DNA from: an alpha proteobacterium HIMB59
GTDB lineage: Bacteria; Pseudomonadota; Alphaproteobacteria; HIMB59
DNA: 64,000 bases
Direction: 5' to 3'
Assembly: GCA_000299115.1 (NCBI GenBank)
Contig: CP003801.1
Span: 248,001 to 312,000, forward strand
Shown: one piece after another, positions 1-64,000 of the stretch
How the letters are laid out: every line of letters starts with the position of its first letter
Position numbering within the stretch: the first letter of the stretch is position 1
The notes under the pieces: generated by a model
Seen by the model: the letters and a program-made list of their open reading frames with translations, nothing else
Told to the model about the DNA's origin: nothing
Database searches by the model: none
Made by a program: the position numbers and the translations under genes

Positions 1-1
1 C

Positions 2-556
2 GTTGGTGCTATCGGAGCTGCAATTATAGCTTTTACTAAAGGGGAATTGACCTTTCAAAATTTAAAAGAGGTTTCTCTTAATACCGTTAAACTTAGTTCT
101 TTTGTTTTTGTCATCTTAATTGGTGCATCAATGTTCTCTTTAGTTTTCAGGGGTTTTAACGGTGATGCTATGATCGAACACTTTTTAGGTAGCTTACCAG
201 GTGGTTTATTCACAGCCCTGTTAATTGTGATGGTAGCTATCTTTATTTTAGGATTTTTCTTAGATTACATTGAAATTATTTTTGTGATTGTTCCTTTAGT
301 AGGTCCAATTTTAATCGCAAATGGTGCGGATCCTTTATGGCTTGGGATACTCATTTCGCTGAATCTTCAAACAAGCTTCCTAACACCACCTTTTGGCTTT
401 TCTTTATTTTTCTTACGAGGGGTTGCCCCGAAAGAAATCCAAACCAGAAATATTTATAGAGGAGTTATGCCGTACATTGGCATTCAAGTATTAGCTATCA
501 TAATCGTAGCTATTTTCCCAAGTATCGCTACTTGGCTTCCGAACTTGATGTTTTAG
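2..556 (+). CDS. TRAP transporter large permease (DctM type), 3' part
   Basis: This is the C-terminal part (about 184 residues) of the large membrane subunit of a tripartite ATP-independent periplasmic (TRAP) transporter. It is cut by the window edge: the frame stays open back to base 2 (VGAIGAAIIAFTKGE), so the first in-frame start, TTG at 47, is internal. It shows long hydrophobic helices, a GLPGG-like turn (SLPGGL) and the DctM-like stretch LTPPFGFSLFFLRGVAP, followed by a last helix ending in WLPNLMF. DctM proteins form the ion-coupled channel for carboxylates or other organic acids. A DctQ gene would be expected upstream, outside the window. The TakP-like binding protein at 1550-2677 lies on the opposite strand, so whether the two form one transporter is not certain. 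Confidence 0.9.
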   Translation, partial: VGAIGAAIIAFTKGELTFQNLKEVSLNTVKLSSFVFVILIGASMFSLVFRGFNGDAMIEHFLGSLPGGLFTALLIVMVAIFILGFFLDYIEIIFVIVPLVGPILIANGADPLWLGILISLNLQTSFLTPPFGFSLFFLRGVAPKEIQTRNIYRGVMPYIGIQVLAIIIVAIFPSIATWLPNLMF

Positions 557-573
557 GTACGTATTATTTTAAT

Positions 574-1494
574 TTAAAACCAATTAATATTTTTTTTCTC
601 ACAAAGCTCTTTTAATTGAACAGGGTAATCGGTCATAATACCGTCCACCCCAATATCAATCGTTCGTAACATATCTTCTTCATCGTTTACCGTCCAAACA
701 TTGACAGGCAGGTTTTCATTATGAGAGATCTCGACTATTTTTTCAGTAACATTTCTATGATACGGGTGCCAGGCCTTTCCACCTAGTGCTTTGATAAGTT
801 TAGGCAAGTCGACATTATTATGAAGAGGTGTGAAATCCATCCAAGGAGATTGGTCATAAATATTTCCAAAAGAACCAGATCCTTGTTGTTCAAATGACAA
901 ATAGGCTCGAGGTATTTCAGGATTATAATTTTTTATTTCTCTTAGAACTCTCCAATCAAAAGAAGAATAAATAATCTTATCTGTTAAGTTGGATTGATTT
1001 ACTTCTTCAAGAACTATCTTGACCATCTCTTCAGGAGAAGGAGTTAAATTTTCTTGTACCGGAGTCGATTTAATTTCTAAATTAACGACTAAATCTGAAA
1101 CTTTGTTTTTTGATGTAAGGTCCAATAATTCAGAAACTTTTGGGATTTTTTGATTTTCTAATTTTTTTTGATTTAAAAATCTTCTGCCATACTTAGTTAA
1201 TTTATTGAGTGAGCCAACTTCGTATTTAGAAATTTGATCATAGGTTAAGTCGATGATTTTGATATTTTCATCCTCTAACCAATTTCCTTCTTCGTCTTGA
1301 GTGAGACTGGGATCCAAATGAAAATCATGAGTGATTACTGGGATAGAGTCTTTAGAGATTAGGATATCTGTTTCATAGGCGTTAATATCATTATCAAATA
1401 AGTATTGAAAGCTATCGAGAGTATTTTCAGGAAGCACCCCTCGAGCACCTCGATGGCCATAAATTTTAATATGATTAGGCTTAGATAAGATCAA
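574..1494 (-). CDS. glycerophosphodiester phosphodiesterase
   Basis: A 306-residue GDPD-family enzyme that hydrolyses glycerophosphodiesters from phospholipid turnover to glycerol-3-phosphate and an alcohol. The catalytic signature is clear: GHRGARG with H14 and R15, PENT at 22-25, the metal ligands E41 and D43 (ETD), H56 in ITHD, a later LEIKS, and the C-terminal VWTVND...GVDGIMTDYP of the TIM barrel. No signal peptide is evident, so it is probably cytoplasmic, like UgpQ. It follows the TRAP binding-protein gene on the same strand after a 55-bp gap containing a strong hairpin, so the two may be co-transcribed. Its 3' end converges on the DctM gene with only 17 bp between them. The exact substrate is unknown. 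Confidence 0.92.
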   Translation of the reverse strand: MILSKPNHIKIYGHRGARGVLPENTLDSFQYLFDNDINAYETDILISKDSIPVITHDFHLDPSLTQDEEGNWLEDENIKIIDLTYDQISKYEVGSLNKLTKYGRRFLNQKKLENQKIPKVSELLDLTSKNKVSDLVVNLEIKSTPVQENLTPSPEEMVKIVLEEVNQSNLTDKIIYSSFDWRVLREIKNYNPEIPRAYLSFEQQGSGSFGNIYDQSPWMDFTPLHNNVDLPKLIKALGGKAWHPYHRNVTEKIVEISHNENLPVNVWTVNDEEDMLRTIDIGVDGIMTDYPVQLKELCEKKNINWF

Positions 1495-1515
1495 AATTGT
1501 TTAATTTTTAAGGTT

Positions 1516-1538
1516 TTCGCCCCCTTAAAGGGGGCGAA
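1516..1538 (-). terminator. intercistronic hairpin after the TRAP binding-protein gene
   Basis: A perfect 9-bp inverted repeat (TTCGCCCCC / GGGGGCGAA, 5-base loop) lies between the dctP-like gene and the GDPD gene. On the transcribed minus strand it is not followed by a U run, so it looks more like an mRNA 3'-end stabiliser or partial terminator than a full stop. That would raise the binding protein relative to the downstream gene (inference). Confidence 0.6.
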
Positions 1539-1549
1539 TTTATATAATA

Positions 1550-2677
1550 TTAAGCTGTTGGGAAGCTGAATGGGAAGTTTCTCGCTCTGAGATATTCTTT
1601 TTCAGACACACCTGTCCAGCGAATGATCGAAGATCTGAACTTCACAATGTGTGAGAATAGCTCTGAGGAAGTCGCATCTTTACTTGCGATTTCTTGAACT
1701 ACTTCACCTGCTCTTTGACCTAGTGCATTCATCACATCATCTGGCAATTGTCTCATTTGAACACCATGCTCGTTGATGAGTTTTTGATATGAACTATCAT
1801 TCACAGCTTGGAAGTGAGATAACACCTCCATGTTCACTGCTTTTGAAGCAAGAGTGATCAGCTGACGAGTAGAGTCATCTAACTTTTCCCACTCAAACAT
1901 ATCAATAGAACAATCAAGGATAGTTGCAGGCTCATGCCAACCAGGATTATAGTAATACTTTGCAGCTTGATACAAACCAGCACCTAAGTCAGCGGCTGGG
2001 CCAATCCACTCTGTACCATCAATCGCACCAGAAGCTAGTGCAGGTAACACATCTGGACCAGCAAGTAAAACGATATTAGCACCAAAAGTTTTTAGAACTT
2101 CGCCACCAAGACCTGGCATTCTGAATTTTAGGCCATCAAAGTCTGCGGTTGAGTTGATTTCTTTATTAAACCAACCACCCATTTGGTTTCCAGTATTACC
2201 CATCGGTAAGAACTTCACACCGATTTCATTATATGCCTTATCAGCAGCTTCAATACCGCCACCGTAGTAACACCATGCATTCTGCTCTTGTGCTGTTAAA
2301 CCGAAAGGTAAACAAGCAACGAACTGAGTAGCGTTACTGACGTTAGTCCAATAATAAGGAGCACCATAAGCCATTTGAGCTGCTCCAGATCGCACTGCAT
2401 CTAAAGACTCAAGACCCGGTACTAATTCACCGGCATGATAAACTTTAATATTAAGCTTATCAGAATGCGAATTGATATAACCCGCAAAACGCTCTATTGC
2501 TTTTCCTAGAAGTCCGGCTTTACCGAACGCAGAACAAGCAATCCACTCCATGTGGCCACCAGAAATAGCAGGAGCTGGAAAAGAAGAGACTGTTGCGGCA
2601 CCCAGCGCTGCAGCACCGGCACCTTTAAGAAAACTTCTTCTTTTCATGGGTTTATTATTTTTGGTTTTTTTTGCCAT
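1550..2677 (-). CDS. TRAP transporter solute-binding protein, TakP-like (DctP family)
   Basis: A 375-residue periplasmic solute receptor of the TRAP DctP family. The N-terminus carries a twin-arginine signal (K12-R13-R14-S-F-L-K) followed by a small-residue hydrophobic stretch and an AxA-like site near APAIS, which implies Tat export as a folded protein. The mature part contains GAIDGTEWIGPAADLG and YYYNPGWHEPA, typical of the 2-oxoacid/monocarboxylate (TakP-like) branch; the ligand assignment is inferred from that resemblance. M11 could be the real start, since RRSFLK follows directly. A good Shine-Dalgarno (GGAGGG) precedes ATG at 2677. The gene is followed by a strong hairpin and the GDPD gene, and its membrane partner may be the DctM gene at the window edge. 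Confidence 0.9.
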   Translation of the reverse strand: MAKKTKNNKPMKRRSFLKGAGAAALGAATVSSFPAPAISGGHMEWIACSAFGKAGLLGKAIERFAGYINSHSDKLNIKVYHAGELVPGLESLDAVRSGAAQMAYGAPYYWTNVSNATQFVACLPFGLTAQEQNAWCYYGGGIEAADKAYNEIGVKFLPMGNTGNQMGGWFNKEINSTADFDGLKFRMPGLGGEVLKTFGANIVLLAGPDVLPALASGAIDGTEWIGPAADLGAGLYQAAKYYYNPGWHEPATILDCSIDMFEWEKLDDSTRQLITLASKAVNMEVLSHFQAVNDSSYQKLINEHGVQMRQLPDDVMNALGQRAGEVVQEIASKDATSSELFSHIVKFRSSIIRWTGVSEKEYLRARNFPFSFPTA

Positions 2678-2711
2678 AAATATTTCCCTCCTAAAATTAA
2701 GAAATAATTAA

Positions 2712-3602
2712 TTATTTTTTATTGGTAATAATTATACCAACTATTACTGATACTATGCCAGCGTAATGATAGATTTGTAATGTTTCTTGAAAAACGAAAA
2801 AGGCAAGGATTCCGCCAAATATTGGCATTAAATGAAGATAAGGACCGGATTTATTAGCACCAATCAGAGCTACTCCGGTATTCCAACAAATATAAGAAAA
2901 AATACTGGGAAAAACTCCCGTGTATCCGATGACCAATAAGGACTGTTTGCTAATTTGTAAGAAATTCCCTTGGCCAAATAAATCATAAAGATAAACGGGG
3001 GAAAGCAAAATCACTGTTAATCCAAAGGAGATATATAAAAAACTAAAACCTGAAACACCTGTTTCGTTCTTCTTTAGAAAAATAGAATACAAAGCCCAAG
3101 AAGTAACAGCTAATAAGATAAATAAATCACCTGAATAAAAGTCTGATTGGAAAATATTTTGATAATTACCTTTAGCAATCACATAACTAACCCCAATAAG
3201 AGAGATGATAATCCCGATCATTTGGAAAGGATTAGTTTCTATTTTATAAAGTAAACGATTAAAAAGAATGATTAGCATTGGAGTGGTAGAAATGATTAAT
3301 AAGGCATTAATAACAGTTGTAGCGGTTAACCCCACATAGACGAAAGTATTAAACAAGGTAGGTCCTGTTAATATAATAAGAAATATAATTCCAGGTTGCT
3401 TTTTAATTAAAGGTAATTCTTTTAATGCTTTAGAAAAACAAAACGGGGTTAAAATAATAAATGCAATGACCCATCGATAGAAACCAAGTGATAAAGGAGA
3501 AACTAAACTTTCAACTGAAGCAAGTCTTCCTATAATAAAATTACCTGACCAAAACAGTGAGGCAAAACACAAAAAAATCGATGCTTTTAAAGAATTACTC
3601 AA
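2712..3602 (-). CDS. EamA/DMT-superfamily transporter
   Basis: A 296-residue inner-membrane protein of ten predicted helices arranged as two EamA repeats, the usual architecture and length of drug/metabolite transporters. Helix 1 contains the family-typical FWSGNFIIGR, and the second repeat contains a TSWALYSIFLKK segment. DMT members export amino acids, metabolites or drugs, and the substrate cannot be read from sequence. It lies between the thiolase gene (12 bp away) and the TRAP binding protein (34 bp away), all on the minus strand, so it may be the last gene of the acetoacetate operon or an independent unit. A second, unrelated DMT gene is at 54642-55526. Confidence 0.85.
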   Translation of the reverse strand: MSNSLKASIFLCFASLFWSGNFIIGRLASVESLVSPLSLGFYRWVIAFIILTPFCFSKALKELPLIKKQPGIIFLIILTGPTLFNTFVYVGLTATTVINALLIISTTPMLIILFNRLLYKIETNPFQMIGIIISLIGVSYVIAKGNYQNIFQSDFYSGDLFILLAVTSWALYSIFLKKNETGVSGFSFLYISFGLTVILLSPVYLYDLFGQGNFLQISKQSLLVIGYTGVFPSIFSYICWNTGVALIGANKSGPYLHLMPIFGGILAFFVFQETLQIYHYAGIVSVIVGIIITNKK

Positions 3603-3614
3603 AGGGTGAATTGT

Positions 3615-4763
3615 TTATAGACGCTCTATAGCCATAGCTAAACCTTGACCACCGCCAATACACATACTTGCTACCCCAAACTTTTGCTTTGTGCGTTTTA
3701 GCTGATGTGCAAGAGTTGTTACTATCCTTGTTCCAGAACATCCAATGGGATGACCTAAGGCAATAGCACCGCCAGCAATATTAAGTTTATTAAGATCAAT
3801 TTTGAGGGTTTGTTGCACTGCAACAGAGGTTGCTGCAAAAGCCTCATTAATTTCAATAAGATCAAAAAAACTTATATTTACCGACATTTTTTTCATCAAT
3901 TTCTGAATAGCTGTAATAGGAGTGATGCCCATATAGTCCGGATTACCAGCAGAAGAAGACCAAGATAAAATCTTAGCAAGTGGTTTAATTTTATTAGCTT
4001 TGACATAATCATGTGAGGCGATCGCTAAAAAAGCTGCTCCATCATTTAAGGAAGAGGCATTGCCCGCAGTAACAGTTCCATTTTTTTTAAAAACTGGTTT
4101 GAGCTGAGTAAGCTTAGAGGAAGTCGTATCTTGTCGAACTTCGTCTTTTAAGGGAGATTGACATAATTCATTTTTAAAATATTTATTTTTTAAAGCCTTA
4201 TAAGTTTTTACATATGACCCATATGCGTATTGATCTTGATCTAAGCGAGATACTCCATATTTTTTAGAAACGTTTTCAGCTGTAATTCCCATATGTTCTT
4301 GAGAAAAAGCATCAGTTAATCCATCATGAACAAGAGTGTCGATGAAAACGTTATTTCCTAATTTTTTCTCACCAGTTCTACTTAAATATGCATGACGTGC
4401 TCGAGACATGCTTTCCTGTCCACCAGCAATCACTAAATCAAATTCCTTGGTGTAAATTTTTAAAGATGCTTCAATCGCAGCTCTCATGCCACTTCCACAG
4501 ACTTGGTTGACTACATAAGCAAAAGAAGATTGAGCCATGCCTGATTTTAAAGCAACTTGACGAGCTGTATTCATTCCCAGTCCACTTGTTAATACTTGGC
4601 CTAAAACTAAACCCTCAGCATCATTCTTTTTTATTTTTTTATTACGTTGAAATAAATCTTGAAGACAATGAGTTCCTAATTCCACAGATTCAGTTTTTTT
4701 ATATTGTCCAAGATAGGCACCAATAGGAGTACGAACACCATCGATAATATAAATATCACTCAT
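3615..4763 (-). CDS. thiolase / acetyl-CoA C-acetyltransferase
   Basis: A 382-residue thiolase, somewhat shorter than the usual 390-395. The nucleophilic cysteine is C89 in NQVCGSGM; the C-terminal catalytic pair is present as GGAIALGHPIGCSG (His) and CIGGGQG (Cys), and NEAFA is also seen. It should catalyse thiolytic cleavage of acetoacetyl-CoA to two acetyl-CoA, or the reverse condensation. It overlaps by 8 bp the end of the acetoacetyl-CoA synthetase gene. Together they convert acetoacetate to acetoacetyl-CoA and then acetyl-CoA, which favours the biosynthetic-type (AtoB/PhaA-like) assignment over a long-chain thiolase. No polyhydroxybutyrate genes are nearby, so a catabolic role seems more likely. 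Confidence 0.9.
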   Translation of the reverse strand: MSDIYIIDGVRTPIGAYLGQYKKTESVELGTHCLQDLFQRNKKIKKNDAEGLVLGQVLTSGLGMNTARQVALKSGMAQSSFAYVVNQVCGSGMRAAIEASLKIYTKEFDLVIAGGQESMSRARHAYLSRTGEKKLGNNVFIDTLVHDGLTDAFSQEHMGITAENVSKKYGVSRLDQDQYAYGSYVKTYKALKNKYFKNELCQSPLKDEVRQDTTSSKLTQLKPVFKKNGTVTAGNASSLNDGAAFLAIASHDYVKANKIKPLAKILSWSSSAGNPDYMGITPITAIQKLMKKMSVNISFFDLIEINEAFAATSVAVQQTLKIDLNKLNIAGGAIALGHPIGCSGTRIVTTLAHQLKRTKQKFGVASMCIGGGQGLAMAIERL

Positions 4764-6675
4764 TAATTTTAATCTCTCTATACTCTTGGACAGACTCTGG
4801 GTTAGCTAAAGCTCCAAGATTTTGGACTTTATCATTATTAATTATATTTTTGACAAGAATTTCAGAATTTTTTCCACTCTTAGTTCTTGGGATATCTTTT
4901 ACAACGAAAGTTTTCCAAGGTACATGGCGTGGACTAAGGGTTGATTTTAAATGCTTTTTAATTAATTCGGTAAAATTGTTAGGTATTTTGTTTTTTACGG
5001 ACTTAATGAATAAAACCACTCTCTCATCATTATCTGTTAAGTAGCCCGTTGCCAAACTATCATCAATCCATGAGAAGTTCTGTAGTGCACTATAAATTTC
5101 ACCCGTTCCAATTCTCACCCCTCCCGGATTTAGCGTAGCATCTGACCTTCCATAGATTATATAGCCCCCATTTTTAGTTTTTTTTACATAGTCGCCATGT
5201 GCCCATATGTTTTTAAATTTTTCAAAATAGGCTGATTGATATTTTTTATAACTTTTATCATTCCAAAAAAAGATGGGTTTAGAGGGGAAGGGTGTTTTAC
5301 AGACTAATTCTCCGGTCATGTTAGTCGGTTTACCTTTTTCATTAAAGACATCGATATTCATTCCTAAACCTGGTCCTTGAATCTCTCCTGCATAGACAGG
5401 TATTGTAGGAACTCCTAACATGAAACATGAAACAATATCAGTTCCACCGCTAATGGAGTGAATGAAAGATTTTTTATTCAGATTTTGATTAATAAATCGA
5501 AAAGTAGAACTACTTAAAGGAGAGCCAGTCGAAATAAAGCATTTTATATCAGGCAAAATATTTTTTTTCTTAGGGTTATGATTATTTTGTATAGCCTCGT
5601 AAATCTTAGCTCCTGCACCTAGCATATTTGATTTAAATTTTTTTGTTAATTGAATAACTCTATCTTTGGAGGGATAAAAAGGAGATCCATCATATAAGGC
5701 AATACTAGAACCTAATAATAAATTAGAAACAGTCCAATTCCACATCATCCATCCACAGGTAGTTAAAAAAAACATTTTATCTTCCTTCTTAACGTTCGTA
5801 TGAAGAGATAGCTCTTTTAAGTGTTGCAATAATGAGCCCCCATGACCATGTGTGATACATTTTGGAAGCCCCGTTGTACCGCTCGAGAAAAGGACATACA
5901 AAGGGTGATTAAAATCTACTAATTTAGTTTTTTCCTCTAAATGATACTTCTCATTTCTATAAATTCTATGAAGTTCAGAGCGATTATTTTTACATGGATA
6001 GGAGGTTTTAAGAATTTTAGGATTGCCTATTTTGGATCTGATTTGTCTTAGGTTCTTTGAATAATCATACTTTTTTCCGTTATAAAAATAATGATCTGCA
6101 ACTATGAGCAACTTAGGTTTTAATTGAGAAAATCGATCAATAACCGCCTTCACACCAAAATCAGAAGAACATGAAGACCAAACAGCTCCTATTTTAGCAG
6201 AAGCCAAAAAAGCAATGATTGTATCAGCAATATTTGGTAAATAGCCGACAACTACATCACCTTTTTTAATCCCCAAAGATAGATAATAAGAACTTAACGC
6301 ATTTACTTTTGAATTAAGCTCACTATAGGATATTTTTTCTTCATAATTATTTTCCCCTATGAAGTGAATAGCTAAACTATTCGATTTATTTTTTTCTATA
6401 AGTTGGAAATAATTGGTTTGAAAATTAAAAAAAAAATTATTTTTCCAAAACTGCACATTTTTTTGAATTAGTTTTGAATTTTTATTTTTAATAAGAGGGA
6501 CTTGATAAAAATCAGTAATTGATTTCCAAAAATCACTAGGATTTTTAACTGACCAATTCCACAATTGAGAATAATTTTTAAACTTTTTTTTATAGTTCTT
6601 ATCAAGATAATCTTCATAAAAATAAAGATTAGAACTTTTGATTTTTTTTTGTGTTGGTTGAAATAATTTAGACAT
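4756..6675 (-). CDS. acetoacetate-CoA ligase (acetoacetyl-CoA synthetase)
   Basis: A 639-residue ANL-superfamily acyl-CoA synthetase. It has the AMP-binding P-loop FSSGTTGLPK, the acetoacetate-ligase hallmark TTCGWMMWNWTVSNLL, a SGGTDI adenine-binding motif, the hinge YGRSDATLNPGG and the C-terminal catalytic lysine segment PRTKSGKNSE. Length and the GWMMWNW motif fit acetoacetate-CoA ligase rather than acetyl-CoA synthetase, which is present separately at 58194-60110. The enzyme activates acetoacetate with ATP and CoA in the cytoplasm. Its start overlaps the YbgC-like gene by 8 bp and its end overlaps the thiolase by 8 bp, so the three form one tightly coupled operon. The N-terminus is unusually lysine- and asparagine-rich. 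Confidence 0.92.
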   Translation of the reverse strand: MSKLFQPTQKKIKSSNLYFYEDYLDKNYKKKFKNYSQLWNWSVKNPSDFWKSITDFYQVPLIKNKNSKLIQKNVQFWKNNFFFNFQTNYFQLIEKNKSNSLAIHFIGENNYEEKISYSELNSKVNALSSYYLSLGIKKGDVVVGYLPNIADTIIAFLASAKIGAVWSSCSSDFGVKAVIDRFSQLKPKLLIVADHYFYNGKKYDYSKNLRQIRSKIGNPKILKTSYPCKNNRSELHRIYRNEKYHLEEKTKLVDFNHPLYVLFSSGTTGLPKCITHGHGGSLLQHLKELSLHTNVKKEDKMFFLTTCGWMMWNWTVSNLLLGSSIALYDGSPFYPSKDRVIQLTKKFKSNMLGAGAKIYEAIQNNHNPKKKNILPDIKCFISTGSPLSSSTFRFINQNLNKKSFIHSISGGTDIVSCFMLGVPTIPVYAGEIQGPGLGMNIDVFNEKGKPTNMTGELVCKTPFPSKPIFFWNDKSYKKYQSAYFEKFKNIWAHGDYVKKTKNGGYIIYGRSDATLNPGGVRIGTGEIYSALQNFSWIDDSLATGYLTDNDERVVLFIKSVKNKIPNNFTELIKKHLKSTLSPRHVPWKTFVVKDIPRTKSGKNSEILVKNIINNDKVQNLGALANPESVQEYREIKINE

Positions 6676-7057
6676 TTATGGCAGTAATAAGTGGTTCTGG
6701 AATTTTTAATGGCTTTCCTTTAGAGTTTATATTAACCATTAAAACTTCAGACTCAAAAATAGCCTTATCTTCTCTGTAAATAATTTGTTCTAATTTAAAT
6801 GATGCTTTTTTAATTTCTAGAAATTTAGTTTTAATTGATAGTTCATCTTCTAATTTGGCTGATTGGATATAATTACAATGAATATTTTTGACGACAAAAT
6901 GACAATCATAATTTTCACTTAATGATCTTAAAGAAAAACCTAATTCTTGAATTAAATTTGTACGAGCTCTTTCTATAAATTTAAGATAATTAGCATAATA
7001 TACAACTCCACCTGAGTCTGTATCTTCATAATAAACTTTTGTATTAAATTGATACAT
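6668..7057 (-). CDS. YbgC-like acyl-CoA thioesterase (4HBT, hot-dog fold)
   Basis: A 129-residue single hot-dog domain. The 4-hydroxybenzoyl-CoA thioesterase signature is plain: YYEDTDSGGVVYYANYLKF with the catalytic aspartate, then IERART. In many proteobacteria YbgC sits with tol-pal genes, but here it is first in the acetoacetyl-CoA synthetase/thiolase operon. A role in hydrolysing short acyl-CoAs such as acetoacetyl-CoA is therefore possible (inference). The ATG directly abuts the stop codon of a possible 26-codon ORF upstream. Confidence 0.85.
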   Translation of the reverse strand: MYQFNTKVYYEDTDSGGVVYYANYLKFIERARTNLIQELGFSLRSLSENYDCHFVVKNIHCNYIQSAKLEDELSIKTKFLEIKKASFKLEQIIYREDKAIFESEVLMVNINSKGKPLKIPEPLITAINV

Positions 7058-7138
7058 TTAAGTAATAAAACCTAAGTAAAGTAGATAAGTGATAATAATT
7101 ATAGCGATACCAAATATTAAATATCGATATTCTTCCAT
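7058..7138 (-). CDS. possible 26-residue membrane microprotein
   Basis: An ATG at 7138 opens a 26-codon frame on the minus strand whose product is MEEYRY followed by an almost continuous hydrophobic helix (LIFGIAIIIITYLLYLGFIT). Its TAA directly touches the ATG of the YbgC-like gene, a spacing that allows translational coupling. No Shine-Dalgarno is seen. I do not recognise it. It could be a single-span microprotein, a translated leader, or chance; an AT-rich stretch readily yields hydrophobic codons. Confidence 0.3.
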   Translation of the reverse strand: MEEYRYLIFGIAIIIITYLLYLGFIT

Positions 7139-7168
7139 TTTATATTCTGAGCAAAATTAGAAAAAAAA

Positions 7169-8101
7169 TTATAATTCCTTCTCAAAATAACTTATTGTTT
7201 TTTTTAATCCATTTTCCAGATTTACTACAGGTTTCCAGTTTAGTGTTTTTTTTGCCAAAGTTATATCTGGTCTTCTTTGCATTGGATCATCTGATGGTAA
7301 TTTTTTATAAGAAATTTTAGACTTACTCCCAATGATTTCTTTAATAGTAGAAGCAATTTGAATAATCGTAATCTCGTTGGGATTACCTAAGTTGATAGGA
7401 CCTATAATTGATTTCTTAGAATTCATGAGTTTGAATATTCCATCAATTAAATCATCAACAAAGCAAAAACTTCGAGTCTGGCTTCCATCTCCATAAATAG
7501 TAATCGGTTTGTTTTTGAGACATTGCACGATAAAGTTTGAAACAACTCTCCCATCATTAACTGACATTCTGGGGCCGTAGGTATTAAAAATTCTGCCAAC
7601 CTTTATTGGAATTTTATGTTGTCTATGATAATCAAAAAAAAGGGCTTCAGCTGCTCTCTTTCCTTCATCATAACAACTACGGATACCAATCGGATTTACA
7701 TTACCCCAATAGTTTTCTTTTTGAGGGGAAACCTTAGGGTCACCATAAACTTCACTTGTAGATGCTTGAAATATTTTTGCTTTTGTCCTTTTGGCCAACC
7801 CAAGCATATTAACTGCTCCCATAATATTAACTTTTAAAGTTTGAACTGGATCTTTTTGATAATGAATTGGGGAAGCGGGGCAGGCCAAATTATAAATTTC
7901 ATCAACTTCAGCGTATAAAGGAAAAGTAATATCATGACGCAAAATTTCAAAATTTGGAAAGTCTAATAAATGAGAGATATTTTTTTTAGAACTAGTAAAA
8001 TAATTATCCACACATAAAATATGGTTTTTTGAGTTTAATAATTTTTCGCAAAGATGACTTCCTAAAAATCCAGATCCACCAGTAATTAATATTTTTTTCA
8101 T
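7169..8101 (-). CDS. UDP-glucuronate decarboxylase (UDP-xylose synthase), SDR family
   Basis: A 310-residue extended short-chain dehydrogenase. It has the NAD-binding GGSGFLGSH at 8-16, the UXS-typical DITFPLY and [12 protein letters not shown], the STSEVYGDP motif and the catalytic Y-x3-K as CYDEGKR, then [10 protein letters not shown] and RSFCFVDDL. These are diagnostic for UDP-glucuronate decarboxylase, which makes UDP-xylose for glycans. It lies 22 bp downstream of a GDP-mannose-3,5-epimerase-like gene on the same strand, forming a two-gene nucleotide-sugar unit. No glycosyltransferase is next to it, so the acceptor is unknown. Assignment is strong; a closely related dTDP-glucose dehydratase is less likely because of the CPASP loop. 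Confidence 0.9.
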
Positions 8102-8123
8102 TATATATAATATTTATTAATAT

Positions 8124-9119
8124 TTAACTCTTCGTAAATATCAATGACTCGTTTTTATGATTTCTAATCATATCTTCAATCCAATAGTAAGTCTTTTCTA
8201 ATCCTTGTCGAAGGGTGTACCGAGGCTCCCAAGATAATTCCTTTTTAATTTTTTCATTATTGCTAGATCTACCTCTAACACCAACTGGCATATTAGTATT
8301 ATATTTTCTGGATACTTTATAATCAGCGATGTCTTCGATCATATCAATCATTTGATTAATAGAAACTTGTTCTTCGCTTCCAATATTTATAGGGCCATGA
8401 AAATCGGAATTGAAAAGACTTAGAGTAGCATCAACACAATCATCAATAAATAAGTAAGATCTTGTTTGTTCTCCATCTCCCCAAACCTCAATATCTTTTG
8501 TGCCTTCGAATTTTGCTTCTGCAACTTTTCGACATAAGGCAGCAGGTGATTTCTCTCTGCCACCATCAAAAGTTCCAAGTGGGCCAAATATATTATGATA
8601 ACGAGCTACTTTAGTGTCTAAATTAAAATCCTCTAAAAAATGTCTACACATTCTTTCACTAAAAAGCTTCTCCCAACCATATCCATCTTCAGGATTAGCT
8701 GGGTAAGCATCCTCTTCTTTTAGACCTTCTATAAAAGTATTTTGCTGTAAATCTTTATTATAAGCGCATGCTGTGGATGAAAAAAAATATTTTTTTATTT
8801 TGAATTTTTCACATGCTATTAGCATGTGAGTGTTAATTAACACTGAAATCATGCATTTAGCTTTATTCCACTCAATAAAACCGATACCGCCCATATTACA
8901 GGCCATGTTGATCACGTAATCATGACCCTTAACTATCTTTTCGCAATTTTCTAAAACTTTAAGATCTAAGGAATTATTATTAGAACCATCATGTATTTGG
9001 AACCAAAGTTCTAAGGGCTTAATATCAACACAGGTAACCTGATGTCCTTCACTTAACAATCTCTGGCTAATATGACCACCTATGAAGCCACCTGCTCCAC
9101 ATATTAAGTATTTCATCAA
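8124..9119 (-). CDS. NAD-dependent epimerase, GDP-mannose 3,5-epimerase-like
   Basis: A 331-residue extended SDR sugar-nucleotide epimerase. Visible are GAGGFIGGH at the N-terminus, the GME-type NMGGIGFIEWN loop, SSTACAYN, the catalytic YGWEKL (Y-x3-K), ARYHNIFGP, and the RSYLFIDDC and GPINIGS stretches. The NMGG-GFI loop and the YGWEK active site resemble plant-type GDP-mannose 3,5-epimerases, giving GDP-L-galactose or GDP-L-gulose. The substrate is inferred from these motifs only. The gene is upstream of UDP-xylose synthase on the same strand and starts 70 bp from tRNA-Arg. MMKYLI gives two adjacent possible start codons. Confidence 0.82.
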   Translation of the reverse strand: MMKYLICGAGGFIGGHISQRLLSEGHQVTCVDIKPLELWFQIHDGSNNNSLDLKVLENCEKIVKGHDYVINMACNMGGIGFIEWNKAKCMISVLINTHMLIACEKFKIKKYFFSSTACAYNKDLQQNTFIEGLKEEDAYPANPEDGYGWEKLFSERMCRHFLEDFNLDTKVARYHNIFGPLGTFDGGREKSPAALCRKVAEAKFEGTKDIEVWGDGEQTRSYLFIDDCVDATLSLFNSDFHGPINIGSEEQVSINQMIDMIEDIADYKVSRKYNTNMPVGVRGRSSNNEKIKKELSWEPRYTLRQGLEKTYYWIEDMIRNHKNESLIFTKS

Positions 9120-9189
9120 GAATTCATATCATATATAAAAAAAAAATTTTAATAGAAAATCAAATATCAAAAGTTAGTATTTTCAGAAC

Positions 9190-9264
9190 GGTTCCGTAGT
9201 GTAACGGATAGCACAAATGACTTCGGATCATTTAGTCAGGGTTCGAATCCTTGCGGGACCGCCA
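9190..9264 (+). tRNA. tRNA-Arg (anticodon UCG)
   Basis: A full cloverleaf can be drawn by eye. The acceptor stem is GGTTCCG with CGGGACC, the D stem GTGT/GCAC, and the anticodon stem AATGA/TCATT around the loop CTTCGGA (anticodon TCG at 9223-9225). The T stem CAGGG/CCTTG surrounds TTCGAAT; discriminator G and an encoded CCA follow. The D-loop AACGGATA carries an A at position 20, the usual arginine identity base. The variable region is only four bases (TAGT). It is followed by a T-rich stretch overlapping the end of the PAP2 gene on the other strand. Confidence 0.95.
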
Positions 9265-9267
9265 ACC

Positions 9268-10686
9268 TTAAGTTCTTTTAAGCTTGGTTTTTCTTTTTAA
9301 ATTAAGATCTTCAGGCAGAAGTTGAAATAAGTCATAGAGCGCTCTAATGACCACATAAGTAATGATAAAACTCATGATGGTATCACTTAGAAAATGATCA
9401 CCTTCCATGATTCTTAATAAAGAAATTAGAATAATTGCAGAATAGGCAAAGATATTCCAAGTTTGTTTATTAAATATTAATAAAATCGCTAAGGATAATG
9501 TGAAAAACGAGACATCACCTGAAACAAAACTACAATTAGCCTCACAGTAATCAACATTTAACCAAGGAATAGTAAAAGGCTGCTCACCACCGAATACTAA
9601 AGTATCATTAGGCCTAGCTCTTCCCCAAAAACTTTTAAAAATTGAATTAACAATTACACCTGTTCCAAGAACTAAACATGAAAATAAAAATGTCCAATCT
9701 CTTAGAGGCTTATTCAGAATTTTCTCTCCATAAATATATTGTTTCACTGCAGCAGCAATAGGTATAAAAAAAACAAGAAGTGCCAAAAACGGTAAAATCA
9801 TTTTTCTAACAAAATATATAAACCAGTCTTGTTCGCTAGCTAAGAAACTTCCATCTTGACCAAAAAATAATCCACTAACTGTGATATCTATATTCGGAAA
9901 TAAGAAAAAAATAATTGAAAGAGCGAGCATTATTACAAATATTTTAAGATAAAAATTAAAACTGAGATAAAGTGAAAATATAGATTTCAGTTTTTCTTCA
10001 AGACTTTTGTAAATCAAATTAACATTTTCGTTTGATATCAAATATCCTTGATCGCTTTGAAAAAGTTTAGATTTTTGAAAAAATTTCTCTCTTAGTAAAA
10101 TGCTTGTAATATATGCTACTAAAGCCCCACCAAATATATCACTGACATAATGAGCGCCTACAATAACTCGAGTAGATGCAATGACGATGGCTATTGTAAT
10201 TAAAATATTTTTGATTCTAGGAAAAAGAAATATTAGGCAAAAAATAAATGCAAAAATAGTTGCAGTATGGCCTGATGGAAAGGAATGCCATTTTGAGTCA
10301 AATTGAAAAAAATCTAATGAAGACAAATTATATGAATGAAACATTGGGGGTCTTGGTCTGCCTAAGATATGTTTAAAAATTTGAACAGCTATTCCGCTGA
10401 TTAAAATATTAAAAAATATAAATAATGAAATATCACTGATTGTTAGAATGATTTTATTTTTATTTTGAATAATTTTTATGACTGCCCAAACTAAAATCGT
10501 TGGAACAAAAAAATATAAAGAGTCGCCAAAGTGTGTAAGAGTTTCAAATAAAGATTTAGTTTGTGAATTTATATTATAAAAAAACTTTGAAATAGAATAA
10601 TCAAAGAAAAGAAAAACGATAGCTCCTAAAAGTAAATAGATACAGGTTGCTTTTTCTTCTTTTTGGAATTTGGTAAGAAAGTTCAT
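9268..10686 (-). CDS. membrane protein with two tandem PAP2 (type 2 phosphatidic acid phosphatase) domains
   Basis: A 472-residue polytopic protein, about twice a normal PAP2 phosphatase. The first half has all three motifs: KHILGRPRP near 105, SFPSGHT near 136 and VGAHYVSD near 178. The second half repeats them as KSFWGRARP near 348, SFVSGD near 386 and EGDHFLSD near 427; there the usual PSGH histidine is replaced by Asp. PAP2 enzymes remove phosphate from lipid or undecaprenyl pyrophosphates, or from lipid A, at the outer face of the inner membrane. The first domain looks catalytically complete; the second may be altered in specificity. It overlaps by 4 bp the end of the upstream membrane-protein gene, so the two are co-translated. 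The stop codon lies 3 bp from the tRNA. Confidence 0.85.
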   Translation of the reverse strand: MNFLTKFQKEEKATCIYLLLGAIVFLFFDYSISKFFYNINSQTKSLFETLTHFGDSLYFFVPTILVWAVIKIIQNKNKIILTISDISLFIFFNILISGIAVQIFKHILGRPRPPMFHSYNLSSLDFFQFDSKWHSFPSGHTATIFAFIFCLIFLFPRIKNILITIAIVIASTRVIVGAHYVSDIFGGALVAYITSILLREKFFQKSKLFQSDQGYLISNENVNLIYKSLEEKLKSIFSLYLSFNFYLKIFVIMLALSIIFFLFPNIDITVSGLFFGQDGSFLASEQDWFIYFVRKMILPFLALLVFFIPIAAAVKQYIYGEKILNKPLRDWTFLFSCLVLGTGVIVNSIFKSFWGRARPNDTLVFGGEQPFTIPWLNVDYCEANCSFVSGDVSFFTLSLAILLIFNKQTWNIFAYSAIILISLLRIMEGDHFLSDTIMSFIITYVVIRALYDLFQLLPEDLNLKRKTKLKRT

Positions 10687-12161
10687 TTCTTTATAAAGTT
10701 TACATTAATAAAGGATTTTTCATTTAAATCTAATAGAGTTTTATTGATACTTGAGGGATTATCGATAGGTACTTCGTTTAAACTATTAAAAGACAATTCT
10801 ATTTCACAATCTGGAAAATACGTTGTGTTTAAATTTTGAGAAAAATAAAGAGTTATCGCTGGGTTCTCATCATTTGAAGTAATTTGTGTTTTTTTTAAAT
10901 CACAAGACAATTCATTAGCGATTGTTTCGGAAATACCTATATGTAAAAACTGATTTTGATAATTAATAACAAAAAAACTTAAAGAAATTGAGAGGAGCAG
11001 CAAAAAGGAAAAAATAATTGTTTTATAGGACTCAACAAATAACTGCGATTGCAAAGAAAATGCTGGATTAATAAAGCCTATAATTACAATTAGGGCATAA
11101 AAAATATAATTAAGCTTGGGGACAGCTTCAATATTTGGATAAATAGAAGTGTCACAATATATTACAAAAGCCGGTAGTAATAAAAAGCTTAAATAAAAAA
11201 GCCTTAACCATTTTAATTCTACAAACTCTAAAGTTCGAAATATATAAATCGTTAAAATTGAAAGTATAAAAATGATTATTGAAAAGATCTGATTATTAAA
11301 AAAAATGAATGCTACAAAAGAGATAACTATCAATAATAAATATAAAAATAAGTCCTTATTCCAATTTATTTTTTTTAACAGATTGAAGTAGAAAGAAATA
11401 ATCAAAATACCTATTATAGGTAATAATAATCCTATAACTAGATAAGTTCTTTTGAGTATTTCAGATAAACTCAAATTAATTTTAAAAAGTATTTGTTCTC
11501 CATATATGTGATCAAGAATGACAAAGATAATGGCTAGGATATAAATAAATGAAAGATTACTTAAAATAGCAAATCTTTTATTTTTTTCTATTTTCCAGTC
11601 TAATAACTTTAGTATCGAAAGAGTTGTTACAATTAATAAAAAAAAATAATTAGCTAGTGATAGGGCGAATATACAAAATAGACCTAAGAAAAAACTATTA
11701 TAAGTTTTGTCTTCGATGAAAAATTTGATTTGAAAATAAAAAATAATTAGAGAAATAAGACCAATAAGTAAAATTCCATGAAGAGAAAGAAAGCTTATAA
11801 AAATTATACCTGTGCATGTAATTGCTGTTAAAACAGGAAAGATTTTTAAATCATAAAATTGTAATTTGATGATTTTATATAGAGTGAAAATTAATAAAGA
11901 AAAATATATTAAATTTAAAAATCTATAGCCATAAAGGGATCGAATTTCATAAGAGTCCAGAACAAGATTGATAAAAAAAGAAAATATATTGTGAACATTT
12001 ATTGTGTTTCTAAAACTCCATAAACCTTGATTTGCTATTAAATTGAAAAACTGCACATCACTTTCAGTTCCGAATGGAAAGAAGAATGCCGTCAAGAAAA
12101 GTAAAATAACCCCCCAGGCTAGAAGAAAAAAATATGGAATTTTTGTCAGGATTCGGAACAT
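10683..12161 (-). CDS. polytopic membrane protein, possibly GT-C-like; function unknown
   Basis: A 492-residue protein of about 10-12 hydrophobic helices ending in a roughly 80-residue soluble tail (from about 410) with two Cys (SCDLK, FPDCEIE). The layout of an N-terminal helix, an extracytoplasmic loop with acidic residues (FGTESDVQFFN near 30-40), many helices and a C-terminal soluble part resembles GT-C glycosyltransferases that use polyprenyl-phosphate sugars. No decisive motif is seen. The 4-bp overlap with the double PAP2 phosphatase suggests a joint job in polyprenyl-linked or lipid-linked glycan metabolism (inference). It may equally be an unrelated membrane protein. It starts divergently from the regulatory region at 12.2-12.5 kb. 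Confidence 0.6.
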   Translation of the reverse strand: MFRILTKIPYFFLLAWGVILLFLTAFFFPFGTESDVQFFNLIANQGLWSFRNTINVHNIFSFFINLVLDSYEIRSLYGYRFLNLIYFSLLIFTLYKIIKLQFYDLKIFPVLTAITCTGIIFISFLSLHGILLIGLISLIIFYFQIKFFIEDKTYNSFFLGLFCIFALSLANYFFLLIVTTLSILKLLDWKIEKNKRFAILSNLSFIYILAIIFVILDHIYGEQILFKINLSLSEILKRTYLVIGLLLPIIGILIISFYFNLLKKINWNKDLFLYLLLIVISFVAFIFFNNQIFSIIIFILSILTIYIFRTLEFVELKWLRLFYLSFLLLPAFVIYCDTSIYPNIEAVPKLNYIFYALIVIIGFINPAFSLQSQLFVESYKTIIFSFLLLLSISLSFFVINYQNQFLHIGISETIANELSCDLKKTQITSNDENPAITLYFSQNLNTTYFPDCEIELSFNSLNEVPIDNPSSINKTLLDLNEKSFINVNFIKK

Positions 12162-12237
12162 CTAAGTTAATTTAATTACTAGGTTTAGTAGCATAAGAAA
12201 TCATATTGTTCTATATATTGTGGATATTTCAATTTTC

Positions 12238-12266
12238 TTGATGTTGTTTTCTGCTCAAATTATAAT
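12238..12266 (+). promoter_or_regulatory. strong sigma-70-type promoter
   Basis: TTGATG at 12238-12243 and a perfect TATAAT at 12261-12266 are separated by exactly 17 bases. This is the best housekeeping promoter I can see in the window. The predicted transcription start is near 12272-12274, just before the structured RNA. It drives transcription rightwards, away from the membrane-protein gene at 10683-12161. Confidence 0.75.
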
Positions 12267-12272
12267 GAGTTT

Positions 12273-12378
12273 AAGAGAGAAAATCTCTATTTTTACAGCC
12301 TTATAGAAGCGGCTTTTTTCTTAGTGGGCCACTTCTTTCTTAAAAGGGTTAGGACAAATAGTTCTAACCCTTTTTTTG
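12273..12378 (+). ncRNA. structured small RNA or attenuator leader
   Basis: Directly behind the promoter lies about 105 bases that can fold into three hairpins. They are AGAGA/TCTCT at 12276-12288; a longer imperfect stem at 12305-12336 pairing GAAGCGGC with GGGCCACTTC (one mismatch); and the terminator at 12342-12377. No open reading frame of note lies inside. The RNA ends 22 bp before a 42-codon ORF and about 140 bp before the aminotransferase gene. It can be either an independent sRNA or a cis-acting leader that terminates transcription before them. I do not recognise a known riboswitch class. Confidence 0.55.
12342..12377 (+). terminator. intrinsic terminator of the small RNA
   Basis: AAAAGGGTTAGGAC, loop AAATA, GTTCTAACCC and then seven T. 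The stem is about 14 bp with one G-U pair and is followed immediately by the T run, so it is a textbook rho-independent terminator reading rightwards. It separates the promoter at 12238 from the genes at 12400 and 12521. Confidence 0.85.
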
Positions 12379-12399
12379 TTTCTAGATTATCATTTTATC

Positions 12400-12528
12400 A
12401 TGTTGAAATTAGCTTTCATGGTAATATTTTTTTTTCTAGGATACTTTTTAGCTGATACAAAACTAATAGAGATTCCTTTTAAGGATATGCCCTATTTAGA
12501 AAAACTTTATGAGGTGGTAGATGATTAA
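12400..12528 (+). CDS. possible 42-residue membrane protein upstream of the aminotransferase
   Basis: ATG at 12400 opens a 42-codon frame. The product begins with a hydrophobic helix (LKLAFMVIFFFLGYFLAD) followed by a charged tail ending in LEKLYEVVDD. It overlaps the aminotransferase start by 8 bp, and the GAGGTGG Shine-Dalgarno of that gene lies inside it, so the two could be translationally coupled. No Shine-Dalgarno precedes its own ATG. It follows the terminator at 12342-12377. I do not recognise it. The helix-plus-charged-tail layout is more protein-like than a random AT-rich frame, but the evidence is modest. Confidence 0.4.
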   Translation: MLKLAFMVIFFFLGYFLADTKLIEIPFKDMPYLEKLYEVVDD

Positions 12529-13867
12529 TACTGATAACGTTCTTCACGGTTTTACCGATCTAAAAAACTTAGACTCACTAGGTCCGATTGTCTTGAATCA
12601 AGCAAAAGGAATTTATGTGTATGACCAAGATGGAAAAAAATATCTTGATGCAAATTCTGGTTTATGGAATTCCGTCGTTGGGTTTGATCACCCTCGAATG
12701 ATTGAAACGGCTAAAAAACAATATGAAAAATTTTCTGGTTACCATGCTTTCTTTGGAAGAATTTCTGAACCTGCAGTGCAACTAGCTGATAAACTTATCG
12801 AAATTTCTCCTTTTAAAAGCGGAAAGGTTTTTTACACTAACTCTGGCTCCGAAGCCAATGATACAACAGTTAAACTTTTATGGTTTATTAATCGTCGTAA
12901 AGGAAAACCCAATCGAAGAAAGATAATTACTCGCATCAACTCTTATCATGGTGTAACGGCTGTCTCAGCTTCAATGACAGGAAAGCCCTATAACAGCGAA
13001 TTTGGTCTTCCATTAGATGGTTTTTTACATGCCTCATGTCCTCATTATTGGAAATATTCTGAGCAAAATGAAAGTGAAGAGGAATTTACAAATAGAATGG
13101 GCGAGGATTTAGAGAGTTTAATTCAAAAAGAGGGGGCAGATACCATTGCAGGATTTTTTGCAGAACCAGTAATGGGCGCAGGTGGCGTCATTCCACCTTC
13201 ACAAGGATACTTTGATGTAGTTCAAAAAATTTTAAAAAAATACAATATTCCTTTTATTGCTGATGAGGTCATATGTGGCTTTGGTCGTACTGGAAATCTT
13301 TGGGGCTCTCAAACTTATAATATTCAACCTGATATTTTAATCGCATCTAAATGCATCACCTCAGGCTTTTTCCCTTTAGGCGCTGTCATACTTGGAGAAA
13401 AAATGACCCAAGAAATGATGGAAGCTTCCTATAAAGCCGAGGAATTCTTTCACGGATTCACAGCGGGTGGGCATCCTGTAGGTTGCGCTCTAGCGCTTGA
13501 GGCTATCGATATCATTATTAATGAGAAAATGATTGAGAATGTTCGAAATTTAGAACCCATATTTATGGGAGGTTTGAAAAAATTTGAAGAGCTTGAATTT
13601 ATCGGAGAGGCTAGAGGTATTGGTCTAATGGGCGCCCTGGAAATGGTCCACGATAAAAAAACTAAAACACCATTTGATGGATCTATCTCGATTGGTGAGC
13701 GAGTAGCTAATCAATGCATTGAGAACGGATTAATCTGTAGACCTTTAGGTCCATCCATTGTTCTTTGTCCTCCTTTTATCACCACAGAAGATGAAATGGG
13801 AATAATTTTTGAAACGTTAGATAAGACACTAAGAAAAGTTTTTGACGAAGTTAAATCTCTAGGATAA
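12521..13867 (+). CDS. class III PLP-dependent aminotransferase
   Basis: A 448-residue omega-aminotransferase of the Aminotran_3 family. Visible are the cofactor phosphate loop SGSEANDT, the Tyr-His pair SYHG, the aspartate motif IADEVICGFGRTG and the Schiff-base lysine in IASKCITSG. Such enzymes transfer a terminal amino group of diamines, beta-alanine, GABA or taurine to pyruvate or 2-oxoglutarate; overall the sequence looks most like amine-pyruvate transaminases, but the substrate is not fixed. ATG at 12521 has a good GAGGTGG site 5 bases upstream. The gene lies downstream of a promoter-leader-terminator unit, so attenuation is possible. It converges with the quinone oxidoreductase, overlapping 17 bp. 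Confidence 0.88.
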   Translation: MINTDNVLHGFTDLKNLDSLGPIVLNQAKGIYVYDQDGKKYLDANSGLWNSVVGFDHPRMIETAKKQYEKFSGYHAFFGRISEPAVQLADKLIEISPFKSGKVFYTNSGSEANDTTVKLLWFINRRKGKPNRRKIITRINSYHGVTAVSASMTGKPYNSEFGLPLDGFLHASCPHYWKYSEQNESEEEFTNRMGEDLESLIQKEGADTIAGFFAEPVMGAGGVIPPSQGYFDVVQKILKKYNIPFIADEVICGFGRTGNLWGSQTYNIQPDILIASKCITSGFFPLGAVILGEKMTQEMMEASYKAEEFFHGFTAGGHPVGCALALEAIDIIINEKMIENVRNLEPIFMGGLKKFEELEFIGEARGIGLMGALEMVHDKKTKTPFDGSISIGERVANQCIENGLICRPLGPSIVLCPPFITTEDEMGIIFETLDKTLRKVFDEVKSLG

Positions 13868-14822
13868 CAGAACCGGTCGTTTTTCTATTTTCAATATCTG
13901 TATGTGCTTGAGCGACATTCTCAAGGGGATACTTGGTGACTTGATCTAGTTTAACTTTCTCGCTGCTTATCAATTCAAATAATTCTGCGCTGGCATTTTC
14001 TAACCAATTTCGATTAGCATAAAAATGAAACAAGGTTGGACGAGTGAGGTGAAAAGAACCAAAAGCTAAATCTGTCATCTGTAAATTTGTATATGCACCT
14101 GATGACTGACCAAAACTGACAACTGTTCCATGACGCTTTAGAGCTTTAAAAGAATTGAACATTGTATCTTTACCGACACTATCATAAACAACATCAACTC
14201 CTGATTGATTTGTAATTTCTTGAACTCTTTGTAAAAAGTCTTCATTGGAGTAGTTAATTGTTTCCCCATAACCATGATCTTTGGCTAAATTACATTTCTC
14301 GTCACTTCCTGCCGTGCCAATAGACTTAGCACCTAAAACTTGCATCCATTGACCAGCGATTAATCCAACACCGCCAGCAGCAGCATGAAATAAAACTGTA
14401 TGATGACTCTTAACTTCAAAACTATCTTTTAAAAGATAACGTACAGTTAATCCTTTGAGCATGGCGGCTGCAGCTTGATCAAAAGTGATAGCCTCGGGAA
14501 TTCTCACCACTAGATTAGCATCTAAAATTCGATGTGTGGCATAAGCATTATTAGCCTGAGCGTAAGCAACTCGATCACCAACCCGTAAATTGACAACATC
14601 GCTACCGACCGCTTCGATAATACCCGCCCCCTCAGAGCCTAAGACAAGGTTATTTTCTTGAGGCCAAGGGTAGAGTCCTTTTCTGAAATAGATATCAATA
14701 AAATTGACTCCAATTGAATGATTTTTAATTAGAACTTGATTGGGTAAAATTTCTGAAATTTCAAATTCTTTTTTTTGAAGAACGCCAATATCACCAGGTT
14801 GAGTTGCTACAATTGAATACAT
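13851..14822 (-). CDS. NADPH:quinone oxidoreductase (zinc-free MDR family)
   Basis: A 323-residue medium-chain reductase of the QOR/zeta-crystallin group. It has GSEGAGIIEAVG in the N-terminal barrel, the nucleotide-binding AAAGGVGLIAGQWMQVLGAK in the Rossmann domain, and VVYDSVGKDT and SFGQSSG thereafter. The zinc-ligand cysteines of alcohol dehydrogenases are absent, as expected for quinone oxidoreductases. It should reduce quinones or other electrophilic carbonyls with NADPH in the cytoplasm. It is divergent from the hsp20 gene across 151 bp and its 3' end overlaps the aminotransferase by 17 bp. Length is standard. Confidence 0.9.
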   Translation of the reverse strand: MYSIVATQPGDIGVLQKKEFEISEILPNQVLIKNHSIGVNFIDIYFRKGLYPWPQENNLVLGSEGAGIIEAVGSDVVNLRVGDRVAYAQANNAYATHRILDANLVVRIPEAITFDQAAAAMLKGLTVRYLLKDSFEVKSHHTVLFHAAAGGVGLIAGQWMQVLGAKSIGTAGSDEKCNLAKDHGYGETINYSNEDFLQRVQEITNQSGVDVVYDSVGKDTMFNSFKALKRHGTVVSFGQSSGAYTNLQMTDLAFGSFHLTRPTLFHFYANRNWLENASAELFELISSEKVKLDQVTKYPLENVAQAHTDIENRKTTGSVILEI

Positions 14823-14949
14823 GTCGATACCTACGTTAACTTATACGAATAGATCCCTCTTGAAAATTTTTTTTTCCATACCAAATGAATCATAGAGAGA
14901 GTTGCCTAATGGAACTTTCAGAGTTAACGCAGGTTTATGACTGCATAAA

Positions 14950-14973
14950 AATTAACGCTTAAGGAGGTTAATT
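14950..14973 (+). promoter_or_regulatory. candidate RNA thermometer covering the hsp20 ribosome-binding site
   Basis: AATTAAC (14950-14956) and GTTAATT (14967-14973) form a perfect 7-bp, A/U-rich stem. Its loop GCTTAAGGAG holds most of the Shine-Dalgarno, and the ATG follows at once. A weak stem of this kind would melt on warming and free the AAGGAGG site. A second small hairpin, GCAG/CTGC, lies just upstream. Small heat-shock genes commonly use ROSE or fourU thermometers; this does not match either consensus exactly. Confidence 0.4.
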
Positions 14974-15423
14974 ATGACTACATTTGACTTATCTCCTCTA
15001 TGGAGATCTTCAGTTGGATTTGATGAGTTTGATAGACTCTTCGACTCCGTATTTTCAACAAATAATAAGGGCGCTTCTTACCCCCCTTATAACATCGTTA
15101 AACACGATAAAAATATTTATCAAATTACTATGGCTGTTGCTGGATTTGATCAAAAGCAGATAAATATATCCCAGGAAGGAAATCTTCTAACCGTCAAAGG
15201 AGAAATGGGCAGCGAAAAAGATGAAGATAAAACAGAATATCTTTATCGAGGCATTGCCAATCGAAACTTTGAGAGAAAATTTGAATTAGCGGATACTGTA
15301 AAAGTCATCAATGCTGATTTAAAAAATGGGCTCTTGAGTATTGATTTGGAAAGAGAAATTCCTGAGCATCAAAAGCCAAGACAAATTAAAATTAATGCAG
15401 ACTCTAAGTTATTATCTGCCTAA
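14974..15423 (+). CDS. small heat-shock protein, Hsp20/IbpA family
   Basis: A 149-residue alpha-crystallin-domain chaperone. The N-terminus has the IbpA-like FDLSPLWRSSVGFDEFDRLFDS, the core has NIVKHDKNIYQITMAVAGF and ISQEGNLLTVKGE, and the end has GLLSIDLEREIPE, the beta-9 strand close to the usual conserved motif. It binds unfolding proteins without ATP and hands them to DnaK/ClpB. A very strong AAGGAGG lies 6 bases before ATG, partly hidden in a hairpin. The gene is monocistronic and is followed by a strong hairpin shared with the convergent superoxide dismutase gene. Confidence 0.93.
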   Translation: MTTFDLSPLWRSSVGFDEFDRLFDSVFSTNNKGASYPPYNIVKHDKNIYQITMAVAGFDQKQINISQEGNLLTVKGEMGSEKDEDKTEYLYRGIANRNFERKFELADTVKVINADLKNGLLSIDLEREIPEHQKPRQIKINADSKLLSA

Positions 15424-15436
15424 ATAATTTAATGAG

Positions 15437-15460
15437 TAGGGCTGCAAGTTTGCAGCCCTA
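15437..15460. terminator. bidirectional hairpin between hsp20 and sodB
   Basis: TAGGGCTGCA and TGCAGCCCTA form a perfect G/C-rich stem (10 bp, four-base loop) in the 44 bp between two convergent genes. There is no long T run on either side, so termination efficiency is uncertain, but position and stability suggest it closes both transcripts. Confidence 0.65.
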
Positions 15461-15467
15461 TCCAAAA

Positions 15468-16061
15468 CTAATCTAATTGAGAAGCAACAAATTCCCAATT
15501 AACTAAACTATCTAAAAAAGCCTTTAAATAATCAGGACGTTTATTTCTATAATCTATATAATAAGAGTGCTCCCAGACATCACAGCCCAAAATTGGTTTC
15601 ATTCCATCAACGAGCGGATTAGATGCATTCGCAGACTTAGTAACTACTAACTTTCCATTATCAATTGCCAACCAAGCCCAGCCAGAGCCAAATTGGGTTG
15701 TTCCAGCTTGAATAAAAGCTTCTTTAAATTGATCTACGCTTCCAAAATCACTGTTCAATCTTGCTTCTAATTCTGAAGGAATAGATCCTCCTCCATTAGG
15801 CTTCATACACTGCCAAAACAGAATATGATTCCAGTGTTGGCCAGCATTATTAAAAATGCCTGCCATCGAAGTATCTTTTGACGACTTTACAACGATATCC
15901 TCTAATGAGGCACCTTGTAATTCATTATCTTTTAGTAAGTTATTTAAGTTCGTTACATAAGTTTGATGATGCTTGCCATGATGAAAATCTAATGTCTCAG
16001 CTGACATATAAGGGGCTAGTGCATCATTCGCATAAGGTAAACTTGGTAATTCAAATGACAT
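15468..16061 (-). CDS. sodB: superoxide dismutase, iron type
   Basis: A 197-residue Fe/Mn superoxide dismutase, standard length, without a signal peptide. The metal ligands are visible in FHHGKHHQTY, in QHWNHILFW, and as Asp and His in GCDVWEHSYYIDYRNKRPDYL. The Gln in FNNAGQHWNH and the TTQFGSGWAWL context fit the iron rather than the manganese subgroup (family knowledge; a metal assay would decide). It detoxifies superoxide in the cytoplasm. It converges with hsp20 and its start lies 88 bp from the divergently oriented pyridoxal kinase gene. A purine-rich AAGGAAA site precedes the ATG. Confidence 0.93.
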   Translation of the reverse strand: MSFELPSLPYANDALAPYMSAETLDFHHGKHHQTYVTNLNNLLKDNELQGASLEDIVVKSSKDTSMAGIFNNAGQHWNHILFWQCMKPNGGGSIPSELEARLNSDFGSVDQFKEAFIQAGTTQFGSGWAWLAIDNGKLVVTKSANASNPLVDGMKPILGCDVWEHSYYIDYRNKRPDYLKAFLDSLVNWEFVASQLD

Positions 16062-16149
16062 ATTTATTTCCTTTAATTAAAATTCTTAATGCGTATTTTC
16101 TATATTATTGTGTCTATTTTGACAACTATTAGGCAATGGGGCTAATATA

Positions 16150-16935
16150 ATGGCTAATATTTTAAGTATTCAATCAACAGTATTGAATGATTTAGTGGGA
16201 AACCAAGCTGCTCGTTCAATTCTTCAACCTCGAAAACATAATCTAATTGAAGTTCCGACAATTATTCTTACATCACACAAAGGTCAAAAATCATCACTTC
16301 AACTCCATTCAAATGAATTAAATATTTCGAAGATTTTTGCTAACGCACGAACAACTTATAAGATTAAAAATAGTGATTTAACAATTATTGGCTATCTACC
16401 ATCGAAAAATTCTACAAAACATATAACCCATATCTTTAAAGCTCAAAGAAATATTCTACTTGATCCGGTTATTGGTGATATTGGAGTTGGAATGTATGTT
16501 AATGCTGATGTAGCAAAATATTTTCAAAAAATATTTGCTAAAACGAAATACCTTTCTGCAAATTTTTTTGAATGGGGGTTTTTAAATAAAAAAGATATCA
16601 ATCAATATCAATTTTCAGAGATCGTTAATGATTTAAAAAATTTCTGTTCTAAAAATAAATCTACTGTTTTAATAAGAAGTATTCCCAAAAAGAATGAACT
16701 CATTAATTTAATAGCCAGCCCAAAGGGAGCTTGGGGCATCACAACTCCTGAAATTAAATTTAAGTCTCGCTACCATGGTGCAGGCGATCTAACTACGGCC
16801 TTATTCGCTCATTATTTGACTCAAAAAATTTCAGAGAAAAAAATATTAGAGAATTTGACAAATGATATTTTTCAAATCATTTCAAAAAAAAGTATAAAGA
16901 ATAAATTTAAATCTAAGAGCTTAGATAGTCTTTGA
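16150..16935 (+). CDS. pdxY: pyridoxal kinase
   Basis: A 261-residue ribokinase-fold kinase, slightly short for PdxY (about 285). It begins ILSIQSTVLNDLVGNQAA, matching the substrate-binding start of pyridoxal kinases, then LDPVIGDIGVGMYVNAD and the catalytic glycine-rich HGAGDLTTALF, where the Asp is the base. It phosphorylates pyridoxal for PLP salvage, which would serve the aminotransferase at 12.5 kb among others. The C-terminus is lysine- and isoleucine-rich and overlaps the 3' end of the convergent asd gene by 23 bp. The alternative, hydroxymethylpyrimidine kinase, is unlikely because of the N-terminal motif. Confidence 0.85.
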   Translation: MANILSIQSTVLNDLVGNQAARSILQPRKHNLIEVPTIILTSHKGQKSSLQLHSNELNISKIFANARTTYKIKNSDLTIIGYLPSKNSTKHITHIFKAQRNILLDPVIGDIGVGMYVNADVAKYFQKIFAKTKYLSANFFEWGFLNKKDINQYQFSEIVNDLKNFCSKNKSTVLIRSIPKKNELINLIASPKGAWGITTPEIKFKSRYHGAGDLTTALFAHYLTQKISEKKILENLTNDIFQIISKKSIKNKFKSKSLDSL

Positions 16936-17944
16936 TTAGAAGTTCTGCAATTTGAACAGTATTAAGCGCAGCGCCTTTGCGTAAATTATCAGAAACACAC
17001 CAGAAGTTTAATCCGTTGGGTATAGTAGGGTCTCGACGAATACGGCTGACATAAACTGGATCCAAACCTGCTGACTCCACAGGGGTGACATATCCCTCAT
17101 CAGCGCGGTAATCAATCATTTTCAAACCAGGAGCAGATTTAAAAATTTCTCTTACTTGATCTTCTTCATAGTGTTTTTCAAATTCTAGGTTCACAGCCAA
17201 CGAGTGAGAAACGAATACGGGTACACGAACGCATGTTGCTGTTAACTCAATATTTTCATCAAGTATTTTTTTGGTTTCATTGTACATCTTCCACTCTTCT
17301 TTTGTTTGACCATCATCTAAAAAAACATCAATGTGTGGAATCACATTAAAAGCAATTTGCTTAGTAAACTTTTCTTTAACGACCGCTTCATTGGCATAAA
17401 TAGATTTAGTTTGATTAAATAACTCATCTGCAGCTTCTTTTCCTGCACCTGAAACAGATTGATAAGTTGATACAACAATTCTTTTAACTTTGAATTGCTC
17501 ATGAAGAGGCTTAACTGCAACTAACATCCCCATTGTCGAGCAATTAGGATTGGAGATGATATTTTTATTTCTAAAGTTTTTAAGAGCTTCCGGATTTACT
17601 TCCGCAATCACTAAAGGTACATCAGGATCTGTTCTAAAATGAGATGTGTTATCAATCACGATACAACCTTTTTTTGCTGCCTTAGGCGCAAACTCACTTG
17701 AAATCTTTGCGCCCGGTGAGAAAATTGCTATATCAGTATCAGAAAAATCATACTCGGCTAAATCACCAACAGTAATCGATTTGTTTTCGCCAAAATCAAT
17801 CGTGCTTCCCTTTGATCGAGAAGAGGCTAATGCCACTAAATCAGAATATTGAATTTCTCTTTCATCGATAATATCTAAAACTTCACGCCCAACATTTCCA
17901 GTTGCACCAACGACGGCTATTTTTGGTTTTTTGAGAGAAGCCAA
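16913..17944 (-). CDS. asd: aspartate-semialdehyde dehydrogenase
   Basis: A 343-residue enzyme reducing aspartyl phosphate to aspartate semialdehyde, the entry to lysine/diaminopimelate, threonine and methionine. It shows VVGATGNVGREVL for NADP, the catalytic cysteine in SNPNCSTMG, the SVSGAGKEA loop and RIRRDPTIPNGLNFW. It is the last gene of a minus-strand block reading rplS-leuC-leuD-leuB-asd, with a one-base gap to leuB, a layout common in Alphaproteobacteria. Its 3' end overlaps pdxY by 23 bp. DapF, which acts later in the diaminopimelate pathway, is at 24953. Confidence 0.95.
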   Translation of the reverse strand: MASLKKPKIAVVGATGNVGREVLDIIDEREIQYSDLVALASSRSKGSTIDFGENKSITVGDLAEYDFSDTDIAIFSPGAKISSEFAPKAAKKGCIVIDNTSHFRTDPDVPLVIAEVNPEALKNFRNKNIISNPNCSTMGMLVAVKPLHEQFKVKRIVVSTYQSVSGAGKEAADELFNQTKSIYANEAVVKEKFTKQIAFNVIPHIDVFLDDGQTKEEWKMYNETKKILDENIELTATCVRVPVFVSHSLAVNLEFEKHYEEDQVREIFKSAPGLKMIDYRADEGYVTPVESAGLDPVYVSRIRRDPTIPNGLNFWCVSDNLRKGAALNTVQIAELLIKDYLSS

Positions 17945-17945
17945 C

Positions 17946-19028
17946 TTAAATTCTTTCGATAATTAGATCACCCATTTTAGAGCAAGAAACGAGTGTTTGA
18001 TTTTCATTCGTATAAATATCTCCAGTTCGAAAACCTTCAGATAAAACTTTTTGAACAGCGCCTTCAACTTTGTCAGATAATTCTGACTGATTTAAGTTGT
18101 ATTTTAACATCATAGACAAACTTAAAATGGTAGCGATCGGATTAGCCTTATCTTGACCAGCGATATCAGGAGCACTTCCATGGACAGGTTCAAATAAACC
18201 ATGTCTTTTGCCATTATTTTCTGCTCCTAAAGAAGCAGAAGGTAGCATACCAAGAGAGCCAGTTAGCATCGCAGCACAATCACTTAACAGATCTCCAAAT
18301 AAATTGTCCGTAACAATTACATCAAACTGCTTAGGATTACGCACAAGTTGCATCGCACAATTATCAGCTAACATATTCTCTAACTGAACATCGGAAAAAT
18401 CTTGATGGGTGTCTTTAACTACTTGTCTCCAAAGTACGCCTGTTTCCATCACATTTGCTTTTTCAACAGAAGTAACTTTGTTATTTCTTTTTCTTGCTAA
18501 ATCAAAAGCTACGCGAGCAATACGATCAATTTCATAATCATAGTAAACTTGAGTATCAACAGCTTTTTTGCCATCAGAAGTATCTTCAATACCACGAGGC
18601 TGGCCAAAATAAACTCCGCCTGTCAGTTCACGAACAATCATAATATCAAGGTTGCTAACAACCTCGTCCTTTAATGTGGATGCAGATGCCAATGCTTCAA
18701 ATACTAGTGCGGGTCGAAGGTTTGCAAATAATTCTAATTCTTTTCTTAATCCTAACAGTCCTGCTTCAGGTCTTTTAGAACGTTCAACATTATCCCATTT
18801 AGAACCACCCACAGCACCAAGCAAAATTGCATCTGATTGTTTAGCTTTTTCTAAGACTTCTGGAGTTAAAGGCTCTCCATTTGCATCATAAGATGCTCCG
18901 CCCACTAACTCTTTTTCATAAGTTGCATCTAAACCTTGCTCATTTAGTTTATCTATTACTCGAATAGCTTGATCTGCTACTTCAACACCAATGCCATCAC
19001 CAGGAAGAACTAAAATTTTAGAACTCAT
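17946..19028 (-). CDS. leuB: 3-isopropylmalate dehydrogenase
   Basis: A 360-residue NAD-dependent dehydrogenase that oxidatively decarboxylates 3-isopropylmalate in leucine synthesis. Motifs include LPGDGIGVEV at the start, LLGAVGGSKWDN, the substrate loop with GLLGLRKELELFANLRP, RELTGGVYFG, and the metal/NAD sites VTDNLFGDLLSDCAAML and FEPVHGSAPDIAGQDKANP. The length equals the family norm. It lies directly after leuD with no gap, and asd follows one base later. Confidence 0.96.
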   Translation of the reverse strand: MSSKILVLPGDGIGVEVADQAIRVIDKLNEQGLDATYEKELVGGASYDANGEPLTPEVLEKAKQSDAILLGAVGGSKWDNVERSKRPEAGLLGLRKELELFANLRPALVFEALASASTLKDEVVSNLDIMIVRELTGGVYFGQPRGIEDTSDGKKAVDTQVYYDYEIDRIARVAFDLARKRNNKVTSVEKANVMETGVLWRQVVKDTHQDFSDVQLENMLADNCAMQLVRNPKQFDVIVTDNLFGDLLSDCAAMLTGSLGMLPSASLGAENNGKRHGLFEPVHGSAPDIAGQDKANPIATILSLSMMLKYNLNQSELSDKVEGAVQKVLSEGFRTGDIYTNENQTLVSCSKMGDLIIERI

Positions 19029-19637
19029 TTATAAATCTCCAAATAACCAAGGCTTTTGATTTTTTTTATCAGTTTCATAAGAAGCAATATCTTCTTTGTA
19101 GCCAAGGGTAATGCCTATGTCATCTAAACCTTGTAACAGTCTTTCTTTTCGATGATCTTCTATCTCAAAATTAATAGAATGATTTCCAACCTGAATGGAT
19201 TGATTAGGCAAATCAATATTAAATTCTAATTGGCTTCCAGCTGCACTCATAAGTCGATCTAACTCTTTGGCTTTAACAACTATGGGCAGAATTCCATTTT
19301 GAAAACAATTATTATAAAAAATATCCGCAAAACTCGTTGAAATTACGCAACGAATACCAAAATCCTTCAAAGACCAAGGGGCATGCTCTCTACTTGATCC
19401 GCAACCAAAGTTATCACCCGCTACTAAAATTTTAGACTGATCATAGGGTTTAGTATTAAGGACAAAATCCTCAATCAACTTTCCCTCAGTGTCGTATCTC
19501 ATTTCATAAAAAAGACTGACACCTAATCCTGTTCTTTTTATTGTCTTTAAGAACTGCTTTGGAATGATCATATCAGTATCGATATTAACTATTGGTAATG
19601 GTGCGGCGATACCTTGAAGTGTTGTAAATTTATCCAT
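19029..19637 (-). CDS. leuD: 3-isopropylmalate dehydratase small subunit
   Basis: A 202-residue swivelling subunit of isopropylmalate isomerase, pairing with LeuC. It contains [13 protein letters not shown] at the start and the substrate-loop motif [12 protein letters not shown], followed by [17 protein letters not shown]. Length is typical for proteobacterial LeuD. Its ATG shares one base with the leuC stop, so the subunits are translationally coupled. Confidence 0.96.
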
Positions 19638-21046
19638 TATGAAAAATCTCTAATGTCGGCGATATTGCCTTTGATTGCTGATGCTGCAGCTAACTCGGGG
19701 CTCATTAAATGTGTTCGGCCCCCTCGACCTTGACGACCTTCAAAATTTCTATTGGATGTTGATGCACAACGCTCTCCGGGTTTTAATTGATCAGGATTCA
19801 TACCTAAACACATAGAGCATCCTGCCTCTCTCCATTCAAATCCTGCATCTTTTAAAATAGTATCAAGACCTTCTTCTTCGGCTTGTTTTTTTACTAAGCC
19901 TGAACCAGGAACAATCATTGCCTGAATATGAGAGGCAATTTTTTTATCTTTAACGATGGTTGCAACTTTACGAAGATCTTCAATTCGACCGTTCGTACAA
20001 GAGCCAATAAATATTTTATCAAGTTTGATATCGGTCATTTTAGTACCAGGCTTTAATCCCATGTAATCTAGAGAACGTTCAATACTTTTCTTTTTATTTT
20101 CTGACTTTGCACTATCAGGGCTTGGAACAATTCCATTAACAGCAATAACATCTTCAGGGCTTGTGCCCCACGTAACCATAGGGTCAATCTCTGAGCTATT
20201 GATGACGATTTCATGATCATAGTGCGCATCATTATCAGAAGGAAGCGAAGACCAATACTCAACGGCTTGATCCCAATGAGAGTCTTTTGGAGCATAAGGT
20301 CTTCCTTTGATATAATCAAAAGTAGTTTGATCAGGAGAGATTAATCCTGCTCTTGCACCCGCTTCGATGCTCATATTGCAAATCGTCATTCGAGCTTCCA
20401 TGGATAAACTTTGAACAGAGCTACCGGCGTATTCAATAACGTGGCCTGTTCCACCCGCAGTCCCAATTTGACCTATTATATAAAGAATAAGATCTTTTGA
20501 ATTCACACCAAAGGGGAGCTCTCCATTTACAGAAATTCTCATATTTTTCGCAGGATTTTGAACAATTGTCTGGGTTGCGAGGACATGTTCAACTTCACTT
20601 GTGCCAATTCCAAAAGCCAGAGCGCCGAAAGCGCCATGAGTAGAAGTGTGACTGTCACCACAGACAATGGTCATGCCTGGTTGAGTGATACCTTGCTCTG
20701 GGCCGATGATATGGACTATTCCTTGTCTTTGATCCATTAAATCAAAATACTGGATGCCATGCTCTTTTGTATTTTGGGCTAATGTCTCAACTTGAATTTT
20801 ACTTTGAGGATCTTCGATATTTTGACGGTTAATTGTAGGAACATTGTGATCTGCAACTGCTATCGTTGCATCTGGACGATGAACAGATCGATTAGCAATT
20901 TTTAACCCTTCAAACGCCTGAGGGCTAGTGACCTCATGTACCAAATGTCTATCAATGTAAAGCAAACTTGTTCCATCATCTCTTTGACGAACCAGATGAT
21001 CAGACCAAATTTTATCGAATAATGTTTTTGGGCTTTGATTGCTCAA
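19637..21046 (-). CDS. leuC: 3-isopropylmalate dehydratase large subunit
   Basis: The aconitase-family subunit that carries the [4Fe-4S] cluster. Ligand cysteines are seen in [11 protein letters not shown] and in [13 protein letters not shown], with [13 protein letters not shown] for substrate binding. I place the start at a TTG (21046) giving [14 protein letters not shown] and 469 residues, which matches the family. The longer frame from an ATG at 21094 would add 16 unconserved residues inside rplS. No clear Shine-Dalgarno precedes the TTG, which lies 7 bp after the rplS stop, so coupling to rplS translation is likely. It acts with LeuD in leucine synthesis. Confidence 0.93.
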
Positions 21047-21053
21047 GATTAAA

Positions 21054-21647
21054 TTAGTTTTTAGCTTCAGGTTCCTCAGCAGGAGCTTCTTCACTTGCAG
21101 CTGGCGCCTCTTCTGGAGCGGCTGGAGCTTCTTCTTTTGCTTCTTCTTGAGGAGCGGCTTCTACTTTTTCTTCAACAGCTACAGGAGCCTCTTCCACTGA
21201 TGGTGTTTCTTCGGCTGGCTGTTCTTCGGGAGCTGCCTCAACATCTTTGATAGTAGAAATATATTGATCATCATCATATGAACGACCATCAGTTCTTTCT
21301 GCAATTCTTGCTTTCTTACCTGATAGTTCTCTTAAGTAATAAAGTTTAGCTCTTCTAACATCGCCAACTTTAATTCTTTCAATTGAATCAATAACGTTAC
21401 TATAAAGTGGAAAAACTCTTTCTACACCTTCACCGCTTGAAATTTTTCTAACAGTAAAAGAAGAATTTAATCCGTTGTTTTTCTTTCCAATACATACGCC
21501 TTGGAAAGCCTGAACTCTTTCTTTGTTTCCTTCTTTAATTTTAACATTCACTTTAACAGTGTCACCAGGTGCGAAATCTGTAACTTTAGAATTTTTTAAA
21601 ATTTGTTGAATTTGAGATTGTTCGTAATTTTTAATTATTTCATTCAT
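21054..21647 (-). CDS. rplS: 50S ribosomal protein L19 with a long acidic C-terminal tail
   Basis: The N-terminal 110 or so residues are normal bacterial L19: [47 protein letters not shown] and [18 protein letters not shown]. After about residue 125 comes a low-complexity tail of roughly 65 residues rich in Ala, Glu and Pro. Part of it ([17 protein letters not shown]) is identical to the S16 tail encoded 1.9 kb upstream in the operon. The start chosen is ATG at 21647 because GGAG lies 6 bases before it; an upstream ATG at 21659 overlaps that site. L19 sits at the subunit interface; the tail's role is unknown. Confidence 0.93.
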
Positions 21648-21696
21648 GTTATGCTCCATCCAATACTAAATGTGGGTGGTATTAGAGCCCGATATA

Positions 21697-22422
21697 TTAC
21701 TCATTTTTGCTTTTTTTTAAATAGTTTTTCATTAAATCAGGTCTATTTTTTTGTGTATTTTTCAAGGAGTTTTGCTTTTTCCAAGCCTCAATCTCTCCAT
21801 GATGGCCATTTGTTAAAACTGCGGGGACTTCATAGGGTTGATTATCCGGTCCTATCCATGGGTTAGGCCTTGTGAACTGGTCGTGCTCCAATAAGTCATC
21901 ATAAAAAGACTCCTTTAAATGAGTATCCTGGTTTCCTAGCACTTCCGGTTGCAGTCTGATAAATGACTCCATAAATAGAAGGGAGGCTACTTCTCCCCCA
22001 TTAAGAACAACATCGCTCACTGAAAGTTCTTCAAACTCATAATAATCTATGACTCGTTGATCAATTCCTTCATAACGACCATTGAGTAAAATAAAATTCA
22101 TTTGGTCTTTGTTTTCCTCTAAATAATTTTGCGTCAAAGACTTTCCCTTAGCTGAAAAACAAATTTTTTTAAAATTTTTGATGTCTGAGGAGGAAAAATT
22201 TTTCTCTATTGCACTAGAGATGATATCTGGTCGAAGAACCATCCCCGCTCCTCCACTAAAAGGTTTATCATCTACTGAGTTAGCAGATAGTTCACTATAA
22301 TCTCTAATATTGATTGTATTAACTTCGAATAATTTTTTTTGAAAAGCCTTGCCAATTAAACCCACATTTAAAATGGAAGGAAAGCTTTCAGGAAATAAAG
22401 TTAGAACATGAAAAGTAATCAT
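21697..22422 (-). CDS. trmD: tRNA (guanine-N1)-methyltransferase TrmD
   Basis: A 241-residue SPOUT methyltransferase that makes m1G37 in tRNAs for Leu, Pro and Arg, preventing frameshifting. It has FHVLTLFPESF at the start and the knot motifs LLNGRYEGIDQRV and SVSDVVLNGGEVA, then DQFTRPNPW and VLTNGHHGEIEAW. Lengths and motifs are standard. Its start shares one base with the end of rimM, and rplS follows, the classic rpsP-rimM-trmD-rplS order. Confidence 0.96.
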   Translation of the reverse strand: MITFHVLTLFPESFPSILNVGLIGKAFQKKLFEVNTINIRDYSELSANSVDDKPFSGGAGMVLRPDIISSAIEKNFSSSDIKNFKKICFSAKGKSLTQNYLEENKDQMNFILLNGRYEGIDQRVIDYYEFEELSVSDVVLNGGEVASLLFMESFIRLQPEVLGNQDTHLKESFYDDLLEHDQFTRPNPWIGPDNQPYEVPAVLTNGHHGEIEAWKKQNSLKNTQKNRPDLMKNYLKKSKNE

Positions 22423-22916
22423 TAAGATTTAATAGTAATTCTTTTTTCTTTAATATCGACTTTAGGAAAATTAGTTTCTGTGAATCGAAAAAATTCTTTT
22501 TTAGAGCTTTTAATAAAATAAATTTCTAAAAGATCTCCTGCTCCAAAATTGACTACAGAGGCCACTTTACCAACAATTTCATTTTGTTGATCAACTACTT
22601 CTAAACCCTCTAAATCATGAAAATAAAATTCATTTTCTTCTGTCGGTGATAGTTTTTCTTTTTGAAGATATATGTATTTATTAACATAACCCTCTACTTG
22701 AGAACGATCAGTAATATTGTTGATTGTAACTAAAGGGCTTTTCTTATCAAAAGATACTAGTTTGACATTGATGGTCGTCTCATCTTCCAAATAAAATTTT
22801 TGAAACTTATTTATATCTCGATTGTCGTTTAAAAAACAATGAAGCCTCAGCAGGCCCTTGGTTCCCTTAGGCCTGCCGATTTTACCAACTTGAATAAAAT
22901 TATCTAATAAAGACAA
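22422..22916 (-). CDS. rimM: ribosome maturation factor RimM
   Basis: A 164-residue 16S rRNA processing factor. The RimM domain starts VGKIGRPKGTKGLLRL and the PRC-barrel follows with YFHDLEGLEVVDQQNEIVGKV and NFGAGDLLEI. RimM binds S19 and helps assemble the 30S head. It is 10 bp after rpsP and one base overlaps trmD. Confidence 0.93.
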   Translation of the reverse strand: MSLLDNFIQVGKIGRPKGTKGLLRLHCFLNDNRDINKFQKFYLEDETTINVKLVSFDKKSPLVTINNITDRSQVEGYVNKYIYLQKEKLSPTEENEFYFHDLEGLEVVDQQNEIVGKVASVVNFGAGDLLEIYFIKSSKKEFFRFTETNFPKVDIKEKRITIKS

Positions 22917-22926
22917 GAGAAATTAC

Positions 22927-23490
22927 TTATTCTTTAGGTTGTTCCTCTTCTGCTGCCGCTTCTGGCTCTGCTGGAGCTTCTTCACTTGCAGCGGGTGCCT
23001 CTTCAGGGGCAGCAGGAGTTTCTTCCGCTACTGCTTCAGCCTCTGGTGCCGCTTCTGTTTGAGGTTGCTCCTCTGCTGCAGGCTCTTCAGCTGGCTTTTC
23101 TGCCTCTGCTTTTGCTGCTTCAGCTGCGGCTTTCGCCTCCTCTTCAGCTTTTAGTGCAGCTTCTTCTTTTGCTTTAATTCTTTCTTGGGCTTTTGCTTTT
23201 GGTAAGTGTTTTTTTGTTTTCTCAGTAATTTTAGGAGCTTCCATCATTCCCAAATCAGCTAAAATTCTTTGCACTCTATCAGTGGGTTGTGCTCCTACTT
23301 TTAACCAATGTTCAGCACGCTCCTTACTTATAACGACTCTTTCCTTATGATCTTTTGGGACCATCGGATTAAAGTTTCCAATCTTCTCAATGAAGTTACC
23401 ATCACGTGGTGCTCTTTCGTCTGCAATTACTATTCTATAGAAAGGTCTCTTTTTAGAGCCTCCTCTTGCTAGTCTTATTTTTGTTGCCAT
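22927..23490 (-). CDS. rpsP: 30S ribosomal protein S16 with a long acidic C-terminal tail
   Basis: Residues 1-80 are canonical S16: [34 protein letters not shown], and [14 protein letters not shown]. The family usually ends near 80-110 residues; this protein has 187. After a basic linker ([20 protein letters not shown]) comes about 85 residues of Ala/Glu/Pro repeats ending EEEQPKE. The tail shares [17 protein letters not shown] with L19 of the same operon and an exact 20-base DNA match (22973-22992 versus 21082-21101). A GGAGA Shine-Dalgarno (AAAGGAGAAATC) precedes ATG. Confidence 0.94.
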
Positions 23491-23508
23491 GATTTCTCCT
23501 TTCTTATT

Positions 23509-24861
23509 TTATTCAATCGTTGGCATTTGGTTCCCACCTAAAAGATTTTTAATCTTGTTAGCGAAACCAGGTTTTTGAGCTTGTTTCATCATTTTTTTAG
23601 TTTGCTCAAATTGTTTAAGAAGTCTGTTGACTTCATGAACCTGTCTTCCAGAGCCCGAGGCTATTCTTCTCTTTCGGGATGCTTTTAAAATATCGGGATC
23701 AGAACGTTCTTGTTTAGTCATTGATCGTATTATTGCAATTTGATGATCGATAATTTTCTCATCGAAATCTGCATTTTCCATCATGCTTTTAATTTTCCCA
23801 ACACCTGGCATATAGGACATTAAGCCAGACATGCCGCCCATTTTTTTCATTTGTAAAAATTGTTTTAGCATTCCCTCCATATTAAATTTTCCGCTCATCA
23901 TTTGCGCTTGGAGGTTTTCCATTTCCTTGTTATCAAAATCTTTTTGTGCTTTTTCTACTAAGGAAACCACATCGCCCATTCCTAATATTCTGGAGGCTAT
24001 GCGATCAGGATGGAATACTTCAAAATCTGTAATATTTTCTCCGGATCCAAAGAAACGAATTGGCAATCCTGTTTGATATTTCGCTGAGAGGGCAACACCC
24101 CCTCTAGGATCAGCATCAAGTCTCGTAAGAATAAAACCCGTCAGTGGGGCCGTTTGATGAAAAGCCTCAACAACACTTAATGCTTGTTGACCCATCATAG
24201 AATCAAGAACAAGAAGATTTTCTTGGGGCTTTGCTAATTCATAAATAGTTTTGAGTTCTATAAGTAATTCTTCATCGGTACTAATTCTACCTGAGGTATC
24301 AATAATAAGTATGTCAGAGAGGAGCTTTTCACTTTGGTTGAGAGCGGTTTGAACAATGTCTTTTACATCTTCACTAGAGGGTTCAATAAATTGAATATTA
24401 TTTTTTTGGGCTAATACTCTTAATTGCTCAATCGCCGCTGGTCTTCTTAAGTCAGTAGATACTAGGGAGACTGTTTTATTAAGAGTGTTTTGACAATAAT
24501 GTGCCAACTTCGCAATTGAGGTAGTTTTACCAGCACCTTGCAGACCGCACATTAAAAACACGGAAGGTTTGTTTTTGAAATTTAATTCACTACTTTGACT
24601 GCCTAAAATTTCGGTTAACTCATCACTAACAATTTTAATAATTTGCTGACCAGGCTGAACATTTTCGATTACTTTTTGCCCAAGAGCTTTTTCTTGAATA
24701 TTTTTGATGAGATCTTTGGAAACTTTTAATGAAACATCTGCCTCTAGTAACGCGACTCGCACTTCACGAAGGGTTGTGTCTAAATCCTTTTCGGTAATAG
24801 CTCCCTTATTAGAGAGGCCTTGGAATATCCCTGTAATTTTATTTGTTATATTTTCTAGCAT
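23509..24861 (-). CDS. ffh: signal recognition particle protein Ffh
   Basis: A 450-residue SRP54 GTPase that binds 4.5S RNA and signal sequences and docks with FtsY. The N domain is followed by the G domain with GLQGAGKTTSIAKLA, STDLRRPAAIEQL, IDTSGR and TRLDADPRGG, and a methionine-rich M domain (FLQMKKMGGMSGLMSYMPG). It is the first gene of the translation operon, 18 bp ahead of rpsP. FtsY is encoded divergently 2.1 kb away, so both halves of the targeting pathway lie together. No 4.5S RNA gene was recognised here. Confidence 0.96.
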   Translation of the reverse strand: MLENITNKITGIFQGLSNKGAITEKDLDTTLREVRVALLEADVSLKVSKDLIKNIQEKALGQKVIENVQPGQQIIKIVSDELTEILGSQSSELNFKNKPSVFLMCGLQGAGKTTSIAKLAHYCQNTLNKTVSLVSTDLRRPAAIEQLRVLAQKNNIQFIEPSSEDVKDIVQTALNQSEKLLSDILIIDTSGRISTDEELLIELKTIYELAKPQENLLVLDSMMGQQALSVVEAFHQTAPLTGFILTRLDADPRGGVALSAKYQTGLPIRFFGSGENITDFEVFHPDRIASRILGMGDVVSLVEKAQKDFDNKEMENLQAQMMSGKFNMEGMLKQFLQMKKMGGMSGLMSYMPGVGKIKSMMENADFDEKIIDHQIAIIRSMTKQERSDPDILKASRKRRIASGSGRQVHEVNRLLKQFEQTKKMMKQAQKPGFANKIKNLLGGNQMPTIE

Positions 24862-24952
24862 TCAAAAAATAAAAAAAATCGACGGATGAAACTCATCGGT
24901 CGACTAATTTTTTCTTTATTAACGAGTGGTTTTATATCACTATAGCCGCTCA

Positions 24953-25768
24953 ATGAAAATACCTTTTATTAAAGCTCACGGGGCAGGGAATGATTTTGTC
25001 ATTATCGATAAAAACGTTGATATCATTAGAAAGTCAAAAAAGATGATCAAAAAACTCTGTGATCGAAGGTTTGGCATTGGCTGCGATCAGTTAATTTTGT
25101 TAAAGCAATTAGGGCAATATCATCAAGTGTTCTTTTACAACTCAGATGGGTCTCTTGGAAAAAACTGTGGGAATGGGCTTCGCTGTGCCTACAAATATCT
25201 GACAGAAATTAAAAAAAAGAAAAACGTTGTCATTAAGAGCCAAAAGTTTCTTCATTACGGTAAAAAAATTGGCAAAGAGTATCATATTAACGTGGGTGAG
25301 ATTTCCCTAGATTGGAAAAAAATTCCATTAAGTAAAAAAATGGAAACACAAAATCTCCAGTTTAAGAAAATTAAAATACCAGGGGTTATTAAAATTATGA
25401 CAGCTAATATTGGCAATCCTCATTGTGTTGTCTTAGTCAAAAATATTCAATCGATTAATCTAGAGGTGCTTGGCCCCCAATTAGTAAGCCATGCTTATTT
25501 CCCCGAACAAGCAAATATTACTTTTGTTCAAAAACTAAATAATAAATTAGTAAAAGTTTTATTTTGGGAAAGAGGAGGAGGTCACACACTGGCTTGTGGT
25601 TCTGGGACCTGTGCTACAGCTTTTGTTCTTCATCATAACCATTATGTTGGCTCTAAAATTAAAGTTTTAACTGAACAGTCACAGTTAGAAACCGAAGTAG
25701 AAAATAAAATGGTTTCCTTAAAGGGACCAGCAGAGATTGTTTATCACTCCACCATTAACCTCGCATGA
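24953..25768 (+). CDS. dapF: diaminopimelate epimerase
   Basis: A 271-residue cofactor-free racemase converting LL- to meso-diaminopimelate for lysine and peptidoglycan. The two catalytic cysteines are in KNCGNGLRC and TLACGSGTC, and IKAHGAGNDFVIID starts the protein. Two small departures from the norm are GGGHTLACG, where Glu is usual at the His, and SDGSLGKNCGNG. The start is ATG 24953 because the homology begins at MKIPF; an upstream GTG at 24926 only adds MVLYHYSRS. It is first in a dapF-mtaB-ftsY-yciB operon and overlaps mtaB by 4 bp. Confidence 0.92.
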   Translation: MKIPFIKAHGAGNDFVIIDKNVDIIRKSKKMIKKLCDRRFGIGCDQLILLKQLGQYHQVFFYNSDGSLGKNCGNGLRCAYKYLTEIKKKKNVVIKSQKFLHYGKKIGKEYHINVGEISLDWKKIPLSKKMETQNLQFKKIKIPGVIKIMTANIGNPHCVVLVKNIQSINLEVLGPQLVSHAYFPEQANITFVQKLNNKLVKVLFWERGGGHTLACGSGTCATAFVLHHNHYVGSKIKVLTEQSQLETEVENKMVSLKGPAEIVYHSTINLA

Positions 25769-26979
25769 CAAAGGTAGTTAATTTTGGATGTCGACTCAAT
25801 AACTTTGAGGGGAAAAAAATTGAAGAGCTAATCCCTCAACAAGATAATATTATCGTCATTAATTCCTGCGCCGTTACCAATGAAACAGAAAGACAAGTAC
25901 GTCAAACAATTAGGCGGGCGCGAAAAGAAAACCCTGATGCGAAATTAGTGATGACAGGTTGTGCCGCACAGATTTCCCCCAATGATTATAAAACCATGCC
26001 GGAAGTTGATTATGTGATTGATAATATCAATAAACTCAAACAAAAAACTTGGGATGAAATATTAGAAGATCATCAAACCACTCCTTTTATGGAAGATATA
26101 TTTACAAATCCTTTAGATGTGGAACCCTCGCTTCAAAATGAAAGTTTTGGAGTTCGTGAAAGCCTTGTAATTCAACAAGGATGTAACCACCGTTGCACCT
26201 TTTGTATTATACCTTTTGGGAGAGGAAATAATCGTAGTTTTGACCCCTCGTATTTAATTGATGAAGTAAAAAGACATGTCGACAGCGGAGTTAAAGAGAT
26301 CGTTTTAACGGGTGTTGATATTTCAGACTATGGTAGTGACTTTGATCATCACTATTGCATGAGTCTTTTAATTAACGATATTCTCCAGCAAACGTCATTA
26401 GAAAGACTAAGATTATCTTCGATCGATTGTGTGGAAGTAGATGAACATTTTTTTGAAATATTAGACAATGAACGCCTTATGCCTCACTTGCATTTAAGTA
26501 TTCAATCCGGTGACGCCATGATTTTAAAAAGAATGAAACGTAGACATAATCCTGAAGATGTTAATAATTTTATAGGACGTTGTCGTAAGGTTAGAAAAGA
26601 AATTACTTTTGGAGCTGATATCATAGCAGGATTTCCAACAGAAAATGAGGAGATGTTCCAAAATACTTACAATCTACTCAATGATAATCAAATTTCTCAC
26701 TTACATATTTTTCCTTTTTCCCCAAAAAAAAATACTCCTGCAGCAAGAATGCCTCAATTAGAGAAATCAATTATAAAAAAACGAGCTCAAGATTTAAGAT
26801 ATTTGGGCGACAATCTTTTAAGCTTAGTGAAAAAAAACTTGAGGGATGAAAGAAAAATTTTAATTGAAGAATTAAACACACATCATATTTCTGGTTATGA
26901 TCAGAATTACATCAAACATCAAATACCGATGATAGGCATGTCACTCGGAGAAATAGTGACGACGCAATGTTCTTTTTAA
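25765..26979 (+). CDS. mtaB: tRNA threonylcarbamoyladenosine methylthiotransferase MtaB
   Basis: A 404-residue radical-SAM methylthiotransferase that converts t6A37 to ms2t6A37 in ANN-decoding tRNAs. It starts NFGCRLNNFEGKKI, the UPF0004 domain with cluster cysteines including SCAVT and GCAAQ. The radical-SAM triad CNHRCTFC and GADIIAGFPTENEE follow. The partner modification enzyme TsaD (t6A synthesis) is at 56775. ATGA overlaps with dapF, and the end overlaps ftsY by 13 bp. This dapF-mtaB-ftsY order is common in Alphaproteobacteria. Confidence 0.93.
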   Translation: MTKVVNFGCRLNNFEGKKIEELIPQQDNIIVINSCAVTNETERQVRQTIRRARKENPDAKLVMTGCAAQISPNDYKTMPEVDYVIDNINKLKQKTWDEILEDHQTTPFMEDIFTNPLDVEPSLQNESFGVRESLVIQQGCNHRCTFCIIPFGRGNNRSFDPSYLIDEVKRHVDSGVKEIVLTGVDISDYGSDFDHHYCMSLLINDILQQTSLERLRLSSIDCVEVDEHFFEILDNERLMPHLHLSIQSGDAMILKRMKRRHNPEDVNNFIGRCRKVRKEITFGADIIAGFPTENEEMFQNTYNLLNDNQISHLHIFPFSPKKNTPAARMPQLEKSIIKKRAQDLRYLGDNLLSLVKKNLRDERKILIEELNTHHISGYDQNYIKHQIPMIGMSLGEIVTTQCSF

Positions 26980-27785
26980 AAAAAATATTTCAAAAAAAAC
27001 TCAATGTTGATGAAGTCGAGGATTTGCTTTTCGAAAGTGGTGTCGAACCAAAGTTTGCCGATCTTATTTTAGAAAAAATTAAAAACTCAAACTCCAAAGA
27101 AGATGATCTAAAAACACTCATCAAAAAAGAATTAACTCAACAATTTCAAGACAAGGAATTTGGTAATTATGAGCCCGCCAACAAGAGTTTGTTCGTGATT
27201 GCTGGAAATAATGGCTCTGGAAAAACAACATTTATTGGCAAATTTATTCACTATTTTCAACAAAACTCCTTAAAACCGGGAGTAATAGCAGCAGATACCT
27301 TTCGTGCGGCAGCCATAGAACAATTAGAATTTTTTGCGAATAAATTTGAAATACCAATTGTCAAAGGGCAGGACAAAGAGGATCCCTCTGCTGTTGTCTT
27401 TAGAGGGATAGATCAATTAGCTTATTGTGATGTCATTATAGTGGATACATCTGGTCGCCAGCACAATAATAAAAACCTCATGGCCGAATTGGAAAAACTA
27501 TCAAATGTCATCAAAAAGAAATCTGACAAATTTAACCATGTCTATAATTTGCTAACGATTGATGCAAATACTGGTCTTGCATCGAAACATATTATTCAAG
27601 GGTTTCAGGATAGCATTCATCTCAATGGTATTATTGTGAATAAAGTAGATAGTAATGCAAAATACGGGGCTCTTTTATCCATTATGAACGATTTTTCTAT
27701 TCCGATTCTTTTTGAGGGATATGGGGAAGATATGAGTCATTTAAGAAAGTTTCAATTTTCTGAATATTTAGATAGACTCTTATAA
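26967..27785 (+). CDS. ftsY: signal recognition particle receptor FtsY (NG domain only)
   Basis: A 272-residue SRP-receptor GTPase. It has AGNNGSGKTTFIGKF (G1), DTFRAAAIEQLEFFA, VDTSGRQHNNKNLM and NKVDSNAKYG. The N domain starts almost at once (LNVDEVEDLLFESGVEP), so the acidic A domain that lengthens other FtsY proteins is missing. Membrane attachment must rely on the short basic, hydrophobic N-terminus FFLKKIFQKK. Only Ffh (23509) is needed as partner. The G5-like region reads VNKVDSNAKYG in place of the usual TKLDGTAKGG, a modest divergence. Confidence 0.93.
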   Translation: MFFLKKIFQKKLNVDEVEDLLFESGVEPKFADLILEKIKNSNSKEDDLKTLIKKELTQQFQDKEFGNYEPANKSLFVIAGNNGSGKTTFIGKFIHYFQQNSLKPGVIAADTFRAAAIEQLEFFANKFEIPIVKGQDKEDPSAVVFRGIDQLAYCDVIIVDTSGRQHNNKNLMAELEKLSNVIKKKSDKFNHVYNLLTIDANTGLASKHIIQGFQDSIHLNGIIVNKVDSNAKYGALLSIMNDFSIPILFEGYGEDMSHLRKFQFSEYLDRLL

Positions 27786-27788
27786 TAA

Positions 27789-28334
27789 ATGAAACAACTT
27801 TTCGAATTTTTTCCTCTGATTATTTTTTTTGCTGTTTATTATAAATCAGATAAAGATTTATATCTCAGCATTGCAGCTGTTATCATCGCAACATTAATCT
27901 CTCTAGTTGCTCTTTATATCAAAGAAAGAAAAGTTTCTACTATGATGTTGGTAAGTACAATAATTTTAGTAGTATTTGGTGGACTAAGCCTGTTCCTAAA
28001 AAATGATATCTTTTTCAAAATGAAACCAACGATCATCAATGCCCTCTTTGCTATTGTCTTAATTGGAAGTACTTTTATCAACAAACCCGTTTTAAAACTT
28101 CTTTTAAACTCCTCTATGAAACTAACGGATCAAGGTTGGTCTTTAATGAACAAAATGTGGTCTGGATTTTTTATTTTCCTTGCGGTGCTCAACGAAATTA
28201 TCTGGAGAACTCAATCAACTGATTTTTGGGTAAACTTTAAAGTATTTGGGATCATGGGCATCACCCTTGCCTTTACGATTATTCAAATTCCGTTATTGAA
28301 GAAACACTTTATCGGAACTATTGAAGAGCAATAA
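27789..28334 (+). CDS. yciB: YciB/IspZ-family intracellular septation protein A
   Basis: A 181-residue inner-membrane protein of five predicted helices. The start KQLFEFFPLIIFFAVYY, the middle KMKPTIINALFAIVLIGS and the end WRTQSTDFWVNFKVFG are characteristic of YciB, which is linked to cell division and envelope integrity in enterobacteria. Three bases separate it from ftsY, so it is the last gene of the dapF operon. Its 3' end overlaps the convergent pgk by 17 bp. Confidence 0.92.
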   Translation: MKQLFEFFPLIIFFAVYYKSDKDLYLSIAAVIIATLISLVALYIKERKVSTMMLVSTIILVVFGGLSLFLKNDIFFKMKPTIINALFAIVLIGSTFINKPVLKLLLNSSMKLTDQGWSLMNKMWSGFFIFLAVLNEIIWRTQSTDFWVNFKVFGIMGITLAFTIIQIPLLKKHFIGTIEEQ

Positions 28335-29478
28335 TTCCGGGTAATTCTTTATCTTCTAAAGCCTCTAAAAAAGCACCTCCTGCAGTGGAGACAAAATGAT
28401 AATGATCAAAACTTACACCAGCGATATTAATTGCAAGCAACGTATCACCTCCTCCGATCACTACATCACAGGATGAATTAGCAAGAAGATGAGCTAATTT
28501 TGATGACCCTTGAGCAAATCGAGGATCTTCAATCATCCCCATTGGGCCGTTCCATAAAACAATTTCACTTCTCTGCACCAATTGTTCTAGAACCTCAATA
28601 GAGTGATTAGATAAATCAAGGATACTAAATTGATTTTGATCACTTAGACGATCTATAGAAAAAGATTGCCCATCATTCAAGACTACGTCTGTTGGTAAAT
28701 GAATTTCACAACCTGTTTTGTTCGCCAATGTATATATATCTTTGATCATTTCTTCTGAGCCCTCTTCTAAAAGAGATTGGCCAACCGCTATGCCTTGATA
28801 TTTTAAAAAATTATTGGCCATTGCCCCGCCAATAAAAATATTGGAGCAAGATTGCGTTAGAGATAAAAGTGTTTTGATTTTGGTTGAAACTTTAGAGCCT
28901 CCAATAATTGCTAATTTTCTTTTGGTAGAATTCTTAATATCATTGATTGCCGTGACTTCTTTTAAAAAATTTAATCCTGGAGCGGAGAGAATATTTTTAG
29001 CCATTTGATTCACTGATGCATGACTTCGGTGAGATGCAGAAAAAGCTTCGTTGATGAAAAGATCTAATTCATTTGTGATTGATTGACTAAAAGATTCATC
29101 ATTTTTTTTCTCGCCTTCAAAAAAACGAATGTTATCTAAGAGTGTAATTTTATTTGTGCTTTCATTAAATTGCTTTAGACCATTTTGCAAAAATTCTTCA
29201 TAAGACAAAAGATTGATTTCATATCTTAAAATATCTGAAAACTGATCAATTAAATTAGTAAATGAAAATTTTTCATCGAACATTTCTTTCGGTCGACCAA
29301 AATGAGAAAGTAATAAAATCTTACATTCATTTTTTAGAACAAAATCAATAGTGTCTTTGGCTCTTAACAATCTTGTGTTGTCAGTCACCTGAAATAAATC
29401 ATCAGTGGGGACGTTAAAGTCCACTCTGATGCCTACATTTTTAATATTTTGGAAATTAATTTGATTGAGATTTTTCAT
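28318..29478 (-). CDS. pgk: phosphoglycerate kinase
   Basis: A 386-residue glycolytic kinase interconverting 1,3-bisphosphoglycerate and 3-phosphoglycerate with ATP. It has RVDFNVPTDD, LLSHFGRP, AFSASHRSHAS, IGGSKVSTKI, LWNGPMGMIEDPRFAQG and GGGDTL. It is about ten residues shorter than most, with no missing motif. It appears alone; gapA and fba are not nearby. It is divergent from gcrA across 98 bp that includes an AT-rich, promoter-like CTATATATAG palindrome. Confidence 0.95.
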   Translation of the reverse strand: MKNLNQINFQNIKNVGIRVDFNVPTDDLFQVTDNTRLLRAKDTIDFVLKNECKILLLSHFGRPKEMFDEKFSFTNLIDQFSDILRYEINLLSYEEFLQNGLKQFNESTNKITLLDNIRFFEGEKKNDESFSQSITNELDLFINEAFSASHRSHASVNQMAKNILSAPGLNFLKEVTAINDIKNSTKRKLAIIGGSKVSTKIKTLLSLTQSCSNIFIGGAMANNFLKYQGIAVGQSLLEEGSEEMIKDIYTLANKTGCEIHLPTDVVLNDGQSFSIDRLSDQNQFSILDLSNHSIEVLEQLVQRSEIVLWNGPMGMIEDPRFAQGSSKLAHLLANSSCDVVIGGGDTLLAINIAGVSFDHYHFVSTAGGAFLEALEDKELPGIIALQ

Positions 29479-29576
29479 ATTTGTTCACATTTTTTAATGA
29501 TTTTCCACTAGATTGCTACCACTATATATAGTATAAAATACCTCATAAGGAGAACTATATAGAGTAGGTTAATATC

Positions 29577-30050
29577 ATGTCTTGGAATACACAAAAAGTT
29601 GAAGATCTAAAAAAACTTTGGAATGAAGGCGTTGCGACTAGCCGAATTGGTGAGCAACTTGGATTTACTAAAAATGCAGTTATTGGAAAGGCATTCAGAC
29701 TAGGCCTTGAAAGAAGACAAAATTCACGAAAAAAAACAACCCCTACTCAACAACTCTCCTCAACCACCATGTATCGTGAAACAAGTGTTTCTCCCTCTAC
29801 TCAAACTACGGTTAAAAGAGAAGTCACCAGGAGAAGAGAGAAGTTCAGCTTTAAAAAGAGCATCGTAGGCACTGGAAGCTTCAAGTCATGTCAGTGGCCA
29901 ATTGGAGACCCTTTAGAAGAAGGTTTTCATTATTGTGGTGGTCAGAATATTCCGACCAAACCCTATTGTATTGAACACTACAAAAAAGCTTACAATGTCG
30001 ATGAAAAATACTTAGACAGGCTTCTAGATTTTCTTCACGAAAAAAATTAA
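29577..30050 (+). CDS. gcrA: cell-cycle regulator GcrA
   Basis: A 157-residue GcrA-family protein, found almost only in Alphaproteobacteria, that works with CcrM methylation and sigma-70 to time cell-cycle gene expression. The N-terminal DNA-binding helix-turn-helix reads MSWNTQKVEDLKKLW...SRIGEQLGFTKNAVIGKAFRLGL, and the C-terminal cysteine/histidine module reads SCQWPIGDP...YCGG...PYCIEHYKKAY. The linker (60-95) is Thr/Ser/Gln-rich. A membrane protein gene follows 18 bp downstream. I did not find the ccrM gene in this window. Confidence 0.95.
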   Translation: MSWNTQKVEDLKKLWNEGVATSRIGEQLGFTKNAVIGKAFRLGLERRQNSRKKTTPTQQLSSTTMYRETSVSPSTQTTVKREVTRRREKFSFKKSIVGTGSFKSCQWPIGDPLEEGFHYCGGQNIPTKPYCIEHYKKAYNVDEKYLDRLLDFLHEKN

Positions 30051-30068
30051 TTTGGTGCGTAGATTTTA

Positions 30069-30461
30069 ATGCTACGCATAATCGGCAAACTACTAGTATT
30101 AATTCTATCTTTTTTTGCAATCTTTTTAGGTGTATGTGCTGTTCTTGGAATTCAAATATATTTTCCTTTCAATATTGCGGAGGGAAAAGAAATACCATAT
30201 CACAGAATGCAGAGTATTAGGGTAGCGGTTTTTATAACCTTCACTTTTTATGGTACTTTATATTTAATCAATTCAATTAAAGAAGTATATCCCATTCATT
30301 TCTTAAAAGTATTCATGATTAGCTTTGGAATTACTTCCTTTTTATTTTCTTATCAAGCACAAGAAGGTATAAAAGAAATTGTTCTCGCAATTTTTTATTT
30401 ATGCTGTGGTTTGGTTTTTCACCTAATCTCTAAACCGGAAATAAAAAAATATTTTACTTAA
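30069..30461 (+). CDS. hypothetical four-helix membrane protein
   Basis: A 130-residue protein with about four hydrophobic helices and short loops; the first (KLLVLILSFFAIFLGVCAVLG) may be an uncleaved signal. The loop FNIAEGKEIPYHRMQ contains charged residues, and the C-terminal helix contains YLCCGLVFHLI. No family was recognised. It follows gcrA by 18 bp and may be co-transcribed. Its stop overlaps the convergent homocysteine methyltransferase gene by 4 bp. Confidence 0.65.
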   Translation: MLRIIGKLLVLILSFFAIFLGVCAVLGIQIYFPFNIAEGKEIPYHRMQSIRVAVFITFTFYGTLYLINSIKEVYPIHFLKVFMISFGITSFLFSYQAQEGIKEIVLAIFYLCCGLVFHLISKPEIKKYFT

Positions 30462-31369
30462 TTTTTTCTATAAAAATCTGCTAAAGCTTTAATGTGGTTA
30501 GGTAACACTTCACAACAACCACCTAAAATAGAAGCTCCCTCAAGTCTGCATTTTTCTGCAAAAGATATAAAACTTTCACTATTGAAACTCTTATTAACAC
30601 CCAACGACTCTGTTGGATTGCCCGGTTTAATTTTCCAACCATCTGGAATATTTGCAAAGGCATTAACTTTAAAGCCAAAAGGAACCTGAAGATTATGGAT
30701 TTTTTTGATGACGCTTAATACAGTAGATTGATCTGTACATGCAACTACAAGTCCTAATATATCATATTGATCAATAAGATCTTTTAACTGAGTAATACAA
30801 TTACCATCTTCCATAAAGCTATTTTTTTTGATGTGAACGCCAATTAAAAATTTTTTTTGAAATTTTTTTAGAGCTTTTAAAGCAAGTTTAATTTCTTCTA
30901 AACTGGATAAAACATCTAAGTAAAAAATATCTACATAATCATTAAGAATTTCGCCTGAGCACTGAAACTCATTAAAAATTTCTTCCACGGATAATTCAAA
31001 TTTAGCCATATAGGTTTGATTTCGAGTAGGGATAGATCCGGCAATTAGAACATCTTTAAAAACAATATTTTGTTGATTTGCTTTTTTTGCTAAGAGCCCA
31101 GCCGTATGTAAGGCCTCATCAAATTTATCTAAAATATTATTTTCAGAAAAACGCAATTTTCGTACTGTAAAATTATTTGTTGTTATCACTTTGGCGCCCG
31201 CTCTCATAAAATCTTGATGGGCATCGATTACCATTTGATGCAAAGAGCTATCTAGTAAAGCAGTAGCAGACCAAAGGGTTCCTTGAGGAATCATTCCATA
31301 TTTAATAAGTGTTTGACCCATTCCTCCATCTAAGATCAATGGTTTCTGGTTATTAAATTCAATGTTCAT
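30458..31369 (-). CDS. homocysteine S-methyltransferase family protein
   Basis: A 303-residue Zn-dependent methyltransferase barrel. It begins LILDGGMGQTLIKYG; the zinc site would use the Cys in VVACTDQ and the pair in LGGCCEVLPNHI. In S-methylmethionine:homocysteine methyltransferases the last motif is GGCCGT; here it is GGCCEV, so substrate specificity may differ. It probably makes methionine from homocysteine using a methylated donor (S-methylmethionine or a betaine), consistent with the reduced-sulfur dependence of many marine oligotrophs (inference). It sits just before tRNA-Arg(CCU) on the same strand. Confidence 0.85.
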   Translation of the reverse strand: MNIEFNNQKPLILDGGMGQTLIKYGMIPQGTLWSATALLDSSLHQMVIDAHQDFMRAGAKVITTNNFTVRKLRFSENNILDKFDEALHTAGLLAKKANQQNIVFKDVLIAGSIPTRNQTYMAKFELSVEEIFNEFQCSGEILNDYVDIFYLDVLSSLEEIKLALKALKKFQKKFLIGVHIKKNSFMEDGNCITQLKDLIDQYDILGLVVACTDQSTVLSVIKKIHNLQVPFGFKVNAFANIPDGWKIKPGNPTESLGVNKSFNSESFISFAEKCRLEGASILGGCCEVLPNHIKALADFYRKN

Positions 31370-31375
31370 ATTTTT

Positions 31376-31452
31376 TGGCGCGCTTGGCAGGAATCGAACC
31401 TGCGACCCCCAGATTAGGAATCTGGTGCTCTATCCTACTGAGCTACAAACGC
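31376..31452 (-). tRNA. tRNA-Arg (anticodon CCU)
   Basis: Read on the minus strand: acceptor GCGTTTG pairing with CAAGCGC (one G-U), anticodon arm CCAGA-TTCCTAA-TCTGG, T loop TTCGATT between GCAGG and CCTGC, discriminator G and an encoded CCA. The anticodon is CCT (plus-strand AGG at 31416-31418), decoding AGG. All arms pair fully. Confidence 0.96.
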
Positions 31453-31496
31453 ACTGAGTCCTATACTTAGTTTTATTATTGCATAAAATACATTCA

Positions 31497-31985
31497 ATGA
31501 AAAAAGAAGCTAGTGAGTATTTATTTAATGAGGCTGTAAAATACTTAGGCAAATATCCTGCAACTCGAAAAAAAATCAAAGAATATCTTCAAAAAAAAAT
31601 TAAAAATAAAAAGACTTATGCCCGAGCTATTTTTCTAGAGGGAGTCGATAAAGAGGAAATGATTGAAAGAATAGTAGGACGTTTAGATGAGCTAAAAATA
31701 ATTAATGAAGATCAATTTTTAGAAAGTATGTTTCATTATTATCAACAGTCTTTATTTTCTATTAGAAAAATAAAAAATAAATTATTTCAAAAAGGGTTTG
31801 ACTCAAAAATTATAGATGAATTTATTGATCAAAAATTTTATGAAAATCCTGAATTAGAGATTGAAATTCTCAAACAATATATTGTTAAAAAAAAACTAGC
31901 TAACTTAGATGAGTCTGATCTCAAAAAAAAGCTATATCAACAAAGCTTTAGTGAGAATTCAATATTTAGAGTGATAAAAGAATAA
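31497..31985 (+). CDS. recX: RecX-family regulatory protein
   Basis: A 162-residue helical protein with the tandem three-helix repeats of RecX: YLGKYPATRKKIKEYLQKKI, LDELKIINEDQFLESM, RKIKNKLFQKGFDSKIIDEFI and KKKLYQQSFSENSIFRVI. RecX restrains RecA filaments. recA is not adjacent, as in many alphas. The start is ATG 31497, where similarity begins; a TTG 18 bases upstream would add six residues. It is very lysine-rich. The stop lies 1 bp from the convergent rpmF end. Confidence 0.85.
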   Translation: MKKEASEYLFNEAVKYLGKYPATRKKIKEYLQKKIKNKKTYARAIFLEGVDKEEMIERIVGRLDELKIINEDQFLESMFHYYQQSLFSIRKIKNKLFQKGFDSKIIDEFIDQKFYENPELEIEILKQYIVKKKLANLDESDLKKKLYQQSFSENSIFRVIKE

Positions 31986-31986
31986 A

Positions 31987-32247
31987 CTACTTAGAAGCTG
32001 GAGCTTCGATAGTTTTTGCTGCTTCTTCCGCATTTACTGGTGCGGATGATTCAGCGACTTCTTCTTTTTTCGGCTTCTTAACTAAGATTTGTTTTCCACG
32101 ATACATACCTGTGCTTAAATCGATATGATGAGGTCTTCTTAGTTCGCCAGATTTTTTATCTTCTGCAAACGATTGAGTCCCCGCTCTGTGATGAGAGCGT
32201 CTCATGTTCCTTTTCGAAGGAGTGGTTTTCCTTTTTGGTACTGCCAT
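31987..32247 (-). CDS. rpmF: 50S ribosomal protein L32 with an Ala/Glu-rich tail
   Basis: The first 60 residues are typical alphaproteobacterial L32: [36 protein letters not shown]. The family usually ends there; this protein continues with about 28 residues ([19 protein letters not shown]...) of low-complexity acidic sequence. It is the third ribosomal protein in the window with such a tail (with S16 and L19). The gene is alone on its strand. Confidence 0.93.
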
Positions 32248-32310
32248 AATGAAGCGATAACATAATAAAAATTTGTATAAATTACAATAATAATGTATAA
32301 ATCTGCCACC

Positions 32311-32643
32311 ATGTCAGAAGAAAACATCGATTTAGGTCACAAAAGAACCTGTCCTCATTGTAGTGTTAAATATTACGACTTTTACCAAGATGAACTAGAT
32401 TGCCCAGAATGTGGCAAAACCATTGAGGCAGTCAATATTATGAAGCCTAAAAGAGGTAGAAAAGCAGGTGTTACTGTTGCTACTACATCAACGAAGACCG
32501 TGAAAGAAAACGATGAGTTGAAAGATTTAATCGATGAAACTGATGATAGTGCAGTACCATCAGATGAAGATGATAATGATAATCTGGCCGAAGATATCAG
32601 CTTAGATATCTCTAAAGATAAATCTGACGACGAAACTGCTTAA
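32311..32643 (+). CDS. FYDLN/TIGR02300-type zinc-ribbon protein with acidic tail
   Basis: A 110-residue protein of an alphaproteobacteria-specific family. It has a single zinc ribbon, [25 protein letters not shown] (two CxxC pairs), in which the family FYDLN motif reads YYDFY. A long Asp/Glu/Ser-rich tail follows ([24 protein letters not shown]). Function of the family is unknown; it may be RNA- or transcription-related. ATG 32311 gives [14 protein letters not shown], matching the family start; an in-frame ATG at 32293 would add six residues. It is divergent from rpmF by 63 bp and converges with carD. Confidence 0.82.
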
Positions 32644-32644
32644 A

Positions 32645-33367
32645 TTATCTTTTATTTAAAATCTCTAAAATTTTAGAAGAAGCCTCTTCAAACTTCAAAT
32701 CAGAGGATATCGCAAACTCTCTTGTGTATCTCTCAAAGGCAACCTGAAACATTTGTCTTTCACTATATGACTGTTCTGTTTGATCATCTTTTCGAAATAA
32801 ATCTCTAACAACTTCAGATAATTGTTTAATATCACCTGAATTAATTTTTTGATCGTATTCTTGTGCTCTTCTTGACCACATCGCCTTTTTAATTTTGGGT
32901 TTTTGTTTTAAAATAGACAATGTTCTAGTCATTGAAGGTTTGCTTGTAATATTTCTTAAGCCAATGAGCTTTGCTTTTGCAAAAGGCACTCTGATGGTTA
33001 ATTTATCTTGAAAAAATTGAATAACATATAACTGCTCTTCTACTAAATCATATTGGAATTTTTCTATTGTTAAAATTCTTCCTACGCCGTGAGTAGGATA
33101 AACAATATTTTCTCCTGCTTTAAATTCCTGAGGAGCAACAATCTTTTTAATTTTAGGTGCTTTTGGAGTAACAATTTTTTTAACGACTTTTTTTGCAGTT
33201 TTTTTAACTACTTTTTTTGCAGTTTTTTTTGCAACTTTTGCTACTTTTTTAGTAACAGTTTTTTTCTTTGTGGTTGTTTTTTTTACTGCTGCTTTCTTAA
33301 CAGCTTTCGTTTTAACAATTTTCTTTTTGGTAGTTTTCTTTGTGGTTGCTTTTTTCTTTGCAGGCAT
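32645..33367 (-). CDS. carD: CarD-family transcription regulator with N-terminal lysine-rich, histone-H1-like extension
   Basis: A 240-residue protein. Residues about 1-78 are almost wholly Lys, Thr, Ala and Val in KKTTKK/KVVKKTAKK repeats, resembling histone H1/AlgP tails. Residues about 82-240 are a complete CarD: the RNA-polymerase-interacting GENIVYPTHGVGRILTIE and then the helical DNA-binding part (LSEVVRDLFRK, QMFQVAFERYTREF, ILEILNKR). CarD stabilises open promoter complexes, notably at rRNA promoters. The family is usually about 160-170 residues, so this is a fusion with a DNA-binding tail. Its ATG touches the fdxA stop. A separate H1-like protein is encoded 3.4 kb away. Confidence 0.9.
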   Translation of the reverse strand: MPAKKKATTKKTTKKKIVKTKAVKKAAVKKTTTKKKTVTKKVAKVAKKTAKKVVKKTAKKVVKKIVTPKAPKIKKIVAPQEFKAGENIVYPTHGVGRILTIEKFQYDLVEEQLYVIQFFQDKLTIRVPFAKAKLIGLRNITSKPSMTRTLSILKQKPKIKKAMWSRRAQEYDQKINSGDIKQLSEVVRDLFRKDDQTEQSYSERQMFQVAFERYTREFAISSDLKFEEASSKILEILNKR

Positions 33368-33699
33368 TATTCAGCTCCTTTTTCGCTAAAATATTTTTCG
33401 AATTTATTTTCAACACCCTCATATTCTTTTGCATCAGCGGGTGACTCTTTTTTTGATTTAATGTTTGGCCAGATTTGAGAATATTTTTCATTCACATCCA
33501 GCCATTTTGTTCCATCATCTAAATTATCTGGAATAATTGCTTCAATGGGGCACTCGGGCTCACAAACACCGCAATCTATGCATTCATCAGGATTGATCAC
33601 CAGCATATTTTCACCCTCATAAAAACAGTCGACAGGACACACTTCTACACAATCCATATATTTACACTTTATACATTTATCATTTACTAAATATGTCAT
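33367..33699 (-). CDS. fdxA: 7Fe-type ferredoxin FdxA
   Basis: A 110-residue ferredoxin. The first cluster site reads [20 protein letters not shown] and the second [15 protein letters not shown], the layout of 3Fe-4S plus 4Fe-4S ferredoxins with the extended C-terminus. It is a cytoplasmic electron carrier. It lies between a TerB-like gene (4-bp overlap) and carD (1-bp contact), the neighbourhood it shares in many Alphaproteobacteria. Confidence 0.95.
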
Positions 33700-34133
33700 A
33701 GGGAGTCTTTTACTCTATTTCTGATTAATATAAAGTCTTTATCTTCAAGCCCTAATAAGGTTGATAGGGTTCTCACTGTAGAGGTTTCCAATTGATCTTC
33801 TATGCCATCCACCATCAGTACTTGCCAGCATATCAAAATAATATCCATTCTTTGTTCATAGGACAAAGATACTTTTAGTCGTTGGGTGAATTGAGATAGG
33901 TCGGTGTTAAAGTGTTGTTTATCAGCAAGTTTAAGAAATTCTTGTTTATTTTGATCTTTAGGGATTTGGAAATAAAACTCAACCAGCTCTGCGGATAAAT
34001 CAATTTCCTCAGGAGATATCTCGTGGTCTGCAATAATTATTTCATAAATAAGATTATAAAGATCTGACTGAAAGGTATTCTCATCAGAATTTTTTGGTTC
34101 GTGAAAAGATTGAAAAAATTTATTTAGCATCAA
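33696..34133 (-). CDS. TerB-like helical protein
   Basis: A 145-residue all-helical protein similar to the TerB/DjlA fold: [19 protein letters not shown] near 33-51 and [30 protein letters not shown] near 101-130 carry the spaced acidic residues of the two metal-binding half-repeats. Its exact role is unknown; despite the family name there is no sign of tellurite resistance. It overlaps the helicase by 14 bp and fdxA by 4 bp, so it belongs to the helicase operon, where other alphas have an S4-domain gene. Confidence 0.75.
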
Positions 34134-36666
34134 TATCTTTTAACTGGTCAAAAGGATTATTAAATAATTTTTTGGGTGTAGATTTTTTTTCTTTTTTATT
34201 CTTTTTTTCTGCAAGTTTATTTGATTTTTTCGAAGTAGGTTTTTTATTACTTGTTATTTTTTTTGATATTAAAAGGTCATTTTCTTCAATTTCTTGAACT
34301 AAATAAGACCTTTCATTTAATATCTCTATCAATTTTTCTTTTTTAATACCTAAAAGATTAGATAAATCCATGGGGAGTGAAAATGGACCTCTATTTTCTC
34401 TTTTAAAAAGTTGTTTTTCAAATTCATTAAAAATATCTATACGAATTAATAATTTATTTTGAAAGATAAAACCTAAGAATTTAATCAGATCTAAATTTAA
34501 AGTAGATTGTGCATTTAATGTAGCATTACCGTCTTTGGGGATATAAAAATCTACATTATTATTTTCTGAGTAGAAAATATTCCACAAATAGAATTTTAAT
34601 TTCATTAACTCAGGTCTAATAAGCTCACTATTAAAAATCACATTTTTCCCTAATCTAAAATTTAGGGAGTGAATTTCTTTTCGCTTACTTTCTTCAATTT
34701 GCTTGAATTCATCTAATATATTCAGTTGGTGAAAATTGTATTGATTTTCAATCAACTTGAATATGAAGCTTCTTTCTTCAGGGGTAGAATTATATTTTCC
34801 TAATAAAATTGACAAATCGACTTTTTGTAAAAAGGTATTCTGAAACCATGTTTCTATTTTTTTTAATATCTGATCTGCTTGTTCAATATTAATTAAATTG
34901 TCATCATAAATAGCAGAAATTTTGGGCTTTAAAATTTCATTACCTTTAGAAACAATTCCGATATTTGCTTCGCCCCAGGCTATGTATAAATTTGTAAATT
35001 GACCCTGATCATCAAAATCAGGTTTCAGAATTAAACTTTCATCAGGAGCTGATAAAAAGTTTTCTACATTGATAGTCATATTTTGGGAAATTTGTTCTTT
35101 AATTATTTTTTTGTAATTATTGTTTAAGATGTCATTAAATTTTTCATCAAAGAAGATTTTAAAACCAGTAATTACTCCTATTTTTTCGTCTTTAATCATA
35201 ACATAGGTGTGATTACTTACTGAAATATTTTTTTCACTAATATTAAGGTTTTGAACGACTTCACTTTTATTCTTATCAACAAATTTTTGCATTAAGCTCT
35301 GATGAATCTCTTCTGATAGCTTATCCTCAATGTTTTTAACCTGTTCTACCCATGAATTATTTGGAATCCATTGTTTTTGATTAGTAATATATAGCCATAT
35401 TCTAGTTTCATTGAGGGTATAGATTAAATCATCAATGCTCCCTGAGTAGTCTTGAAGTCGCTCTATATTTTTTTTTAAAAATAAATCTGTTAAAAGCCAA
35501 TTATGATTTTTTAATTCAGTAAAAATTTCTATCAATAAAGATGTATGTTTTTCTTCTGAGATGCTTTGGTAATCAGGAATACGACAAACATCCCAAAGCT
35601 GTTGAAGAGACTCAGGGGAGTTTAATAAGGAAGATATTTTTTTATTATTTAAAATTGAAAATAAAAATTTTTGATCTTCGGCATCTTTTTTTAATATTAG
35701 TCTTTGATTAGTTGGTTGTTTTTTGAGCGATTGAGTTAATTCATAAGTTGATTTGAATGAAAGAAGATGGTTTCGCCAGAAAATTTTTCTTACAGGCTCA
35801 AATCGATGTGCCAGGACATTTTCAACAATTTCCATGTTGGTAAACTTAGCGCCTAAGGTCGATCCAAAATATCCTGATTTTGTATATCGTCCAGCTCGAC
35901 CAGCTATCTGGGCCACCTCCATATCGCTAAGAGGTCGGGTATATTTTCCATCGAATTTTTCTAATCCTGAAAAATACACTTGATTAATATTCAGGTTTAA
36001 CCCCATGCCAATAGCATCCGTAGCCACTATGTAATCTACCTCTCCATCTTCGTATAACTTAACTTGGGAATTTCTGGTTTTTGGACTTAGGGCTCCAGCG
36101 ACCAATGCTACTCCCCCTTTAAGACTTCGTATTTGTTCTGCAATTTCATAAAGGCCTATTAAATTAAAAGCAATAATTGCAGATCGAGGTTTTATATTTT
36201 GAATTTTTTTATGACCAATAAAATTTAATTCGGAAAATCGATTTTTAAATTTAATTTCTACATCAGGAATTAATTCTTTGATAATTTCCTCCATAGTAGT
36301 AGATCCCAAAAAAATTGTTTTCTGTTCTCCACGAGCGTAAAGGATTCGTTGAGTGAATATATGGCCCCTTTCATAATCTGCTGCTAATTGAATTTCATCA
36401 ACACATACAAACTCAAAAAAATCTTCTGGCATCGATTCAACAGTACAAAAAAAGTATTTTGCATCTTTTGGAATAATTTTTTCTTCGCCCGTTATAAGCG
36501 CGATTTGGTTAATTGGGTATAAATTGCAAGCTTTATCGTAGTTTTCGCGCGCTAAAAGTCTTAATGGAAAACCAAAAACACCACTTTGATAGGAAAACAT
36601 TTGTTCAAATGCATAAAAAGTTTTTCCTGTATTCGTTGGTCCTAAAATAATTTCAACTTGACTCAT
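34120..36666 (-). CDS. SUV3/MgpS-like superfamily 2 helicase
   Basis: An 848-residue DExD/H helicase related to mitochondrial SUV3. Motif I is GPTNTGKTFYAFEQM (residues 9-16 region), motif II is VDEIQLAADYERGHIFT, motif III GSTTM, then ATDAIGMGLNLNI and motif VI QIAGRAGRY. A long C-terminal half (about 500 residues) ends in a lysine-rich tail (KKSNKLAEKKNKKEKKS). Alphaproteobacterial members sit next to fdxA and carD, as here. It probably unwinds structured RNA. It begins the operon helicase-terB-fdxA-carD and is divergent from the H1-like gene. Confidence 0.88.
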   Translation of the reverse strand: MSQVEIILGPTNTGKTFYAFEQMFSYQSGVFGFPLRLLARENYDKACNLYPINQIALITGEEKIIPKDAKYFFCTVESMPEDFFEFVCVDEIQLAADYERGHIFTQRILYARGEQKTIFLGSTTMEEIIKELIPDVEIKFKNRFSELNFIGHKKIQNIKPRSAIIAFNLIGLYEIAEQIRSLKGGVALVAGALSPKTRNSQVKLYEDGEVDYIVATDAIGMGLNLNINQVYFSGLEKFDGKYTRPLSDMEVAQIAGRAGRYTKSGYFGSTLGAKFTNMEIVENVLAHRFEPVRKIFWRNHLLSFKSTYELTQSLKKQPTNQRLILKKDAEDQKFLFSILNNKKISSLLNSPESLQQLWDVCRIPDYQSISEEKHTSLLIEIFTELKNHNWLLTDLFLKKNIERLQDYSGSIDDLIYTLNETRIWLYITNQKQWIPNNSWVEQVKNIEDKLSEEIHQSLMQKFVDKNKSEVVQNLNISEKNISVSNHTYVMIKDEKIGVITGFKIFFDEKFNDILNNNYKKIIKEQISQNMTINVENFLSAPDESLILKPDFDDQGQFTNLYIAWGEANIGIVSKGNEILKPKISAIYDDNLINIEQADQILKKIETWFQNTFLQKVDLSILLGKYNSTPEERSFIFKLIENQYNFHQLNILDEFKQIEESKRKEIHSLNFRLGKNVIFNSELIRPELMKLKFYLWNIFYSENNNVDFYIPKDGNATLNAQSTLNLDLIKFLGFIFQNKLLIRIDIFNEFEKQLFKRENRGPFSLPMDLSNLLGIKKEKLIEILNERSYLVQEIEENDLLISKKITSNKKPTSKKSNKLAEKKNKKEKKSTPKKLFNNPFDQLKDIDAK

Positions 36667-36799
36667 TGTAACAAAAAAAAGCTAAACAAATAAAATGTTG
36701 ACTTAATTTAATACTTTTTTAATGTTTTTTTTAGTAAATGAATATTTTTAAATATTCGTTTTATACTTGCTAGTAAGTATAAAAAGTAAGGAGGCTATA

Positions 36800-37234
36800 A
36801 TGGCTGTAAAAAAGAAAAAAGCTGCCAAGAAGAAAGCAGCTCCTAAGAAAAAGACTGCTAGAAAAGCAGCAACTAAGAAAAAAGCTGTAAAGAAAAAAGC
36901 AGCACCTAAGAAAGCTGCAAAAAAGAAAGCAGCACCTAAGAAGAAAAAAGCCACTAAGAAAAAAGCTGCAAAGAGAAAAGCTGTAAAGAGAAAAGCAGCT
37001 AAGAAAAAAGCAGCACCTAAGAAAGCTGCAAAGAAAAAAGCGGCTCCTAAGAAGAAGAAGGCTGCACCTAAGAGAAAGGCTGCAAAGAAAAAAGCGGCTC
37101 CTAAGAAGAAGGCTGCACCTAAAAAGAAAAAGGCAGCTCCTAAGAAGAAGAAGGCAGCTCCAAAAAAAGCGGCTAAAAGAAAAGCAGCACCTAAGAAGGC
37201 TGCAAAAAGAAAAGCATCTCGTAAAAGAAGATAG
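36800..37234 (+). CDS. histone H1-like lysine/alanine/proline repeat protein
   Basis: A 144-residue protein made almost only of Lys, Ala, Pro and Arg in repeats such as AAPKKKK and AAKRKA, with no hydrophobic core. It resembles bacterial H1-like (Hc1/AlgP C-terminal) nucleoid proteins that bind DNA non-specifically; no sequence-specific domain is present. The start is ATG 36800 behind a strong AAGGAGG; an upstream TTG at 36767 lacks that. An intrinsic terminator follows, and ccmA begins immediately after it. The repetitive DNA may be prone to length change. It could compact the nucleoid together with the CarD tail. Confidence 0.85.
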   Translation: MAVKKKKAAKKKAAPKKKTARKAATKKKAVKKKAAPKKAAKKKAAPKKKKATKKKAAKRKAVKRKAAKKKAAPKKAAKKKAAPKKKKAAPKRKAAKKKAAPKKKAAPKKKKAAPKKKKAAPKKAAKRKAAPKKAAKRKASRKRR

Positions 37235-37261
37235 TTTTCTAAGTTTTAAATATTTAAAACT

Positions 37262-37294
37262 AAAAAAGCGGGTTATAATCACCCGCTTTTTTTT
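37262..37294 (+). terminator. intrinsic terminator of the H1-like gene, ending at the ccmA start codon
   Basis: AAAAAAGCGGGT (37262-37273), loop TATAATC and ACCCGCTTTTTT followed by more T form a strong stem with U run. The T run stops at base 37294 and the ccmA ATG is 37295, leaving no room for a separate promoter or ribosome-binding site between them. Confidence 0.88.
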
Positions 37295-37894
37295 ATGATT
37301 GAAATTAGTAATTTATCATTTGCCCGCGGAAATTTTTTAATTTTTAAGGATGTCTCTTTTGCCGTTAACTCAGGAGAGATTCTGATTCTAAGAGGGCCTA
37401 ACGGCAAAGGAAAAACAACTCTTCTCTCTAATATTATACAATTACTTGATCCTTTTTCTGGAGAGGTCAAATATCAAGGAATTAAAGTTGATAGCTATAT
37501 CGCTAGTCAATGTTTTTTGTATCTTGGTGAAAATCATTTTGCCTATGATCAATTATCTCTTAATCAAAATATCGACTATTGGCTTTCTATCCATAATGTC
37601 ACTTTTAATAAAACGATCATAGACCAAAGCATTAGATATTTATTTGGCGAGCTCAATCTCAATAAAAAATTTTATCAACTCTCTTTTGGTCAAAAAAAGA
37701 AACTGCAGCTTTTATTACTGATGCTTGTAAACAAACCAATTTGGATACTAGATGATCCTTTTAATGGCTTAGATAATGATACGATTATTAAAATTACAAC
37801 ATTATTATCAAAAAAAGTTGAAAACAAAGGAACAATTATCATTGCAAGTCATCAGAACTTAACTATTCCGCATAGAACCTATGAATTAACATGA
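37295..37894 (+). CDS. ccmA: heme exporter ATP-binding protein CcmA
   Basis: A 199-residue ABC ATPase of the CcmABCD complex. Walker A is GPNGKGKTTL, the signature LSFGQKKKLQL, Walker B WILDDPFNGLD and the switch His in IIASHQ. CcmAB uses ATP to release holo-CcmE from CcmC. It heads a ccmABCDEFGH operon with 4-bp or larger overlaps. Its ATG abuts the terminator of the previous gene, so initiation may depend on read-through or on a leaderless transcript. Confidence 0.93.
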   Translation: MIEISNLSFARGNFLIFKDVSFAVNSGEILILRGPNGKGKTTLLSNIIQLLDPFSGEVKYQGIKVDSYIASQCFLYLGENHFAYDQLSLNQNIDYWLSIHNVTFNKTIIDQSIRYLFGELNLNKKFYQLSFGQKKKLQLLLLMLVNKPIWILDDPFNGLDNDTIIKITTLLSKKVENKGTIIIASHQNLTIPHRTYELT

Positions 37895-38550
37895 TTAATA
37901 ATTTTTTTAAACTTTTGGCTAACGAATTTTCTTTGATGATCAAAGGAAGTATTTTTACTTTTGTTTTGTTCTGTTTATTAATGATCGCCTCTTCAATTTT
38001 TTCTCTCGCTCTTAGACATATTTCTTTTGATATTGAAATACCGTTGGCATTTTTGTGGATAATGATTTTTTTTATCTCACTAATCAAAGTTGAAAAAGTA
38101 TATGCCTCCGATTTTTCTGAAGCCAAGCTTCAACAATATATTCTTTCTCCCTTTGCGCTTGAGATTATTATTTTTGTTAAAAATATAATGATTTATCTTA
38201 ATTTACTAATTTTGTTTTTTATTTTTTCACCGATCATTTTAGTTATTTTAAACATTAACTTGTCATATCTATTTTCGATAAATATTCTTCTCGCACTTTC
38301 TCTCTTAAGCATTGTTTTTATTTCCTCAATGACTTCCTCAATTACGATTTCCAGAAACAATAAACTTTCGATTACCAGTGTCCTTACACTTCCTCTTTTT
38401 GTACCTATACTAATATTTTCAATGGCGATCAGTGATGTCATTGATATTGATATCAATAAACTTTATATATTTTTCTTAGCCTATTTTTTGCTTAATTTGG
38501 CTTTTTCTCCTTTACTAACGAGCTTTGCTCTGAAAAAACTATCTGTCTAA
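37891..38550 (+). CDS. ccmB: heme exporter membrane protein CcmB
   Basis: A 219-residue six-helix membrane subunit, the permease partner of CcmA. FFKLLANEFSLMIKGS at the start and the conserved EVYASDF-like segment (VEKVYASDFSEAKLQQYILSPF) are typical, with a long hydrophobic remainder. It overlaps ccmA by 4 bp and shares one base with ccmC. Confidence 0.9.
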   Translation: MINNFFKLLANEFSLMIKGSIFTFVLFCLLMIASSIFSLALRHISFDIEIPLAFLWIMIFFISLIKVEKVYASDFSEAKLQQYILSPFALEIIIFVKNIMIYLNLLILFFIFSPIILVILNINLSYLFSINILLALSLLSIVFISSMTSSITISRNNKLSITSVLTLPLFVPILIFSMAISDVIDIDINKLYIFFLAYFLLNLAFSPLLTSFALKKLSV

Positions 38551-39257
38551 TGTTTGCGATCACTCCTCAAATGATGTCCAGTTTTTTGAACTCGATTTCA
38601 AAGTATATTATTTTATTAGCTATCACTTTATGTGCTATTGCAGGGTTATTAATTTTTTTATTAGAAAATGACTATTACCAGGGAATATCTTTTAAGATTA
38701 TGTTTATTCATGTGCCCGCTGCTTGGCTATCTTTAATGATATTTTTCTCAATGGGGATTAGCAGTATAATAGGACTTATATTTAAATCTCCGACATCCTT
38801 TACAATATCAAGATCACTTTCTCCAATTGGATTGATCATGAGTATTGTGGTGCTTATAACAGGATCAATTTGGGGAAATTTAACTTGGGGCACTTATTGG
38901 GTTTGGGATGCAAGACTAACGTCAATGCTTATTCTTGCTTTTATCTATCTTGGTCATTTATTTTTACTTTATTCATTTGAACACTTCCAAAAAGCAGATT
39001 TTGCGGCATCTATATTGGCAATTATTGGCATGGTAAATTTGCCAATTGTTAAATTTTCAGTTGATTGGTGGACGACTCTTCATCAGGGAAGCAGTGTTTT
39101 TAAAGTTGGTGGGCCCAGTATGACCACAGACTATCTCATCACACTAATGGTTAGTTTTTTTGGGATTTTATTGCTTTCATTATATTGGTTCACGAATATT
39201 TTCTATATTATTATCGAAAATAGACGTATCGAAAGAGCAAAATTACTGAATGACTAG
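38550..39257 (+). CDS. ccmC: heme exporter/heme-handling protein CcmC
   Basis: A 235-residue six-helix protein with the tryptophan-rich heme-handling motif WGNLTWGTYWVWDARLTS and two flanking histidines (MFIHVPAAW and WWTTLHQGSS). CcmC loads heme onto CcmE in the periplasm. It is related to CcmF in the same operon. Its final 8 bp overlap ccmD. Confidence 0.94.
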   Translation: MFAITPQMMSSFLNSISKYIILLAITLCAIAGLLIFLLENDYYQGISFKIMFIHVPAAWLSLMIFFSMGISSIIGLIFKSPTSFTISRSLSPIGLIMSIVVLITGSIWGNLTWGTYWVWDARLTSMLILAFIYLGHLFLLYSFEHFQKADFAASILAIIGMVNLPIVKFSVDWWTTLHQGSSVFKVGGPSMTTDYLITLMVSFFGILLLSLYWFTNIFYIIIENRRIERAKLLND

Positions 39258-39390
39258 TCTACAGTTTGTAATAATTTGTTATCTATTTTTTGCCACTGTT
39301 TGTGCTGTGACAACGATTATAATTATGCTGCTAAAGAAAAAAGTCTTTAATAAGAGCAGTGCAAATTATCAAATTAAACCGGCAGATTAA
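39250..39390 (+). CDS. ccmD: heme exporter protein CcmD (46 residues)
   Basis: ATG at 39250 overlaps the ccmC stop and opens 46 codons. The product has a hydrophobic helix (FVIICYLFFATVCAVTTIIIMLL), a KKK stop-transfer and a polar C-tail, the layout of CcmD, a small single-span factor that joins CcmC and CcmE. Length, position between ccmC and ccmE and topology all fit; sequence similarity in this family is low, so position is the main evidence. It overlaps ccmE by 32 bp. Confidence 0.75.
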   Translation: MTSLQFVIICYLFFATVCAVTTIIIMLLKKKVFNKSSANYQIKPAD

Positions 39391-39811
39391 AAAAAGATTA
39401 ATTTTTCTTTTTATTATTTTCTTTTGTTTTGCTTTCTCAATTTTTTTAATTAGCTACACCTTAAAGGATCAAATTGCCTACTTTGTATCTCCAACAGAAT
39501 TAAAAAAAATGGACATAGCTTCTGATAAATATTTACGAGTCGGAGGTCTAGTCAAGGCCAATACTTTAAAGTTTGAAAATGAGAAATGGAACTTTGAAGT
39601 AGAAGATGAAGATGGAGGATCTATCAAAGTAGAATTTTCTAAATCTCTACCCGGACTTGTTGAGGAAGATAAAGGAATTATTGTTGAAGGCTATATGAGT
39701 CAAAATTCTATTTTCCTTGCCGAAATAGTTTTAGCAAAACATGATGAAAATTATATGCCTCAAAGTGCCATCGATAAGATGAAGAATGAAGGTATTTGGA
39801 GAGGGAATTAA
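39359..39811 (+). CDS. ccmE: cytochrome c-type biogenesis protein CcmE (heme chaperone)
   Basis: A 150-residue periplasmic heme chaperone with an N-terminal anchor helix (RLIFLFIIFFCFAFSIFLI). It has YFVSPTELK, RVGGLVKANTLKF and the heme-attachment region LAKHDENYMP, where the His is covalently bound to heme and the following Tyr is conserved. The start appears to be GTG at 39359 within ccmD; no ATG is available before the anchor. It abuts ccmF with no gap. Confidence 0.93.
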   Translation: MQIIKLNRQIKKRLIFLFIIFFCFAFSIFLISYTLKDQIAYFVSPTELKKMDIASDKYLRVGGLVKANTLKFENEKWNFEVEDEDGGSIKVEFSKSLPGLVEEDKGIIVEGYMSQNSIFLAEIVLAKHDENYMPQSAIDKMKNEGIWRGN

Positions 39812-41644
39812 TTGATTTCTCTTTTTGGTAATTTAAGTTTTTATCTAACTCTATTTTTTATATTAATTTTCTACCTTGGATGGGGTAAAAAAATATTCTT
39901 AAAAGATCAGGTTTTAGTTAATCTTATTTATCTTGGTGGAATTACTCCTTTTATATTTTTGGTAATAGGTTTTACAGTATCTGATTTTAGTATACTGAAT
40001 GTTATTCAAAATTCTTATATTGATGATCCATTATTTTTCAAAATAACATCTGCGTGGGGAAGTCACGAAGGCTCAATACTATTATGGATATTTCTTATCA
40101 ATTTTTTTGGATTTACCTTTTTAAAGTCGAATAATAATTTTCAAATTCATAAACAAATAATATTTATTTCCTCCCTATTCATTTTATATCTTTTATTAAG
40201 CTCTAATCCTTTTGTTTATGTTGAAAACTCTTCAGAAATAGTTGGGTTAGGTCTTAATCCAATATTACAACACTTCTTATTTGTCATTCATCCACCAACA
40301 TTATTTCTTGGTTATATAGGGCTGATCATTCCATTTGTATTGGCTAGTCACATATTGGTGACAAAGGATTTTTCCCAAAATTTGTTCAAACAAATGCTTT
40401 TTTGGGCAAAAATTTCATGGTTTTTTCTAACATTTGGAATTGTACTTGGATCTTACTGGGCTTATTCAGAACTTGGTTGGGGTGGTTGGTGGTTTTGGGA
40501 CCCTGTAGAAAATATTTCTTTAATACCATGGCTTTTAAACACAGCCCTTATTCACTCCCTACAAGTTTCAATAAAAAATGATCAATTAAAACTTTGGTCA
40601 TTAAATTTGGCTCTATACTCGTTTATTGCCGCAGTGTTTGGTACGTTTCTAGTGAGATCGAACTTAATTGTCTCTGTGCATAGCTTTGCTACCGATCCTT
40701 TAAGAGGTCTCTTTTTAATTGTAATCATTGGTTATCTTTTTTTAGTAACAATAAAATTAAATATCAAAAGCGCTTTACATTTTAATCAAGATACTTTTTC
40801 TTTAATTAGCAAAGAAAGTTTTCTTCTTTTAAATAATATTTTTTTTATCGCCTCAGCTTTAACAGTATTTATCGGAACTATTTACCCTTTGTTTAGTGAA
40901 TTATTTTTTGAGTCATCAGTATCTATTGGTGCGCCATACTATAACTTCGCATTTAATATACTGATGGCCCCTATTATTTTACTTATGGCATTTGCTCCCC
41001 AAGTTTCATGGAATAAAAATGAAAATAAAAATAATAAAGTTTGGATTACAATTGTACTTGCTGGAGCTATTTCAATTATTTGTTTCTTTTATTTTACAAA
41101 TATTTATTTTGCTATTGCCTGTTTTATTGCATCGCCAATTATGATTCAAAGTTTAATTGTAATTTTTAAAAGCTTTAACAAAGATCTTCGTTTTTATTCT
41201 CAATGGTTAGCTCATTTAAGTATTGCTATCTTTATTATAGCAGCTGTTTATACAGAACAATTTGATCAAGAAGAAAACTTTGTTTTTGAAAAGAATGGAA
41301 GTAGTCAACTATTGATGAGCAATAAGAGTGATGTTTACCTTAAAAATATAAAAGATACTTCATATACAAACTATCAAGAAATTTTAGTAGAATTATCAAT
41401 CGTAAATGGCGATGATGAATATATTTTATCTCCATCAAAGAATATTTACCAACCATCGGGCCAAATAACGAACGAAGTAAGCACCGTTAACAAATGGTTA
41501 CACCAATATTATGCAACAATTTCCTCTATTGAGAGTGACCGTGTTGCAATTAATTTAGTATATAAACCAATGATTAATTTACTTTGGATAAGTGCGATTA
41601 TGCTCGTTTTTTCAATATTTCTATCAATAATCAAAAGAAGATGA
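39812..41644 (+). CDS. ccmF: cytochrome c heme lyase subunit CcmF
   Basis: A 610-residue polytopic protein, slightly short of the usual 640-660. The WWD domain GWGGWWFWDPVENISLIPWL, the periplasmic histidines (FVIHPPTLFLGY and ALIHSLQVS) and the LVRSNLIVSVHSFA segment identify it. It attaches heme to apocytochrome c with CcmH. The likely start is TTG at 39812, directly after ccmE, since it gives MISLFGNLSFYL. It overlaps ccmG by 4 bp (ATGA). Confidence 0.94.
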   Translation: MISLFGNLSFYLTLFFILIFYLGWGKKIFLKDQVLVNLIYLGGITPFIFLVIGFTVSDFSILNVIQNSYIDDPLFFKITSAWGSHEGSILLWIFLINFFGFTFLKSNNNFQIHKQIIFISSLFILYLLLSSNPFVYVENSSEIVGLGLNPILQHFLFVIHPPTLFLGYIGLIIPFVLASHILVTKDFSQNLFKQMLFWAKISWFFLTFGIVLGSYWAYSELGWGGWWFWDPVENISLIPWLLNTALIHSLQVSIKNDQLKLWSLNLALYSFIAAVFGTFLVRSNLIVSVHSFATDPLRGLFLIVIIGYLFLVTIKLNIKSALHFNQDTFSLISKESFLLLNNIFFIASALTVFIGTIYPLFSELFFESSVSIGAPYYNFAFNILMAPIILLMAFAPQVSWNKNENKNNKVWITIVLAGAISIICFFYFTNIYFAIACFIASPIMIQSLIVIFKSFNKDLRFYSQWLAHLSIAIFIIAAVYTEQFDQEENFVFEKNGSSQLLMSNKSDVYLKNIKDTSYTNYQEILVELSIVNGDDEYILSPSKNIYQPSGQITNEVSTVNKWLHQYYATISSIESDRVAINLVYKPMINLLWISAIMLVFSIFLSIIKRR

Positions 41645-42123
41645 GAAAAAGTCTCATTATACCTATTCTAGGCTTGGTCATTCTCGGGATCAGCGCCTTT
41701 ATCTTTTTAAACAAAAACGAAGGAACAGGAAACAAAGATATAGCGTTACCCTCATCACTTTTTAATACTGCTGATTTTTATGATATGAAAACGCTTAATC
41801 AAAAAGAGTTAGACGATGTTTATATTGTTAACTTTTTTGCATCATGGTGTAAACCCTGCTTGGCAGAACATCCGTTGCTCATGGAATTACAATCAAAGGG
41901 AATGCAAATCATTGGAATAAATTTCAGAGATGATGAAGATAATTTTACTCAATGGATTAATGAACATGGAAATCCTTTTTTTCATATCATACGTGATGAT
42001 GGGTCTATTGCATATGAAATGGGATTGATTGGAGTACCGGAAACATTTTTTATAGAGAAATCAAAGATACAAAAAAAAGTACAAGGTCCTTTATTTTATG
42101 AAGATATTGAAAAGTATTTATAA
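41641..42123 (+). CDS. ccmG: thiol:disulfide oxidoreductase CcmG/DsbE
   Basis: A 160-residue membrane-anchored thioredoxin. The anchor helix IIPILGLVILGISAFIFL is followed by the active site FFASWCKPCLAEHPLL (CxxC) and the cis-proline GVPETFFI. It reduces apocytochrome c or CcmH in the periplasm. The start is ATG 41641 overlapping the ccmF stop; a longer frame from 41584 lies within ccmF and adds non-homologous residues. It overlaps ccmH by 26 bp. Confidence 0.93.
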   Translation: MRKSLIIPILGLVILGISAFIFLNKNEGTGNKDIALPSSLFNTADFYDMKTLNQKELDDVYIVNFFASWCKPCLAEHPLLMELQSKGMQIIGINFRDDEDNFTQWINEHGNPFFHIIRDDGSIAYEMGLIGVPETFFIEKSKIQKKVQGPLFYEDIEKYL

Positions 42124-42457
42124 ATTATTTTTTATCTTTTGTTTTGTTTTATTTACAAATATTTCTCTAGCTAATGTAAATCAACTTAGTGAATATTATA
42201 AAACAATAAGATGTTTGGTTTGTGAAGGGCAAAGCATACAAGAATCTGATACTGAATTTGCAATAAACTTAAAAGAGCAAATTCAAAAAAAGTATGAAAG
42301 TGGCATGGATCTTAAACAAATTAATCAAGAATTGATTACTATCTATGGCGAGGAAATATCATTTAGCCCCACTAATGATCATTTCATTTTATGGGGGTTA
42401 CCTTTACTTTTACTATTAATAATTATTTTCTTAGTAAGAAATAAATATAAAAAGTAA
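42098..42457 (+). CDS. ccmH: cytochrome c-type biogenesis protein CcmH
   Basis: A 119-residue protein with a signal/anchor start (KLFFIFCFVLFTNISLA), the redox motif RCLVCEGQSIQES and a C-terminal membrane helix (LLLLLIIIFLV). It binds apocytochrome c by the CxxC and acts with CcmF. It is the last gene of the operon; no CcmI homologue is fused or adjacent. Length is near that of other short (non-fused) CcmH proteins. Confidence 0.93.
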   Translation: MKILKSIYKLFFIFCFVLFTNISLANVNQLSEYYKTIRCLVCEGQSIQESDTEFAINLKEQIQKKYESGMDLKQINQELITIYGEEISFSPTNDHFILWGLPLLLLLIIIFLVRNKYKK

Positions 42458-42459
42458 TT

Positions 42460-43299
42460 TTATCTAATTAAATTTAATCTAATTTTTAATTTACTTCTTT
42501 CGTTAGGAAGTAAGTGTTTATTCAGCCTCTTATTAATCACACTAAATACCGCGATAATAAATAAGGTAAAAATAATGAAATAAAGTCCTACAATGGGATA
42601 AGGCACAAAAGGGTTAAAAGTTTTATCTGCAAAATAACTCGCATAATAAATGGCGTCTCCTCTTTGTTGCCAAGCAGGAAAGCCTGTAAAAAATACTAAA
42701 GTAGTAGCGTGGAATAGGAAAATTGCTTCATTAGTATAAGAGGGCCAAGCTAAACGAAGCATAGTTGGCCAAATTATTCTTCTAAATTTTTTTACCCCAC
42801 TAAATCCAAAAGAGTCTGCAGCTTCGATGTCTTTACTAGGAACAGCACGAAGAGCGCCATAAAAAATCTCTGCTGCATAAGCAGAAGTGTTGAAAAATAA
42901 CACTATTAAAGCTCCTAGCCATGCTTTTGTAAGCCACCTTGTCTCCACGGTGACAGTCATAAAGCCCAGTTCAATATCAAAACCTAATTTTGGAAGAATG
43001 ATAAAAAGATCATAAGCAAAAAAGAACTGAATAAATAATGGGGATCCTCTAAAGATAAAAATAAATATTCTAGAAGGCTTATTAAAAATCATATGCGAAG
43101 AGTTTTTGCCTAAAGCCAAAACAGTAGAGAACAAGAATCCAAATAGGAGCGCAAGGAACGCGAAGTAAATATTCCATATCATACCTGATCCGATTAGAAC
43201 AAATTGCTCGCATAAAGTAATGTCAGCTTTTGGAAGGAGCCTTTCTCCGTAGCCAACTGATCGAAGTCCATAATCCAAAACTGTTTGATAGCAAGACAT
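42460..43299 (-). CDS. polar amino-acid ABC transporter permease (HisM-like)
   Basis: A 279-residue ABC permease with several hydrophobic segments. The EAA loop reads EAADSFGFSGVKKFRRIIWP, and FRGSPLFIQFFF is characteristic of HisM/ArtM-type amino-acid permeases. With the preceding permease it forms the membrane heterodimer. It is last in the minus-strand operon SBP-oxidase-permease-permease, with no gap to the previous gene. The ATPase gene lies on the other strand 3 kb away. The transported ligand is unresolved; arginine, ornithine or octopine-like basic compounds are possible. Confidence 0.88.
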   Translation of the reverse strand: MSCYQTVLDYGLRSVGYGERLLPKADITLCEQFVLIGSGMIWNIYFAFLALLFGFLFSTVLALGKNSSHMIFNKPSRIFIFIFRGSPLFIQFFFAYDLFIILPKLGFDIELGFMTVTVETRWLTKAWLGALIVLFFNTSAYAAEIFYGALRAVPSKDIEAADSFGFSGVKKFRRIIWPTMLRLAWPSYTNEAIFLFHATTLVFFTGFPAWQQRGDAIYYASYFADKTFNPFVPYPIVGLYFIIFTLFIIAVFSVINKRLNKHLLPNERSKLKIRLNLIR

Positions 43300-44166
43300 C
43301 TAAATTGTTTTTCCCGCCAATGTTGCTTGGCCCGTTGAAAGTTTATTTGAAAGTCGATCTAGAACTATTTGAGAAACATAAGTTAAAAGTAAATAAAAAA
43401 TCATCAAAACTCCAAAATACCAGGCACGCCAATCAGGATGTGGGTAATCGTAAACGCCTGTTTTTATTCCCCCAAGCTCTCTAGCCCAATAAACAATATC
43501 TTCTATTCCAAGAAGAAAGAGGAGTGGCGTTGCTTTAATTAAAATCATCCATAAATTTGATAAACCAGGAAGGGCATATATCCACATTTGAGGTATTAAA
43601 ATTCTTCTAAAAACTTGCTTCGGTGAAAAGCCAAAAGCTTCCCCTGTTTCTAGTTGAGATTTCGGAACAGCTGCCATTGCTCCAAACAATACATTCCCTG
43701 TAAATGCTCCGAAGACAAAACCAAAAGCCAAGAGAGCTAATGAAAAACCATAAAGATCATGAACCCATTCACTCGCAGCACTTAAGGGAAGCTTTGCAGC
43801 AGTGCAAACTACAAAATCATTTCCTTGACGTATCGGTTCTATTACCTCTGGGCAAAGAATTTTGTGGCGTAAATATTCAAAAGCTTGATCGAGCGCTATT
43901 GGAATAAATAAAAAGAAAACAATATCAGGAATGCCTCGTATCATTGCCAGATAGCCTTTTCCTAAAAATCTAATTAATCCTTGGGAAGAGCGACTTGCGA
44001 TGGCGCCTATAAAACCAAATAACATGGCAAGTGGTGCTGCCAAAGACAACAAACACATCACTACCAAAAAAGATCCGTAAAAAGACATATGTTTTGGGGT
44101 AGTCACGTAACAAGATAGCCAAACCAAACCTTCTAAAGACTTCGGATCGGCGCAGTATTCAAACAT
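43300..44166 (-). CDS. polar amino-acid ABC transporter permease (HisQ-like)
   Basis: A 288-residue membrane subunit with five helices. It contains IRGIPDIVFFLFI, the family-typical IRGxPxxxxLF segment, and the EAA loop TGEAFGFSPKQVFRRILIPQM. It begins with a periplasmic, Cys-rich start MFEYCADPKSLEGLVWLSCY, unusual for HisQ. It overlaps the FAD oxidase by 8 bp and abuts the second permease, so all are co-translated. Confidence 0.88.
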   Translation of the reverse strand: MFEYCADPKSLEGLVWLSCYVTTPKHMSFYGSFLVVMCLLSLAAPLAMLFGFIGAIASRSSQGLIRFLGKGYLAMIRGIPDIVFFLFIPIALDQAFEYLRHKILCPEVIEPIRQGNDFVVCTAAKLPLSAASEWVHDLYGFSLALLAFGFVFGAFTGNVLFGAMAAVPKSQLETGEAFGFSPKQVFRRILIPQMWIYALPGLSNLWMILIKATPLLFLLGIEDIVYWARELGGIKTGVYDYPHPDWRAWYFGVLMIFYLLLTYVSQIVLDRLSNKLSTGQATLAGKTI

Positions 44167-45265
44167 CTGAATTTTCCTGATTGTTTCTATTCATTTGTGG
44201 TGAAAATGTATTCAACATCCTATCTTGTTTTCCTGAAATGATTTCTTCGATTCCAAGTTTTCCCGCGATTGGAGCATTAGTAACGCCAGAATGCATTACA
44301 GCAATATAAACCCCTTTGATGATTTCACCTATAGAGTTCTTAAGCCTACCAATTTTAGGCCGACCGTCTATAGGAAGTGGGCGTTTGCCAACAGTAAAAT
44401 GGGCTAGAGTAATGTCCCCTTTATAATTAAGTCTAGACGCCATTTCTTCTACAAGCTTTTCTGCAGCCTTATCCAAATTAATTTCTTTTGCGGCATCATC
44501 ATCAAATCTTCCGCCAATAACCAGACGTCCTTGGCTATCTTGTCTTGCATGAAAATCATCACCTGTGATCGGGTGGTTCAACAAAGGAGGGAGGGGATTT
44601 GTATAAGCTAAAAGTCCTAAAGATGTCCGCATTGAAAAATTAATATCAATACTCTTCAGTATCTCTGAAGTTCCGAGACCTGTGGCTAATATAACTTCAT
44701 CAGCGTAAATTTTTTCTTCTCCTACTTGAATACCTTTGACTTGGTTTTGTTCAAAAATTAATATTGTTACTTTTTTATTTAAGAAATTTGCATGACTTTT
44801 TTCAAAAAGCTTTTTACTTATTTCAGTTGCCTCAACTGCTAAATCATTTTTTCCATAGCCAGCATTTCTAGGTTGATTAAATAAACTGGGTAAAACCTTT
44901 TTTATCTCAGACTCCTGTTTAATGGAAACTGAATGCCCCCAATTTTGATGTTGCTCAATTGTTTGGAAAATTTCTGTTTCATCAAGATCCCAAAAGAAAG
45001 CCCCCTTAGAAGTGAAAGAAGTATCATTGATGCTATCAATTAAATTAGGCCAATAATTGAGACTAGCTAATCTCAATAAAGCATATTCCTCATCGTTATT
45101 GGCGTATCCATTCACCCAACCCCATGTGTTCGATGTAGCTTGCCGCGCATCACCTGGAAAAGCATCAGTTATTACTGAAATATTTTTGATTTTATTTATA
45201 TGAGCATGGTATGCGAAAGATGCTCCAACAATACCGCCACCCACAATTATAATATCAGTTATCAA
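44159..45265 (-). CDS. FAD-dependent D-amino-acid oxidase/dehydrogenase-family protein (DAO)
   Basis: A 368-residue DAO-family flavoprotein. The dinucleotide site IIVGGGIVGASFAYHA opens the protein, the second FAD strand is EVILATGLGTSEIL, and the C-terminal FAD motif includes GRPKIGRL and YIAVMHSGVTNAP. Such enzymes (DadA, glycine or sarcosine oxidases) deaminate or demethylate amino acids. It sits inside an amino-acid ABC transporter operon, overlapping the permease by 8 bp, so it very likely acts on the imported compound (inference). The substrate is not readable from sequence. Confidence 0.85.
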   Translation of the reverse strand: MITDIIIVGGGIVGASFAYHAHINKIKNISVITDAFPGDARQATSNTWGWVNGYANNDEEYALLRLASLNYWPNLIDSINDTSFTSKGAFFWDLDETEIFQTIEQHQNWGHSVSIKQESEIKKVLPSLFNQPRNAGYGKNDLAVEATEISKKLFEKSHANFLNKKVTILIFEQNQVKGIQVGEEKIYADEVILATGLGTSEILKSIDINFSMRTSLGLLAYTNPLPPLLNHPITGDDFHARQDSQGRLVIGGRFDDDAAKEINLDKAAEKLVEEMASRLNYKGDITLAHFTVGKRPLPIDGRPKIGRLKNSIGEIIKGVYIAVMHSGVTNAPIAGKLGIEEIISGKQDRMLNTFSPQMNRNNQENSDV

Positions 45266-45329
45266 ATTATTTCACCGCTGATAATGATTGAATATGTATT
45301 TAGGAATAAAGAAAAGAATAAAGTTGAGT

Positions 45330-45358
45330 ATATGAAGACGGATAAACCGTCTTCATAT
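45330..45358 (-). terminator. intercistronic hairpin between the binding-protein and oxidase genes
   Basis: ATATGAAGACGG and CCGTCTTCATAT form a perfect 12-bp stem with a five-base loop. On the transcribed minus strand it is not followed by a good U run. Placed just after the periplasmic binding-protein gene, it is likely a transcript stabiliser or partial terminator that boosts that gene over the permeases. Confidence 0.6.
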
Positions 45359-45377
45359 GTAGTTTTAAATTATGAAA

Positions 45378-46100
45378 TTAAAATGTAGCGGCGTCTTTAC
45401 CAAACCACTTTTTAATCAAAGTATTTAATGATCCGTCTGCTTTCATAGAGTCAATAGCTGCGTTCATTTTTGCTTTTAATGCACCATCAGACTCACGGAT
45501 ACCCATACCGATACCACCGCCGATTGACACTTCGCCAATAGCTGCAAACTCACCGCCAGACTCGTCGATGATTGGGAATAAGTAATCGCCATCAGCTAAA
45601 ACAGCATCAGCTTCGCCGTTTTGAACCGCAGCAATAGTTTCTTCAGGAGTCGCGTATTCTACAAGAGTAGCGCCACTCTCTGCAACATAACCAGCTTGGA
45701 TTGTAGAAGTCTGAGCAGCAATCACACCGCCATCTAAATCAACATCTGCTCCACTTAAAGCCATAAAGACTGATGGAGAAGGTGGAAAGTAATCTTGTGT
45801 AAAGTCGATGACTTCATCACGCTCAGCAGTAATAGACATACCAGCAATAATCGTGTCGTAGTTACCAGATACTAGGTTTGGAATAATTGAGTCCCACTCA
45901 TTAATAACCCAAACACAATCGATGTTTGCACGAGCACAAAGCATATCTCCGACATCACGCTCAAAACCATCAACCTCTCCATTATCATTAATAAAATTAT
46001 ATGGAGGATAAGCTCCCTCTGTACCCATACGTACTGTTTCTGCAAATGCAGATCCAGCCATAAAAAGAGCAAGGAAAGCTGAAAGTATTATTTTTTTCAT
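45378..46100 (-). CDS. amino-acid ABC transporter substrate-binding protein (SBP_bac_3)
   Basis: A 240-residue periplasmic receptor. The signal peptide is KKIILSAFLALFMAGSAFA with cleavage before ETV; the mature start is VRMGTEGAYPPYNFIND, then GFERDVGDMLCAR and the family-defining DTIIAGMSITAERDEVIDFTQDYF. It matches the lysine/arginine/ornithine- or octopine-binding type. A Cys pair (ARANIDC region) may form a disulfide as in HisJ. The Shine-Dalgarno AAAGGAGA lies just upstream. It is the first gene of the operon and is divergent from the ATPase gene. Confidence 0.92.
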   Translation of the reverse strand: MKKIILSAFLALFMAGSAFAETVRMGTEGAYPPYNFINDNGEVDGFERDVGDMLCARANIDCVWVINEWDSIIPNLVSGNYDTIIAGMSITAERDEVIDFTQDYFPPSPSVFMALSGADVDLDGGVIAAQTSTIQAGYVAESGATLVEYATPEETIAAVQNGEADAVLADGDYLFPIIDESGGEFAAIGEVSIGGGIGMGIRESDGALKAKMNAAIDSMKADGSLNTLIKKWFGKDAATF

Positions 46101-46172
46101 AGTTTTCTCCTTTAGAAAAATTGTTTTATTCTTCCTCTTTCAAATAAATAACAAGGGAAAATATAAACTAAT

Positions 46173-46201
46173 TTGAAACAATATTATAAGCTTTTTATAG
46201 G
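46173..46201 (+). promoter_or_regulatory. candidate sigma-70 promoter for the ATPase gene
   Basis: TTGAAA at 46173-46178 and TATAGG at 46196-46201 are 17 bases apart, in the 160-bp divergent region between the binding-protein and ATPase genes, giving a start near 46208. The -35 is good and the -10 moderate; no strong counterpart was seen for the leftward operon. Confidence 0.4.
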
Positions 46202-46260
46202 ACAGTGCTCTAATTTAGGAATATCAATGAATATAAAAAGATGAAATATTATGATCGACT

Positions 46261-47025
46261 ATGAATGTTCTTGAATTAAAGCAATTAGAAAAAAATTTTG
46301 GTGAAAACAGGGTTCTTAAAGGCATTAATCTTTCTGCCAATAAAGGCGATGTTATAAGTATCATTGGGAGTTCCGGCTCAGGCAAAAGCACCATGCTTCG
46401 ATGTATCAATTTTCTTGAAACCCCCGATAACGGAAGCATCAATGTCTGTGGAGAGACTATCGACTGCTCTAAAGTCGATCTAAGCAATCCAGATAAAAAA
46501 TTGCAAAATCAAATTATCAATGTTCGAAAAAAACTGGGAATGGTGTTTCAAAGTTTTAATTTGTGGTCACATATGAACATCCTCGATAACATTACCGAGG
46601 CTCCTGTTCATGTTTTAGGAAAAGACAAAGAAGAAGTAGAACAAGAAGCAATGAAATTGTTGGAACAAGTTGGCATCAAAGACAAAGCCTATGATTATCC
46701 TGTTCATCTATCAGGTGGGCAACAACAACGAGCCGCTATTGCGCGAGCGTTAGCGATCTCACCAGAAATACTGCTTTTTGATGAACCAACATCATCTTTG
46801 GATCCTGAGTTAGTGGATGAAGTTTTATCGGTGATGCGCAAACTTGCGGAAGAAGGCAAAACCATGCTCGTCGTCACTCATGAAATGGAGTTTGCTCGAA
46901 AAGTTTCGAATAAGGTAATTTTTCTTCATGACGGATTAATAGAAGAAGAAGGACATCCTGACACAGTTTTTACAAATCCCCAGTCAGAGCGGTGTCGTAA
47001 TTTCTTATTTAATAGACGAGATTAG
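46261..47025 (+). CDS. amino-acid ABC transporter ATP-binding protein (HisP-like)
   Basis: A 254-residue ATPase. Walker A is GSSGSGKST, Q-loop VFQSFNLWSHM, signature LSGGQQQRAAIARALAI, Walker B LLFDEPTSSLDPELV and switch THEMEFA. All are typical of the polar amino-acid uptake group. It is the likely energy subunit for the permeases at 42460-44166 although transcribed divergently. Confidence 0.92.
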   Translation: MNVLELKQLEKNFGENRVLKGINLSANKGDVISIIGSSGSGKSTMLRCINFLETPDNGSINVCGETIDCSKVDLSNPDKKLQNQIINVRKKLGMVFQSFNLWSHMNILDNITEAPVHVLGKDKEEVEQEAMKLLEQVGIKDKAYDYPVHLSGGQQQRAAIARALAISPEILLFDEPTSSLDPELVDEVLSVMRKLAEEGKTMLVVTHEMEFARKVSNKVIFLHDGLIEEEGHPDTVFTNPQSERCRNFLFNRRD

Positions 47026-47047
47026 CAATTTTTTATAACTTAGCTTC

Positions 47048-47332
47048 GTGAATTCATTACTATTATTTTTAGTAAGGCTACTTGATTTTTACACGATCAT
47101 TGTTTTCTTTTATGTTGTGGTTTCGTGGCTTTTTCATTTTAATATTCTCAATAGCCAAAATGTTTTTTTATGGAGAGTATATGAGAGCTTTCAAAAGCTA
47201 ACAGACCCTCCCTTAAATTACATTAGAAGATATCTACCTAACTTTGGCGGTCTGGATATCTCGCCTGTGTTATTGATACTAATTATTTATTTATTTAAAG
47301 ACTTACTCATTGAGTATTGGCCTAGGGGATAG
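47048..47332 (+). CDS. YggT-family membrane protein
   Basis: A 94-residue protein with two hydrophobic helices. LDFYTIIVFFYVVVSWLFHFN and FQKLTDPPLNYIRRYLPNFGGLDISPVLLILIIYL match YggT proteins, whose loop holds the P-N-x3-R-x2-LP-x-GG-x-D signature. The function is linked to cell division/osmotic tolerance in other bacteria. Start is GTG 47048. It lies 22 bp after the ATPase and 12 bp before folD. Confidence 0.9.
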   Translation: MNSLLLFLVRLLDFYTIIVFFYVVVSWLFHFNILNSQNVFLWRVYESFQKLTDPPLNYIRRYLPNFGGLDISPVLLILIIYLFKDLLIEYWPRG

Positions 47333-47344
47333 AGGGAGAACTAG

Positions 47345-48301
47345 ATGGCAACAAATATTGATGGCAAAGCATTCGCTGCCAAAATTAGATCACAAGTAAA
47401 AGAAGACGCAGATAAATTAATCGCTAATAAACAAGTAGATCCTTGTTTGGCGGTTGTATTGGTTGGTGAGAACCCTGCGAGTAAAGTTTATGTAGGCGCT
47501 AAAACGAAAATGGCCGCTGAATGTAATATCAAAACAAAAGATTATAAATTAGATGAGGATACCGATCAGGAAACTCTTCTCAAACTGATCAAAATGCTCA
47601 ATGAAGATACTGATATTCACGGAATTTTAGTTCAATTACCACTTCCTAAACAAATTGATGAAAGAAGTGTTATTGATGCGATTGCCGTAGAAAAGGATGT
47701 TGATGGTTTTCATGCAATTAATGCAGGAAGACTTTCTATCGGTGGGGATATGCTCAAAAAAGCTTTTATTCCTTGTACCCCTCTGGGTTCTTTGTTGCTC
47801 TTAAAAGATAATGTTGATGATTTATCAGGGAAAAATGCCGTGGTAGTTGGCCGATCAAACATTGTAGGCAAACCCATGTCTCAACTTTTAATTGAAGAGT
47901 CATGCACTGTCACCGTTGTTCACTCAAAAACAAAAAATGTGGAAGCGATTTGTTCTCAGGCGGATATCGTAGTCGTTGCAGCTGGTCGTCCTGAAATGGT
48001 CAATGGTGATTGGTTAAAAGAAGGAGCAGTGGTGATTGATGTTGGGATTAATAGAGTGCCGGTAACGAAAGAAGACGGTAGTGAAGGAAGTAAGATTGTC
48101 GGGGATGTAGATTTTGAAAGTGCATCGAGCAAGGCATCTAAAATTACGCCAGTTCCTGGTGGCGTTGGTCCTATGACTATCGCTTGCCTTTTAAGAAATA
48201 CAGTGACATCAGCATATCGCCATGCGGGATTAGGCGATCCTAGGGGTACCGTCGACTCAGAATCTCAAGATATGTACAAGGAAAAGTATATTAATCACTA
48301 G
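47345..48301 (+). CDS. folD: methylenetetrahydrofolate dehydrogenase/cyclohydrolase FolD
   Basis: A 318-residue bifunctional C1 enzyme giving 10-formyl-THF and NADPH. It has [14 protein letters not shown] (catalytic Lys), [42 protein letters not shown] and [10 protein letters not shown]. The final about 25 residues ([23 protein letters not shown]) are a longer tail than usual. It supplies 10-formyl-THF used by PurH at 61931. An AGGGAGAA Shine-Dalgarno precedes ATG. Confidence 0.95.
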
Positions 48302-48354
48302 ATCTAAAGATTAATTAGTTAACTTTCTCTTTTTTTTCTCTATCCTCGAACTGA

Positions 48355-48741
48355 GTGGATAAAGAAGAAATAAGAAAAATATTTAGTTTACTTTTAGTAG
48401 ACCATAATCCTGAGGAGTTTTTTAAATATTGCACCGATGATGTAAAATTCATTTTACACCCTAAGCATGTTGCTGCTGGGATTTATGATAAAAAAAGTAT
48501 TTTTAATCTCTTTGAACACTTAGCAAAATCTTTTCCTCATTGGAGTGAGACTATAGAAAAAATATATCATGATAAAGAAGAGAGAATTTTTATAACCGTA
48601 TCAAGAGGAAAGTCTTCTACTATACAAGACTTATGGGATGTACACTTTCTCTACTACAACGAAAAAAATAAAATTTATAGAATTGAAGAGAGAATTGATA
48701 CACTTCACCTAGCTGAAGGAAATATTGGACCTAGAATTTAA
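48355..48741 (+). CDS. SnoaL/NTF2-like protein, hypothetical
   Basis: A 128-residue protein that looks like an NTF2/SnoaL fold: an N-terminal helix pair, a [31 protein letters not shown] motif like that of polyketide cyclase-like proteins, and strands with [24 protein letters not shown]. No reaction is proposed. The start is GTG 48355 by length; no Shine-Dalgarno is obvious. The stop overlaps the convergent argG by 11 bp. Confidence 0.65.
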
Positions 48742-49924
48742 GCTTATTTTTTTTTAATCGAAGAGCATTTAACTTAATAAAGCCCTCGGCATCTCTTTGA
48801 TCATAATTAGATGACTCAAAAGTTGCTAAATCTTCATCATAAAGACTGTTTGGTGATTTTCTTCCAATCACAATCACGTTACCTTTATAAAGGACAAGTT
48901 TGACTTCACCGTTAACTCTTTTTTGAGTCTCATCAATAGCTTTTTGCATCATAATACGCTCTGGAGCAAACCAATATCCGTTATAAACCAATCTTGCATA
49001 TTTAGGCATTAGCTCATCTTTAGTGAATACTTCTTCTCTATCTAAGGTAATACTTTCCATTGCGCGGTGCGCTTTTAATAGAATCGTACCTCCTGGTGTT
49101 TCATAAACACCTCTTGATTTAATTCCAACATAACGATTTTCAACAATATCAACTCGACCAATACCATTAGTGGCACCCAATTTATTAAGTTTTTCTAAAA
49201 GATTAAAAGGAGATAATTTTTTTCCATTAATTGCTATGGGATCGCCATTTTTAAATTGGATAGTAATAACAGTTTCTTTATTAGGAGCATTTTGTGGGCT
49301 CTTCGAAATTCCAAAAACATTCTCAGGTGGTCTTTTCCAAGGATCTTCTAGTATTTTTCCTTCTGCTGATCGATGAAGAACGTTTGCATCAACACTATAC
49401 GGGGACTCCGTTCTATTATGCTTCATAATCGGTATTTGATGTTTAGCAGCAAACTCCAAAAGCTTTGTACGAGATGATAAATCCCACTCTCTCCAAGGAG
49501 CAATAACTTTGATTTTTGGCTCTAAGGCATAATAAGAAAATTCAAAACGAACTTGGTCATTACCTTTGCCTGTGGCGCCATGAGAAACTGCATTTGCTTT
49601 TTCTTTTTTGGCAATCTCAATTTGTCTTTTTGCAATTAAAGGTCTTGCAATAGAAGTACCTAAAAGATATTCACCTTCATAAATAGTGTTACAACGAAAC
49701 ATGGGAAAGACGTAATCTTTAACAAACTCTTCTTTTAAATTTTCGATATAGATTTTTTTTGCGCCTAATTTTTTTGCTTTCGCTTTCGCCTCATCTAATT
49801 CCGCACCTTGACCTAAGTCAGCAGCATACGCAATGACATCTGCGTTATATTCTGTTTGTAACCATTTTAAAATTACACTGGTGTCTAAGCCGCCTGAATA
49901 GGCTAAAACTATTTTTGATTTCAT
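48731..49924 (-). CDS. argG: argininosuccinate synthase
   Basis: A 397-residue enzyme joining citrulline and aspartate with ATP in arginine synthesis. It has the PP-loop [40 protein letters not shown] and [16 protein letters not shown]. Standard length. argH is not adjacent. It is followed on the same strand by nothing and preceded by ialB 4 bp upstream, so these two may be co-transcribed. Confidence 0.95.
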
Positions 49925-49928
49925 TTAT

Positions 49929-50405
49929 TTAGCAATCTTTCTGCATAGAGTTATATGCATTGGTAAAACCGATGAGGGTATAGGTATCTTTCGTCTCTGT
50001 TCCTCTTTGTGAGTATCCAACAACGGTTAATTCTTTACCTGCCTTCATTGCATCAATGATCAGACGATCATCTTTCATTGACCAAGCAGAATCGTTTTCT
50101 CCAAAGAATTGGTAATTGTTTCCATCGATCGAAACTTTTACATATTTGTTTGGATCATAAGGATAGCCAGCATCAATTCGAACATACTCCGCACTGTCTT
50201 CTTTAAAGACATAGAATAAGACTGTACCTCTTTTAGTATAATCCCCTTTTTCTGAAACGGGGATTTGAAATATGGAGCAAGCTGTACCGTTAACTTTCTT
50301 AAAGGACCATTTTCCATGATCATGCTTAAAAGATAAGTCATGAGCAAAAACACTGCTAATCATAAGAAAAGTAGCAGAAATTATGTATAGAACTTTATTC
50401 ATCAT
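49929..50405 (-). CDS. invasion-associated locus B (IalB)-family secreted protein
   Basis: A 158-residue exported protein. The signal peptide is KVLYIISATFLMISSVFA. The mature part has the IalB pattern: ACSIFQIPVS, RGTVLFYVF, RIDAGYPYDPNKYVKVSIDG, then MKAGKELTVVGYSQRGTETKDTYTLIGFTNA and a terminal Cys that could pair with the first. The family is common in Alphaproteobacteria of all lifestyles, so the name does not imply pathogenicity; its role is unknown. Confidence 0.85.
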   Translation of the reverse strand: MMNKVLYIISATFLMISSVFAHDLSFKHDHGKWSFKKVNGTACSIFQIPVSEKGDYTKRGTVLFYVFKEDSAEYVRIDAGYPYDPNKYVKVSIDGNNYQFFGENDSAWSMKDDRLIIDAMKAGKELTVVGYSQRGTETKDTYTLIGFTNAYNSMQKDC

Positions 50406-50483
50406 GTTAGAAGAAGGGAAGAATATACCAATTAAGATTGATTTTTAAAATAATAAATAGAAAATAAGACACTGGAGAGATTA

Positions 50484-51083
50484 ATGGTTAAGGTACAAAA
50501 CCCATTTGCGGTGGCGTTGGTTAATATTGCCGACAGCCAAGATATTGGGAGTTTCAAAAAAATATTTGATTATTTTAGCCCTAGGCTTAAGTCATTTTTA
50601 ATGAAGTCGGGAGCGGATGAGGCTATTGCAGAAGAAATCATCCAAGAAACCATGACCATTATTTGGACAAAAGCAGACTACTATGATCCCAAGGTTGCCT
50701 CTCCAAGTACATGGATTTATACAATCGCTCGAAATAAAAAAATTGATATTTTAAGAAAGACCAGAAAAGCTATACTAGAAGATATTGAAACGGCTGTCTT
50801 GCCTCCCGTCGAGTCAAAGGCCGATGAAAATATTGAGCATGATCAAAAGTTCGACATGATAGCCCAATATCTAGATGATCTTCCCGAAGATCAACTCAAC
50901 CTATTGAAGATGAACTTCTTTGAAGAAAAATCTCATGGTGAAATAGCCGAGTTAACAAAAATTCCATTGGGAACTGTGAAATCTCGTATCCGATTAGCTT
51001 TGGAGAAAATCCGCGGCAAATTGGAACAAGATGGGACCATGGCTAATCTAAATGGAAGCAATGAAAGTAATATGGTAAACTAG
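50484..51083 (+). CDS. ECF sigma factor, RpoE/ECF11-like
   Basis: A 199-residue extracytoplasmic-function sigma factor. Region 2 includes DEAIAEEIIQETMTIIWTKA and YTIARNKKIDILRK (RARNKxxDxxR), and region 4 includes LPEDQLNLLKMNFFEEKSHGEIAELTKIPLGTVKSRIRLALEKIR. The ChrR-like anti-sigma partner follows 7 bp later, so it probably belongs to the singlet-oxygen-response (ECF11) group. No photolyase or cfa-type target gene is adjacent. A GGAGAG Shine-Dalgarno precedes ATG. Confidence 0.9.
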   Translation: MVKVQNPFAVALVNIADSQDIGSFKKIFDYFSPRLKSFLMKSGADEAIAEEIIQETMTIIWTKADYYDPKVASPSTWIYTIARNKKIDILRKTRKAILEDIETAVLPPVESKADENIEHDQKFDMIAQYLDDLPEDQLNLLKMNFFEEKSHGEIAELTKIPLGTVKSRIRLALEKIRGKLEQDGTMANLNGSNESNMVN

Positions 51084-51090
51084 ATAAAAA

Positions 51091-51702
51091 ATGACATTCG
51101 AAATTCTCACTAATCCTGCCACCTCCCCGGCAAGTCTATTGTTTCAGCAATGTTTGGTTGAAATTGTTCCGGAAAACAGACTCACTAATTTCGCCAAGGA
51201 TGAAATTGGTGGTTACTTTTTAGAACGCATTAACCCTACACCTGTCTCAAAGGATCTTTGGATGAAAGTACTCAATGGCACCAGCGGAAAAGAAAAAATA
51301 AAAAGAAAGGTCAGTCATGATCCTTTTTTAAGTCAACTCCCTGTTGCTTTACAAGTTCATCTAAAAGATAAAGAGATTAAGTGGAAATCTTTTAAAGATG
51401 TCAAAATCGCTTCTATCTTACCCAAAGATAAAAATGAAAAACTAGAGCTTATTCATGTGATGCCTGGAGCTAAAATTCCTCAACACACGCATGAAGGTCA
51501 CGAAAGTTTTCTAGTTCTCCACGGCTCCTACAGCGATGAGTATGGAAACTATAAAGAAGGAACCGTTCAAGTTAGAAGCGATGATCATCATCACACTCCT
51601 GTTGGTCATGCACAGACTGGATGTATTGGTTTGGCTTATACTCACGGAAAAATTAAGTTTTCTGGAACTTTTGGAAAACTTCTCAACCTAATCGCTAATT
51701 AA
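51091..51702 (+). CDS. ChrR-like anti-sigma factor lacking the N-terminal zinc ligands
   Basis: A 203-residue cupin anti-sigma partner of the sigma factor. The C-terminal cupin is complete: PGAKIPQHTHEGHESFLVLHGSYSDEYG with metal His/His/Glu ligands, then VRSDDHHHTPV and GCIGLAYTHG. In ChrR the N-terminal domain binds Zn2+ through H-H-C-C, and an HxxxCxxC block precedes the conserved GG. Here the first 70 residues contain no His and only one Cys (C21), though EIGGYFLERI is recognisable. The frame is closed by a stop just before ATG, so no longer start exists. The sensing mechanism must differ from the zinc model. Confidence 0.8.
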   Translation: MTFEILTNPATSPASLLFQQCLVEIVPENRLTNFAKDEIGGYFLERINPTPVSKDLWMKVLNGTSGKEKIKRKVSHDPFLSQLPVALQVHLKDKEIKWKSFKDVKIASILPKDKNEKLELIHVMPGAKIPQHTHEGHESFLVLHGSYSDEYGNYKEGTVQVRSDDHHHTPVGHAQTGCIGLAYTHGKIKFSGTFGKLLNLIAN

Positions 51703-51707
51703 TTAAT

Positions 51708-52106
51708 TTAGATAATATATAAGATGTGTGCGGGTGCTATTCCAGCAGTCAGCAATAGTCTTAAAATAAAATAATCTGTTTGGATGATCTTTTCTTTGAA
51801 GTAAAAAAAGAAATCAAAACATAAAACAATAAAATACCCTAAAACAAATAAACCTACTGTTTCATCGAATTTTAAATCAAAAGATAAAACGAAAAAGGCA
51901 TAAATGGCGGGGCAAACACTAAATAAAATAGCGATGACATTTCTTGATTGAAGGTATACCCCCCAATAAACGGCCCCTAAAAAAGATAAGATAACCGTGG
52001 AATAATGAACAAACATCTGTTTGTCAAATTCCAAGAAAATTAAGTCGATATTATAAAAACAAAGATAAAAAGGAATAAGGCCCGGTATCCCGATCAAATA
52101 AATCAT
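51708..52106 (-). CDS. DUF3429-like membrane protein
   Basis: A 132-residue protein of about five helices. The start GIPGLIPFYLCFY and STVILSFLGAVYWGVYL match the DUF3429 pattern found in proteobacteria. Function unknown. It overlaps the pterin dehydratase gene by 4 bp and is 5 bp from the end of the anti-sigma gene. Confidence 0.75.
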   Translation of the reverse strand: MIYLIGIPGLIPFYLCFYNIDLIFLEFDKQMFVHYSTVILSFLGAVYWGVYLQSRNVIAILFSVCPAIYAFFVLSFDLKFDETVGLFVLGYFIVLCFDFFFYFKEKIIQTDYFILRLLLTAGIAPAHILYII

Positions 52107-52345
52107 GCACTATAAATCTTATCGATTTGAGTTGCTAATTCTAGATCTCTTTCTGTAATTTTTTGAACGTCGTGGGAGATCAACGATATAGTCACCTTAC
52201 CATAATCTAAAATAATCTCAGGGTGATGATTTTTCTTCTCTGCCAGCATGGCTACTTGGCTAACAAAAGCAAAGCTCTTTCGATAATTTTTGAAAGTAAA
52301 TACTTTACTTAGTCTACCTTGTTGATCTTTTGGCCAATCTTCCAT
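52103..52345 (-). CDS. phhB: pterin-4a-carbinolamine dehydratase
   Basis: An 80-residue enzyme that recycles 4a-hydroxytetrahydrobiopterin. The signature EKKNHHPEIILDYGKVTISLISHDVQKITERD contains the catalytic histidines (HH and H) in order. It is shorter than the usual 95-100, because the N-terminal strand is reduced. No aromatic amino-acid hydroxylase is nearby; in such genomes the protein may serve molybdopterin or other functions. Confidence 0.88.
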   Translation of the reverse strand: MEDWPKDQQGRLSKVFTFKNYRKSFAFVSQVAMLAEKKNHHPEIILDYGKVTISLISHDVQKITERDLELATQIDKIYSA

Positions 52346-52349
52346 TTAT

Positions 52350-53390
52350 TTAAGGAGCTGGTGAAGGATTATTTTCATGAATTGCATTAATTTCAGCAAT
52401 AATCTCATCTGATAGCTCAATATGAACTGAATTAATATTTTCTTCTAACTGATCAAGTTTTGTAGCGCCAATAATATTACTATCAACAAAAGGTTGCATG
52501 TTCACAAATGCTAAAGACATTTGTGTAAGACTAATATTATGCCTTTGTGCAACTTTGTAATATTCTTCAACAGCTAATTGAGATCGTGTGCCTTGATATC
52601 GGGGGAAATTTTTACTGTAAAGTTTTAGACGTGATCCCTCAGGCATTTGACCATTTAAATATTTTCCGGATAACATTCCAAAGGCTAAAGGTGAGTATGC
52701 AAGTAATCCTACTTTTTCACGAACAGACATTTCAGCTAAACCCACTTCATAAGTTCTATTAATTAAACTGTAAGGATTTTGAACTGACACTACTCTTGGA
52801 TAATTCTTTAGCTCTGATAAGTGGAGATATTTTGATAAACCATAGGGAGTCTCATTAGATAGTCCTAAGTGACGTATCTTTCCTTGATCAATGAACTTTT
52901 GAGCGGTTGCTAAAATATCTTCAAAAGCTGTCCAGCTTCCTTCATTGTCATTGTGTTTATAACCTAACTTACTAAAAAAATTTGTAGAACGCTCTGGCCA
53001 ATGTAATTGGTAGAGGTCTATGTAATCTGTCTTCATTCGTTGAAGGCTTCCTTCTAATGCTTGAGTCATATTTTTAGAGTCAAACTGATTACCTCCGCCA
53101 CGTATCCAAGATAGTCCTGGACCAGCCACTTTAGTAGCTAAGATAACTTTTTCTCGATTATTTCTCTCAGCAAACCAATTGCCGATCATGGTCTCTGTTC
53201 TAGTGTAAGTGCTCTCTTTTGTGGGGACAGAATATAATTCAGCGGTATCGAAAAAATTAACACCTTGATCCAAGGAATAATCCATTTGCTCAAAGGCTTC
53301 GTCTTGAGTGTTTTGCTCACCCCAAGTCATGGTTCCAAGACAGATTAAACTTACTTTTAGGTCGGTTTTTCCGAGAGATTTGTATTTCAT
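52350..53390 (-). CDS. aldo/keto reductase, Tas-like
   Basis: A 346-residue NADP-dependent reductase, the same length as E. coli Tas. It has LGTMTWGEQNTQDEAFEQMDYSLDQGVNFFDTAELYSVP with catalytic Asp and Tyr, LATKVAGPG (Lys), LYQLHWPER (His) and VSVQNPYSLINR. Substrate unknown. It lies 4 bp upstream of the pterin dehydratase gene and is divergent from the BI-1 gene. Confidence 0.9.
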   Translation of the reverse strand: MKYKSLGKTDLKVSLICLGTMTWGEQNTQDEAFEQMDYSLDQGVNFFDTAELYSVPTKESTYTRTETMIGNWFAERNNREKVILATKVAGPGLSWIRGGGNQFDSKNMTQALEGSLQRMKTDYIDLYQLHWPERSTNFFSKLGYKHNDNEGSWTAFEDILATAQKFIDQGKIRHLGLSNETPYGLSKYLHLSELKNYPRVVSVQNPYSLINRTYEVGLAEMSVREKVGLLAYSPLAFGMLSGKYLNGQMPEGSRLKLYSKNFPRYQGTRSQLAVEEYYKVAQRHNISLTQMSLAFVNMQPFVDSNIIGATKLDQLEENINSVHIELSDEIIAEINAIHENNPSPAP

Positions 53391-53461
53391 AAAAGATTAA
53401 TACGGTTTTGCTTGAAAAAAATCAAGTTCATCGCCATATTATTCCTATACAAGGAGAAACA

Positions 53462-54169
53462 ATGGTTGAATTAAAACAAAATGCATATGCTCAGTCGCAA
53501 TCGACAGCCATCGATGCGGGTTTAAGAGAGTATATGATGAAAGTCTATAACTACATGACTTCTGGTCTCGCGATCAGTGGTTTGGTGGCATGGGGATTTT
53601 CTCAGTCTCCTGCATTAATGGGAGCAATTTATGGGACAGGCCTTCAATGGGTCGTGATGCTCGCTCCTCTTGGATTTATTTTCTTTTTAGGTGCAAGATT
53701 ACAAAAAATGTCTCTATCGGCAGCTCAAATGACTTTTTGGGCATTTGCAGCCGTGATGGGAATGTCGATGTCTTATATCTTTATTGTCTACACAGGCGTA
53801 AGCATCGTGCGTGTCTTTTTAATTACATGTAGTACCTTTGCAGCGATGAGCATCTATGGTTATACAACGAAAAGAGACTTAACAAAGTTTGGCTCTTTTT
53901 TAATCATGGGTTTAATCGGTATCATTCTTGCAAGTATCGTGAACATCTTCATGCAAAGTTCAGCAATGCACTTTGTCATTTCTTGTGTCGGTGTTTTAGT
54001 ATTTGTGGGTCTGACTGCATACGATACTCAAAAGATTAAATCTACTTATTATGCAGTAGCGGGTTCTAGTTTTGCAGGGAAAGCAGCGATCATGGGTGCT
54101 TTAACTCTTTACTTAGACTTCATTAATCTTTTCGTGATGTTGATGCAATTATTTGGTCAGCGTCGATAA
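53462..54169 (+). CDS. Bax inhibitor-1 (BI-1/YccA/YbhL) family membrane protein
   Basis: A 235-residue protein of seven helices. LREYMMKVYNYMTSGLAISGLVAW, SMSYIFIVYTGVSIVRVF and the C-terminal TAYDTQKIKSTYY, LTLYLDFINLFVMLMQLFG match the family, with the conserved acidic residues in the last helices. Such proteins modulate FtsH or leak calcium. Start is ATG 53462 with AAGGAG 7 bases upstream; an earlier TTG adds an unrelated 18 residues. It ends 8 bp before the next gene. Confidence 0.92.
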   Translation: MVELKQNAYAQSQSTAIDAGLREYMMKVYNYMTSGLAISGLVAWGFSQSPALMGAIYGTGLQWVVMLAPLGFIFFLGARLQKMSLSAAQMTFWAFAAVMGMSMSYIFIVYTGVSIVRVFLITCSTFAAMSIYGYTTKRDLTKFGSFLIMGLIGIILASIVNIFMQSSAMHFVISCVGVLVFVGLTAYDTQKIKSTYYAVAGSSFAGKAAIMGALTLYLDFINLFVMLMQLFGQRR

Positions 54170-54177
54170 TTAAAAAA

Positions 54178-54600
54178 ATGTTTAAATTTCTAAAAGGGGC
54201 AATTTTATTTGCCCCTTTTTTTTTATTCCTTCCATTCACATCTCAAGCCTATACCACGCATCTTTTTTGTGAATGTGTTTATACTTACCCGGAAGATCCA
54301 GCTGGTCCGATGGAATTATGTCCAGCCGATGCGGATGTCGATGTTTATGTCGATGCCGATATTGGTTTTTTTCAGTTTGGAAAAAATGATGCTTGGGACC
54401 CAATAAGCGTTACAGATGAGTCCATTATTGTAGAGGCATTTACTCAAGAAGATGATTTTACTCAACGAATAACCGCATCGCTCAATCGATTTAATGGCAA
54501 GTTGCTGGTTCGCTATGATGGATACTTCGAGGACTATGGCAATAGTATCTTTTCAGACTTGCACTTTTGCAGCCTAACTCCTGGCGAGCAGCAATTCTAA
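54178..54600 (+). CDS. hypothetical secreted acidic protein
   Basis: A 140-residue protein with a signal peptide (MFKFLKGAILFAPFFLFLPFTSQA, probable cleavage after A24). Mature part is acidic with a Cys cluster (FCECVY at 30-35, C48, C-terminal HFCSL) and an Asp/Val strip ADADVDVYVDADIG. No family recognised; it resembles a small beta-sandwich of the kind seen in periplasmic proteins. Remarkably, an intrinsic terminator lies in codons 5-16. No Shine-Dalgarno precedes it. Translation may depend on read-through from the BI-1 gene. Confidence 0.6.
   Translation: MFKFLKGAILFAPFFLFLPFTSQAYTTHLFCECVYTYPEDPAGPMELCPADADVDVYVDADIGFFQFGKNDAWDPISVTDESIIVEAFTQEDDFTQRITASLNRFNGKLLVRYDGYFEDYGNSIFSDLHFCSLTPGEQQF
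54192..54224 (+). terminator. intrinsic terminator inside the signal-peptide codons
   Basis: AAAAGGGGCAA (54192-54202), a 6-base loop, TTGCCCCTTTT and further T make a strong 11-bp stem with U run. It would terminate the BI-1 transcript but overlaps codons 5-16 of the next ORF. Confidence 0.85.
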
Positions 54601-54641
54601 ATATCAGTATCTTTTCCCTTTTTCTTAGCTAATATCCCCTC

Positions 54642-55526
54642 GTGATTGGATATGTCCTAGCTATCAGTGCAGCAGCGATATGGTCGGCGGTTGCGCTTTC
54701 GGCAACAAGAATAGTCAGATATTTCGGAAGCTATAATTACAATTTACTCAGGCTTTTAGGAATTATTGTTATTTTTTTTCCTTATGTGTATTTACAATGG
54801 GAGCCTTTATATTTTGAGAATTCTATCTTTGTAGCAATTTTTTTATCTTCCGTGATTGGCATCATTATCGGAGATACATTTTTATTTATTTGTCTCAAAA
54901 GACTAGGCCCTCGAAGACAAGCATTACTTTTTTCAATGCAAATTCCTTTTACAATTATCCTTGCTGAGGTTTTTTTACAATCGCTCCCCTCTACTACTGA
55001 GCTCATTGGATGTGCATTAATCTTCTCAGGAATTATTATTGCGATTCAATTTAATCGCACCATCCCCAATGATGACTTAGAAAATATTCAAGGAAATAAA
55101 TATACAGGTTTGTTTGCCGGTATTGGTTTAGCGCTGTGTCAATCCATTGGGATTATTTTAATGAAGCCAGCGCTGGTTTCGACTGATCCGATTGTTGTCT
55201 CGTATCTTCGAGTAATTGTGGCGGCTATTATTATGTTTGGTAGTTTATTTTTTATCAAAAATAATCAGCTCTTAGAGAAAATGAAAGATTATAAAAAAAC
55301 AATCTTTAGTATTTTTTTAGGATTTATGGGCATGGGCGTAGGAATGACGATGCTCATTTATGCTTTAAAATTTGGAAACCCTGGGGTGATTTCTACTTTA
55401 TCGAGCACGATGCCAATCATGATTATTCCTATTCTTTGGATAGTCACCAAAAACTATGCGGGACATTTGGCTGTTATTGGAGCGGGGCTGACTTGTCTTG
55501 GGGCTGGGATAATCTTTTTGGCTTAA
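54642..55526 (+). CDS. EamA/DMT-superfamily transporter
   Basis: A 294-residue ten-helix transporter of two EamA repeats. The first repeat includes WSAVALSATRIVRYFGSYN and a GDTFLFICLKRLGPRRQALLFSM motif; the second ends GNPGVISTLSSTMPIMIIP. Different in detail from the DMT protein at 2712. Substrate unknown. Start is GTG 54642 by homology of helix 1. It converges with the HemY-like gene. Confidence 0.85.
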   Translation: MIGYVLAISAAAIWSAVALSATRIVRYFGSYNYNLLRLLGIIVIFFPYVYLQWEPLYFENSIFVAIFLSSVIGIIIGDTFLFICLKRLGPRRQALLFSMQIPFTIILAEVFLQSLPSTTELIGCALIFSGIIIAIQFNRTIPNDDLENIQGNKYTGLFAGIGLALCQSIGIILMKPALVSTDPIVVSYLRVIVAAIIMFGSLFFIKNNQLLEKMKDYKKTIFSIFLGFMGMGVGMTMLIYALKFGNPGVISTLSSTMPIMIIPILWIVTKNYAGHLAVIGAGLTCLGAGIIFLA

Positions 55527-55954
55527 TCAGAGCCTTTTTCGACGTTGACGATCTTTAAATCTTTGGTCTGTTTGATTTGAGTTTGAAGGATTTTATTTAA
55601 AGGATCGCGGCCCAAATATTTCTTAAATTGTTTTTGGCTTTTCGTTGCTTGATCCGTATTTCCTTCGGTGATGGCAATTAAGGCTTCGCGTAGATGCTCT
55701 AATCCCTTTTGTTCGTTGGATAATTTGTATCGCATATACGCTGCTCTTGGGTAGATAAAGAGCTTAGTAAAAGCGTAAGAAAATAAAATTAATAAAACAA
55801 GAAAAGTAATAAAAACAAATAAAAATTGTACGATTGGAATGCTCAGTTGCCACATGCCTAAGACTAAAGATAGATTGCCTGCATTATTAAAAAAATAAAA
55901 TAAGGAGCCATAGCCAGAAACAAAAATAATCAAGATAATTAAAAGGCGGATCAT
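55523..55954 (-). CDS. HemY N-terminal-domain protein, truncated
   Basis: A 143-residue protein with two membrane helices (MIRLLIILIIFVSGYGSLFYFF; FLFVFITFLVLLILFSYAF) and a start of a TPR-like helix pair (GLEHLREALIAITEGNTDQATK). This matches the N-terminal domain of HemY, which in other alphas is 400-500 residues with TPR repeats; here it ends after the first repeat. It shares one base with the upstream Mic60-like gene. Given gene order it belongs to the heme/envelope HemY family, but function in heme synthesis is unproven. Confidence 0.72.
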   Translation of the reverse strand: MIRLLIILIIFVSGYGSLFYFFNNAGNLSLVLGMWQLSIPIVQFLFVFITFLVLLILFSYAFTKLFIYPRAAYMRYKLSNEQKGLEHLREALIAITEGNTDQATKSQKQFKKYLGRDPLNKILQTQIKQTKDLKIVNVEKGSD

Positions 55955-56745
55955 TAAATCATGTTCTCCAAAAAGATCTGCTGATTGTTATAGGCCTGAG
56001 CTAATTCATAAGAAGATTTAAAAAATATTTTTTGATTAGAGTTGAGTTTTTCATATTCAATGAGTGCCAGATCATACTGTCTATTCATTAATGCATTGAT
56101 ATAAGCTGCCATGGGGGTAGAAGAGTTTTTGGCAATATTAATTTCAAAGATGTTTTCAATGATTTTTTTCAACCAAGAAAAGTTATTATTCTTCATAAAC
56201 TCCTCTTCCACAAATCGTTGTTCACTTTGATTAATTTGTTGGAGTAAGTAAGTGTAATCTGGCAGGGTTAAGAGTTCTTCAAATTTTTGATCTTGAAAGA
56301 ATAGATATTGGTTTTGTAATTTTTGAACATGTTTGTTTCGAGTTTGCTGCTGATCGATATTGGTAATGATTTGATTAATTGAAAGGATAAGTTCATATGC
56401 TTCATCGTTAGATAGAACAACCTGTTGTGGGGGTTCGGCGGGTTGGACGATTGTAGATTGAGGAATGTTTTGAACATTCTCAGCTAATTCTAAAATTAAA
56501 TTTTCTAGACGATCGACTTTGGCTTGTAATTCTTGGCTATTAGTATCTAAGACAGGCTGAGCTTCTACTGGGTCGGGGACCACGGCTTCGTTATTGCTTG
56601 TTTGTTTTGTAGTTTGAAAGGTCAGAATGTTATTTTGGTAGAGGTAACCTCCTCCTCCTGCAACGATTATAAATAAGACAATTAGAAGAAAAAGGTTTCG
56701 CTGCCAAAAGCTTTTTTTTACTGAATCTTTTTGATTTTCAGCCAT
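55954..56745 (-). CDS. Mic60/mitofilin-like (COG4223) membrane protein, short form
   Basis: A 263-residue inner-membrane protein. One anchor helix (NLFLLIVLFIIVAGGGGYLY) is followed by a Pro/Glu linker, a coiled coil (LQAKVDRLENLILELAENVQ at about 74-93), and helical C-terminal part ending PMAAYINALMNRQYDLALIEYEKL, which recalls the mitofilin signature. Alphaproteobacterial Mic60-like genes sit next to hemY, as here, and near tsaD, as here. Homologues are usually 300-450 residues, so this is a reduced form. It may organise envelope contact sites with outer-membrane proteins (inference). Confidence 0.72.
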   Translation of the reverse strand: MAENQKDSVKKSFWQRNLFLLIVLFIIVAGGGGYLYQNNILTFQTTKQTSNNEAVVPDPVEAQPVLDTNSQELQAKVDRLENLILELAENVQNIPQSTIVQPAEPPQQVVLSNDEAYELILSINQIITNIDQQQTRNKHVQKLQNQYLFFQDQKFEELLTLPDYTYLLQQINQSEQRFVEEEFMKNNNFSWLKKIIENIFEINIAKNSSTPMAAYINALMNRQYDLALIEYEKLNSNQKIFFKSSYELAQAYNNQQIFLENMI

Positions 56746-56774
56746 GAATTAAGAATCTATATTTTTTTATATTA

Positions 56775-57791
56775 ATGAAAGTTTTAGCAATAGAAAGTTC
56801 TTGTGATGATACCTCCTTTGCGGTGGTCAATGACGATAAAAAGGTTGATTTTCATGAGACGATCAATCATCGCAAATTTCACCGTGAGCATGGCGGTGTG
56901 GTACCCGAAATGGCAGCACGTCAGCACCTGGATATCATGGATCATTTATCCAAATTTCAAAAAAAAATAAATTTTTCCAACATTGATGCGATTGCTTCAA
57001 CTTATGGTCCGGGATTAATAGGAGGACTTATAGTAGGTTCTTCTTTTGCTAAAGGTTTGGCCCTTTCTCATCAAAAAAGAATTATTCCCATCAATCACCT
57101 CCAAGCTCATTTACTATCACCTCGTCTTGTCTCCCAGCTATCATTTCCTTATTTGTGTTTGCTTGTATCTGGGGGGAATACAGCTCTTGTTCTTGTGAAG
57201 AGTGCTAGAAAATTTATCACGCTTGGTTCTACCATTGATGACTCTGCAGGAGAGTGTTTTGACAAAGTCGCAAAGGCAATGCAACTAGGATACCCCGGTG
57301 GGCCTATAATAGAAAAATTAGCTTTGGATGGTGATCCGTCTACTTTTAATTTGCCTCAGCCTTTATCAAAAGTAAAAGACTGTAATTTTTCTTTTTCTGG
57401 ATTAAAGACTTCTGCAATTCAAGTTGTTAAAAAAAATAAATTACAAAAAAATTTTTTAAGAAATTTTTCTGCCTCTTTTCAATTTACAGTCGGTGAGATA
57501 TTTCTCAATAAAATAAACAATGCGTTTGTTGAGCTTGAAAAAAAGAAAATAAAAATTAAAGATTTTTCTATTTGTGGTGGCGTCGCTGCTAATCAATACA
57601 TTAACGGCCTTTTAAAAAACTTTATTGAAGATAAGGGCATTGCTTATCATCAAGTGCCCATGGCGTATTGCACCGACAATGCTGCGATGATCGGTTGGAA
57701 TGCAATTGAAATTTTAAAATCTAGTAAAAATAAATTTAATAATTACAATGTGAGGCCTAGTCCCAATACACTTATTCATGAAAACTTCTAA
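56775..57791 (+). CDS. tsaD: tRNA N6-adenosine threonylcarbamoyltransferase TsaD
   Basis: A 338-residue ASKHA enzyme that transfers threonylcarbamoyl to A37. It has AIESSCDDTSFAVV, the metal-binding GGVVPEMAARQHLD (H), PGLIGGLIVG, HLQAHLLS and CGGVAANQYI and YCTDNAAMI. Standard length. It converges on no gene to the left and overlaps the EVE-domain gene by 14 bp on the right. It makes the t6A substrate of MtaB. Confidence 0.95.
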   Translation: MKVLAIESSCDDTSFAVVNDDKKVDFHETINHRKFHREHGGVVPEMAARQHLDIMDHLSKFQKKINFSNIDAIASTYGPGLIGGLIVGSSFAKGLALSHQKRIIPINHLQAHLLSPRLVSQLSFPYLCLLVSGGNTALVLVKSARKFITLGSTIDDSAGECFDKVAKAMQLGYPGGPIIEKLALDGDPSTFNLPQPLSKVKDCNFSFSGLKTSAIQVVKKNKLQKNFLRNFSASFQFTVGEIFLNKINNAFVELEKKKIKIKDFSICGGVAANQYINGLLKNFIEDKGIAYHQVPMAYCTDNAAMIGWNAIEILKSSKNKFNNYNVRPSPNTLIHENF

Positions 57792-58197
57792 AAATTATTG
57801 GTTAATGAAATCTGAACCCGAGACTTGGTCATGGGAGCAGCAAAAAAAGAAAAAAGTAGAGCACTGGGATGGCGTTCGAAATTATCAAGCTGCGAATTAC
57901 ATGAAACAAATGAAAAAAGGTGATGAGTGTTTATTTTATAGCTCTGTCTCTGAAAAAGCGATTAAAGGAATTATGACCGTGGTTAAAGAATATTACCCTG
58001 ATCATACCGATAAAAAGGGCATCTTTGGTATGGTCGATGTCAAATATGTCAAAGATTTAAAAGAGGTTACTTTAGCAGAAATTAAAGCTGATGCTTTTTT
58101 TGATGATTTTCCTTTAGTTAAACAGTCTCGTTTAAGTGTGATGCCTGTGAAATTGAACCAATGGAAAAAATTGATTAAGATGAGTGAGCAAAAATGA
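57778..58197 (+). CDS. EVE-domain protein
   Basis: A 139-residue PUA-like EVE-domain protein. [17 protein letters not shown] and [30 protein letters not shown] are the family hallmark, and [12 protein letters not shown] follows. EVE proteins (YTH-like) recognise modified bases in DNA or RNA. Being next to tsaD and acs, it appears a housekeeping member. It overlaps tsaD by 14 bp and acs by 4 bp (ATGA). Confidence 0.9.
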
Positions 58198-60110
58198 AAG
58201 ACTTTCCTTTAAACAACCCCCTACTCACTCAAGAACAATACGATCAAATGTATGCTGACTCTTTTACAAATAAAGAGCAGTTTTGGTCAAAAATTGCCAA
58301 AGAACAAGTCACTTGGTTTAAAGATTTTACTAAGATCAAAAATACTAACTACGAAGGAGATGTTTCCATTAAGTGGTTTGAAGATGGAGAATTAAACGTC
58401 TGTTATAACTGCGTGGATCGACATGCTGAGCAAAGACCCGATGATACGGCCATCATTTGGGAGGGAGATGATCCAAGCCAATCCAAAACCTATACCTATA
58501 AAGAATTACAAAGCGAGGTTAGTCGATTTGCCAATGTGCTTAAAAAACTTGGCGTCAAAAAAGGTGATCGCGTTACTATTTATCTGACGATGATCCCAGA
58601 GGTGGCGTTCGCGATGCTGGCGTGTACTCGTATTGGTGCTATTCACTCTGTGATCTTTGGTGGTTTTGCACCGGAGTCAATTGCAGGACGTATTCAAGAT
58701 TGCCAATCTCAATTTGTTATTACTGCTGATGAGGGACTTCGAGGTGGAAAAACTATCCCTTTAAAAAAATATATTAATACAGCCCTAGAGAGCTGTGATG
58801 ACTCGATTAAAACATTAGTTGTTCGTTATACGAATACTCAAGATGATCTTCATCAAAAAAATGATTTTTATTATGATGAGCTTCTAAAAGAAGTTGATGA
58901 TCAATGTGCGTGCGAGCCCATGAATGCTGAAGACCCTTTGTTTATTTTATATACCTCAGGTTCAACTGGAAAACCCAAAGGTGTTTTACATACAACAGGA
59001 GGTTATTTAGTTTATGCCTCTTTTACACATAAATACTCTTTTGATTACCATCCTGGAGATGTTTATTGGTGCACTGCGGATGCGGGTTGGATTACCGGTC
59101 ACTCTTATTCTTTATATGGTCCGCTTGCTAACGGAGCTCAAACGCTACTCTTTGAAGGCGTGCCTAACTATCCTGATTTTTCAAGATTTTGGCAAGTATG
59201 TGATAAGCACAAAGTCAATATTTTCTATACAGCGCCAACAGCAATACGCGCTTTAATGAAAGAAGGAAATGATTTTGTCACTCAATGTGATTTATCCTCT
59301 CTTCGTATTTTAGGAACTGTGGGTGAACCCATCAATCCAGAGGCTTGGAACTGGTACTCTAGTATTGTTGGAAAAGATAAATGTCCTGTCGTCGATACTT
59401 GGTGGCAAACAGAAACAGGAGGACATTTAATCTCTCCTATACCAGGTGTCACTAAACTCAAGCCCGGAAGCGCAACACATCCCTACTTTGGAATTGAAGC
59501 AGTGATCGTCGACGATAATGGAAACGTTTTAGAGGGAGAGTGTGAGGGCAAACTGTGCATGCTAGATAGTTGGCCTGGTCAAATGAGAACGGTTTATGGA
59601 AATCATCAACGTTTTGTAGAAACGTATTTTAGTCAGTTTAAAGGAAAGTATTTCACCGGAGATGGTTGTCGTCGTGATAAAGATGGTTTTTATTGGATAA
59701 CAGGTCGTGTTGATGATTGTATTAATGTGTCAGGTCATTTGTTGGGCACTGCTGAAATAGAAAGTGCCTTTGTGGAGCATGCACTCGTATCAGAAGCGGC
59801 AGTTGTCGGATATCCTCACGATATTAAGGGTCAAGGAATTTATGCCTACGTCACTACTAACACGGGAGTAGAAGTAAGTGATGAATTAAAAAAAGAGCTA
59901 ACATTATGGATACGTCAAAAAATTGGGCCTATTGCTACCCCTGATAAAATTCAATTTGCACCCGGGCTGCCCAAAACAAGATCAGGGAAAATCATGAGAA
60001 GAATTCTTCGTAAAATCGCATCCCATGAGGAAGATCAATTGGGAGACACTTCAACGCTCGCCGATCCCGGAGTGGTACAATCTTTAATAGACGGGTCTAA
60101 AGATATCTAG
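58194..60110 (+). CDS. acs: acetyl-CoA synthetase
   Basis: A 638-residue AMP-forming acetyl-CoA synthetase. The P-loop is [19 protein letters not shown], substrate pocket [11 protein letters not shown], hinge [13 protein letters not shown] and the acetylation-regulated lysine in [11 protein letters not shown]. It activates acetate for the TCA cycle. Together with acetoacetyl-CoA synthetase it gives two acyl-activating routes. Its stop lies at the beginning of the RsmB frame. Confidence 0.96.
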
Positions 60111-61278
60111 TCAATCAGATATTGCTAATTTATATCAATCGATAAAACGTATTGATGAGGGTGGTAGCATTGACGCTGCCGTTGAAAGATTTGATACTAT
60201 TAAAAGAGGATTTTTATTCTTAGCGATCCAAGAATATTATCGCAATATTGAAAATTTTCATATTTTACTCAAAAAATACATTAGTGACAAAACCCCAAAA
60301 AATATTTTAATCATTCTTAAAATAAATTTAGTACTCTTTTTTTTTTCAAAGAAACCCCAGCACGCAATAGTTCACGATGCCGTAGAATTTTCAAAACAGT
60401 TTGATAAATCTAAACTCATTAATGCTGTATTAAGAAATATTCTTCGAGATAAAGAAAGTTTAATAATAGAAAAAAATCTTCCTGATAATTTTCAAAAAAT
60501 TTTAGATAAAATATTTTCTAGTAGTAAAATCAGAGAATATCTATATCAAACATTTTTTACAAAACCTGTAGATTATCAAATTTGCCTTAGCGACCATAAG
60601 GAAGCTATTTATGAAAAAAGAGTTTTGCCATTTAAATCAAAATTGTTAAAAAATTGTTTTGTTCAAGATATTGGAAATTATGAAGTCATTCATGCTACTC
60701 ACCATTTTTTTAAATCAAAAAAAATACTTGATGTATGTTCTGCCCCTGGAGGCAAATCTATACTTATGCACTCTTTAGGATATGAGGTAGATTGTATTGA
60801 TAAGTCGAATTCTCAAATCATAAAATTTAAAGAAAATCTTAAGAGATTAAACCTAAATTTAAATATTCAAAAAAAAGATTTTTTAAAATTAACAACTAAT
60901 CAAAGTATGCCATCTATTCTTTTAGATGCACCGTGCAGTGCTCTTGGAACCTTTCGCCGTAATCCTGATGTTGCCTCAAAAATCAATCAATCAAAACTGA
61001 AACGAAACCAAAAAATTCAAATACAAATGCTCGACAAAGCAATTAACATTTTAGATGAAAATGGGATAATTGTTTATATTGTGTGCTCTTTTCATCCCTT
61101 TGAGACAATCAACGTCATTGATAAAATCACTGAAAAACATAAGAATATTCGTACACTTAATTTACAGTCCGATAAAATGATAAAAAGACAAAATGGATAT
61201 TTTATCAATCCACTCACATTTAAGGAATTGGGTGGCTCTGATATATTTTTTGTATCGGTGTTAAAAAAAACAAAATGA
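60103..61278 (+). CDS. rsmB: 16S rRNA m5C967 methyltransferase RsmB, non-standard start
   Basis: The frame is open from 60091 to 61278 with no ATG, GTG or TTG before 60619. The N-terminal part translates as a NusB-like RNA-binding domain ([20 protein letters not shown]..., [28 protein letters not shown]). The C-terminal part is the methyltransferase with CSAPGGKS, the catalytic [15 protein letters not shown] and [11 protein letters not shown], where PCS and VCS carry the cysteines. The NusB-like domain belongs in RsmB, so annotation from TTG 60619 or below would amputate it. Likely starts are ATA 60103, overlapping the acs stop, or ATT 60121. Sequence or assembly error is possible but the frame is intact. 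About 391 residues. Confidence 0.8.
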
Positions 61279-61931
61279 GCATAATAATATCACCTTCTAT
61301 CCTTGGTGGCTCCTTTGCAAATATGCAAGATACCATTAAGTTAATTGATCAATCCAAAGCTGAATATATTCACTTTGATGTAATGGATGGGGACTTTGTT
61401 CCTAACTTAACTTTTGGGCCACAATTTATTTCAAATGTACGTCAATACTCAAAAAAAATTTTTGATGTACACTTAATGATTAATCGCGTTGGAAAATTTC
61501 TTGATAATTATATAAAAGCTGGCTCGGATATAATTACTTTTCATATAGAAATAGATGAGAATATGAATGAAATAATATCCAAAATTAAATCAAATAATAT
61601 TAAATGTGGAATTGCGTTAAAACCTGCAACACCTTGGGAAGATCTTAAACCTTATCTGGATGATATTGATCAAGTTACAATTATGACTGTTGAGCCAGGC
61701 TTTGGCGGCCAAAAATTTATGAATAATCAGTTATCTAAAATAGCTCAGTTAAAAAACTTTATTTCAAATAATCAACTCTCTGTTGATTTAGAAGTAGATG
61801 GAGGGGTCAATTATGAAACAGGTCAAGAGTGTATAAATGCAGGTGCAAACATTTTGGTTGCTGGATCGTTTCTATTCAATCAAAGTAGCTTAACCCAAGC
61901 AGCATCTGAGTTATTTGATTTTTTTAATTAA
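61275..61931 (+). CDS. rpe: ribulose-phosphate 3-epimerase
   Basis: A 218-residue TIM-barrel epimerase of the pentose phosphate pathway. Motifs include ISPSILGGSFANM, HFDVMDGDFVPNLTFGP (catalytic Asp and metal His), DVHLMI, MTVEPGFGGQKFM and LEVDGGVN. It overlaps rsmB by 4 bp and purH by 1 bp. Confidence 0.96.
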   Translation: MSIIISPSILGGSFANMQDTIKLIDQSKAEYIHFDVMDGDFVPNLTFGPQFISNVRQYSKKIFDVHLMINRVGKFLDNYIKAGSDIITFHIEIDENMNEIISKIKSNNIKCGIALKPATPWEDLKPYLDDIDQVTIMTVEPGFGGQKFMNNQLSKIAQLKNFISNNQLSVDLEVDGGVNYETGQECINAGANILVAGSFLFNQSSLTQAASELFDFFN

Positions 61932-63400
61932 TGTTTAAATATAAAAATGCACTCATATCTGTTTTTGATAAAACCAATATTGAAATTATTGCAAAGTTTT
62001 TATTAAAAAAGAAATTTAATATCTATTCGACTGGTGGGACATCAAAAGTCCTTAAAGATCTTGGTATCCCTTATTATGAAATTTCTAAGTACACGGGTCA
62101 AAAAGAAATATTAGGAGGTAGAGTTAAAACCCTTCATCCTAAAATCTTTGGTGGATTGCTGAGCACTCAATCTTTAGAACATCAAAAAGAACTTAAAAAA
62201 GAAAAAATCATTAATTTTGATTTGCTGATTATCAATCTTTATCCTTTTCAAGAAACATTAAAAAAAACTAAGAATGAAAAGGAAATTATTGAAATGGTAG
62301 ATATTGGAGGTCACAGTCTAATTCGTGCTGCAGTAAAAAATTTTAAAAAAACTGTTCCGTTAACTAAGCCTCAAGATTATGAATTTTTTATTAAAAATTT
62401 TGATAAAATAGATAGCTACAGAAAAAAATTTGCCATCTCAGCATTACATTCAATAACTGAGTATGATATCGCAATATCAAAATGGTTTGAGGGAAATGCA
62501 ACTGAAGAGTACCCACTAAGATATGGGGAGAATCCACAACAGAAAGCTACAGCTATTATTGACCAAAAAATTATCAAACAAATAAGTGGTGAAAAAAAAT
62601 TAAGTTTTAATAACTTATTGGATTTAGATGCTGCAATTAGTATTGCTTATCAGACAAAAACCAAAAATCACATATGCACAATTATTAAACATAATACTCC
62701 ATGTGGAGCTGCAATTATGAACACTCAATTAAATTCATATAAGAAAGCCCTGGATGGAGATAAATTAAGCGCTTTCGGTGGCATCGTGGCCTTTAACAAG
62801 ATTGTAACTACTCAAACTGCCAAACAATTATCAAAACATTTTTATGAAGTAATAGCTGCACCAAATTTTGAAAAGGAAGCATTAAAAATTTTAAAAAATA
62901 AGAAAAACTTAAGAGTATTAAAAGTTAAAAATCAATTTTCTAAAATAGAGCAAAGATCGATTTTTGCTGGAACCTTACTTCAAGAAACGAATAATAAAAA
63001 CACAACTATTCAATCTGTTTTTGGTAAAAATTTATTATCTAAAGAAAAAGCAAACTTTTTTGTTAATGTCTTAAAATTAGTAAAATCCAATGCAATAGCT
63101 ATTTTTGATAATAACTCACTTATTTCTCAAACTGGCGGACAAACTTCTAGAATTGATGCCCTTGAAAATTGCATCTCTAAATTAAAATTTAAGCATCAAA
63201 TTAGTCCATCAAAAAATTTATTTTTATTTTCTGATGCTTTTTTTCCATTCATTGACTCCTTGAGACTAATTCAAAAATCAAAATTTAAATTAGCTTGTTA
63301 TGCTCCGATGGGGTCCATAAATGATGATAAAATAAAAAAATTTATAATAAGTAAAAAATTAAACTTTTTTTGTTTAAGCCAGAGACATTTTAAACATTGA
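61931..63400 (+). CDS. purH: bifunctional AICAR transformylase/IMP cyclohydrolase
   Basis: A 489-residue enzyme for the last two steps of IMP synthesis. The IMPCH domain shows ALISVFDKTNI, YSTGGTSKVL and GRVKTLHPKIFGG; the AICAR transformylase domain has YGENPQQ, the catalytic KH pair in IIKHNTPCGAA, SAFGGIVAF and SDAFFPF. It is about 30 residues shorter than most but no active-site motif is missing. It uses 10-formyl-THF from FolD. Order rsmB-rpe-purH is close to the alphaproteobacterial norm. Confidence 0.95.
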   Translation: MFKYKNALISVFDKTNIEIIAKFLLKKKFNIYSTGGTSKVLKDLGIPYYEISKYTGQKEILGGRVKTLHPKIFGGLLSTQSLEHQKELKKEKIINFDLLIINLYPFQETLKKTKNEKEIIEMVDIGGHSLIRAAVKNFKKTVPLTKPQDYEFFIKNFDKIDSYRKKFAISALHSITEYDIAISKWFEGNATEEYPLRYGENPQQKATAIIDQKIIKQISGEKKLSFNNLLDLDAAISIAYQTKTKNHICTIIKHNTPCGAAIMNTQLNSYKKALDGDKLSAFGGIVAFNKIVTTQTAKQLSKHFYEVIAAPNFEKEALKILKNKKNLRVLKVKNQFSKIEQRSIFAGTLLQETNNKNTTIQSVFGKNLLSKEKANFFVNVLKLVKSNAIAIFDNNSLISQTGGQTSRIDALENCISKLKFKHQISPSKNLFLFSDAFFPFIDSLRLIQKSKFKLACYAPMGSINDDKIKKFIISKKLNFFCLSQRHFKH

Positions 63401-63705
63401 TTGAAATTTATAAAACAAGGCCTCCTAAAAAAACTTTCAAACCCCTAATAAAGTATCAAAACATTAAGTTTGAAAAAAAATTTAGTATTAAATTGATAAA
63501 TGATTTTTTTAAAAAATTTCCCGAGGAGAAAAGGGGAAGAAAAAATTTTAAAAATAAAGAAATTTTAAATATTAAAAGTCTGCTTTATAACCAAATAATG
63601 ATTAAAGGATTAAAACTAAAAGCTGATTGTTTTCAAATAATTTCAGAAAAAGTTATCCAAGACAGTATTATAATATCTATTTCTTTTTATAAAAAAAATG
63701 ATTAA
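63397..63705 (+). CDS. hypothetical basic protein
   Basis: A 102-residue lysine- and isoleucine-rich protein starting with TTG at 63397, overlapping the purH stop by 4 bp and the next gene by 8 bp. It has PPKKTFKPLIKYQNIKF, a conserved-looking FPEEKRGRKNFKNKEI and a C-terminal strand SIIISISFYKK. No family recognised. Being sandwiched with overlaps suggests a genuine gene. Confidence 0.5.
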   Translation: MIEIYKTRPPKKTFKPLIKYQNIKFEKKFSIKLINDFFKKFPEEKRGRKNFKNKEILNIKSLLYNQIMIKGLKLKADCFQIISEKVIQDSIIISISFYKKND

Positions 63706-64000
63706 TCAAACACCTCTATTTGTAGATCTCGATGGAACATTAATAAAAGAAGATTTATCAGATTTAGCCTTTTGGAAGATGTTTAAAAATAATCCAATCA
63801 AAATTTTTTTAAATTTATTTTTATTTCTTTTTTTTGGTAAAGCTTATTTAAAAGAAAAAATTTCTAAAGAATTTATAGTTCCAATAAATAATTTAAATTT
63901 TAATACTGAATGTATTAAATTTATAAAAAAGAATAAAAATCAGCATCGTCTTGTGTACTTAATTTCTGGTAGTCATCAATGTCTTGTTGAACAAATTAAT
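63698..64000 (+). CDS. HAD-family phosphatase domain, partial (probably HAD-UbiA fusion)
   Basis: The first 101 codons of a gene that runs off the window. The HAD motif I is PLFVDLDGTLIKEDL (nucleophile and acid Asp), followed by a hydrophobic stretch IKIFLNLFLFLFFGKAYLKEKIS and motif II YLISGS. The pattern of HAD followed by a hydrophobic stretch and a basic helix matches the N-terminal part of UbiA-family prenyltransferases fused to a HAD domain; the UbiA part would lie beyond the window. ATG 63698 overlaps the previous gene. Confidence 0.7.
   Translation, partial: MINQTPLFVDLDGTLIKEDLSDLAFWKMFKNNPIKIFLNLFLFLFFGKAYLKEKISKEFIVPINNLNFNTECIKFIKKNKNQHRLVYLISGSHQCLVEQIN

Follow-up and report, generated by a model that had tools for sequence, protein, structure and literature searches.

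We analysed a window of 64,000 nucleotides, corresponding to positions 248001–312000 of a single-contig genome of 1,410,127 bases (G000) whose near relatives are HIMB59-type Alphaproteobacteria. A sequence-only reading of this window had drawn attention to a possible orphan structured RNA, flanked by a consensus promoter and a terminator, ahead of a 42-codon open reading frame (ORF) and a class III aminotransferase gene. Both downstream genes are indeed present (Table 1), and the aminotransferase also scores above the cut-off of NCBIfam NF004767/PRK06105. The stop of the 42-codon ORF overlaps the start of the aminotransferase gene, the strong Shine-Dalgarno sequence of which (−10.1 kcal/mol) is placed inside the small ORF. 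The small ORF begins with a hydrophobic N-terminal segment (MLKLAFMVIFFFLGYFLADTKLIEIPF...), is kept in the genus members examined, three distant ones included, and has no family match in Pfam or NCBIfam; at one locus (L044) it apparently contains one extra base. Between the terminator of the RNA and this ORF lies a TATATTAT-like stretch that is kept in most close relatives in the alignment and that, by our own reading, might serve the 42-codon ORF as a promoter of its own, giving a near-leaderless mRNA. The divergent gene on the other side of the RNA gave no match in Pfam and none in NCBIfam.

Table 1. Features of the RNA locus in window coordinates
Feature	Position	Strand	Remarks
Divergent 492-aa gene, neighbour of the RNA	12161–10683	-	Hydrophobic by eye
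Block just 5' of the −35 box (TTCTATATATTGTGG[A/T]TATTTCAATTTTC)	12209–12237	+	94.8% identity
Sigma-70-type promoter, TTGATG-17-TATAAT	12238–12266	+	Hexamer pair kept in 30/30 distinct homologues
Small RNA gene, ~105 nt (predicted ends)	12273–12377	+	Covariance-model matches in 46/52 genus genomes
Hairpin P1 (AGAGA-GAAAA-TCTCT)	12274–12288	+	Sequence variable, pairing mostly kept
Single-stranded linker ATTTTTACAGCCTTAT, candidate seed	12289–12304	+	97.7% identity (block 12290–12308)
Hairpin P2, conserved U-rich loop (TTTTCTTAGT)	12305–12336	+	96.9% identity (block 12309–12340)
Intrinsic terminator, 14-bp stem and T run	12342–12377	+	4/14 pairs with two-sided changes
42-aa small ORF, neighbour, outside the RNA	12400–12528	+	Codon-position identities 0.80/0.93/0.61
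Class III aminotransferase gene, neighbour	12521–13867	+	Pfam PF00202, E 1.1e-92

The gap between the divergent gene and the aminotransferase gene is 359 bp long. As it contains the conserved 42-codon ORF, its ORF-free part is just ~238 bp (12162–12399). The gap had been described as the only non-coding one of more than 300 bp in the window, which was too strict: by a crude gene call (120 aa or more) there are five others of this size. Smaller ORFs occupy four of them, and inspection by eye suggests that the fifth contains the beginning of an rsmB-like gene. No other non-coding gap in the window is likely to be larger than the one that bears the RNA. The gene for the RsmB-like methyltransferase was located at 60091–61278 (+), with the Pfam RsmB/F match on 60625–61275. 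Its frame, followed by eye, runs upstream without ATG, GTG or TTG after an in-frame TAG at 60088–60090, and the gene may use a rare start codon.

The promoter proposed for the RNA was found as described, with the −35 hexamer TTGATG at 12238–12243 and the −10 hexamer TATAAT at 12261–12266. Twenty-four of the 30 distinct homologues have an identical hexamer pair and the other six show one or two base changes or a 16-bp spacer, so that the spacing is 16–17 in all of them; 28 of the 30 were gathered by a pattern that itself requires a CTTGA-type −35, a pattern that failed in two of 42 upstream regions (one cut by a contig end, one with the RNA elsewhere). The stretch from −35 to −10 as a whole is 75.5% identical (nine between-clade comparisons). 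In this AT-rich DNA, promoter-like sites (7 in 2 kb versus 8.3 expected) and terminator-like sites (1 in 2 kb versus 1.1 expected) both occur at chance level, and the case for the RNA therefore rests on comparison and conservation. Conservation also extends upstream of the −35 box: over nine between-clade comparisons, positions 12210–12237 have a mean identity of 94.8%, compared to 42–61% at flanking third codon positions. This pattern suggests that the upstream block is probably a regulator site or an UP-type promoter element. When we searched four genomes with TATATWGTGGWTATTTC, allowing up to two mismatches, other matches were at the level of the reversed-pattern control, and hence this search detected no regulon for the block.

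The three hairpins that had been read into the ~105 bases after the promoter were all recovered, among them the 14-bp terminator with its seven T (stem 12342–12374, loop of 5), four of which lie inside the stem. The ends of the RNA are predicted, the start from the −10 box and the end from the terminator. The minimum free energy of 12273–12378 was −35.3 kcal/mol, compared to −20.6 ± 3.5 kcal/mol for shuffled sequences (z −4.3), and none of 200 shuffles was as good. Compensatory changes in the stems, the check that had been set beforehand, were found among the relatives: two-sided changes occurred in 8 of the 31 base pairs (15 cells) compared to 1.9 in shuffles, and none of 500 shuffles reached as high a value. 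In the alignment of 20 sequences (near-identical ones and the contig-end-cut L019 and L104 were left out), 93.7% of the cells were paired versus 41–64% in slid versions, the alignment having been fitted to the covariance model, which favours the structure. In the terminator this fraction was 97.9%. P1, with two-sided changes in three of its six pairs, has a sequence identity of only 68.6%, and the hairpin was still predicted in 20 of 20 homologues when their 5' ends were refolded; it is weak or altered in L009, L011 and L090, and the alignment puts the P1 arms of window-type rows off register. The support for P2 is thinner, since just one of its 11 pairs has a two-sided change (G-C to A-U). 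In addition, a C·A mismatch in P2 of 16 sequences is a U-A pair in the remaining four, and the P2 fold was recovered in all six homologues that were folded.

We then compared the level of conservation of the RNA with that of its surroundings in nine between-clade comparisons among seven of the 11 aligned close sequences, with the three distant homologues kept out of the figures. Mean identity was 97.7% in the linker block (which takes in the first bases of P2), 96.9% in P2 and 94.9% in the terminator, while it was 49–68% in the neighbouring spacers. Third codon positions reached 42% in the divergent gene, 61% in the small ORF and 53% in the aminotransferase gene. The linker and the U-rich loop of P2, which are unneeded for internal pairing, are thus nearly invariant in close relatives; in the distant homologues the linker is of the type TTTTTTGCAGACTAAA. 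Furthermore, when 108 non-coding segments from 372 kb were compared between G000 and a second species (G017), the RNA ranked first with 219 bits, and the four tRNA genes scored 129–141 bits. Some of the other segments on this list are missed small genes. Three further conserved segments that are non-coding or uncalled, at 106870–107015, 205208–205335 and 284674–284768 of the G000 contig (the last being window 36674–36768), are 80–88% identical between G000 and G017 over 96–146 aligned bases and may be small genes or further RNAs. A short coding sequence, such as a leader peptide, could in principle also be conserved in this way, and some frames are stop-free in several homologues. However, there is no ATG, GTG or TTG at a common position, indels shift the frames between homologues, and the core is near-invariant at all positions in close relatives, with pairing conserved instead; we regard a coding function of the block as extremely improbable. 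On this comparative evidence, the element is a real structured RNA gene.

To describe its distribution, we relied on the aminotransferase upstream regions and on R1, a covariance model for which 13 close sequences were used. Forty of 42 upstream regions (41 loci and the window) carry the whole element on the same strand, directly before the 42-codon ORF; the two others are L019, which ends with its contig, and L033, which has other DNA there. Among the 52 genus genomes, R1 matched at one location per matching genome (a reversed terminator aside), with partial matches at contig ends in G003 and G030. The RNA is present in all ten genus genomes that are at least 90% complete, and the six genomes without a match are 65–79% complete. 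R1 also found three distant homologues that are absent from its building set (G024, 47.7 bits; G013, 41.6 bits; G015, 38.6 bits). False matches on the minus strand, which come from the palindromic terminator read in reverse and were left out of the counts, reached up to 36.8 bits. The distant scores come near this level, so the case for these three homologues draws in addition on where they lie, ahead of the aminotransferase gene, and on their BLAST matches (E 2.5e-14, 3.5e-9 and 2.4e-5).

Outside the genus, none of 110 other genomes of the order matched the covariance model. In a sample of the class (385 genomes) there were four weak matches (E 0.0012–0.0091), about the number expected by chance at E up to 0.01 over ~380 genomes. 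In ten sister-family genomes, inspection by eye of the 730 bases that precede the best aminotransferase match showed no such element. Viral contigs yielded none with two exact patterns, and phage records yielded none by blastn.

We also asked how the RNA relates to known families. Rfam, which curates many motifs of the type of the structured RNAs of 'Candidatus Pelagibacter ubique', contains no matching family: a search of the whole window against Rfam 15 gave two tRNAs only, with the RNA under every gathering cut-off, and at a relaxed threshold only chance matches appeared, the best being rseX (21.6 bits versus 50 needed). This agrees with the earlier remark that no known riboswitch class was recognised. 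Trans-encoded bacterial sRNAs are in general transcribed from their own promoter and end at an intrinsic terminator. The present RNA resembles them in its length of ~105 nt, its one intergenic place per genome, its conserved promoter, its three hairpins including a terminator and its conserved single-stranded segments. It differs from them in that Hfq and ProQ were undetected, in the missing Rfam match and in its restriction to one genus. Candidate structured RNAs have been found by comparison in P. ubique, likewise a streamlined marine alphaproteobacterium (PMC2704228); the main text of that paper does not contain the word 'aminotransferase', and the likeness noted here is in the general kind of RNA and the type of organism. 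The literature searched, a partial coverage and hence weak evidence, contained no report of an sRNA from the HIMB59 lineage, and the main text of a marine primary-transcriptome study does not name HIMB59 and names AEGEAN-169 once, for community composition (PMC5069720). We class the RNA as a new family within a known type of sRNA.

Neither Hfq (PF17209; 5 of 14 control genomes positive) nor ProQ (PF04352; 1 of 14 positive) was detected in G000, and consequently an sRNA that acts by base pairing would have to do so with a different chaperone or unaided. The classification as an Hfq-dependent sRNA was rejected for lack of a PF17209 match. 6S RNA (RF00013; 5 of 14 control genomes positive) was not detected in G000 either. 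This raises the question whether the RNA could itself be a protein-binding or structural RNA, 6S-like or a protein sponge, that acts by no base pairing. Its one place per matching genus genome and its near-invariant single strands would suit such a function, as would the undetected 6S RNA. In contrast, 6S RNA is a long bulged hairpin, while the RNA described here consists of three separate hairpins and has no Rfam match, and we consider this function improbable.

The sequence-only reading had left two options, a free sRNA or a transcription-attenuating leader, possibly responsive to a ligand. A leader (possibly a riboswitch) of the operon formed by the 42-codon ORF and the aminotransferase gene, with a terminator that opens under some condition, would be consistent with the compact, conserved structure of the RNA and with the arrangement in 40 of 42 upstream regions, where the RNA lies immediately ahead of the ORF and in the same orientation. 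Like terminator-type riboswitches and attenuators, it is a structured RNA with a terminator upstream of a metabolic gene; unlike them, it shows no alternative antiterminator fold, and its link with the aminotransferase is broken in one genome. A mutually exclusive antiterminator was not found in 20 homologues. At its best, pairing between upstream RNA and the terminator arm reached −5.8 to −10.7 kcal/mol (in most cases between about −6 and −8), compared to −14.5 to −21.7 kcal/mol for the terminator itself, and in 17 of the 20 it was weaker than the mean of dinucleotide shuffles; in the three distant homologues it equalled or slightly exceeded the shuffles (z −0.2 to −0.65). Just past the terminator, the 42-codon ORF lacks a Shine-Dalgarno sequence (+0.4 kcal/mol). 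This is a weak argument against a leader, as −4 kcal/mol is reached by only 23 of the 68 genes in the crude call.

The genome that breaks the link (G019, locus L152) retains the RNA with its promoter as well as the 42-codon ORF, all of them intact, and an insertion of ~6.8 kb precedes the aminotransferase gene, which starts ~6.9 kb downstream of the RNA. As the RNA is kept despite the insertion, it does not need an adjacent aminotransferase gene. The 42-codon ORF is still directly downstream of the RNA in G019, so a leader role for that ORF would still fit. The insertion contains genes for a cupin, a glycosyltransferase, an ABC-transporter set with a solute-binding protein and an FAD-dependent oxidoreductase. 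By our own reading, the ABC transporter (L152, G019:C5, within 2414–9107) has a spermidine/putrescine layout of solute-binding protein, two permeases and ATPase, a hint that the aminotransferase may act on polyamines. Taken together, the missing antiterminator and the uncoupling in G019 fit poorly with an attenuator or a ligand-responsive leader, which we judge to be rather unlikely, and we favour a free small RNA.

We therefore propose, with a probability of about 0.7, that 12238–12377 forms an independent small RNA gene, complete with promoter and terminator. Its product would most probably work in trans through base pairing that does not require Hfq. Transcription would start near 12273 from the conserved sigma-70 promoter, with the conserved upstream block as a putative regulatory element, and would stop at the intrinsic terminator near 12377. 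The predicted discrete transcript would consist of a variable 5' hairpin, the strictly conserved linker, P2 with its conserved U-rich loop, and the terminator hairpin. The linker and/or the P2 loop would most likely pair with mRNAs.

To look for candidate targets, we compared four segments of the RNA with 276 orthologous start regions, taken from 372 kb of G000 (~26% of the genome) and 360 kb of G017. Overall, the best energies were within or near those of shuffled controls. With the linker, the best energy was −13.5 kcal/mol, while the best of the shuffled linkers had a mean of −12.2 and a lowest value of −15.3 kcal/mol among 20. With the P2 loop, the best was −18.4 versus a shuffled lowest of −17.7, and 70 sites at −9 kcal/mol or below were found compared to 68.2 in shuffles. 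The best P2-loop site (~39330–39350) lies inside a small ORF coding for a lysine run, which is probably ccmD by its position before ccmE, and was set aside as low-complexity matching. The junction CACUUCUUUCUUAA had 13 sites at −9 or below versus 5.5 in shuffles (highest 15) and a best energy of −12.8 versus a shuffled lowest of −12.9, its sites being mostly Shine-Dalgarno-like AAGGAG stretches, which amounts to a mild excess of such sites. The segment of P1 loop and linker had 6 sites versus 17 in shuffles.

For the linker, one of four segments tried, the neighbouring aminotransferase gene ranked first among the 276 start regions. The RNA might thus pair with the ribosome-binding site of this gene, in trans or in cis on a read-through RNA, and repress its translation; in the trans form, this idea overlaps with the stand-alone sRNA that we favour. 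The linker stretch UUUUACAGCCUUAUA matches UAUGAGGUUGUAGA, which includes the GAGG Shine-Dalgarno sequence, and 17 of 24 loci allow a run of as many as 14 consecutive pairs, with energies of −14.6 to −21.6 kcal/mol and shuffle p values of 0.000–0.011. However, these 17 loci are related and not independent, the ranking energy of −13.5 is within the best values of shuffled linkers, and the site doubles as coding sequence of the 42-codon ORF. Moreover, the pairing is absent in seven of the 24 loci (L034, L019, L032, L152, L089, L090 and L091; the L019 linker was assumed from relatives), and the aminotransferase can therefore be at most one target. As the linkers of L034 and L032 are unchanged over the pairing stretch, and that of L152 differs at one base, pairing with this site does not explain the conservation of the linker. 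Repression of the aminotransferase by the RNA is accordingly doubtful.

Streamlined ocean bacteria have very short spacers; for the HIMB59 family, one study gives a mean of 2.35 bp (PMC10734472). A non-coding gene that is more strongly conserved than the adjacent coding sequence in such a genome probably matters for fitness. A far-reaching possibility, which we think unlikely, is that the RNA is an ultraconserved, genus-wide master sRNA under its own dedicated promoter control, which would exert global control with no chaperone, or with a new one, in a highly streamlined free-living lineage. In a lineage without detected Hfq, ProQ and 6S RNA, this RNA is a short, cloneable entry to RNA regulation.
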